This document shows, piece by piece, positions 1-37,585 of a DNA stretch of 37,585 nucleotides. Below the pieces are notes generated by a model. The model worked only from the letters and a program-made list of their open reading frames with translations. It did not search any database and was not told the origin of the DNA. A program made the translations under genes and the position numbers. Source of the stretch: a bacterium. Its GTDB lineage: Bacteria > Patescibacteriota > Doudnabacteria > UBA920 > 2-01-FULL-46-14. Numbering within the stretch: position 1 is the first letter of the stretch; each line of letters begins with the position of its first letter. Location: contig JAUYKH010000017.1 in assembly GCA_030700065.1 (NCBI GenBank), forward strand, positions 1 through 37,585. The letters run 5' to 3'.

Positions 1-152
1 TGTTCCGCCACCTGCCCGAATACTTGGAGGGCAGAACACCAAAGAAAAATGTCCTTTCCACTTTCAAAAGAAATTTCACCCCCGCCAAATCTAGACAGCA
101 AGGGACATTTTTCTTTGGTGTTGCCGAGAGAAGCGAGGCAGTGGCGGAACGA
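1..152. repeat. Imperfect long inverted repeat element, truncated by window start
   Basis: 1-55 (tgttccgccacctgcc...aacaccaaagaaaaatgtcc) is approximately the reverse complement of 103-152 (ggacatttttctttggtgttgccg...gcagtggcggaac). Confidence 0.7.
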
Positions 153-300
153 TACGAGCGTACGATTCAGTTTCAAGCCACCACGCGCTCCGCGCGTGCG
201 ATTAGTCGGAGTCAGGATTATCAGCAAAATACATTCGAACTTTGTTTAATACACACCGCCAATTAAAGGTCGAATCAATATTTAAAGAAAGGACAAATCT

Positions 301-492
301 ATGCAAAATCAAGAGAATGCCATGAAGCACCTCAAGGAGCACGCGACCTATCCGGCTACCAAGGCCGAATTGGTCGCCCACTGCAATAATCTTTCCGATT
401 TCCCCGAGGAAGATAAAAAGGAATTCGCGGACAGTCTTCCTGAAGGAACTTATAATTCCGCCGAAGAGGTCAGTAAGGCACTCGGCTGGTAG
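301..492 (+). CDS. Small DUF2795-like protein
   Basis: 63-aa ORF, RBS-like aaaggac upstream; pattern YPATKAELVAHC...LPEGTYNSAEEVSKALG resembles DUF2795. Confidence 0.75.
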   Translation: MQNQENAMKHLKEHATYPATKAELVAHCNNLSDFPEEDKKEFADSLPEGTYNSAEEVSKALGW

Positions 493-515
493 ATTCGAAA
501 TCCTCAAGGTTGTTC

Positions 516-545
516 AAAAACCCCGCCTTTTGGCGGGGTTTTTGA
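516..545 (+). terminator. Rho-independent terminator
   Basis: aaaaaCCCCGCCttttGGCGGGGtttttgat stem-loop with T tract. Confidence 0.9.
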
Positions 546-558
546 TTTAGGTTGTTTT

Positions 559-1407
559 CTAGAATTCAATGGTTGGCTCGGGGAGGATCACTGGATCTTC
601 CGGCTCTGGATTAACGGCGGGCGTACCGCTTACGTCATGGAGCTGAATCGGCGACTGAATGATTCCGTCCCTGGAATTTGCCTTGCCGCTCGCTGTTGGG
701 GAGGTCGAAGTTGGCGAAACCGGACTTGCGGAAATCCCCTCGACGGATGTACCTTCTCCGCCACTGTTTGCCGCATCGAGCGATTCTCTGGAGACAACAA
801 TTGTTTCAGCGACTGCTTGCTTGACTTCCTGATCAATCTGATCTCCGAAGGAATTCAAGACCTTCTCCTGTTCTTCTACCAGCACCCGGGCATCATCGAG
901 AAGCAGAAGTTCTGGTTTTGACGCCGAAGCGGCCGTGATGACTTGTTTGGTTGCTAATTGCAAATCTTCGAGCGTCTCGGCAACAACTTTGGTGGATTTG
1001 TTTTCCTGAACCAGGGTGACTACTTCTGCCAAGCGCCTTTTGGCATGATTGCTCAAAATCTTCACTTTTCCTTCATCGCTTGTCGTGAATGCAACTTCAA
1101 CTTTTTCGACAGCCCGCTTAACTGGATAAAGCGTCTGCCCAGGGAGGCTTCCCTTTGACGCCCTTGCGGCGCCGCCCACAATGGTGAGTGCCAAAATCAC
1201 TATCAACATAGCCACGGCCGCGCGGCTGAATTTCAAACTTGGAAAAAAAATCCATCCTCTGCTCTTCTCTTCCGCCGCGACTCTTTTCTCCCGAATTCGG
1301 TTTTGAATACGCATCCAAATCGCGACCCTGTCGCCAAGCGAAAGCGGCTTGCGGGAGAGACTCGCAAAAAATTTAGCGATTAACTTGTCAGTATCGTTAC
1401 TCTTCAT
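559..1407 (-). CDS. DUF5667 domain membrane protein (putative anti-sigma partner)
   Basis: N-terminal cytosolic segment, one TM (AAVAMLIVILALTIVGGAA), GQTLYPVKRAVEKVEVAFT motif; overlaps downstream end of ECF sigma gene. Confidence 0.75.
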   Translation of the reverse strand: MKSNDTDKLIAKFFASLSRKPLSLGDRVAIWMRIQNRIREKRVAAEEKSRGWIFFPSLKFSRAAVAMLIVILALTIVGGAARASKGSLPGQTLYPVKRAVEKVEVAFTTSDEGKVKILSNHAKRRLAEVVTLVQENKSTKVVAETLEDLQLATKQVITAASASKPELLLLDDARVLVEEQEKVLNSFGDQIDQEVKQAVAETIVVSRESLDAANSGGEGTSVEGISASPVSPTSTSPTASGKANSRDGIIQSPIQLHDVSGTPAVNPEPEDPVILPEPTIEF

Positions 1408-1981
1408 CTTCGTTATCTTCGTTTAAAAGTTCCTTCAGCTCACTTATGGCCCGGTGTTGGATCACCCGAATCGCTCCTTCGGTCTTTCCGAGCATCTCGC
1501 CGATTTCCCGGTTATCGAACTCGTCAAAAAATTTGAGCTTGATGACCAACTGCTCATCAGAAGTCAATTCACCGAGGACCGCAAAAAACTTTTTCTGCTG
1601 AAAACTTAGATTGGCCCGATCAACTATATTATCCTCATACTCCAAGACATTCTCCAACGTGCTTATGTCCACATCGATTTTCCGACTGCGGTAATAATCG
1701 ATCAGCAAGTTTCTGGCAATCTGGTAAATCCAGCCGTTGAAAGAAGCGGAATCCTCGATAGCGCTGATTTTGTTCCATACCCGCACAAAAGTGTCCGCGA
1801 CCAAGTCCTCGGCGGTTTGCCGGTGATTCGTCCGGTAATAAATGAAGCGGTAGACTTTCTCAAAGTACAGCTCGTAAATCTGGCCGAACGCGACAGAGTC
1901 TCCCTTGGCTGCCTTACTGACCAATTCCGATAAAACCGCTGGTTCCTGCTCACTTTTGTTTGGTGATGAGACCACAAACAT
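1397..1981 (-). CDS. ECF-type RNA polymerase sigma-70 factor
   Basis: Region 2 (VYRFIYYRTNHRQTAEDLVADTFVRVW) and region 4 (LKFFDEFDNREIGEMLGKTEGAIRVIQHRA). Confidence 0.92.
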   Translation of the reverse strand: MFVVSSPNKSEQEPAVLSELVSKAAKGDSVAFGQIYELYFEKVYRFIYYRTNHRQTAEDLVADTFVRVWNKISAIEDSASFNGWIYQIARNLLIDYYRSRKIDVDISTLENVLEYEDNIVDRANLSFQQKKFFAVLGELTSDEQLVIKLKFFDEFDNREIGEMLGKTEGAIRVIQHRAISELKELLNEDNEDEE

Positions 1982-2077
1982 TACGGCTAATGATAAAGAC
2001 GGTCAATCATTAAATTTGTTTCAAATACAATCATTTTAGTCGGGTGATTACGCCATATTTTGCCAAAACCCCAAACT

Positions 2078-2167
2078 TGGCGGTGGGGGCGAGATTCGAA
2101 CTCGCGACGGGCTTTCACCCATTCCGGTTTTCAAGACCGGTGCACTAAACCACTATGCGACCCCACC
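2078..2167 (-). tRNA. tRNA-Ser(TGA), with encoded CCA
   Basis: 7-bp acceptor ggtgggg/ccccacc, anticodon loop CTTGAAA, long variable arm, T-loop gttcgaatc, 3' GCCA. Confidence 0.93.
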
Positions 2168-2215
2168 CTTTTTGGATTATATAATAAATAAGGGTTATAT
2201 GATAGAATTAATGAT

Positions 2216-2680
2216 ATGGTTGATGAAATAAGCTGGTCGGCACCTGAATATCAGCATTACCCGAAAAGTCTGGGTTGGTTTATTTTTTTGTTTCTGGCAG
2301 GCGCCGGTTTGACGCTGTATTTTCTTCTGCAAAAGGATTTTCTGACCAGCATATTATTCGCGCTTCTTTTCATCATTATCTACTTCTTCTCAAAAGCCAA
2401 ACCGCGAACTTTGCATATTACCCTGGATAGACAAGGCATTAAGATTAACAATAACCGCCTGCCTTATAGCCAAATCAAGAAGTTTTGGATCGTGTATGAT
2501 CCGCCGGAGGTAAAAATTCTAAATTTTGAAACCCTTGCTTATCTGAACAGATATTTAACTCTCCAACTCGAAAGCCAGGACCCTGTAAACATCCGTCAAT
2601 TTCTGCTATCGTATTTACCGGAAGACTTGGACGGCGGGGAGCAGTTTTCGGACAAACTTTCTAGAAAATTAAGATTTTAA
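2216..2680 (+). CDS. Hypothetical two-TM membrane protein
   Basis: 154-aa ORF with hydrophobic hairpin (LGWFIFLFLAGAGLTLYFLL...ILFALLFIIIYFF). Confidence 0.8.
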   Translation: MVDEISWSAPEYQHYPKSLGWFIFLFLAGAGLTLYFLLQKDFLTSILFALLFIIIYFFSKAKPRTLHITLDRQGIKINNNRLPYSQIKKFWIVYDPPEVKILNFETLAYLNRYLTLQLESQDPVNIRQFLLSYLPEDLDGGEQFSDKLSRKLRF

Positions 2681-2715
2681 AAAAATGCGCTCTCACTTTT
2701 GCCCTCGTAATTCCC

Positions 2716-2752
2716 GCCGACGCTTTCTGTCGAAAGCTTTGGCGGGCAGGCA
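2716..2752. repeat. Palindromic hairpin repeat
   Basis: CCCGCCGACGCTTTC..GAAAGCTTTGGCGGG imperfect inverted repeat. Confidence 0.7.
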
Positions 2753-2777
2753 ATGGATAATTGCTGCCATGACTTTT

Positions 2778-2849
2778 GCCCCTGTAGCTCAAAGGACAGA
2801 GTGTAGGTTTGCGGAACCTGAGATCGAGGTTCGATTCCTCGCAGGGGCA
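2778..2849 (+). tRNA. tRNA-Arg, anticodon GCG
   Basis: gcccctg/caggggc acceptor, D-arm gctc/gagt, anticodon loop TTGCGGA, T-arm gaggttcgattcctc; 72 nt, CCA not encoded. Confidence 0.88.
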
Positions 2850-2881
2850 GAAGTGATGGCGGGAGCAAAGGGTCCGACCTG

Positions 2882-2916
2882 CCCCGTAGTTATCCTGCAA
2901 GGATATACTATCGGGG
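2882..2916. repeat. Hairpin repeat directly upstream of recG
   Basis: CCCCGTAGTTATCC tgcaa GGATATACTATCGGGG inverted repeat. Confidence 0.65.
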
Positions 2917-2954
2917 TTCCTGCCGAGGGCAGAAGCTAGGGCGCTACTTTTTTT

Positions 2955-5021
2955 ATGTTATCCCTTAATGATCCAATAACCAAACTCCGCCTGGTCGGGC
3001 CCGCGAATGAAAAAGCACTAAACCATCTCGGAATCAGAACAATCCGCGATCTCCTCAACCATTTCCCCCGCGCGTGGGAGGACCTCACCCAAATTCAGAC
3101 CATATCCGAAATTCGGCCCAACGAAAAAATAAATCTCAAGGCGAGGGTGCGAAAAATCGCTGACCACAGTGCCCGTTTCCGCCGAATGCATTTGACCGAA
3201 GGACTCATCGAGGACGAAACGGGAAGTGTCATCGCGATCTGGTTCAACCAACCCTTTATCAAAAATCTCCTTCAAGAGGGCAAGGAATACTATTTCAGCG
3301 GGAAAGCGCAATTCTACAAGGAAAAGCTTCAGTTTATGAGTCCGACTTTCGAAGCCGCGAAAGAAGACACAATCCACACCGCGGGAATCATTCCGACATA
3401 CGAACTAACGGAGGGAATCACCCAAAAACAAATCCGATATTGGCTGAAAAGCTGCCTCCCCCTTGCGCGTCTGATTGAGGATTATCTGCCAAGCTCGATA
3501 AGAGAAAAATTAGGGCTCCCGAATACAAGCTATGCCGTAAGCCAAATCCACTTTCCAAGCAGTAAGGAGTCCCTCGAAAAAGCCCGCAGACGGCTGGCAT
3601 TCGGCGAGCTTTTTTTGTTTCAGCTTGCGCTCGCGTCTTTTAAGCAAAAAATTAAATCGCTTTCTGCTCCGCGAATCCTTTTTGATGTTGCGCTCGTAAA
3701 AAAATTCGTGGCGAGTCTGCCGTTTCGCCTCACCTCATCCCAGCGCCTCGCCGCCTGGGAAATCCTGAAAGATTTGGCGGCGCCGCACCCGATGAACCGT
3801 CTGCTCGAAGGGGAAGTTGGCTCCGGCAAAACAGTCGTCGCGGGGATCGCCATGCTCGAGGCGGCCAAAGCCGGCTGGCAGTCAGTCCTGCTTTCTCCCA
3901 CCGAAATTCTCGCCTGGCAGCATTACCATACCCTGCAAAACCTTTTTGAAAAAAGCGGACTCCAGATCGCTCTACTTACCGGAAGCCGTAAAATCGGGTC
4001 GCCGTCGGACATCGCGGCTGGGGAGACAAAAATAATCGTCGGCACGCACGCGCTGCTGCAGGAGCGCATAACTTTCAAAAAAATCGGCCTTTTGGTCGTG
4101 GATGAACAACACCGCTTCGGCGTGAAACAGCGCATGGCGCTCTTACGCGAACAAGAATCCTCGCTTGTCCCCCATCTGCTGTCAATGACCGCGACCCCGA
4201 TCCCGCGGACGCTGGCGCTGGCTTTTTACGGCGATCTGGATATCTCCGTTTTGAAGGAACTGCCCCAGGGAAGGAAGAAAATAGTCACCAGACTGGTTAA
4301 GCCAGAAATCCGGAAAACCGCTTATGCATTCGTGCGAAAAGAAATTAACAACGGCCGGCAAGCCTATGTCGTGACCCCGCTCATCGAAGAATCCGCCCCC
4401 CGCCCTTCCTCCCCCTCGAGGGGGGAGGAATTAAAGGAGGGGGCAAAGGCCGCCACCGTCGAAGCGGAAAAACTGAAAAAAATCTTTCCCGAATTTGAAA
4501 TCGGCCTTCTGCACGGCCGCCTGCCAGGCAATGAAAAGAAAAATATTATGGATGAATTCAAGTCCGGGACGGTGCAAATTCTGGTCTCGACCACAGTGAT
4601 TGAGGTCGGGGTGGATGTGCCGAACGCGACGCTGATGCTCATCGAAAACGCGGAACGCTTCGGCCTTTCCCAGCTTCATCAGTTGCGCGGGCGGGTCGGC
4701 CGATCCGATTTGCAATCCTACTGTTTGCTGTTTGCAGAAAACTCGGGGCAGGCCGCGCTTGAAAGGCTCGAGGCGCTGGTTCAATCAAACGACGGCTTTG
4801 AACTGGCGGAAATTGATCTCAAAACACGCGGCCCCGGCGAGGTGCTGGGCACCAAGCAATCGGGGTATATTCCTTTCAGGGTCGCGAAACTTTCCGATAA
4901 AAAACTCATCAAACAAGCCAAAGAAGAAGCGCAAAAACTGCTGGAAAAACACAATCTGGAGGACTTTCCAATTCTAAAACAAAAAGTGGAAAACCTGGCA
5001 AAAAACGCGCATTTGGAATAA
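2955..5021 (+). CDS. recG: ATP-dependent DNA helicase RecG
   Basis: Helicase motifs LEGEVGSGKTVVA, VVDEQHRFGVKQR, SMTATPIPRTLAL, STTVIEVGVDVPNA, LRGRVGRSDLQSYCLL. Confidence 0.95.
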   Translation: MLSLNDPITKLRLVGPANEKALNHLGIRTIRDLLNHFPRAWEDLTQIQTISEIRPNEKINLKARVRKIADHSARFRRMHLTEGLIEDETGSVIAIWFNQPFIKNLLQEGKEYYFSGKAQFYKEKLQFMSPTFEAAKEDTIHTAGIIPTYELTEGITQKQIRYWLKSCLPLARLIEDYLPSSIREKLGLPNTSYAVSQIHFPSSKESLEKARRRLAFGELFLFQLALASFKQKIKSLSAPRILFDVALVKKFVASLPFRLTSSQRLAAWEILKDLAAPHPMNRLLEGEVGSGKTVVAGIAMLEAAKAGWQSVLLSPTEILAWQHYHTLQNLFEKSGLQIALLTGSRKIGSPSDIAAGETKIIVGTHALLQERITFKKIGLLVVDEQHRFGVKQRMALLREQESSLVPHLLSMTATPIPRTLALAFYGDLDISVLKELPQGRKKIVTRLVKPEIRKTAYAFVRKEINNGRQAYVVTPLIEESAPRPSSPSRGEELKEGAKAATVEAEKLKKIFPEFEIGLLHGRLPGNEKKNIMDEFKSGTVQILVSTTVIEVGVDVPNATLMLIENAERFGLSQLHQLRGRVGRSDLQSYCLLFAENSGQAALERLEALVQSNDGFELAEIDLKTRGPGEVLGTKQSGYIPFRVAKLSDKKLIKQAKEEAQKLLEKHNLEDFPILKQKVENLAKNAHLE
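4403..4443. repeat. In-frame GC-rich palindromic insertion within recG
   Basis: cttcctccccctcgaggggggaggaattaaaggaggg encodes PSSPSRGEELKEG, inserted in the helicase C-terminal domain. Confidence 0.7.
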
Positions 5022-5026
5022 GACGC

Positions 5027-5054
5027 TTGACGCGGGTACAAACCTATATATAAT
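5027..5054 (+). promoter_or_regulatory. Putative sigma70 promoter
   Basis: TTGACG-16 bp-TATAAT upstream of the 5283 ORF. Confidence 0.6.
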
Positions 5055-5282
5055 TAAATAAAAGCCGCCCCTTCCAAAACATCCGCACCTTTAATCCCTT
5101 ACCAAACCATACAAATGTGGCAAATGGAATGGCTGGGGAAAAAATCATTTGGCGGCAATATCGACGAAGGGAGGATAATTAATGAAATGGACATAGACAG
5201 TTCCTAACATGACTCTGGCTCGTTGTTTCTGATTTTCACATTTTCCAACACAAACACACCAACCACATAATCGGAGGAAAGG

Positions 5283-5597
5283 ATGAATCAAACGACAGTT
5301 CCAGAAACAGAGCACAGGGGTAAAAAATACGGCAAAATCAATGCCGTGATCTTGGCGAATTTGAACAGACAAGGTGCGTCCTGCTGTAGCATCTCGCTCA
5401 AACTGGGAAGCTCAAATAGAGTAAGGGTGCTCGGGGCGACCCAAAACGGCGCGGGCGAGTTGGTCCTGGTGGGCAACCCGGCAAACGAAAGGCTTTGCAA
5501 TGTGTTTCTGACCAACCTCGAGGGATTAAGCCCAACCGAAATTCACCTGATCAAACAAGTCGCGATGGATCACCACGCATTGTCGCTTGTCCATTAA
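5283..5597 (+). CDS. Hypothetical protein
   Basis: 104-aa ORF with strong SD (cggaggaaaggATG). Confidence 0.6.
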   Translation: MNQTTVPETEHRGKKYGKINAVILANLNRQGASCCSISLKLGSSNRVRVLGATQNGAGELVLVGNPANERLCNVFLTNLEGLSPTEIHLIKQVAMDHHALSLVH

Positions 5598-5724
5598 GAG
5601 GTGTAAAGTCTAAGCCCCCCAGAGAAATTTTCAGTGACTTAGAGTTTACACTTTCTTCCAAGATTCCAGGCGGTCTCTGGCGATTCTCAAAAGGAGTCGA
5701 CTACTGAAAAACCCCTGGAAAAAG

Positions 5725-5788
5725 GGGCGGCACAAACGGGTGTGGTTTCTCCATACATCCCAATCATAATGCCGCCCTTCCTTTTTTT
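5725..5788 (+). terminator. Possible terminator (long loop)
   Basis: GGGCGGCA ... TGCCGCCC followed by ttccttttttt. Confidence 0.4.
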
Positions 5789-5804
5789 ATCTCTAACGGG
5801 GTAA
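5786..5804. repeat. Solo copy of TATCTCTAACGGGGTAAA repeat
   Basis: ttatctctaacggggtaaat; same sequence as the inverted repeats flanking the GIY-YIG gene at 20206/20467. Confidence 0.8.
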
Positions 5805-6827
5805 ATCCAACCGGTATAAAAAGCCGGTTTTTTCGTCCACGAAAAATAACACAGACTCCGCGGGATGAAGGAGTATCTGCGTCGGTTCGTATTGCCCCTT
5901 GTTTTCAAATTGATATAATTCTTGCCACTTTCCGGCCCCAAGATCATATTCGCCAAATCCTGATTCAGACGCGAGGACTATCCCCGAGCTGTCCGGCATC
6001 CAGGCAGTTTGTTCAATCGAAGCTGAAGTCTGCAAATCTATTTCCCTCGAAGTGTCCAGATTGTACATAAAAAGCTTCTCGCCTTCTCCGCCGCCCCGCG
6101 AAACTAAAATAAAACGCCCGTCAGGCGAAAACCGCGCCCCTTCATAATCCGCGGCTGGCCCGATCTCGCTGACCTTACCTGTCTCAACATTGACCAGCAA
6201 GAGAGGGGCGGACTGCTCAAAACCAACGGCATACATAACCACTTCCCGCCTGACCGGCGAGGCGGCAAGCTCATAATTGGCCGGATCAAGATCCATCACT
6301 TTCATAAAATTTTCGCTGGTCAAACCGGCGATTTGCAGCTCATGCGCGCTGCTGGTCGCTCCAGCCCAGTCATAGGCAATCTTTTCGTCTCCAGCCAAGA
6401 AGACAGGAGACCTTAACTGCCCGGGGTAAGCCACAAATATCTGTTCCTCCGCGTCATAAAGCTTATGGCGAATATGGCCGTTGACATTCTGTACTATTAT
6501 GAAATCACTCCCTCGATGCTGCCAGATGATCTGAAGCGGAGAAACAACCACCTCGGGTAAAGGGAGCTCTTCTTTTGCTCCTCCGGCAATGGCCTGGTAA
6601 TACATCCGGCCACCTCGGGTCATAAACCACACCCGCTCGGCGTTAAACGATAATACTGGGGAGATCACGCTTTCGGATACGAGGAGTTCGGGCTTCTTGA
6701 CCGTTGCCAAATCTTCCATCAGTCGCTCATCTTGGGGATGGTTTGGCCGCCAGTAAAAATAATAGCCGCCGGCCAGTACCAACCCGAGGATAAGCAGAAT
6801 AATAAAAATTTTAAGAATTGAACGCAT
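5793..6827 (-). CDS. Membrane-anchored TolB/PD40-like beta-propeller protein
   Basis: N-terminal TM; repeated propeller-like motifs (ARFSPDGRFILVSRGG...KLFMYNLDTSREIDL). Confidence 0.7.
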   Translation of the reverse strand: MRSILKIFIILLILGLVLAGGYYFYWRPNHPQDERLMEDLATVKKPELLVSESVISPVLSFNAERVWFMTRGGRMYYQAIAGGAKEELPLPEVVVSPLQIIWQHRGSDFIIVQNVNGHIRHKLYDAEEQIFVAYPGQLRSPVFLAGDEKIAYDWAGATSSAHELQIAGLTSENFMKVMDLDPANYELAASPVRREVVMYAVGFEQSAPLLLVNVETGKVSEIGPAADYEGARFSPDGRFILVSRGGGEGEKLFMYNLDTSREIDLQTSASIEQTAWMPDSSGIVLASESGFGEYDLGAGKWQELYQFENKGQYEPTQILLHPAESVLFFVDEKTGFLYRLDLPR

Positions 6828-7710
6828 TTGGCTCCTCGATATGAATGTGGTCGCCTCTGGTGGTTGACCGCGCTCGGCAATCCTCGCCGGGCAGATAATT
6901 TACAGGGTACTCGCAGAGAATACTGACAAAACCAACCGCCTGCGCGTCCAGAATCATTTGTCTCAATATCTCGGCGTTTCCGGCGTATTCGGGCTTGAGA
7001 TTGATATCAACCGAAAAACCGTTGTAATGATTGGGGCTGGCATGATTGACAACCGGGCAAAATGCTTCGGTCACTTGAAACGTATTGTTATTTTTTTCGC
7101 TGATCATTCGCTTCAGCCGGTCGCCAAGTCCGCGATTGGCGTAAGGGTTGGTATTCGTGGTTTTTACCGGAATGCCCAAACTTTTCAAATCCACACAGTC
7201 AATACATTTAACCTGCATGTCATAGCGAGGGGGGGGCTTGATCGCCGCGGGACAGGTGAGGCCTGCCACTGGCGGAACGGATACGGTCGTTCGGTCAATA
7301 AAACCGACAACTCCCTGAAGGCCTGACAACTTCTCGCAAACATCTGCCGGTAAAACACCAACGTAACTGCCGACAGTGGAGCCTACTCTTAACAACGATC
7401 CGCTTAATCCCTCCTGATTACAAATCGCGGTCAGACTGACTAACACAAAAAAAACCAACGCGCCGATTAGAACAACTACCGCAACAACCGGCAACACGTA
7501 CGGAGCGGCCGCGGCGGCGATACTTGTGGCGGCGGAAGCAACTGCCCGCTTCGCCGCTTTTTTCCCCGCTTCCTTAACATAACTTTTTGCCGCGCTTTTT
7601 GCCAAATTCCGCGGAGAATTTTGCGTCTGTCTTTGCTTTAGCCTTTGCTCTTCTCTCTGCCTTTCCAATTCCTCCTGATAAGCCTGTAATTCTTCGTCTA
7701 CCGTTGGCAT
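6811..7710 (-). CDS. Membrane protein with M15/VanY-like peptidase-like C-terminus
   Basis: TM at YVLPVVAVVVLIGALVFFVLV; C-terminal HYNGFSVDINL...GDHIHIEEP resembles the M15 metal-ligand pattern. Confidence 0.6.
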   Translation of the reverse strand: MPTVDEELQAYQEELERQREEQRLKQRQTQNSPRNLAKSAAKSYVKEAGKKAAKRAVASAATSIAAAAAPYVLPVVAVVVLIGALVFFVLVSLTAICNQEGLSGSLLRVGSTVGSYVGVLPADVCEKLSGLQGVVGFIDRTTVSVPPVAGLTCPAAIKPPPRYDMQVKCIDCVDLKSLGIPVKTTNTNPYANRGLGDRLKRMISEKNNNTFQVTEAFCPVVNHASPNHYNGFSVDINLKPEYAGNAEILRQMILDAQAVGFVSILCEYPVNYLPGEDCRARSTTRGDHIHIEEPNAFNS

Positions 7711-7721
7711 AAAAAGACAGC

Positions 7722-9536
7722 CTATTGATTTTCCAATGCCTCTTTTGCCTTTTGAATATCGAGGCGCTGTTTCGGGTCAGTCGTGATAATCTGGTCCTCG
7801 GTATAGGAGGCAACAACCCGAATAGCCACGTGTTTTAATCCGGCGAAGAAAATCCCCTCGCCGACTTCGCTCTCGAGGAGCAGATATTTTTCTCCTTCGG
7901 TCAGAAAAAAAGTCTCGGCGACGATATCGATCGAGGCGGGCGATTGTTTGAGCAGAAGCTGGATGGAGGAGTTGGTCACGACCGGTTTGCCGTACGGGCT
8001 GGCAAGAAAATCCGAGACATCCTGCGTGATCGTGGTCAGGCCCAGATAATATTTGCGCGACCGTTTGGCAATCCCGAACAAAAACCGGGCCGAATCCTCG
8101 TGCTGCATCATCCACCACGCTTCGTCAATGACCAGAATGCGCTTCTTCAGAGACGATCTGACCTCGTTCCAAATGAAATTCAAAATCACGTAAATCGCGA
8201 TTGGCCGCAGCACATCCTCCAAATCGCGAATCGAAAAAACGACCAGCTGGTTGTCGAGGTTGATATTCGTCGGCTGATTGAAAATCCCGCTGAATGTGCC
8301 GTCCGTATATTTCGAAAGGCGCTGGGCGAGGCTCTCCGCCCCTTGAATACCGCCCAAAACCTCCACCAGATCGCTCATTGTCGGAATTTGCGCTGTCGAA
8401 AAATCCGACTGCGGGGTGATGTCGTGCGTCGCGTAAGTCTCCCAGATAGCCCGATCCATGATCGCTTCTTCGGTCGGGTCGAGTTTGCCCAGCATCAAAT
8501 TCATGAGTCCCAAAAGGTTGATGACCGCTGACCGCAAAACGTCCGCCGGATCCTCGTCCGCGAGCCCTTTGGGCAGGTCAAAGGGATTGATTCGGGAATT
8601 TGAATTAAGTGAGACTCCAAGGTAAGACCCGCCGACGGCCTCGGCCAAATGTTTGTATTCATTCTCGGGGTCGATGATTATGACGTCCGCGCCAATCATC
8701 AGGGATCGCAGGACCTCGAGCTTCACGGCATAGGATTTGCCAGCGCCGGCTTTGGCGAAGACGACTGAATTCGCGTTTTCCATCTGAAAGCGGTCGAACA
8801 GAATCAAACTGTTGTTGTGGCGGTTTATCCCGTACAAAATCCCGTCATTTGAGGTCAACTCCGAGGAGACAAAAGGAAAAGCAGTGGAAAGCGGCCCGGT
8901 ATTCATGTTGGTTGAAATGGCGAGCTCGTCCGCCCCCAAAGGCAGGGTGGAATTGAAGCCCTGCTCGGCCTGCAAAACGGCGCGCTTGGTAACCACGAGT
9001 TTGGAGGAGAGGGCTGACTCAACGCTCGACGAAATCTTGTCCAATGCCGGCAGGTCATCCGCGTACACCGTGAAATAAAGGGCAAACCGGAAGTACCGCT
9101 CCGTCCCTTGCTGAAGGCTGTCGCGCAATTCCTCGACGTCATGATAAGCGGTTTCGAGCATGGGATCTCTCACGGCTCCTTTATCCTGATTCATACTGAT
9201 GGTCGCCTGGAGCTGGCCGACTTTGTCGCGCAGTTTCTTCATTATCACATCGGTCTCCATGGGGTAAATGAACATCGAAATATCCATGGGGATGTCCATA
9301 TTGATTACCGGGGACAGCCAGTTGGTCGAAAGATACCGCGGATAGGTCAGCACAAAGAATGATCTCGCGTATTTGCCCGAGACCTGGAGATAATTGCTCT
9401 CCACCTTCATCGCCGAAGGGGCGATGAGATCCCGCAGAGAGGAAATGCCCTTGCGAAAAGCACGTTCGGCTTCCAGCAATTGCCTGCCAACGCTTTTTTC
9501 CGGCGATTTATTTTTTGAAAAAAAATTCAGCTTCAT
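7722..9536 (-). CDS. VirB4/TraC-like T4SS ATPase
   Basis: Walker A (VVFAKAGAGKSYAVKLE), Walker B (ILVIDEAWWMM), VirB4-like context. Confidence 0.9.
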   Translation of the reverse strand: MKLNFFSKNKSPEKSVGRQLLEAERAFRKGISSLRDLIAPSAMKVESNYLQVSGKYARSFFVLTYPRYLSTNWLSPVINMDIPMDISMFIYPMETDVIMKKLRDKVGQLQATISMNQDKGAVRDPMLETAYHDVEELRDSLQQGTERYFRFALYFTVYADDLPALDKISSSVESALSSKLVVTKRAVLQAEQGFNSTLPLGADELAISTNMNTGPLSTAFPFVSSELTSNDGILYGINRHNNSLILFDRFQMENANSVVFAKAGAGKSYAVKLEVLRSLMIGADVIIIDPENEYKHLAEAVGGSYLGVSLNSNSRINPFDLPKGLADEDPADVLRSAVINLLGLMNLMLGKLDPTEEAIMDRAIWETYATHDITPQSDFSTAQIPTMSDLVEVLGGIQGAESLAQRLSKYTDGTFSGIFNQPTNINLDNQLVVFSIRDLEDVLRPIAIYVILNFIWNEVRSSLKKRILVIDEAWWMMQHEDSARFLFGIAKRSRKYYLGLTTITQDVSDFLASPYGKPVVTNSSIQLLLKQSPASIDIVAETFFLTEGEKYLLLESEVGEGIFFAGLKHVAIRVVASYTEDQIITTDPKQRLDIQKAKEALENQ

Positions 9537-10213
9537 CTTTGTAATTTCATGTCCTCCAGGGATTTGGTATCAAGCGGCGGAGCGTCAAAATTATATGAAA
9601 GATACAAAAGCTCTACGAGCTCCTCGGTGCGAAGCACGATGCTTCGAAGGCCCATTCCGCCCAGTTCGGAGATAACATGGTTGACGCGCTCCTCGAGCTT
9701 GATTTTTGCCTTCTCAAAATCCTCCTGCGCTCCCGCGACCCCGGCCGCGGGATTGAGAATCTTCTTTATTCTGCCGCCAAAGCCCTCGGCCACCGGCGCC
9801 GAACTATACGGAACAACGATATAGAATGTTTTGCTCATAATACTGGCGTACTCCACGAGCTTGCCGACGTATTCGATATACTCCGTCATCTGAATTCTCA
9901 AAAGTTCGTTGGTTTGCCCGGAAGCCAGGGTTTGAAGTTTTTCCAAATAGCCGTTGATGTCCAAAATCCTCGAATGGATCAAAATCTGCACAGGGAAATC
10001 AAGCGAGTTCAAAAAGCCCTGAAACGCCCCGGTGAGCGCGTTCTGCTCGTCCTCGGATTTGAGCGCGAAATTCGTGCTCGAAACTGTGATGATTGCCCGC
10101 AGACCCCCGTCTCTTAAGACCAATACATTATCCTTCACCTCGGAAATATTCAAATACTTCTGGGTTGATTCAGGGGGTTTTGGTGTCCGGCTTTTTGTTT
10201 GCATCTCTGGCAT
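9533..10213 (-). CDS. VirB4 N-terminal-like T4SS protein (split from ATPase)
   Basis: ATGA overlap with downstream VirB4 ATPase gene; VLVLRDGGLRAIITVSSTNFALKSEDEQ typical of a CagE/TrbE/VirB N-terminal domain. Confidence 0.7.
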   Translation of the reverse strand: MPEMQTKSRTPKPPESTQKYLNISEVKDNVLVLRDGGLRAIITVSSTNFALKSEDEQNALTGAFQGFLNSLDFPVQILIHSRILDINGYLEKLQTLASGQTNELLRIQMTEYIEYVGKLVEYASIMSKTFYIVVPYSSAPVAEGFGGRIKKILNPAAGVAGAQEDFEKAKIKLEERVNHVISELGGMGLRSIVLRTEELVELLYLSYNFDAPPLDTKSLEDMKLQR

Positions 10214-10214
10214 A

Positions 10215-10297
10215 CAATAAGTTTCTATAAGTTTCTATGTATTTCTACATATTTCAAGAAACTCATGGAAATAAATTGAAATTAATAGAAATTTGTT
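10215..10297. repeat. Intergenic A/T-rich inverted-arm repeat
   Basis: agtttctataagtttctatgtatttctacatatttc vs gaaataaattgaaattaatagaaattt, inverted quasi-periodic units. Confidence 0.65.
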
Positions 10298-10298
10298 G

Positions 10299-10769
10299 TC
10301 AAAGCTTATCAAGCCATTGTTTACCAATACCTCCGCTGTGAATTAGCCGTTCCTCTTCCGCGGCCTTTTGATCAAGCAGATACGCCAGACTCTTGAGTCG
10401 GCTCATCCTGTTCGTCTGGTCTTTCGACTGCTGCGCCGCCGGCTGTTCCCGCTCTATTACCCTTTTTTTAACTTCAATTGCGTCTGCCGCCCCCCGGATA
10501 AATACGCGGTACCGGGGGGTGAAAAAAAATTTCACCAAGCCAGCGATGCTTCCCAATACGGGCCGGCCGTTAAATTTCCCGAACGCCAGCATCATAAACA
10601 CGAAAGCCGTCGGCAGGGTTGCCGCAAAAAAATACAGACTGACTTTAAACATGCTCCAGAAAAGAAACACCAAAAGCCCGCCGCCCAAGAGCGTCAAAAA
10701 CTGCTTCAAGGTGAGCGGTCCGATGATTTTGTCTTCCACGTCCACAAATTGGGGGATATTATACTGCAT
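10299..10769 (-). CDS. PrgI/VirB3-like membrane protein
   Basis: FVDVEDKIIGPLTLKQFLTLLGGGLLVFLFW start typical of PrgI family; adjacent to VirB4 genes. Confidence 0.8.
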   Translation of the reverse strand: MQYNIPQFVDVEDKIIGPLTLKQFLTLLGGGLLVFLFWSMFKVSLYFFAATLPTAFVFMMLAFGKFNGRPVLGSIAGLVKFFFTPRYRVFIRGAADAIEVKKRVIEREQPAAQQSKDQTNRMSRLKSLAYLLDQKAAEEERLIHSGGIGKQWLDKL

Positions 10770-10781
10770 GGGCTACGAAAT

Positions 10782-10820
10782 TTTGTTTCAAAACGGCAGA
10801 AAATTGGCTTTTTTATTATA
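10782..10820 (-). promoter_or_regulatory. Putative -10 (10815-10820) plus GAAACAAA leader motif (10782-10789)
   Basis: minus strand: TATAAT-25 nt-GAAACAAA; -35 weak. Confidence 0.5.
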
Positions 10821-10846
10821 GCATAATTCAGGTTAAACACAAAAAA

Positions 10847-10918
10847 CCGTCATTCCAGCGAAACTTGTCCTCGACCGCGATCGGGGAGCGGAAATCCAGC
10901 ATAGGTGCGGAATGGCAA
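10847..10918. repeat. Palindromic-ended intergenic repeat
   Basis: ccgTCATTCCagcg...CCTCGACCGCGATCGGGG...gGGAATGGca. Confidence 0.6.
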
Positions 10919-10920
10919 TT

Positions 10921-11553
10921 TTAATTAGTGAGGATTTTTTTGAGGCTTGTTCTAAAGTCCGCGATTGCTTCGATTTCATGGTGACCCAGGGCTGACGGTT
11001 CATCCCCTGACATTATTGTCAAACCCGCGTCCAGATAATCCCGGTACAGCGGGCTTTGTTCAAACGCGACGGTTATTTCATCCGGAGTGGTCAGTTTATT
11101 TTTTACCAAAACCCGCAAGCGCGTTGCCAACGCTTCGAGAAATGTATAAACCGAAGAGGCGAGGCGCAAATCTTTTACGGTTAATGTCCCTAGTTTGCCG
11201 GGATCATTAACTGGAGCGGCGGTTTGTTGGACTTGGGGTTTTGACGCTTTCTGGCCTAATTCTTGCCTGCCCGCCGGGGCGGGATTTCTAATTCTTGGTT
11301 CTGTTATTGACGCGACATGACTTTGCACGGCCGCCTTGTGATCCTGAATCGCCTCTTTGTGCTCCTGGGTAACAACCGGCATATGAACCGACAAGATTCG
11401 GTCCAACTCCTTGATCTGGTCCGTATTCATCTTCGGCAACAAAAACAGCCACTCGCGTTTCTCGTCGGGGGCAAGAATAGTCGACTGCTCTATTTTATTT
11501 TTTATTTGTTGAAATTGATCAGGGGACATTGACTGCAAATTTATAATTCCCAA
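10921..11553 (-). CDS. Hypothetical T4SS-cluster protein
   Basis: 210-aa ORF (TTG start; ATG alternative at MSPDQ); contains GC-rich repeat-derived PAPAGRQE peptide. Confidence 0.65.
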   Translation of the reverse strand: MGIINLQSMSPDQFQQIKNKIEQSTILAPDEKREWLFLLPKMNTDQIKELDRILSVHMPVVTQEHKEAIQDHKAAVQSHVASITEPRIRNPAPAGRQELGQKASKPQVQQTAAPVNDPGKLGTLTVKDLRLASSVYTFLEALATRLRVLVKNKLTTPDEITVAFEQSPLYRDYLDAGLTIMSGDEPSALGHHEIEAIADFRTSLKKILTN

Positions 11554-11646
11554 TTTGCAATTTTCAATAAATGTCGCAATAACTCAATGTTTGAAAATTG
11601 AATCATTGAGATTTGATTGCAAATTGAAAACTGTAAATTGAAAATT
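11543..11646. repeat. A/T-rich inverted-arm repeat
   Basis: caatttgcaattttcaataaatg ... tgtttgaaaattgaatcattgag...gcaaattgaaaactgtaaattgaaaatt. Confidence 0.75.
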
Positions 11647-13252
11647 AGTTCGGATTTTTGTCTATCTTTCGCTCTAAATCTTTCAATCTCCTTTCCACCG
11701 CGTATTCGCTTCCGGCGACCATCTGCCCCTGCCCGGTGGGCGGCTGCTTCGTCCCAGCTTGAACTATGGCCTCATTAACCGAAACAAGGTTTTGCGCGGG
11801 AAGATTCGGCGGCGGCTCTGCGGGTTTGGAATGTGGAATTTGGAATGTGGAATTTGGGGTTATTGATTTTATAGCAGGTTTTGATTCCGGTGTTCTCTTC
11901 CCATATTCTCTATTCTCTATTCTATATTCTTGCTTCTGGGGTTTCTCGTACGCCTGCCGAATTTTGTTCAGCTCATCTAATGTTGACCGGTACAAATTTT
12001 TGTCAAACCCCGGCTTCTTCTTTATATCCCTCTCCCCCGGCGGCCTGCCTGCCGGCGAGGCAGGGAGAGGGGAGGGTGAGGGGGAAAGCGGCGGGGACTT
12101 CACCACTTCCTCTTTCTTCCTATATTCTCTATTCTCCATTCTAGATTCTTCTATTCTCGGCCCTTGCTCTTCCCTCTGCTTTTTCAATTCATCCAGCGTG
12201 GAGCGATACAAATCTTCGTTGAGCGAACTGGTCCTCGGCACTATCGGTTCTTCGCTGATGATTCTAGCGGGCGGTGGTACTATACGCGGTTCGAGAATTT
12301 CCGGCTTTATCATCTGTTTCTTCCCATATTCTATATTCTCTATTCTAGATTCTCTTTGGGGAGGCCGCGGCGCCGCCGGAAGTTCCCTTCCCACTCCCTC
12401 CCCAGTCTTTTTCCTATATTCTCCATTCTCCCCGCCTGCCGGCGAGGCAGGTATTCTATATTCCTCTCTCGGCTTCGAAGGCGGCCTGGGTACCGGCGGA
12501 GGAGATACGACGACTTTTGGCGGGGTAGGCGAAGGCACGGCGGGGTTCGGCGCAAGTATTGGTTCATCTTTGGCTGCTTGCTCATAACGCCCCGCCACGA
12601 AATACAACCAATCATATAACATCAGTATCTTCTGCAGAAGCGCTTTCTCGTCGGGTCTCAAATTTTTTGCGTTTGGCGACTCAGCAACATACCTTGCCTC
12701 TTCCAACCGCGATCGTCCTCCTCGGACCGCGTCCAGAGGAAACCATCGGTTGTAATCCGCAATCCAATTCTGTAAGGACTGCGTTTGTGATATGTTCTCA
12801 CCTCTAATTACAAGTTTTTGCCCGCCCAAAGTCTCTTTATTTTTGCTCAGACCGCTCAGGAGTGTTTTGTGCAATTTTTCCAAAGTTTCGGGATTATCGG
12901 CATAAATTTGAAACAGAAATTCTGTCCAGTATCTGATATCAACCCAATCCAACTTCAGCGCATCTGCAATCTGATCGGCAAAAAATGTTTCTTTCTCTTT
13001 ATCGCTTATGGTAGCAAGCGCGAACAATTTAAGAACCTTTATCAAGCGCAAATATCCGGCCGCAAGCTCCGGCGGCAACTGTTCCATAACTGGATCAAGT
13101 TTTGCCACCAATGATATGGCCAAGTCTTTGGCCAGGACCGGATTCGGCGCATCTTGAATATATGCCACCGCACCTTCCATAGACCCATAGTTGGCCGGAT
13201 TTCGCAGCTCCGATGCCGACACCTTCTCAAAATTGTCGAGAGTTATTTCCAT
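11645..13252 (-). CDS. Hypothetical T4SS-cluster protein with repeat-derived proline-rich linker
   Basis: 535-aa ORF; folded-looking N-terminus, linker full of RIENREYGKK / PASPAGR / NSTFQIPHSK segments, LYRSTLDEL duplicated. Confidence 0.75.
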   Translation of the reverse strand: MEITLDNFEKVSASELRNPANYGSMEGAVAYIQDAPNPVLAKDLAISLVAKLDPVMEQLPPELAAGYLRLIKVLKLFALATISDKEKETFFADQIADALKLDWVDIRYWTEFLFQIYADNPETLEKLHKTLLSGLSKNKETLGGQKLVIRGENISQTQSLQNWIADYNRWFPLDAVRGGRSRLEEARYVAESPNAKNLRPDEKALLQKILMLYDWLYFVAGRYEQAAKDEPILAPNPAVPSPTPPKVVVSPPPVPRPPSKPREEYRIPASPAGGENGEYRKKTGEGVGRELPAAPRPPQRESRIENIEYGKKQMIKPEILEPRIVPPPARIISEEPIVPRTSSLNEDLYRSTLDELKKQREEQGPRIEESRMENREYRKKEEVVKSPPLSPSPSPLPASPAGRPPGERDIKKKPGFDKNLYRSTLDELNKIRQAYEKPQKQEYRIENREYGKRTPESKPAIKSITPNSTFQIPHSKPAEPPPNLPAQNLVSVNEAIVQAGTKQPPTGQGQMVAGSEYAVERRLKDLERKIDKNPN

Positions 13253-13253
13253 T

Positions 13254-16200
13254 TTATAGCTCTGAAGGGGCCGGGGAAGCGCCTCCTTTTTCTTCCTCCT
13301 CCATGGTTAACTTAATATCTGAAATACCCCTTTTAGCCATTTCCTCAATTATGCGCGCCTTCATCGCTGGGCTAAGGCTTGCTTTCTTATCAAGCAATTC
13401 GGTGGTCAAAGCCTTATTGGCCCTGAAAGTCTCTGCCATAACATCAAAATTAATGTTTTCCGGTGTCAGCTCCGCATCGCCTTTGTTTATGCCAAACATC
13501 CTCAATGCCCTGGCTTGGAAATCGCGAACCCGATGAACCGTATCCACGTATGCCGGCCCGAGCGAACTGTAGAGTTTTTCCGAAGCTTTGGAAATGCCTA
13601 GTACGTTACCTTTGGCATCCATGCGCATAAATGCCGCCGGTTCTATGCCGGAACCTATCCAATTGCTCGCACTCCCCCTATCCATGCGAAACTTGGCTGC
13701 GCCGGTCCGGCGGGCACTATATAACTCGCTCTCCAATTTTTTTGTGCTCTTAACAGTATTTTTGAACTGATCAACGTTGGCAATAGTATTGCCTTCAAAA
13801 TCGACGCTTTCCAAAATTTTATATTCGCGCCCGTCCCTTATTTCAGTTCTATAACTCGGCTTAAAAACGCCGGTATCGGCCAGCCCCTGCAGCATCGCTC
13901 CGGTGCCTTTTTCTCTCGCCAATTTTTCGTACCCGGAAAAATCATCCGCCGCTCGGAAATTCCCATCCCACTCTTCTACGGCCCCGCCAATTGATCTGGC
14001 GTTTCTTGATGCTTCGGCAAAATCGTCAAGGCGCGCAAATTGCCGGCCAATCTGCTCCGGCGTCCAGCCGACTTCCTCAAGTTTTTTTCGAGCCATTGTG
14101 CGCTCTTCGCCAGGCTCATAAGTCACGGCAAAATTTTCATCCTTCTCCAATTCTTGCCTAGCCTGCTCCCTGGCAATCGGTTCTCCGACGCCGGCCCCGG
14201 TTTTCTGTTTGACGCGCTTTTCTAATTCCTCATCATACCTTTTTTGCTTCTCGTAAAGTACAATATCGTTTTCGTTTCTTCCCAAAATCGCCGCTCGCAT
14301 AACGCCCAGCACATCCTCGGCATGACGGGCATTGCTAAAAGCTCTGGCCTTTTCATTGGCCGAAAGGCCGGATTCGTCATAATACTTGGCTTTCTCGGCA
14401 ATAAGCCGGCTCTCAGCCATTCTTCCATACATTGTTTTTTGACCCAACTCTGGCAGTCCCATTTTCCATTTCCACTCTGTCGGCATCATTCTGTTTAAAG
14501 TATCGTGGCTGTAACCGATTGCTCCTTCGTACGCCTCGCGCTCTTTCTCTTCCTTTCTCTTTTTCCAGGCTTCCTTCGCCACTCTCGGATTGAGAAATTC
14601 CATGACCTGATAAAGCCCCGCCCGCCCCTTTTGCCCTTTTTCTTTAGCGGCACCCAAGGCTTGGGTCAGACGCTTGGTATAAGCTCTTGCCCCAAGTCCT
14701 GCGAGTGCCCCGACACCTTTCCCCCCCCAGGCAAACGGCGCTTTGAGGCCCCGCTCCGCCAAGCCGACAATCGCCCCCGCGCCAGCTATCCCCATGCTCT
14801 TTGCCACAAGCAACTCTACCCATTTAAATGCCAAAATCAGTACAAAAATTGTGCCAAGCTGCAACATTTGGGCGAATGTTACTCCACCATTTTGATTTTT
14901 CAAAAGGTTGAGGTAATCAACCGTATCTGGGTTGGTTATTGTTTTGTCAAACAACGTCGGCAACAGCTTCATCCCCTTTGTATAAATTTCAAAGTCCAAC
15001 CGAAGGAAAAATGCAAAAATCGGACCGAACAGGACATACTTTGTATAAGTGGACCACCATTGTTTCCCATAACTAACCGTGGCCGGTACCACGAGTAAAG
15101 CAAAAGCAAGAGGCGACAGTACAAGCAGTACATATATCATGACCGTCCGAATCAACATAAAAGCGGCCATCGCCCCAAAGGTAATCACCACGGCAAGTTG
15201 TAAAATAAATTCGAACAGTATGGTCATAGTTCCGGCTAAAGCGCCGGAGGTGCTGGTACTAAACACCCTGAATCCGTCGACAATTTTTGACAGATGCTCG
15301 ACGCTTAATTTTTGATATAGATATCTAACTCCAGTCATGCCCTCTCCACCTTCTACTACCGTACTCACAGGCAAGAAGCTAAACTGGGCGGCATCTGAAA
15401 CTTGCAGGATGATTCTTGCGATGACCAGACTGAAATTGACCAGCAAGGCCATGACGACCAGGTTGACCAAAAGTTTTTTGTAACTATAGTTCTCCAGCTT
15501 CAGAATCGTTGCAAAGCCGATTATAATCAAAAACAAAATAAAGAACATATTCACCGCATCACGCACAAAAGTCCAACCAGCTAATATCGGCCCTCCGGCA
15601 AACTGGCTGGCGTCCATACTCAAAGTTGCCTCGAGTATCGGAACAATAATTATGGCGCCCAAATACTTAATAATCGAGCCGACAATCGTTACAATCGCAC
15701 CAATGATGATGTTTAAAACAGAAATCAAAGTCCCCGTAAATGTGTCTGCAATACCTTTCCCGCCCGTTGCAGAAGTGGTGGAGTTCCCGGCTGAACCTGA
15801 TACATACGGGTTGGCGTCCCCCGCCGCCTTAGCCGCCGCGTCCAATTCGGCCTGTGAACCATAAATCTCAAGCGTCGCCGTAACAGGAGCATTCGTGTAC
15901 GGCTCGTCAGTGGCACCCACGGTACCGCTCAAATCCAAAACCGGGAATACCCAAATTTTTCTTTTGCCGATCGGATATTGGCTCTCACTCGTGTCCAGCT
16001 CCAGTGTTTGCTTAAATGGTAACTCCGTTGCTGACGGTTTGGCGACCGCCTCAAAATGACACCCGCCCCAAATGATATAGCCGATGACCCCGCCGACAAA
16101 CGGATTGTACGCGCCGCAAATATCGGTTGCTCCTTGCCCCACGCTCGCGACATAAAATCCCTGAATTGTGTCGTTTTTTGGTCTGTCAATTTTATCCCCT

Positions 16201-16496
16201 GCCTTCAACTCTTCGGGTGAAACAAGTGATACTTCCGTGCTGATATTGATTTTTTTACCTTTGACTGCCCGATAAATGGTCCCATCGGTTTTTATGTTGA
16301 ACGTTATTTGCTTCGGCTGATAGAGAACACCACCTTGGGCGAAAGGACTGGTTGGCGGCGGCTGAACAATTATATTCTGGGCGGTTGTCTGAATGGGAAT
16401 GATGCCCAAAACCAAAACCGCCAGGATGGCAATCAATCCGGCCTTGCGGAGAAGAATAGAGAATTTAGAATGGAGAATGGAGAAACGCATAGTCAT
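13254..16496 (-). CDS. VirB6/TrbL-like polytopic T4SS membrane protein
   Basis: Signal peptide, 6-8 hydrophobic helices in the middle, long soluble charged C-terminus; T4SS context; ATGA overlap with upstream gene. Confidence 0.75.
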   Translation of the reverse strand: MTMRFSILHSKFSILLRKAGLIAILAVLVLGIIPIQTTAQNIIVQPPPTSPFAQGGVLYQPKQITFNIKTDGTIYRAVKGKKINISTEVSLVSPEELKAGDKIDRPKNDTIQGFYVASVGQGATDICGAYNPFVGGVIGYIIWGGCHFEAVAKPSATELPFKQTLELDTSESQYPIGKRKIWVFPVLDLSGTVGATDEPYTNAPVTATLEIYGSQAELDAAAKAAGDANPYVSGSAGNSTTSATGGKGIADTFTGTLISVLNIIIGAIVTIVGSIIKYLGAIIIVPILEATLSMDASQFAGGPILAGWTFVRDAVNMFFILFLIIIGFATILKLENYSYKKLLVNLVVMALLVNFSLVIARIILQVSDAAQFSFLPVSTVVEGGEGMTGVRYLYQKLSVEHLSKIVDGFRVFSTSTSGALAGTMTILFEFILQLAVVITFGAMAAFMLIRTVMIYVLLVLSPLAFALLVVPATVSYGKQWWSTYTKYVLFGPIFAFFLRLDFEIYTKGMKLLPTLFDKTITNPDTVDYLNLLKNQNGGVTFAQMLQLGTIFVLILAFKWVELLVAKSMGIAGAGAIVGLAERGLKAPFAWGGKGVGALAGLGARAYTKRLTQALGAAKEKGQKGRAGLYQVMEFLNPRVAKEAWKKRKEEKEREAYEGAIGYSHDTLNRMMPTEWKWKMGLPELGQKTMYGRMAESRLIAEKAKYYDESGLSANEKARAFSNARHAEDVLGVMRAAILGRNENDIVLYEKQKRYDEELEKRVKQKTGAGVGEPIAREQARQELEKDENFAVTYEPGEERTMARKKLEEVGWTPEQIGRQFARLDDFAEASRNARSIGGAVEEWDGNFRAADDFSGYEKLAREKGTGAMLQGLADTGVFKPSYRTEIRDGREYKILESVDFEGNTIANVDQFKNTVKSTKKLESELYSARRTGAAKFRMDRGSASNWIGSGIEPAAFMRMDAKGNVLGISKASEKLYSSLGPAYVDTVHRVRDFQARALRMFGINKGDAELTPENINFDVMAETFRANKALTTELLDKKASLSPAMKARIIEEMAKRGISDIKLTMEEEEKGGASPAPSEL
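16450..16492. repeat. Downstream arm of four-helix-bundle cassette
   Basis: agaagaatagagaatttagaatggagaatggagaa; inverted relative to 16868-16908. Confidence 0.7.
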
Positions 16497-16888
16497 GAAT
16501 CGCGGATGGTTTTTGATTTTTTTATCAAACCGTTAACCAGTTTTTTAACAAACATTGACTGTTCTGCTGTTACTGAAAAATCTTTTTCGTCTAAATATTT
16601 AACATCTTTCGCAATCAAAAGCTGATTCTGCAGTTCAGTATTCGAACCCTGCGCCATGGAATAAAACTGCGCTTTTTCCGAATAATACTGGCGACTAAAA
16701 CCTTCCGCGATATTCGAAGTTATAGAGACCGCCGCACGGCGCATCTGCGATGTCAAACCAAACATTTCTTCTTTTGGAAAACTTTTGGTTAATTTGTAAA
16801 TCATCAAGACTAATTTATGGCCCTCCTGCCAAGCTACCAAATCCGTAAATGAAATTATCTTTTTATTTTCTTCTCCTCTATTCTCCAT
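16493..16888 (-). CDS. Four-helix bundle protein (23S rRNA intervening-sequence/S23 family)
   Basis: FTDLVAWQEGHKLVLMIYKLTKSFPKEEMFGLTSQMRRAAVSITSNIAEGFSR, hallmark of S23/IVP family. Confidence 0.92.
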   Translation of the reverse strand: MENRGEENKKIISFTDLVAWQEGHKLVLMIYKLTKSFPKEEMFGLTSQMRRAAVSITSNIAEGFSRQYYSEKAQFYSMAQGSNTELQNQLLIAKDVKYLDEKDFSVTAEQSMFVKKLVNGLIKKSKTIRDS

Positions 16889-16908
16889 TCTCTATTCACT
16901 ATTCTATT
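16868..16908. repeat. Upstream arm of four-helix-bundle cassette
   Basis: ttcttctcctctattctccattctctattcactattcta. Confidence 0.7.
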
Positions 16909-16912
16909 TTTA

Positions 16913-18769
16913 CTATTCCCTCGGCTTAAACGATTTGGTCGAAGCTCCCTGCACTTCCGAAGTTACCGTTATCAGTAACTCTTTTGTGTCCGAATAGCCT
17001 CCGGCGGATACGACCAGGCTGAACACCGTGTCGTCATTTACTATATAAGTTATGCTTCCGCTTAAGCCTAGATCATTAGTAGATAGAGGCGGAAAAATAA
17101 TCGCACTGGCGTCGGGATCGATTTCCAAAAGTGATGTGGCATCCCAGGTGACCGTGATCGCCTCCCCAGCGGCCACGCTCCGGGGCTGAACATCAAACTG
17201 GACCGCGCTGAAATCGGGGATTCCGGTTGAGGGTTGAATTGTAGTGACTAAATTCTCCCAAGTACGGGAAAATTGATTCGTCCCGTCGGAGACGGTGAGC
17301 TGGAAAACGGTGTCCTCATTGATGATGTATGACAAGCTGCCGCTTGCCCCTAGTTCTTCTCCTCCCGTAGGCAGGGGAAGGATTGAAACTTGCGCTCCCG
17401 AGACGGAGGTAGCGTCCCAGGTTACCGTAACCTGCCCGCCCGCCGCGACTGATTGAGGCTGGACATCAAACTGGACAGCGTTGAAATCCGGGGATGGTAG
17501 TGGTGAGTCTTCAAAGCTAACCGTTTGTCTCGGGGAACGACAGCTAGAACTCTCCGCCAACGCCTCCCCCTTGAAAATCATTGCACTTACCGTGTCATAA
17601 ACACTAGAAACAACTGAACTTACCAAATGTTGGGATGTCTCTAACATAATTGGCGTCGCCCTCACCAACACTCGCTGCAAAGCAGAAACCTCTTCTGTTC
17701 CCTCCGGCTTGCTACCTGCCCCTAAACGGCTCAATAGCTCATCGGCCAACAAATCAGTAGCAATTGACGAAGCAACGCTTACGATGAAGCTTCGAAATGA
17801 ACTAGTGTCATAAATGGTATCCGATCCCTTTATCGCTATGTTAAATACGGCGTTTTGAGCATTTTGCTCGCCCACACTAACCAGACTCAACGAAGTTGCG
17901 ATCTCCCCGGTGGTTTTATCGCGTGCGGCTTTAAGTCCGGGCGAGGATATCTCGAGCGCCGCGGCTTGCCGTGCCCGTGCTTCATTTTGTACGCCAATAT
18001 CCTGGAACTGCAAAGTCCAAAAATCCGCGGATGCCAAAGGATTGCCCAAGCGCGCCATTTGTTCGTAGAAAACCACGCCGTCTCTCGGGTCAATTTCTGA
18101 TGCCAAAACTCCAGCGTTTCGCGCGGCCAGATAGGACGCGGCGTTACGCACTGCCAGACTATCCACCCCGCCGCAGGAAACCGACGACGTAAACAGCGAC
18201 GATGCCCCGGCAATCAAGCGCAGAGCATCTATTGCCGAATCCTCCGGATTTTCCCGGGATGATCTTACGGCCAGCTCCGCGATCTGACTTGGTGAAAACC
18301 GGGTATTGAGCGGCAAATTTTCAAAGACAGAAGCCAAGCGGACAACGCCGCCCGCGACATCTGCCGGCACTGCCTCCTCACCATATTGTTTACGCAGAGA
18401 GTCCACTAGATATTTGCTCTCTACCAGCGCGTCTTGATAAAAAAGATGATTTTTTATGCCTAATTTAGTCTCTAAATTTGTGATTAACTCGTCTGTCATA
18501 GTCTTCAAAGCACTATTCATTGCGGCAATAATACCGCCTTTGACAATTTCGTGTATCATTGCAGTCTCATCAATCTTTTGTGTCACCACCCTATTTAACC
18601 TTTGGAAATCGCCGCCGTCCCCCATGACCGGCACGGATGATCCCAAACCTGGAACACCCGGAATCGACTCTATACCTTGCGCTCTGTCGGGTAGCGCAAA
18701 AATGCCCGTTCCACAGACGATGGCCGCGAGCAGAAAAGACGCGATAATTTTTTTGCTTTTGTTTTTCAT
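16913..18769 (-). CDS. Secreted hypothetical protein with two tandem Ig-like C-terminal repeats
   Basis: Signal peptide; duplicated DF(N/S)AVQFDVQP(Q/R)SVAAG..TVTWDATS ... GSxxYIxNxDTVFxLxVS. Confidence 0.75.
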   Translation of the reverse strand: MKNKSKKIIASFLLAAIVCGTGIFALPDRAQGIESIPGVPGLGSSVPVMGDGGDFQRLNRVVTQKIDETAMIHEIVKGGIIAAMNSALKTMTDELITNLETKLGIKNHLFYQDALVESKYLVDSLRKQYGEEAVPADVAGGVVRLASVFENLPLNTRFSPSQIAELAVRSSRENPEDSAIDALRLIAGASSLFTSSVSCGGVDSLAVRNAASYLAARNAGVLASEIDPRDGVVFYEQMARLGNPLASADFWTLQFQDIGVQNEARARQAAALEISSPGLKAARDKTTGEIATSLSLVSVGEQNAQNAVFNIAIKGSDTIYDTSSFRSFIVSVASSIATDLLADELLSRLGAGSKPEGTEEVSALQRVLVRATPIMLETSQHLVSSVVSSVYDTVSAMIFKGEALAESSSCRSPRQTVSFEDSPLPSPDFNAVQFDVQPQSVAAGGQVTVTWDATSVSGAQVSILPLPTGGEELGASGSLSYIINEDTVFQLTVSDGTNQFSRTWENLVTTIQPSTGIPDFSAVQFDVQPRSVAAGEAITVTWDATSLLEIDPDASAIIFPPLSTNDLGLSGSITYIVNDDTVFSLVVSAGGYSDTKELLITVTSEVQGASTKSFKPRE

Positions 18770-18784
18770 TTTATAAACGATTTG

Positions 18785-19234
18785 CTACTTGGTTTCACAA
18801 TACGGATCGGCCAACGTGCAGCTGGTCCCGACTTTGAGAATCACTCCATCCGCGTCAGGCAAAGCAATCGCATTGATACACGCTTTCCTGAAAAGATCGT
18901 CTAACCCCGGAATATAGTTTCCTAAAGTCAAAGCCGTTACTTCGAGCTGGTGCCGCCGATAGGTCCTAGAGAAACCAAACAGGTAGTAGAGTGTTGCCGG
19001 ACTTGGCGGACCGACCACAATGTACTGAAATGGAATCGGAATAGTGAATATTGGTGGCGGTGCGGGAATTAAACACAAGAACAATGTTTTTGCTAAAACT
19101 CTCCCTCCAAACCCCTGGTTCAAAGTGATAGCTTGCGCCGGCCTGGGCTGCGCCGCGCTCCCCGCCCCCAAAACTATAATAATCAGCACCAGAACTATTT
19201 TGAAAATTGAAAATTGAAAATTGAAAATTTTCAC
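18785..19234 (-). CDS. Small secreted/membrane hypothetical protein
   Basis: ORF reported to 19339, but a GTG at 19234 overlaps the upstream stop (GTGA) and begins a signal peptide VKIFNFQFSIFKIVLVLIIIVLGAGSAAQPRPAQA. Confidence 0.65.
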   Translation of the reverse strand: MKIFNFQFSIFKIVLVLIIIVLGAGSAAQPRPAQAITLNQGFGGRVLAKTLFLCLIPAPPPIFTIPIPFQYIVVGPPSPATLYYLFGFSRTYRRHQLEVTALTLGNYIPGLDDLFRKACINAIALPDADGVILKVGTSCTLADPYCETK

Positions 19235-20196
19235 AGTCCTCCCTGATCTTTTAGTGTTTGTCCAATTTCCGCCCAAGCGACCGATTCCAAAATACCAGCT
19301 TGTTCCGCGGCCATAATCTGATAGAAAAAATCCGACCAAAATTGTTCGCTCGGTTGCGCCGGATTGTAATTATCCCTGACCAGTTCAAACATTCGTACAC
19401 CGGCTCGAAGTCCGGCAATCTTTGTTTTGTGAACAGTCAGAAGCTCTGAAGGTACGGGAGTATCTTTCAAAATTTTAATTGTCACTGTGAGTTTGGCGAT
19501 GTAGGAATCGAGTTCCCCGGCGGTCATTCCCGAGAACAGTCTCTGTTGAATGTTTTGAAGTTCCGCGTCATTCGCCGAAGTGAGTCCCTTGGTCTCTTCA
19601 AAATATTTCTCGAACGCCGGCACGTCGTTTTGATTGATAATTTTTAATTCTCTATCCTGCGGGAAATCAAGCACAACTGCCCGATCTGGTTTGAACATTT
19701 GTTCCACCTGTTCTTTTATTTTATCCTCGGTAAAATCAGCATACTCTTCCTTGCCCGCAAGATATTGCCTGACATAGTCTTTGGTTGTGTCTTTAATTTG
19801 CAAATCCCCCGGGCCATTGGGATTTTTCCCGAACGCCACCTCAAACCCGTCCATTTGTCCATCGCCGTCAGTGTCTTTACGCGTGGGGTCAGAGCCGAAG
19901 ATATACTCCTGCAAATTTGTCAGGACGTCATTATCGGGATCGCCATAAGGCCCGCCGACAGCGGGATCGTTTTCGTTGTCATTGGCAAAATATTTGATCA
20001 GCCAATCCTTTGGAAGAGTACCTGCGGTTCCCGAACCGGCAACTTGGGCGGTTTTGTTTTCTTCATCTTTTTCGTATAAATAAAAACCTGCCGCGGCCGT
20101 CCCCGCGACAAGCAAAAAAATTCCGATAGGCAAAATAAACCTCTTGAATCGGCTGCGATTGCGATTATCTATAAAATCCCTTGTTAGAAGAGGCAT
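19231..20196 (-). CDS. Membrane-anchored protein with thrombospondin type-3/EF-hand-like Ca-binding repeats
   Basis: TM near N-term; DPDNDVLTNLQEYIFGSDPTRKDTDGDGQMDGFEVAFGKNP. Confidence 0.8.
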   Translation of the reverse strand: MPLLTRDFIDNRNRSRFKRFILPIGIFLLVAGTAAAGFYLYEKDEENKTAQVAGSGTAGTLPKDWLIKYFANDNENDPAVGGPYGDPDNDVLTNLQEYIFGSDPTRKDTDGDGQMDGFEVAFGKNPNGPGDLQIKDTTKDYVRQYLAGKEEYADFTEDKIKEQVEQMFKPDRAVVLDFPQDRELKIINQNDVPAFEKYFEETKGLTSANDAELQNIQQRLFSGMTAGELDSYIAKLTVTIKILKDTPVPSELLTVHKTKIAGLRAGVRMFELVRDNYNPAQPSEQFWSDFFYQIMAAEQAGILESVAWAEIGQTLKDQGGL

Positions 20197-20494
20197 TTTT
20201 ATTTTACCCCGTTAGAGATAGGAAGCGCTTGAGGCGATTCCTCAAATATCTCTTGCCGGGTCCTGATTTAAGGTATTTCTCCCGTATTCTGGCATCATGA
20301 TCATTTAGACACGCTTCGTAGTAGATTAGTTCAAAAGGACCTCTGCCTTTGGTGGAAACGATTTTGTTACTGTTATGCAGTAAGAAGCGCTTCCGTAAAT
20401 CCTCGGTTGAACCTGTGTACCAAAGACGGTCCTTTTTACTACGCAATACGTAAGTAAAGACCATGGTATCTCTAACGGGGTGAATTTTATTTTT
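20196..20494. mobile_element. Putative GIY-YIG cassette: inverted repeats 20206-20220 / 20467-20481 with candidate target duplication TTTTATTTT
   Basis: ACCCCGTTAGAGATA ... TATCTCTAACGGGGT; TTTTATTTT immediately outside both ends. Confidence 0.6.
20204..20464 (-). CDS. GIY-YIG nuclease family protein
   Basis: VFTYVLRSKKDRLWYTGSTEDLRKRFLLHN...GPFELIYYEACLNDHDARIREKYLKSGPGKRYLRNRLKRFL. Confidence 0.92.
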   Translation of the reverse strand: MVFTYVLRSKKDRLWYTGSTEDLRKRFLLHNSNKIVSTKGRGPFELIYYEACLNDHDARIREKYLKSGPGKRYLRNRLKRFLSLTG

Positions 20495-20506
20495 GTTTAC
20501 GCTATT

Positions 20507-20568
20507 TTTGTTTCGAAATCCGTACTTTTTCTACATCTATTATATCACAAAAGTAGCCCCCCTGTCAA
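20507..20568 (-). promoter_or_regulatory. sigma70 promoter of the T4SS operon plus GAAACAAA leader motif
   Basis: minus strand TTGACA (20563-20568)-18-TATAAT (20539-20544)-24-GAAACAAA (20507-20514). Confidence 0.75.
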
Positions 20569-20658
20569 ACTTTTTCGTGGGTCAATTCAATGAGCAACCG
20601 CAACACCCGAAAAACACTGGTTCGATCTTCCAATTCCTGTTCTTTCTCCCATGCTAGC

Positions 20659-20698
20659 TTGTCTACACTATGATGGAATTACATCGTGTCGTAGACAA
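20659..20698. repeat. 40-bp palindromic inverted repeat, left copy
   Basis: TTGTCTACACTATGATGGAATTACATCGTGTCGTAGACAA; matches reverse complement of 21492-21531 at 35/40. Confidence 0.92.
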
Positions 20699-20760
20699 AA
20701 CTTTTAAGAGACTAGGGGACTTCGAGGAGTCATTGCGAGATATTTTTTTCAAAAACAGAT

Positions 20761-21435
20761 TTATAAAACCTGGGTTTTGTTAAAATGCTCCTTCAGCAAC
20801 TTTGCATCCTCCGGATCAAGTTTGATCACTTCCATTGCTGTTACGTACCTGTCCAGGCCGTAGTAGGCCGCAACAAAATCGACTTCATCGCGAGGATCGA
20901 AAGGAAAAAACCAAACCGTACGCTGCAGCGGATAAAATTTCATTGCTTTCAGTTTGTCTCGGAAAAAATCAGCACGTCGTCTCAATTCCTTCGGCACATC
21001 GGCCGCTATCACCCACCAATGACCGTTCCAGACCTTTTGCCTCTTGACCTGCAGGTTTTCAAAATGTAGCGTTTCAACTTTTTTTCTGCCTTTCTGTGTT
21101 ATCTTCATCTGGAAATCGTCGCCGTCAGGAATCAATTCGACATAACCCTTACTCTTCAAATAATAAAGCGATTTCGTGACTTTCCTCTGCTGATCTCTTC
21201 GCTTAAAATCTCGCGAACGGTAAGTACGTTTAGCCCAAGGCATTTTATCGAGAATCTGAAAAATGTTTGGTGCCACGACCGTGAGCGCCAGTGTCCCTAC
21301 GACCATACCTACCGCCAATACAACTTCGCTGACCGTTTTAAGCGTTGCTAATTGCTTCTCGGTTAATTCAAACCGCTTGATTGGAGTCCCTGCCTTGATT
21401 GACCGGGCAATTTGAGGCTTTTGATATTGTTGCAT
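20761..21435 (-). CDS. TM-wHTH-PaaX/Cas2-like protein
   Basis: ATG at 21435 (ORF extends to TTG 21450); TM VVLAVGMVVGTLALTVVAPNIF, winged helix VTKSLYYLKSKGYVELI...ITQKGRKKV, Cas2/PaaX-C-like WVIAADVPKELRRRADFFRDKLKAMKFYPLQRTVWFFPFD. Confidence 0.75.
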   Translation of the reverse strand: MQQYQKPQIARSIKAGTPIKRFELTEKQLATLKTVSEVVLAVGMVVGTLALTVVAPNIFQILDKMPWAKRTYRSRDFKRRDQQRKVTKSLYYLKSKGYVELIPDGDDFQMKITQKGRKKVETLHFENLQVKRQKVWNGHWWVIAADVPKELRRRADFFRDKLKAMKFYPLQRTVWFFPFDPRDEVDFVAAYYGLDRYVTAMEVIKLDPEDAKLLKEHFNKTQVL

Positions 21436-21469
21436 AGTGTTTATCAACAATTTTTTTGACTATAAACTG

Positions 21470-21498
21470 ATTATAAACTGGCTTATTTCTTTTGTCTA
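21470..21498 (-). promoter_or_regulatory. sigma70 promoter of PaaX/Cas2-like gene; -35 embedded in right palindrome
   Basis: TAGACA (21493-21498)-17-TATAAT (21470-21475). Confidence 0.7.
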
Positions 21499-21531
21499 CC
21501 CTGTGATGTAATTCCATCATAGTGTAGACAA
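21492..21531. repeat. 40-bp palindromic inverted repeat, right copy
   Basis: TTGTCTACCCTGTGATGTAATTCCATCATAGTGTAGACAA. Confidence 0.92.
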
Positions 21532-21536
21532 AGTAT

Positions 21537-22355
21537 TTATGCGAAAAGTGTGTTGTATAATTTATGCCAGTCGTCCAGGCTCAAATCTTGGGCGCGGGAG
21601 AGCGGGTTGAGGCCGATCTCGGTCAGTATTTTTTTATAATCACCCGCACCCAGGCCGCTTGTGAGATTATTGTGTAGCTGTTTGCGGCGGCCGGCGAAGC
21701 CGATTTTTACGAGCTGGAAGAATTTCTTTTCATCCACCCCAAATCGCGGCTTTGGCAGAACCTTTAGTCTCACGATCGCGGAATCAACCTGGGGCTCGGG
21801 ATAAAAATTCCCTTTCCCTACGATAGAAATTATCTCGGGGTCGGAATAAAATTGCGCGCTCACTGACAAAAGCGACATCTCCCCCGGCCGCGCCGTGAGC
21901 CGTTCGGCAACTTCTTTTTGCAAAAGCAAAACCATCAGGGATGGTTGATTCTCTGCGGTAAGAAAATTTTGGATGATCTTGCCGGTAAGGTAATAAGGGA
22001 TGTTGGCGAGAAGCTTGTAGCTGGTAGCTTGCAGCTGGTAGCTTGCAGGTTGAAAAAACAGCGCGTCTTTGTGAATGAGTTTGACATTCTTGTATCTCTT
22101 CAAAATCTTCCGCAGGGCCTGGTAGATCTTCTCGTCTTTTTCCACGGCCAAAACTTTCCCGGCTTCTTCGGCCAGGCGCATTGTCAAAATCCCCAAACCC
22201 GGGCCGATTTCGAGGACAAAATCATTTTGATCGAGCTCCCCTGCTTCAACGATTTTATCAAGCACCTCTTCGGATAATAAAAAATTTTGCCCCAGAAGTT
22301 TGTTGGGCTTGATGTGAAAGCGGGACAGCAAGGATTTAAGCTGGTTTACAGTCAT
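21537..22355 (-). CDS. ksgA: 16S rRNA (adenine1518/1519-N6,N6)-dimethyltransferase
   Basis: KPNKLLGQNFL, VLEIGPGLGILT, LLANIPYYLTGKI motifs; ATG at 22355 preferred to the TTG at 22364. Confidence 0.95.
   Translation of the reverse strand: MTVNQLKSLLSRFHIKPNKLLGQNFLLSEEVLDKIVEAGELDQNDFVLEIGPGLGILTMRLAEEAGKVLAVEKDEKIYQALRKILKRYKNVKLIHKDALFFQPASYQLQATSYKLLANIPYYLTGKIIQNFLTAENQPSLMVLLLQKEVAERLTARPGEMSLLSVSAQFYSDPEIISIVGKGNFYPEPQVDSAIVRLKVLPKPRFGVDEKKFFQLVKIGFAGRRKQLHNNLTSGLGAGDYKKILTEIGLNPLSRAQDLSLDDWHKLYNTLFA
22011..22052. repeat. In-frame repeat insertion in ksgA
   Basis: agcttgtagctggtagcttgcagctggtagcttgcaggt encodes PASYQLQATSYKL immediately before LANIPYY. Confidence 0.75.
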
Positions 22356-22443
22356 AATTTTCAATTTATCAAATTTACAAACTGCTTGGAAAATTGAGAC
22401 ATTGGAAATTGATTGAAAATTGAATATTAAAAATTGGAAATTA
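22356..22443. repeat. A/T-rich inverted-arm repeat between ksgA and G5/RlpA gene
   Basis: aattttcaatttatcaaatttacaaa...gaaaattgagacattggaaattgattgaaaattgaatattaaaaattggaaatta. Confidence 0.75.
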
Positions 22444-23358
22444 TTTGAGGAGTTCCACCCTCACCCCGATCGTTCCGGCGCCCAAGGGGGCGAACTGTTT
22501 GAATGCCACTGAATCCAAATCGATGACTCTGTCGGGATGAATGGCCTGCTCCGGGCCGCGATCGTTGATCCTGACAATTATGCTTTTGCCTGACACAAGA
22601 CTGGTTACGCGCACATACTGTCCCTTGTCGTAAGAGGGGTGGGCCGCGCACATACAGACTTTGTAAGCATACCAGCTGGCGCGCCCTTCTTCCACCCTTT
22701 CGATTTCAACCCTGGTTCCGAATTTTCGGATTTCTTTGACTGGATTTGCCAGCACGTTGGTCGTCAATAACTTTCTCCTAGTCTCGACGCCATTCTTATA
22801 AGTGATCAAAAACTTTTTGGCGACTGAACCGGGCTTTCCGGGTTCAATCACCTCTTCCCTTCCGTAATACATCGCGGAATCCTGTTCAATCAAAATTTCA
22901 TAGGGAATTTCCGCTGTTTCATCCACCTCGAGATCCACAATCCGATCAATCACGATTTCGAGATTGTCCGCCAGAAAGGCGTTGAGCGGAGGGGTAACCC
23001 GATCCTGCGGTGCCAGTCCGATTTTCTGCTCATATAAAACATCGCCCACGCTGTCACTTTGCGTCGCCAGAAAAGTTTCCTCGCCTCCGTCAATAATTTT
23101 TACTGTCACCGGCCGCTTTAATACGATTCGCATCCCTTGGTTTACCGCCTCGTCCCCGGAAACGAGAGCGAAACTCGGGTTTAAATTCTGTTCAGTCAAT
23201 ATCTCGCCGACTGTTTTGGCATAGGTTGCCACCTCAAACACTAAGTTGCGGTTGGCGATTACAACGAACTTGGCAGTAGTCTGTTTCTCGGGTGCTAAAT
23301 AAAAATAAAAAGTCGGGATAATCAGAAATATTAAAATTATTGAAACTAGTTTCCGCAT
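22441..23358 (-). CDS. DUF348/G5-domain protein with RlpA-like/3D domain
   Basis: DUF348-like repeats, G5 region (PGKPGSVAKKFLITYKNGVETRRKLL), RlpA-like GRASWYAYKVCMCAAHPSYDKG..VRINDRGP; ATG at 23358. Confidence 0.85.
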   Translation of the reverse strand: MRKLVSIILIFLIIPTFYFYLAPEKQTTAKFVVIANRNLVFEVATYAKTVGEILTEQNLNPSFALVSGDEAVNQGMRIVLKRPVTVKIIDGGEETFLATQSDSVGDVLYEQKIGLAPQDRVTPPLNAFLADNLEIVIDRIVDLEVDETAEIPYEILIEQDSAMYYGREEVIEPGKPGSVAKKFLITYKNGVETRRKLLTTNVLANPVKEIRKFGTRVEIERVEEGRASWYAYKVCMCAAHPSYDKGQYVRVTSLVSGKSIIVRINDRGPEQAIHPDRVIDLDSVAFKQFAPLGAGTIGVRVELLK

Positions 23359-23470
23359 TAAAATTTTCAATTCTCAATTTACAATTTTCATTGAATTTTC
23401 AATTTCTAATTTCCTAATGTTTGAAAATTGGGCATTGGAAATTGATTGAAAAATTAAAAATTGGAAATTT
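23358..23470. repeat. A/T-rich inverted-arm repeat between G5/RlpA gene and pcrA
   Basis: aaaattttcaattctcaatttacaattttcattgaattttcaatttc...tgtttgaaaattgggcattggaaattgattgaaaaattaaaaattggaaatttt. Confidence 0.8.
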
Positions 23471-25505
23471 TGTTTAGCAGCTTCGCCGGAATCGCTTTGA
23501 TGATCCGCGAAGGCAGGGTTTTTTTCAGTTCGCCGAATGTCGAGCGCGTCCGCGCGTAGCTTAGATACAAGTACCGCTTCGCCCTTGTGATTCCCACATA
23601 AGCCAGGCGAATCTCCTCGGCAATTTCCGCGGGAGAAAGCAGACTGCGCGAGTGGGGCAACAATCCCTCCTCCAGCCCGACAAAAAATACATTGTCAAAC
23701 TCCAGTCCCTTGGCCGAATGCAGGGTCATGAGCGTCAGTTTGTTTCCCTGATCATCGGCCCGGTCCAAATCAGTCATAAGCGCCACTTCTTCCAAAAAAG
23801 CCGACAACCCCTCCACCCAGGGGCTCCGCTTGTACTTCGCCGCGACATTGAACAGCTCTTCGATGTTTTCCAACCGCGTTTGTCCCTCCTCCCCGAGTTT
23901 CGAAAGACTTTCTTTGTAGCCGGAACGCGACAAAATAAAGTGCAAGAGGTTGACCAAATTTTCCTGTTCGGGAAGATCGTCCGCGTCTATAAAGATGCGG
24001 AAAAATTCTTTTACGCCGCCCAGGGCCCGGGACGTCAGCGGCAAGTCATCCAGATTGTTGAACACCCGTTCATAATTGTATTTGTATTTCGGAAGAACTT
24101 TATTGATCTCGCGAAAGTTCACCTGTCCCACTCCGCGGGCCGGCACGTTGATAATTCTCGACAGACTTACCAGATCGCGCGGATTTTGCACCAATCGCAG
24201 ATAAGATAAAATGTCTTTGATCTCTTTCCGCTCATAAAATTTTATGCCGCCGACGATTTGATAGGGCACCCCGGCCGAAAGCAAAACTTCTTCAAACGGC
24301 CGGCTCTGCGCGTGTGTCCGGTAGAGAATGACAAAATCTTTCAGATTTTTAGGAATTTGGAATTTGGAATTGAGAATAGAGAATCGAGAATGAAGGCGGC
24401 TTCTCTGCCTCATAAACCTATCAAGAATCGGGGTATCCTCTTCATAAATAATTTCCTTTGCATCTTCCTCCATTCTATATTCTCCATTCACTATTCTTTT
24501 AATAACAAATTCCGCCTCATCGACCTCGTCCCGGGCCTCGTAAAGCCCGACCTTTTCGCCAACCCGGTTTTCGGTCCACAATTTCTTCTCGTATCGGGCG
24601 GGGTTTAGCTTGATGACCTCTGACGCAACGTCTAGTATCGGCTGGCTCGACCGGTAATTCTGTTCAAGCTTTATGATCTTAGCCTTCGGATAATCATTTT
24701 GAAAATCCAGGATGTTTTGCATATTCGCGCCGCGGAACCCGTAAATGCTCTGCGCGTCATCGCCAACCACGAACAAATTCTCGTGTCCCGCGGCGAGGCG
24801 ATTGAGCATTACGTACTGGGCGTGGTTTGTGTCCTGATACTCATCGACTAGAATGTATTTGAATCGCTCCTGGTATTTTTTCAATATCCGAGGCTTGGTC
24901 GAAAACAGCTCGCAAGTCAGCTGAAGCAGGTCGTCAAAATCAAGCGCGTTTTGTTCGCGCAAACGTTTTTGGTAAAGGTCGTACACTTTGGTCAATGAAT
25001 TTTCCAGGTATTGATCGAGACCCAAATCCGCGGGTTCAACGAGCCGGTTTTTTGCCTGGCTTATGTAGTAGGCAAAAACTTGCGGGCGAAAGTGCTCCTG
25101 CAGTCCCAGTTCCAAAATAATCTGCTGCAAAACTCGCATCTGATCATCAGTGTCATATATTACAAAATATTTATCATACCCGCGTTTCAAATTTTCAATC
25201 TCGGTCCGCAGCAGTCTCGCGCATACCGAGTGAAATGTACCCATGGTGATCGCTGATTTTTCGCCCAGCCCTTTCTCAATGAGCTTTCGAATCCGTTCTT
25301 TCATCTCGCCGGCCGCCTTATTGGTGAATGTGAGGACCAGCAAATCCTGGGGCGAAAATTTTCTCTCGCTCAAAAGATACACGACCCGGAAGGTCAAAAC
25401 CCGGGTCTTTCCGCTCCCGGCCCCGGCCAAAACCAAAACCGGCCCCAAGCCTGTGGTGACCGCCTCCTTCTGCGCTTCATTTAAACTTGAAAGTAATTGC
25501 GCCAT
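23454..25505 (-). CDS. pcrA: UvrD/PcrA-family superfamily 1 helicase
   Basis: LAGAGSGKTRVLT, VDEYQDTNHAQY, VVGDDAQSIYGFRGA, LMTLHSAKGLEFDNVFFVGLEEG, YVGITRAKRYLYL; start at MAQLLSSLNEAQKEAV (25505). Confidence 0.95.
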   Translation of the reverse strand: MAQLLSSLNEAQKEAVTTGLGPVLVLAGAGSGKTRVLTFRVVYLLSERKFSPQDLLVLTFTNKAAGEMKERIRKLIEKGLGEKSAITMGTFHSVCARLLRTEIENLKRGYDKYFVIYDTDDQMRVLQQIILELGLQEHFRPQVFAYYISQAKNRLVEPADLGLDQYLENSLTKVYDLYQKRLREQNALDFDDLLQLTCELFSTKPRILKKYQERFKYILVDEYQDTNHAQYVMLNRLAAGHENLFVVGDDAQSIYGFRGANMQNILDFQNDYPKAKIIKLEQNYRSSQPILDVASEVIKLNPARYEKKLWTENRVGEKVGLYEARDEVDEAEFVIKRIVNGEYRMEEDAKEIIYEEDTPILDRFMRQRSRLHSRFSILNSKFQIPKNLKDFVILYRTHAQSRPFEEVLLSAGVPYQIVGGIKFYERKEIKDILSYLRLVQNPRDLVSLSRIINVPARGVGQVNFREINKVLPKYKYNYERVFNNLDDLPLTSRALGGVKEFFRIFIDADDLPEQENLVNLLHFILSRSGYKESLSKLGEEGQTRLENIEELFNVAAKYKRSPWVEGLSAFLEEVALMTDLDRADDQGNKLTLMTLHSAKGLEFDNVFFVGLEEGLLPHSRSLLSPAEIAEEIRLAYVGITRAKRYLYLSYARTRSTFGELKKTLPSRIIKAIPAKLLNKISNF
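24352..24497. repeat. In-frame arm-payload-arm insertion in pcrA
   Basis: arms ggaatttggaatttggaattgagaatagagaatcgagaatg and cctccattctatattctccattcac flank ~24 codons; peptide NGEYRMEEDAKEIIYEEDTPILDRFMRQRSRLHSRFSILNSKFQIPKNL. Confidence 0.65.
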
Positions 25506-25705
25506 GAAGTCAAAATACACTGTTTTCACCCAAAATAGAATATGTGGATGCTTAAAGTTGACAATTTTTTCGCTAACGCAAGCCCAGGATGAACTCAAAA
25601 ACGCCCATCAGAGCCGATCTTATCCCCTTGACCCAAAGGCCTTATTAATGGTAAATTAATCTTTGTTACCAATTCTGGTTTTCTACTTTATGATCAGCAC
25701 TGCAA

Positions 25706-26872
25706 ATGGCTAAAATTAGCCACTTTCGCAAGCAAAAATCATTCATCTACCTTTGTTCCCACTTCGGGACCGAGTTCCTTCTCTTCCTGATCCTGGCATC
25801 CGCGGTGGCGACAAATCTCTTCTTAAGAACAAACTCGACGAGAGCCCAAACTCTCAATCGCAGTCTGTTTTTTGTTTATCTCAAAAATAATCCTGAGCGA
25901 AATCAGCCCCTGGTTGACGCGTACGAAAGCGTCAAGCAGAAACCGGAAAAAATCAATCTCGCCTCGCTGTCCGTCGGCCAGAAGGAAGTGCTCGCCGCCA
26001 CATCATCAAACATAAAGTCATTGAGCGGATTACCGGGCCCTCTTCCAACACTGGCCGGCTCGGCCCTCCTCAAACCCAATCCTTCGACCAGCGGCAGCGC
26101 TTTGCCGAAACGGGACATCGAGGTTTATGAAGTCCGCGGGGGAGACACAGTCGCCAGAATCGCGGCGGCCTATGGCGTATCGCAGGAAACGATCCTTTCA
26201 GAAAACAACCTCACCACCCAGGCTTTGATCAAACCCGGCCAGGAATTAAAAATTCTTCCCATGAGCGGTGTGAGCCACAAGATTCAAAAGGGGGAAACCC
26301 TGGGCGGCATCGCCGCCAAATATAACGTGGATCTGGAAACAATATTGGAATACAACGATATCGAAATTCCCGAACATATTCTGCCCGGCGAAGTGATTAT
26401 TATTCCAAACGGAGCAAGGGTAGTGCCGCCCAGCCCGCAGCGGCAGACGTATCTGGCCAGCCTCAGCAAAAACGATTTTCAAAAAATTGATGTTCCGGCA
26501 GGCTACGTCGGCGGCTCGGATCTCATCTGGCCGATGCCGGCCGCCCGGCGATTGAGCCAAAAATTTTGGAGCAGGCACCGCGCGCTCGATATCCCCTGCC
26601 GAGACTGCGCAGTCAACGCTTCTGCAAGCGGAATCGTGGAACTGGCCGGTTGGCAGACAGGCTATGGCTATACTATCGTCATCAATCACGGACAGGGACT
26701 TAAAACCCGCTACGCACACGCCAGCAAACTTTTGGTCGCGGCCGGTCAGTCAGTTTCACAGGGGGAACAAATCATGATTTCCGGAAGCACCGGGCGTTCA
26801 ACCGGTCCCCATCTGCACTTTGAGATAATAAAAAACGGGGTATTGGTTGACCCGCTAACGCTGGTAAGATAA
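25706..26872 (+). CDS. LysM-repeat M23 family metallopeptidase
   Basis: Two LysM motifs (VYEVRGGDTVARIAAAYGVSQETIL; SHKIQKGETLGGIAAKYNVDLETIL), M23 HRALDIPC...GYGYTIVINHGQGLKTRYAH..SGSTGRSTGPHLHFEI. Confidence 0.93.
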   Translation: MAKISHFRKQKSFIYLCSHFGTEFLLFLILASAVATNLFLRTNSTRAQTLNRSLFFVYLKNNPERNQPLVDAYESVKQKPEKINLASLSVGQKEVLAATSSNIKSLSGLPGPLPTLAGSALLKPNPSTSGSALPKRDIEVYEVRGGDTVARIAAAYGVSQETILSENNLTTQALIKPGQELKILPMSGVSHKIQKGETLGGIAAKYNVDLETILEYNDIEIPEHILPGEVIIIPNGARVVPPSPQRQTYLASLSKNDFQKIDVPAGYVGGSDLIWPMPAARRLSQKFWSRHRALDIPCRDCAVNASASGIVELAGWQTGYGYTIVINHGQGLKTRYAHASKLLVAAGQSVSQGEQIMISGSTGRSTGPHLHFEIIKNGVLVDPLTLVR

Positions 26873-28579
26873 TTCCAGGTTCTCGGAGAATACCGGCTCG
26901 CCGGTGAACTCATCGCGGCCCAAAACCTGCACGTCTCTCATAAATGCCGGGTCGGATGAGGTGATGTCAAAACTCAAATTCCGCGCCTCGTGAAACGATC
27001 CGGAAAACGCGAACACCCGGCCGGCTTTCCAGCGCAATACTCCCGGCACGCCGGTGAAGGTAACGTTTCCGGCTTCCGCCGCCGGTGAAATTGAATTTCC
27101 AAAAAATTCGCTGTCCACGCGCAGCATGTAACCTGCAAGTTCCGCATCGACAATGTCATTCACAGTGTTGACGATAGAAAGCGTTACCCGGTAAGTCGTA
27201 AACTTGCCGCGTACGGGCGGATTCTCGCCCCCCACAACAATCACGTCGGCATTTATTGAAACCTGGGTCGCGACCTTGATTTCCTGTCCGTTTCCCGCGA
27301 CGGTCTCCGTCAACTCGTCCGCCGAATACTCAACTCTGGTCCGAAGGACCGGATTTTTTTGCAAGGCCTTCGCCAGTCCGTCCGTAAGGCGTAAAGTAAA
27401 TGCGAAATCTCCGCGGCTGCCAGGCTGCACTACGCCGAGCGAGGGGGAGGTAATCGGGCTCCATACAAGGGTGTTATTTTTTTGTTGCCCTTCTCCTCCC
27501 TCCACCTCCAAAAAATTAATGCCCGGGGATTCAAAAATCACCCGAATTTGGACATTATTCAGACCAAGCTCGCTGATATTCTCATACTCAACGCGATATT
27601 TGAGATTTTCGCCTACCGAAGCCTGTCCCCCCCCCATGTCCTCTTCCAGGTTATGTGTCAAACGAAGCGGGGAAGGACGCATCTGTGTAAAAGCGTAAGC
27701 TCGGCTCGCTCCGATTAAGTCACCTTGGGTATTCGCGACAAAAAGTTCGGCCTGCACAAAACTATCCTGGCCCGGGGCATCGAAATTCTTCCCCGTGATC
27801 GAGATGGTTTGCTTCTCATTGATGCCGATTGTTGCGAACCTCCATTCATTTTTCGATGATTCCAGGGGTGCAGGCACCGCGCTCACGAATTGAAACCCTT
27901 CCGGATACGCGACCTTCAAAACTAGCTGGTCGAACGGCCGGCTGGAAATATTGGCAACCTGTAAATCATAACTTATCGTCTGGCCGGAAATCGTCTGCGG
28001 CGGCGCGGTGATCGTCAAAGACAGCTCGGGGGCCTGCATGATGGTACCCCCTTGGGCTTCAACCACGAATGAGGACCGAAAATTCGCAGGCTCGTAATAA
28101 AGTTTGGCCGTAACTGTCTTGACTTCCTGAATTTCGCCGGATAGCCGGCCGACAATCACCAAATGGTGCTCGCGGCCGGGGTCAAGGTCGGCAAATCTAT
28201 ACTCTCCTACCGCGGATCCCGGAGCTGAAACTGGTTGAGAGACGGTTGAATCAATAAATTCAAATCCTTTCGGGTAAAAAACCTCAAGAACCAGTTTGGT
28301 AGCCTTAGAGTTCGAAAAATTTTCGATATCCACTTCATAAGAAATCTCCGACCCGGAGGATGATATCTCTGGAACGCTTAAATTTAGCTTGACCTCGCCC
28401 GAAAGCTCGGGGGTCAGATCAGAATGCCGAAAAAATAACAGATATGCCAAAAGTCCGGCGGTGGCGACGGCCAAAACTATAAGCGTCGCCCATATCCGCT
28501 TTTGGTGCCTCTTGAAAAAATTTACCGGCTCGGGCGGGGCGCTGCTTTCGGGAGTCTGAAATTCAATATCCTGTCGCAT
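26855..28579 (-). CDS. Membrane-anchored protein with repeated DUF11-like domains
   Basis: N-terminal TM; repeated ISYEVDIENFSNSKATKLVLEVFYPKGFEF / ISYDLQVANISSRPFDQLVLKVAYPEGFQF / LKYRVEYENISELGLNNVQIRVIFE. Confidence 0.8.
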   Translation of the reverse strand: MRQDIEFQTPESSAPPEPVNFFKRHQKRIWATLIVLAVATAGLLAYLLFFRHSDLTPELSGEVKLNLSVPEISSSGSEISYEVDIENFSNSKATKLVLEVFYPKGFEFIDSTVSQPVSAPGSAVGEYRFADLDPGREHHLVIVGRLSGEIQEVKTVTAKLYYEPANFRSSFVVEAQGGTIMQAPELSLTITAPPQTISGQTISYDLQVANISSRPFDQLVLKVAYPEGFQFVSAVPAPLESSKNEWRFATIGINEKQTISITGKNFDAPGQDSFVQAELFVANTQGDLIGASRAYAFTQMRPSPLRLTHNLEEDMGGGQASVGENLKYRVEYENISELGLNNVQIRVIFESPGINFLEVEGGEGQQKNNTLVWSPITSPSLGVVQPGSRGDFAFTLRLTDGLAKALQKNPVLRTRVEYSADELTETVAGNGQEIKVATQVSINADVIVVGGENPPVRGKFTTYRVTLSIVNTVNDIVDAELAGYMLRVDSEFFGNSISPAAEAGNVTFTGVPGVLRWKAGRVFAFSGSFHEARNLSFDITSSDPAFMRDVQVLGRDEFTGEPVFSENLELSYQR

Positions 28580-28594
28580 ATAGACAATCCTAAT

Positions 28595-29320
28595 CTACGA
28601 ATTTAAAGTTTGCAGAAAACGATTTGATTTGATATCCCGCTCCAGAACATATTTCAAGAATCCGTCGATGACGGTTCCGACTGCCGGAAGCAAACGCGAA
28701 ACCGCCCGCCCGGAATTAAGCAGCTTCAGCTCGCGGAGCTCTGCTTCTCCCAAAAATAAATCCGGCTGACCGTATTCGAAACAGCGCCCGCAAAAAATAC
28801 CGCCTTTTTCGGCAATGAAAAGAGCGCGGCCTAAAAAGCGGCTGGAACAGCTCCAGCATTGATCAGTCTCCAGGCGGAACCCGGAAATCCCCAGCAACTC
28901 GAGTTGAAACATGCGGACTTGCAGATTTTCCTCCGCTCCCCGCCCCAAACGTTCCAAAAAGGAAACCAAAGACTCATACGCCCTCGAATTGGTCTGCCCG
29001 TCGGGGGACAAGCGGTACAGCGTCTCAACCCCGACCAAGGCGTAAGCGAATTTTTTCAAATTCTCCCGCAAATAATTATTTATCGCCCGTGGGCGCACGG
29101 AAATTAGAACCGGGAGACCGCCACCGGCGGACCGGCGCGCCGTCTCAAATTCGATCTCGTTCAAGCTTTGCAGAGAACCGGCCAGCTTGCTTAAAATTTT
29201 ATGGGTTCCCCTGGCCATGACCCGCATCTTGCCTGCCTCGCGGGTATAGATGGTCAGAAGCTCGTCAGCCTCATTCACCGGATATTTCTTCAAAATAATT
29301 CCGGTATATTTTTGATACAT
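28595..29320 (-). CDS. recO: DNA repair protein RecO
   Basis: GIILKKYPVNEADELLTIYTREAGKMRVMARG, CWSC...CGRC Zn motif. Confidence 0.92.
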   Translation of the reverse strand: MYQKYTGIILKKYPVNEADELLTIYTREAGKMRVMARGTHKILSKLAGSLQSLNEIEFETARRSAGGGLPVLISVRPRAINNYLRENLKKFAYALVGVETLYRLSPDGQTNSRAYESLVSFLERLGRGAEENLQVRMFQLELLGISGFRLETDQCWSCSSRFLGRALFIAEKGGIFCGRCFEYGQPDLFLGEAELRELKLLNSGRAVSRLLPAVGTVIDGFLKYVLERDIKSNRFLQTLNS

Positions 29321-29321
29321 A

Positions 29322-29352
29322 GTTTAGAATGTAGAATTTGGAATATAGAATC
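29322..29352. repeat. Arm-type repeat between recO and ileS
   Basis: agtttagaatgtagaatttggaatatagaatcc. Confidence 0.55.
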
Positions 29353-29364
29353 CAGGACTTTGTT

Positions 29365-32253
29365 TCAAGATTTCAATGCGATTAAAAGTTCGTCACCATC
29401 AATTTCTATTTGCTTGTTTTTGGAATTTCCCTCCATATTCGATATTCCATATTCGATATTCCTAAGATATACTTTGTTTCTATCAACTTTTGCCATCGCT
29501 TTCTTTATATTAGCAGAATCTGTCTCGTAATATAAGTCCGCCTGCCCTCCGATCTTCAAGCCCGATTCCTTGCGAAACTGGTTGATCTGCCGCTCGAGTT
29601 CCCGAGCCAGGCCCTCAATTTTAAGCTCTGGCGTGATTACTGGATCAATTACCAGCTTATCGCTAAACTTAACCTCTTTTACGTTAACTTCGCTCTTATA
29701 AATTTCAAGTAATGAATCGTCCCTTATTCCTATAACTGAACCTACAAGGGCTAGCGGTTGACGAAGCTTAATTCCCTCTTTGGCCCTTAGCGCATGAACT
29801 TCTTCCACTTCCTTCCTTAGAGCGTCCATTCGTTCCAATAACTCTATTTCTTTTTCGTTTAACTTTTTAGTTTCTGGCCAGTCCACAAGATGCACAGATT
29901 CTTCGCCGGTTAAATTGCGATATATAAGCTCGGAGATATAAGGCATAATTGGCGCAATGATTTTGCCAAGCTCAACGAGCATATGGTGAAGGGTTGAAAA
30001 AAAATCATCGTCTTTTCGGCCTCGGCTTCTGCGTAAATACCAAGTTGAAAGGTCATTCACGAAACGCTCAATTTCCGTGGTCGCCCGTACGGTGTCATAT
30101 TCATCCAACTTTTTACTCACTACACCCGTTAGCCACATTAGTCTGGCCCTAACCCATTGGTCTAATTTATTGGTAGGTGTTCCTTTAGTTTTCGTCTTTG
30201 AATCGTATTGCCATCCTGCCTCATTCGCGTAAGTTACGAAATAGTTATAAACATTCCACAAAATTAATGTCACTTTTCTGTGCACGTTTATCAAATCCCG
30301 CTCGCTGAAATTGAGATTGTCCGCCTGCATAACGACGGAGTTCATCAAATAAAATCGCAATGAATCGACCCCGTATTTTTCTATAACCGTCCAGGGATCG
30401 GGAAAATTTCCTTTGGATTTGCTCATCTTTGATCCGTCTTCGGCCAAAATGGTGCCGGTGGTAACAACGTTTTCAAAAGGAGCGTGCTCGAATAAAACTT
30501 CTGATATCACATGCATAACATAAAACCAAGCGCGCGTCTGCGCGATATACTCGGCCACGAATTGCGCGGGGAACCTCGCCTCGAACACTTTTTTATTTTC
30601 AAAGGGATAATGATATTCGGCAAACGGCATGGAACCGGCCTCTACCCATGAATCAAAAATCTCCGCGATTCGCTTGGCCTCGCCGCCGCATTTATCGCAT
30701 TTCACAATCACTTCGTCAATATAGGGGCGGTGCAGGTCAATTTTGGAATTTGGAATTTGGAATTTGGAATTTGGCGCTTTCTCCAGAAGTTCTTTGATAC
30801 TACCGATGACAATATTATTCTGACAAGATTGACATTTCCAAACTGGTATCGGGTTGCCCCAATATCGGTTTCGGGATATGTTCCAGTCCGGCGCGGCCTC
30901 AACGCTTTTCGCGTAACGGCCAAGTTTCAGATGTTCCGGATGCCAGCTGATCTCTCTTTTATTTGAGGAAAGCAGTTTCTTTTTAATTTTCTGAATATTA
31001 ATAAACCAGGCCGGGATGGCATTGTAATACAACGCGCTCTCACACCGCCAGCAGTGCGGATACGAATGTTTATGCATTTTGCGTTCAAAAAGCAGACTGC
31101 GATTGTCCAAATTTTCCTTTATCACTGCTTCCGCGTCTTTGAAATACTGCCCGCGGACCAATTCTGGGGCCTGCTCATTGAATTTGCCCTTTTCATCAAG
31201 CAACGGAACAACCGGAAGGCCTTCTTTTACCCCCAAATCATAGTCTTCCTCTCCATAAACAACGGCCGTATGCACAATCCCCGTCCCTTCTTCTATATTA
31301 ACGAAATCTGCGGCATACACTCTATAGGACTTCGACGATTTCATCCCGGGAATGTCAAACAACGGCTCGTATTCCAAACTAGTCAGATCTTGCCCTTGAA
31401 ATTTGCTCACTACCTCACCCTTTCCCTCTCCGATTTCGGAGAGGGTTGGGGAGAGGTTACGAGTTTGTTCGGCGACAATATAATACTCCCCGCCTTTTCC
31501 AACCTTCACATACTCAATGTCTTTACCGACGGCCAATGCAACATTTCCCATCAATGTCCATGGCGTCGTGGTCCAAGCAAGAAAATAAGTGTTTGGAAAT
31601 TTTGGATCTTTGATTTTAAATTTTACCGTAACCGCTTCTTCCGTTACATCCTGATAACTATTATCCATCGCGACTTCGAAATTGGACACCGGCGTCTCAC
31701 AGCGGGGACAGTAGAGTAAAACTTTCCGGCCTTCGTAGACCAACCGTTTGTCGTAGATCTGCTTGAACGCCCACCACACCGATTCCATATATTCCCGATC
31801 CATGGTTTTGTAAGAGTTGTCGAATTCTACCCAGCGCGCGATTCGCCTTACGGTTTTTTGCCATTCCGCAACGTATTCCAGAACCTTGCTTCTGCAAGTT
31901 TCGTTGAATTTCTGAATTCCGATTTCTTCAATTTGTTTCTTCCCGGAAATCTTCAAGAGCCGTTCGACAATTTCCTCGATCGGCAGGCCATGGCAATCCC
32001 AACCCCAACGGCGCCGCACATAGCGGCCTTTCATCGTCTGATAACGCGGAATTACATCTTTGATCGTCGAAGCGAGAATATGCCCATAGTGCGGCAGGCC
32101 GGTCGCAAACGGCGGGCCGTCATAAAAAGTAAACGGTTCGCCGTTTTTAGTCTGCTCAAGACTCTTCTCGAAAATTTTGTTGTCTTCCCAAAACTTCAGG
32201 ATTTCATCTTCCAGTTTGGAAAAATTTGGATGTGAATCGACAGCTTTAAACAT
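29365..32253 (-). CDS. ileS: Isoleucyl-tRNA synthetase
   Basis: DGPPFATGLPHYGHILASTIKDVIPRY, GWDCHGLPIE, KMSKSKGNFPDP. Confidence 0.97.
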   Translation of the reverse strand: MFKAVDSHPNFSKLEDEILKFWEDNKIFEKSLEQTKNGEPFTFYDGPPFATGLPHYGHILASTIKDVIPRYQTMKGRYVRRRWGWDCHGLPIEEIVERLLKISGKKQIEEIGIQKFNETCRSKVLEYVAEWQKTVRRIARWVEFDNSYKTMDREYMESVWWAFKQIYDKRLVYEGRKVLLYCPRCETPVSNFEVAMDNSYQDVTEEAVTVKFKIKDPKFPNTYFLAWTTTPWTLMGNVALAVGKDIEYVKVGKGGEYYIVAEQTRNLSPTLSEIGEGKGEVVSKFQGQDLTSLEYEPLFDIPGMKSSKSYRVYAADFVNIEEGTGIVHTAVVYGEEDYDLGVKEGLPVVPLLDEKGKFNEQAPELVRGQYFKDAEAVIKENLDNRSLLFERKMHKHSYPHCWRCESALYYNAIPAWFINIQKIKKKLLSSNKREISWHPEHLKLGRYAKSVEAAPDWNISRNRYWGNPIPVWKCQSCQNNIVIGSIKELLEKAPNSKFQIPNSKIDLHRPYIDEVIVKCDKCGGEAKRIAEIFDSWVEAGSMPFAEYHYPFENKKVFEARFPAQFVAEYIAQTRAWFYVMHVISEVLFEHAPFENVVTTGTILAEDGSKMSKSKGNFPDPWTVIEKYGVDSLRFYLMNSVVMQADNLNFSERDLINVHRKVTLILWNVYNYFVTYANEAGWQYDSKTKTKGTPTNKLDQWVRARLMWLTGVVSKKLDEYDTVRATTEIERFVNDLSTWYLRRSRGRKDDDFFSTLHHMLVELGKIIAPIMPYISELIYRNLTGEESVHLVDWPETKKLNEKEIELLERMDALRKEVEEVHALRAKEGIKLRQPLALVGSVIGIRDDSLLEIYKSEVNVKEVKFSDKLVIDPVITPELKIEGLARELERQINQFRKESGLKIGGQADLYYETDSANIKKAMAKVDRNKVYLRNIEYGISNMEGNSKNKQIEIDGDELLIALKS
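30741..30775. repeat. In-frame tandem insertion in ileS
   Basis: ttttggaatttggaatttggaatttggaatttgg encodes PNSKFQIPNSKI. Confidence 0.75.
31413..31456. repeat. In-frame palindromic insertion in ileS
   Basis: CCCTCTCCGAtttTCGGAGAGGG-type palindrome; encodes LSPTLSEIGEGKGEV. Confidence 0.75.
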
Positions 32254-32293
32254 GGATAAATAATAACAAAAAATACTGGCTATTGCCAGTAGT

Positions 32294-32405
32294 AATTTTC
32301 AATTCTCAATTTACAATTTACAATCAATTTTCAATGATTCAATGAGACATTGGAACATTCAATGAAAATTGAAAATTAGAAATTGAAAATCGTAAATTTT
32401 CAATA
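32294..32405. repeat. A/T-rich inverted-arm repeat ('empty' element)
   Basis: aattttcaattctcaatttacaatttacaatcaattttcaatg attcaatgagacattggaacatt caatgaaaattgaaaattagaaattgaaaatcgtaaatt. Confidence 0.82.
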
Positions 32406-32846
32406 AGGGTCCGCCATCAATTCCAGCCACGCGTCCCAGACCGCCGTAACTCCGGGCGCGTAAAATTCGACTGTCCCGCTGACCGGCTCGGAAATGTCCA
32501 AAACCTCATTGGCGGCAAACGCAAACGAACTTTGAATAGCGCTCCCCATCCCGTCTATGGTCAGATACCATTCAGGCGCTTGCTCTTCCCCAAAAAGCGC
32601 ATTGTTTTCGGTAAACGCTCCTGCCACCGCGGAATGAACGACGGGGCGGGGAGCGCTGCCGGCAAGCCGCCCGATACCATCAGAGGGATTGCCAAAATAA
32701 GGAGACAGCCACGCCATTGCGATAATAACAAAAGAGACCAAGAGAATTAATTTTGCAAATTCTTCCGGCGTCTCAACGACAGGGTCATTAAGAGCCTGCC
32801 AGACAGTCGGTTTTTTTGAGCGGGAACGTTTCGCTCGTCTTGCCAT
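32400..32846 (-). CDS. Hypothetical single-TM protein
   Basis: ATG at 32846 (MARRAKRSRSKKPTVWQ) preferred; ORF-track TTG start at 32888 lies in the leader; TM AKLILLVSFVIIAMAWLSPYF. Confidence 0.7.
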   Translation of the reverse strand: MARRAKRSRSKKPTVWQALNDPVVETPEEFAKLILLVSFVIIAMAWLSPYFGNPSDGIGRLAGSAPRPVVHSAVAGAFTENNALFGEEQAPEWYLTIDGMGSAIQSSFAFAANEVLDISEPVSGTVEFYAPGVTAVWDAWLELMADPY

Positions 32847-32878
32847 AGTATTTGGTTGTATTTTTATTTTCGCTGACT

Positions 32879-32940
32879 TTTGTTTCAACGCGAAACTAAC
32901 TCTTAATATATATTATAGCAAATTTTAACCTCCGTGTCAA
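32879..32940 (-). promoter_or_regulatory. sigma70 promoter plus GAAACAAA leader motif
   Basis: TTGACA (32935-32940)-17-TATAAT (32912-32917)-25-GAAACAAA (32879-32886). Confidence 0.78.
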
Positions 32941-33025
32941 TGATTTTCTCAGCCGAGATGGCACTGAAAAAGGCCTCGGTAGAGATTGGCTCATTGAAAA
33001 TTGTTTGAAAATTGTAAATTGAGAA

Positions 33026-33316
33026 TTATTCAGCGAATGGGTTCTCACGGCCGCGATCCGCGTCCTGAAGCCCGTATTCCCCCACCTGATAGTCTTCGCG
33101 AGTCTTCAGCCATTCGACAGTTTTTTTAAAAACCCCAAGGTTAATTTCAGAAACCGAATGTTTCTTCCCGGCCGGAACATCCGTATTTTTCCAGTTCAAA
33201 TACAAATATTTGTATAACAGCAACCCCTCAAATAAAACAATCACGGCAAAGATAATCCACAAAACTGTGGTAAGTTTCATTCTCGGCATTTTTATTTTCA
33301 GTTTGGGTAGCTTCAT
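33026..33316 (-). CDS. Hypothetical single-TM protein
   Basis: 96-aa ORF, TM TTVLWIIFAVIVLFEGLLLYKYLYL, in pil operon. Confidence 0.7.
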   Translation of the reverse strand: MKLPKLKIKMPRMKLTTVLWIIFAVIVLFEGLLLYKYLYLNWKNTDVPAGKKHSVSEINLGVFKKTVEWLKTREDYQVGEYGLQDADRGRENPFAE

Positions 33317-33324
33317 ATCGCGCT

Positions 33325-33957
33325 CTATTCGCTGTTAATAAAGAAAACTCCCTTCAACTGGATAGCTGCGGTCCCCAGGTTGACCAAAGCTTTCGTTATG
33401 TCATTTTGGGCCGAGTCGGTTTTGACGGAAAGCTGGGTCACCTCGCTCAAATAGGGCAAATTGGCGAAATAGTTGAAAAAATCCGTCATCTGCCGATAAT
33501 TCCCCGAGAGCTCAAGCGTGTATGGAATCTCTTCAATGTTGTTCAGTCCCTTCACAATCGACGCGTCCTTATCTTTTCCTTTGCTCTCTGCCGAACTTTT
33601 CGAAACTGATGCCGCCCGCCCTTCTTTCTTGTCCGAAATTTTCAACTCCGGCGACATCCCCGCCGCCGATACCGCCCCCTCCAAAGCCTCCACCAAAAAC
33701 GCCATCTTTTCCCGGACCGGGAAAATCAGATTGACGGATTCCTTTTCTGCTTTGACTTTCGAAAGTTCGGCAATCCCTGTCTGATAATTGATAATCTCCT
33801 CCCCGATATCCGCCAGTTCCTGTTTTTTTTGAACAATCTCCCGCTGATTTTCAACAAGCTGTCGGGCAAGCGGAATCATCACAAAGAAAATCATGGCCCC
33901 CGCCACGAGGACAATCAGGACAAAAGTCAGAATTATTTTTGCGTGCGTAAAAATCAT
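33325..33957 (-). CDS. pilO: Type IV pilus assembly protein PilO
   Basis: N-terminal TM, coiled coil, YTLELSGNYRQMTDFFNYFANLPYLSEV typical of PilO; downstream of pilN. Confidence 0.83.
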   Translation of the reverse strand: MIFTHAKIILTFVLIVLVAGAMIFFVMIPLARQLVENQREIVQKKQELADIGEEIINYQTGIAELSKVKAEKESVNLIFPVREKMAFLVEALEGAVSAAGMSPELKISDKKEGRAASVSKSSAESKGKDKDASIVKGLNNIEEIPYTLELSGNYRQMTDFFNYFANLPYLSEVTQLSVKTDSAQNDITKALVNLGTAAIQLKGVFFINSE

Positions 33958-34514
33958 TCTTTCAGTTTTTCGGGATTATAATAAAATCTGTATTTCCAGT
34001 CGACATTCCTTGCCTTTTCCAAATTCGAAAGGGGAAAATTTACGTCTTTGAAGTACCGCGACTCCAGCAGATTATCCCGCAGCTTCAACGCCGATTCGCG
34101 GGTGTCACCATGACCGGCTACTTCTATCTTGCCGTCTTCCCGGGTGATAAGAATGCTGTCCACGGTCAAATCGGCAGGCAGAAGCCTCGCGAATTCCACC
34201 AAAATCGGCGTCCAGTCCTCGCCAGATGGCAACAGGGCTTGCAGATTGTCCAAATTTCTGTTCAGCGCTTCGATTTCTTTCTGTACCGCGGGCTGTTTGA
34301 TGTTTTGCAGCTCACGGGAGCGAGCGGCGACCTGTTCGTTCAGATCATCTATTTCCTGATTGAGAATGATTTGCGCGCCAAAAATGAAAGCGATGAAAAA
34401 TACAAAGCTCAAAAGCACCCGCACCCCAAAACTGGCAACCGCGTAATTTAGGCCTTCGAGCCTGATGTGCTTCTGCTCCTCAGGCGGGAGTAAATTTATA
34501 TAACGCTTGGCCAT
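33954..34514 (-). CDS. pilN: Type IV pilus assembly protein PilN
   Basis: INLLPPEE...VRVLLSFVFFIAFIFGAQIIL, fimbrial assembly PilN pattern; ATG at 34514. Confidence 0.87.
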   Translation of the reverse strand: MAKRYINLLPPEEQKHIRLEGLNYAVASFGVRVLLSFVFFIAFIFGAQIILNQEIDDLNEQVAARSRELQNIKQPAVQKEIEALNRNLDNLQALLPSGEDWTPILVEFARLLPADLTVDSILITREDGKIEVAGHGDTRESALKLRDNLLESRYFKDVNFPLSNLEKARNVDWKYRFYYNPEKLKE

Positions 34515-34518
34515 AAAC

Positions 34519-34575
34519 GTAATTTTCAATTTCTAATTTTCAATTTCCATTGAATTTACAATTAACAATTTCTCA
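34519..34575. repeat. Downstream arm of pil-operon four-helix-bundle cassette
   Basis: aattttcaatttctaattttcaatttccattgaatttacaattaacaatttctca. Confidence 0.78.
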
Positions 34576-34947
34576 AATCGGTTTATTCTGCGATTTCAAG
34601 GAGGAAGTAATTTTTTGAAATATCATCGTCAATTCTTGACACTCTTTCCATAATTTCCGTATGTCTACGATTGCGCTTGGGGTAGCCTTTGCCAACATTC
34701 TTAACCAGTGCTTTGTTTCTTGAGCCTCTTTCTTACAGATGAATATCTTGTTACGGAAGTCACTTTTCGAGCTTGCCCCATTGGCTTCCATATAATTTGC
34801 GCCAACGCTTGTTGCTGAACGGATTAACTGGTTGACCAATGGGTTTGTTACCGAATCTAGTTTTACTTTTCGACAAAAAGAAATTACATCTTCGCCAAAT
34901 TTTGCAGTTCTCTCTTCCAAATCATATTTGTTTGCCTTTTGTTTCAT
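34573..34947 (-). CDS. Four-helix bundle protein (S23/IVP family)
   Basis: DLEERTAKFGEDVISFCRKV...NPLVNQLIRSATSVGANYMEANGASSKSDFRNKIFICKKEAQETKHWLRML. Confidence 0.93.
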   Translation of the reverse strand: MKQKANKYDLEERTAKFGEDVISFCRKVKLDSVTNPLVNQLIRSATSVGANYMEANGASSKSDFRNKIFICKKEAQETKHWLRMLAKATPSAIVDIRKLWKECQELTMIFQKITSSLKSQNKPI

Positions 34948-34988
34948 TAAAAATTGATTGAAAATTGCAAATTGAAAATTGAAAATTT
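34947..34988. repeat. Upstream arm of pil-operon four-helix-bundle cassette
   Basis: taaaaattgattgaaaattgcaaattgaaaattgaaaattt; inverted relative to 34519-34575. Confidence 0.78.
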
Positions 34989-34998
34989 GCTCATGTTT

Positions 34999-36129
34999 TT
35001 ATTCTGCCTCTCTTAGGGCCAAACCGATTGCTGTGGCGTAGCTTAACGAGTCCTCGCGGGATAGCGGCGGCACCTGTCCCGCTTTCAAAATTTTTCCCCA
35101 CGGATTGCCAAGTTCCACCTTCAGACCCGGCAGAGAGCGAAGAGAATGTTCCGCGATCGCGCGGTGAGTCAAATTTTCATGAATAAAAGACGGCAAATGT
35201 TTGAGCTTGCTGGATCCGCCCGACAAAAGGAGGCGGGAAATTTTCCGATCCTGCGCGGAGTGCTCTTCGTAAAACCTGATTGTGTTTATGATTTCATCCA
35301 CCAGGTTTTTGACCACCGGGATCAAAGCTTTTTTTACAGTTTCCCTGCCTGCCTGCCTGCCGGCAGGCAAGGCCGGCGAGGCAGGTTTTCCGTCAACGTC
35401 CTCGAGTCCCGTCTCCCGCTTCATTTTCTCGGCCAAGACCATATCCAAACTCAATGCCTTGGCAATGCTTTCCGTAAAAAGATTCCCTGCTATCGGAACA
35501 GACGAGGTGAACTGCAAAATTCCTTTATCAAAAATAATCAGGCTCGTCCGCAGGGTATCAATGTCCGCGATCAAGATGGTCTCGCCCATGACATCTCCCG
35601 ACACCAAACTTCGCGCCGTGGCCTGGGACTCCACCTCCAACGCCAGCGGGATGAGTTTGGCTTCTTTGATAATGGAAACAAACTGATCCACATAATCTTT
35701 GGGGCACGCCGTGATGAGCACTGTCATTTTATCCCCCTCCTGCCCAAGAATCACCCAGTCCAGATAAACTTGTCCGATTGGCAGAGGTACGTAGGCTTCC
35801 GCTTCCCAAGGCACGGCCTCTTCCGCCTCCTTCTCGGAAACAATCGGCATTTGAATAACCCTGACAAACGATTTGGTTTCCGGCACGGAAGCTATGACAT
35901 ATGGCGTGGTAATTTTGCCAAATTTCGGATTATCAACCGCTTCCCTGATGGTTTTGCTCAAAAGTTTCGGATCGCTTAATACATCACCCGCGACAGCGCC
36001 TTTTGGAATTTTTGTATCAGAATAGGCCTGCACCGAAAAACCGCCGCGTTTCCTGGTGAATTGAATCATCTTTAATGAAATATCGCTAAGATAAAGTCCC
36101 AGCGGGGTTTTCCGTCGGTCAAAAAACAT
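34999..36129 (-). CDS. pilM: Type IV pilus assembly protein PilM
   Basis: LGLYLSDISLKMIQ, VPWEAEAYVPLPIGQVYLDW, LLSGGSSKLKHLPSFI actin-like PilM. Confidence 0.93.
   Translation of the reverse strand: MFFDRRKTPLGLYLSDISLKMIQFTRKRGGFSVQAYSDTKIPKGAVAGDVLSDPKLLSKTIREAVDNPKFGKITTPYVIASVPETKSFVRVIQMPIVSEKEAEEAVPWEAEAYVPLPIGQVYLDWVILGQEGDKMTVLITACPKDYVDQFVSIIKEAKLIPLALEVESQATARSLVSGDVMGETILIADIDTLRTSLIIFDKGILQFTSSVPIAGNLFTESIAKALSLDMVLAEKMKRETGLEDVDGKPASPALPAGRQAGRETVKKALIPVVKNLVDEIINTIRFYEEHSAQDRKISRLLLSGGSSKLKHLPSFIHENLTHRAIAEHSLRSLPGLKVELGNPWGKILKAGQVPPLSREDSLSYATAIGLALREAE
35344..35386. repeat. In-frame GC-rich palindromic insertion in pilM
   Basis: cctgcctgcctgcctgccggcaggcaaggccggcgaggcagg encodes PASPALPAGRQAGR. 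Confidence 0.82.
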
Positions 36130-36150
36130 AATATGGATGAATTTTTATTT

Positions 36151-36212
36151 TTTGTTTCTAAATCCGCACTTTTTGTTATCATAATTATATCACACATCGT
36201 TAACATAGTCAA
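36151..36212 (-). promoter_or_regulatory. sigma70 promoter of pil operon plus GAAACAAA leader motif
   Basis: TTGACT (36207-36212)-17-TATAAT (36184-36189)-25-GAAACAAA (36151-36158). Confidence 0.8.
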
Positions 36213-36253
36213 ATATCCGTAATGGTTCTAATTAGGGCAATTAGAAATTTTAA

Positions 36254-37392
36254 TCATCTGACCTTCACCCCGCCCTTGACCTTCACCCCGCCCTTGATGC
36301 GAATCGGTTCGCCGGAAGGAATGGTGACGGTAAAACTCCCGGCGCTCCCGGCGGAACAAAGGGCGTCGGTGTCGCAAACGAACACCCAGTAATCCTTAGC
36401 GCCTTCATCCGTCGTCTGGGTTGTATATGTCTCGTCCTTGGGATCGGTTAAAGTAAAAGCGGTTGAAGAAGCCCAAGACCCGCCGGTACAGTTTTGATTG
36501 CTTAAAGAATTGGTCTTGCAAACCTTGACTTTGATTTGATCGCCGTCGCCGTCATTCCAGTCAGTGGTAAAAGTAATGACATTTCCCGCTTCGATAGGAT
36601 CGGGAGCATCAGAAACAGAAGTGATGGTCGGGGCGACTTTCGCGGTGTAGGTGACTTTGACCTGCCCTTTTGCCCCGCCCCCCCGACATCATTCGTCCCC
36701 CCGGCGCCCCCGCCACCGCCGCCCGGAGCCGTGCCCACCGTGCCATCAGCCGTATTATCCCCTCCCGGCCCGCCGTCGCCGCCGTCCGTGCCGGTCCCGC
36801 CCGCCCCGCCGGTGCCGCCGGAATTGGCGCTGCCGTTATTTCCGGTAGCGGTCGTTGCCGCCCCCTCGCCGCCGCCCGCCCCGCCGTTGTCATTGCTGTT
36901 GGCCGCTGTCCCGCCCGCCCCGCCGGCGAATACGGAGCCGAGATCGCCCGTGGAGGCGGCGACTGTCCCGCCCGCCCCGCCTGACCGGTTGGTGGTGGTA
37001 GTGCCCCCGGCCGCCTCGCACTTTGTCCCGTCGTTCCCGACAAAAGACGACAGGTTGCCGTTAGTCTCCGCAGATACGGCGGCTCCGACAGTGATGGTAT
37101 AAGTTTGGCCGGGCGTTACCGGAACAGTCGCGGTTTTGGCGTAAGCCCCGCCCCCGCCTCCTCCGCCCGGACGGGCGGCAAGGTTGCCGTCAGCAGACCC
37201 TCCCGCCCCGCCGCCCCAGCACTCCGCCGTTACGGAAAAAACATTGACGGGAGCCTCCCAGCTTTGCGATGCGATAAAGGTTTCTTCCGTGGCCTGGACT
37301 TCCCGTGGGGGGGTGCTGGCAATCACGAGACCCACAATGAGGGCCACGGGTAGTATGAATTTGATGAATTTAGGGATCTTGCGTATTGACAT
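36254..37392 (-). CDS. Glycine-rich secreted protein, interrupted by a frameshift at a 7-C/G tract (36678-36684)
   Basis: ORF-track frame ends at 36502, but the adjacent frame continues as GQVKVTYTAKVAPTITSVSDAPDPIEAGNVITFTTDWNDGDGDQIKVKVCK... to a stop at 36254. Confidence 0.7.
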
Positions 37393-37402
37393 TCAAATTA
37401 AA

Positions 37403-37585
37403 TTACTCCGATAGAATTATCGGCGTCGGGGCTGTCGTGTCTTCAGGAATTGTCGCCTCGACAACAGGCTCGCTTACCGTCTCTATCGGCGGTTCGACTA
37501 CGGTCTCCTCGGGAACAGGTTCGGGCGCCAATTCTGGTTCGGCAACAGGCTCTGCAAGCGGCTCGGTTATAGGTTCTGGTTGAGG
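37403..37585 (-). CDS. C-terminal part of a proline/glutamate-rich secreted protein (partial, runs off window)
   Basis: PQPEPITEPLAEPVAEPELAPEPVPEETVVEPPIETVSEPVVEATIPEDTTAPTPIILSE*, open to the window end. Confidence 0.6.
   Translation of the reverse strand, partial: PQPEPITEPLAEPVAEPELAPEPVPEETVVEPPIETVSEPVVEATIPEDTTAPTPIILSE

Follow-up and report, generated by a model that had tools for sequence, protein, structure and literature searches.

The cold box of the cspA family, a 5'-proximal UTR element common to several genes, is among the closest described parallels to a short sequence that recurs at a fixed place in bacterial leaders, and the region of the promoter concerned here, around +19 to +26, lies where the footprint of RNA polymerase ends downstream. 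To our knowledge, no defined regulon is known in Patescibacteria outside the cultured Saccharibacteria. Our literature searches likewise returned no defined regulon and no promoter paper for Doudnabacteria, no paper on leaderless or Shine-Dalgarno initiation in Patescibacteria and no published description of the octamer GAAACAAA, with no relevant paper among the listed matches to 'GAAACAAA'. A further point of comparison is RfaH, which is described (PMC5995543) as serving surface and conjugation operons and as reading the ops element in the non-template strand.

Four leaders with a common octamer

In the window, by which we mean the whole stretch of 37,585 nucleotides that was analysed, a sequence-only reading had singled out four minus-strand leaders with the arrangement TATAAT-24/25-GAAACAAA, and all four are present. 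Their parts and the associated genes are given below; gene names without a Pfam score, here and in the other genomes, are our reading of the sequences.

36207-36212, minus strand: TTGACT, -35 box for pilM, separated from the -10 box by 17 bp (from the sequence and from the unselected TTGACA-17-TATAAT in 73 motif leaders)
36184-36189, minus strand: pilM -10 box TATAAT, extended TGaTATAAT (from the sequence and the leader alignment)
36151-36158, minus strand: pilM tag GAAACAAA, 25 nt after the -10 box, at about +20 and 21 nt before the ATG
36189 to 36151, minus strand: pilM leader TATAAT-25-GAAACAAA, whole span
34999-36129, minus strand: pilM, type IV pilus assembly protein PilM (Pfam PilM_2, E=4.8e-38)
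20539-20544, minus strand: -10 box TATAAT at the head of the T4SS operon
20507-20514, minus strand: T4SS head tag GAAACAAA, 24 nt after the -10 box and 42 nt ahead of the GIY-YIG start codon (ATG)
20544 to 20507, minus strand: T4SS head leader TATAAT-24-GAAACAAA, whole span
20204-20464, minus strand: GIY-YIG domain gene, first in the T4SS operon (Pfam GIY-YIG, E=3.4e-14)
32935-32940, minus strand: TTGACA of the 32400 gene, 17 bp upstream of the -10 box
32912-32917, minus strand: -10 box TATAAT of the 32400 gene (TGcTATAAT)
32879-32886, minus strand: tag GAAACAAA of the 32400 gene, 25 nt after the -10 box
32917 to 32879, minus strand: leader of the 32400 gene, from the -10 box through the tag
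32400-32846, minus strand: 32400 gene, 148 aa, likely ATG start at 32846 (MARRAKRSRSKKPTVWQAL...)
10815-10820, minus strand: -10 box TATAAT of the PrgI/VirB4 unit (TGcTATAAT)
10782-10789, minus strand: tag GAAACAAA of the PrgI unit, 25 nt after the -10 box and 12 nt before the ATG
10820 to 10782, minus strand: leader of the PrgI unit, from the -10 box through the tag
10299-10769, minus strand: PrgI family protein (Pfam PrgI, E=4.7e-7)
7722-9536: VirB4/TraG-like ATPase, downstream of PrgI (Pfam P-loop_TraG, E=2.7e-25)

A Pfam search with the product of the 32400 gene gave no match, and in the leader of its orthologue in L019 (G002) the tag lies at 28 nt. The tag is also kept before PrgI in G005, G008, G010 and G027, and many PrgI orthologues have no tag within 100 nt upstream. 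The longer block AAAAAGT(G/A)CGGATTT(A/C), which had been noted as common to the pilM and T4SS head leaders, is real; since this block, AAAAAGTRCGGATTT (window 20507-20530 and 36151-36174), was found in no other locus among those searched, its sharing by the two leaders is probably the result of pairwise duplication or chance.

Enrichment, promoter anchoring and taxonomic range

The octamer occurs 14 times in the window, compared with 3.4 occurrences expected from shuffles. Across its own genome (798 kb), the spaced pair TATAAT-N23-26-GAAACAAA was found nine times and the reversed-pattern control not at all, and when the gap was opened to N10-40, 9 of the 16 matches fell at N24-26. An unbiased scan of all 8-mers in 809 kb from four genomes ranked GAAACAAA first in the interval 20-30 nt after TATAAT (15 occurrences vs 0.57 expected), with 15 occurrences against 0 for the inverted octamer in these four genomes; single-base variants were mostly without enrichment. 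The permuted 8-mer GAACAAAA and the inverted motif TTTGTTTC yielded 26 and approximately 26 matches, respectively, in 50 genomes of the order, each corresponding to about 0.5 per genome. The genome-wide scan of the spaced pair that had been suggested as a check on the sequence-only reading thus placed the pairing far above control frequency. That the tag is a product of chance, or arises artefactually from A-rich leaders and from codon usage at MKQ, GNK and EKQ N-termini, appears extremely improbable: part of the GAAACAAA matches are indeed coding starts such as ATGAAACAAA, but the motif is non-coding in 73 of 100 leaders, the enrichment is confined to one order, and the controls, which are about 15-fold lower, already contradict this explanation. 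Starts of the form ATGAAACAAA (MKQK...), often in exported proteins (L054, L049, L061 and others), constitute a separate class of GAAACAAA occurrences, which may be unrelated to the promoter-anchored element.

We surveyed 288 genomes from the phylum, 25 of them in the window's order and 263 outside it. By hand tally, all 25 genomes of the order contained 2 to 11 matches (188 in total, about 7.5 per genome), and among the other 263 genomes 87 had any match, with about 0.5 per genome and a maximum of 4, which is the level of the reversed control. The GAAACAAA tag characterizes one order of ultra-small Patescibacteria, that of the Doudnabacteria lineage, and the motif is kept in the leaders of close relatives, which leaves the earlier claim standing.

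When the 73 non-coding leaders were aligned solely on TATAAT and GAAACAAA, TTGACA at 17 bp and a TGn extension emerged upstream, and a purine (85%) appeared where the start site is expected, 7 nt past the -10 box. As neither the TTGACA-17-TGnTATAAT arrangement nor the purine had been selected for, we concluded that the -10 boxes of tagged leaders are real promoters and that the tag begins at about +19; with -35 and -10 boxes at a fixed distance, the arrangement is that of a sigma70 promoter with a downstream element. The standard deviation of the spacing is 1.9 nt to the -10 box, computed over leaders chosen for a gap of 21-30 (in the N10-40 search, free of this selection, the peak is likewise at 24-28), vs 55 nt to the ATG. 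In relatives, the gap between the -10 box and the tag peaks at 24 and spreads to 28. The distance from the tag to the start codon ranges from 0 to over 200 nt. The fixed placement at about +18 proposed earlier is supported in that the tag is anchored to the promoter and not to the start codon.

This position bears on the main rival explanation, an oriented DNA operator, in which a transcription factor would bind duplex GAAACAAA at +19 to +26, contact RNA polymerase and repress or activate transcription. The targets recur in a regulon-like manner, the 8-mer is strict and its position coincides with the downstream limit of the stretch covered by RNA polymerase, but the site is non-palindromic and found in a single orientation, the spacing spreads over 21-29 bp, nearly a helical turn, and downstream repressor sites normally tolerate both orientations, so that we regard such an operator as somewhat unlikely. 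A palindromic operator was rejected, as the motif is preceded by no more than a weak T-rich stretch.

Constraint on the nucleic acid and the tagged genes

In pilM orthologues, the octamer always lies 22-25 nt after the -10 box, be it in the 5'UTR or in coding sequence. It is located within the 5'UTR in the window and in L110, and the near-matches GAAATAAA, GAAACCAA or GAAACACA occupy the same place in L093, L113, L120 and L121. In five species (L100, L103, L106, L111 and L119) the gene begins near the expected start site, i.e. is leaderless, and the octamer forms codons 5 to 9 (FGNKK, LGNKK or FRNKK), while in L095 it is found in another reading frame (WKQKK). Because the distance from the promoter is kept in 5'UTRs and coding sequence and in two frames, the constraint acts on the nucleic acid near the 5' end, not on the protein, and amino-acid conservation was rejected as the cause. 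For the PfkB-like kinase, the octamer stands next to the -10 box in seven named Doudnabacteria loci (in one of these, L219, it is upstream of a GIY-YIG gene that precedes the kinase gene) and an eighth leader, in L216, carries GAAACCAA in its place; in L220 the octamer is inside a short N-terminal extension, and the outgroup orthologues from Uhrbacteria, Zambryskibacteria and Colwellbacteria are without a -10-anchored tag.

An octamer that is fixed relative to the promoter and kept whether translated or not argues against a translation-initiation element and for a link to the start of the transcript. A translation enhancer, one of the functions named in the sequence-only reading, is accordingly disfavoured, as the position relative to the ATG is not kept and the tag may sit inside coding sequence. 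A Shine-Dalgarno or 16S-pairing element was likewise rejected on account of the variable ATG distance and the lack of complementarity, with no TTTGTTT in the 16S match and no TTTGTTTC near its 3' end. Close to the 3' end of the 16S rRNA gene itself (L061, own genome contig 13, approximately 14776-15540), an intron-like insert with a homing-endonuclease-like ORF apparently splits the gene, and the anti-Shine-Dalgarno sequence (GGATCACCTCCTTTCT) is intact after it.

A 5-mer Shine-Dalgarno sequence was found in none of 62 tagged leaders vs 9.5% of all genes. Since many tagged leaders are A-rich and free of such a sequence, with A-rich sequence following the tag, a generic leader function keeps some weight, namely that of a 5'UTR element for stability or translation of leadered messages without Shine-Dalgarno sequences, in an A-rich unstructured leader and with no regulon involved. 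The many genes of the lineage with leaderless-type or short leaders also speak for this explanation, which we nevertheless consider unlikely, given that the ATG distance is not kept, that the tag can lie within coding sequence, that near-identical A-rich 8-mers are not enriched and that the long-leader nusA-like, rpsB-like and prfB-like promoters are without the tag. In many genes no more than 6-9 nt separate the -10 box from the ATG (own-genome stretches such as L055, L056, L057 and L070), which suggests that leaderless transcripts are abundant in this lineage.

When the genes downstream of about 100 tagged promoters were clustered, recurrent orthologues emerged, for which the counts, obtained from exact-match searches, are minima: PilM in 7 genomes, the CAP-domain protein and the PilB-type ATPase in 6 each, the PfkB-like kinase, PrgI and the CheY-like regulator in 5 each, GH1 in 4, and GIY-YIG, the 32400 gene, MraY-like, NDH-2-like and pilin genes in pairs. 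The gene for GAPDH is also tagged. The co-ordination of pilus and secretion genes proposed earlier holds insofar as the tag is common to type IV pilus and T4SS genes, but it is not exclusive to them, and a pilus- or secretion-only regulon was rejected in view of the tagged PfkB-like, GH1, NDH-2-like, GAPDH, CAP-domain, MraY-like and CheY-like genes. In a sample from the own genome, 7 of about 15 top-scoring leadered or ORF-less promoters carry the tag, so that an interpretation as a tag of strong leadered promoters competes with that of a regulon; it is missing from strong promoters that drive NusA-like, rpsB-like and prfB-like genes or tRNAs. A GIY-YIG gene comes first in tagged operons of several genomes, including the T4SS operon (window 20204-20464) and the PfkB-like operon in L219, and is also seen in L166. 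In the products of further tagged genes, in L024 and L161, long C-terminal regions are joined to an N-terminal helix-turn-helix stretch of MerR/excisionase-like type (YISLKDAAIISGYTVSEL); one of these genes lies behind a leader of about 200 nt.

Candidate readers and comparison with known systems

A search for NusG-domain proteins (PF02357) had matches in 57 genomes, always a single one per genome, and hence no paralogue. Hfq (PF17209) was found in 0 of 61 genomes, in which controls were detected, and CsrA (PF02599) in 2 of 61, the own genome having none. CsrA was rejected as a common reader, being nearly absent from motif-carrying genomes, and an sRNA target of the Hfq type, as also put forward earlier, is disfavoured by the lack of Hfq in the 61 genomes. 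Folding of the segment from the start site to the motif gave values close to those of shuffles (-0.80 vs -0.63 kcal/mol), and a hairpin between the two was rejected as a general feature, with striking hairpins in L009, L197, L180 and L204. The window and the tagged leaders in nine other scanned loci gave no Rfam cis-regulatory match, so that a riboswitch or structured leader RNA is disfavoured for the leaders scanned; elsewhere in a genome of the order, an AdoCbl-II cobalamin riboswitch reached the gathering score at L188:1158-1235 (minus strand).

The presence of the element in T4SS and pilus operon leaders would fit antitermination in long operons by a signal of the RfaH/ops or boxA kind. 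We judge this to be very unlikely, as each matching genome has one NusG-domain protein and no paralogue, the tag is unlike ops or boxA in sequence, many targets look short or monocistronic and no GAAACAAA was found beside tRNA promoters.

Location, direction, sequence specificity, restriction to the order, recurrence of targets and constraint at the nucleotide level were established computationally. We tentatively favour, at somewhat less than an even chance, the reading of GAAACAAA as a directional promoter-anchored cis-element at about +19 to +26 that is read in early elongation and tags a regulon; in this reading, where transcription starts, that a reader exists and of what kind, and the sign of regulation are inferred. 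The element would mark sigma70-type units for pilus, T4SS, envelope, CheY-like and some carbon-metabolism genes across the order, and would act as nucleic acid within the first approximately 27 transcribed nucleotides, translated or not. Reading would take place during early elongation, on the nascent RNA or the exposed non-template strand, and the putative reader would most likely be a factor specific to the lineage, or else RNA polymerase together with an elongation factor of the general type. Such reading would set promoter escape, pausing or the fate of the 5' end, and in this way co-ordinate the tagged units. Against this reading, the spacing spreads over 21-29 nt, more widely than is customary where a protein contacts RNA polymerase directly, and the candidate readers were not encountered (a single NusG, no Hfq, CsrA nearly none). 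The original suggestion of a post-initiation or mRNA regulatory element was right in kind, as a directional, promoter-anchored element fits it, but named too narrow a gene set. If true, the proposed early-elongation element would provide an initial point of entry into how Doudnabacteria control their genes, where the tagged pilus and T4SS machinery may serve host contact or DNA uptake, with some carbon-metabolism genes co-tagged, and it would raise the question of what recognizes an octamer fixed at +19 whether or not it is translated.

It is possible, and we propose it with reserve, that the tag represents an undescribed class, i.e. an order-wide, promoter-anchored early-elongation octamer near +19 that functions alike in 5'UTR and coding sequence and co-ordinates pilus, secretion and envelope genes through a putative reader. 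Like ops, the tag is a short directional leader element with surface, pilus and T4SS operons among its targets, whereas it differs from the RfaH/ops system in its sequence, the lack of a NusG paralogue, the many apparently short targets and the fixed position near +19. boxA/nut antitermination sites are directional RNA elements in leaders as well, but the tag differs from boxA in sequence and is not seen at the tRNA promoters of the lineage. Classical repressor operators downstream of the start share the position and a regulon-like gene set, in contrast to which the tag is asymmetric, single-orientation and loosely spaced. The cspA-family cold box resembles it in being fixed near the mRNA 5' end of several genes, while the tag differs in sequence and gene set, may be coding and extends throughout the order.
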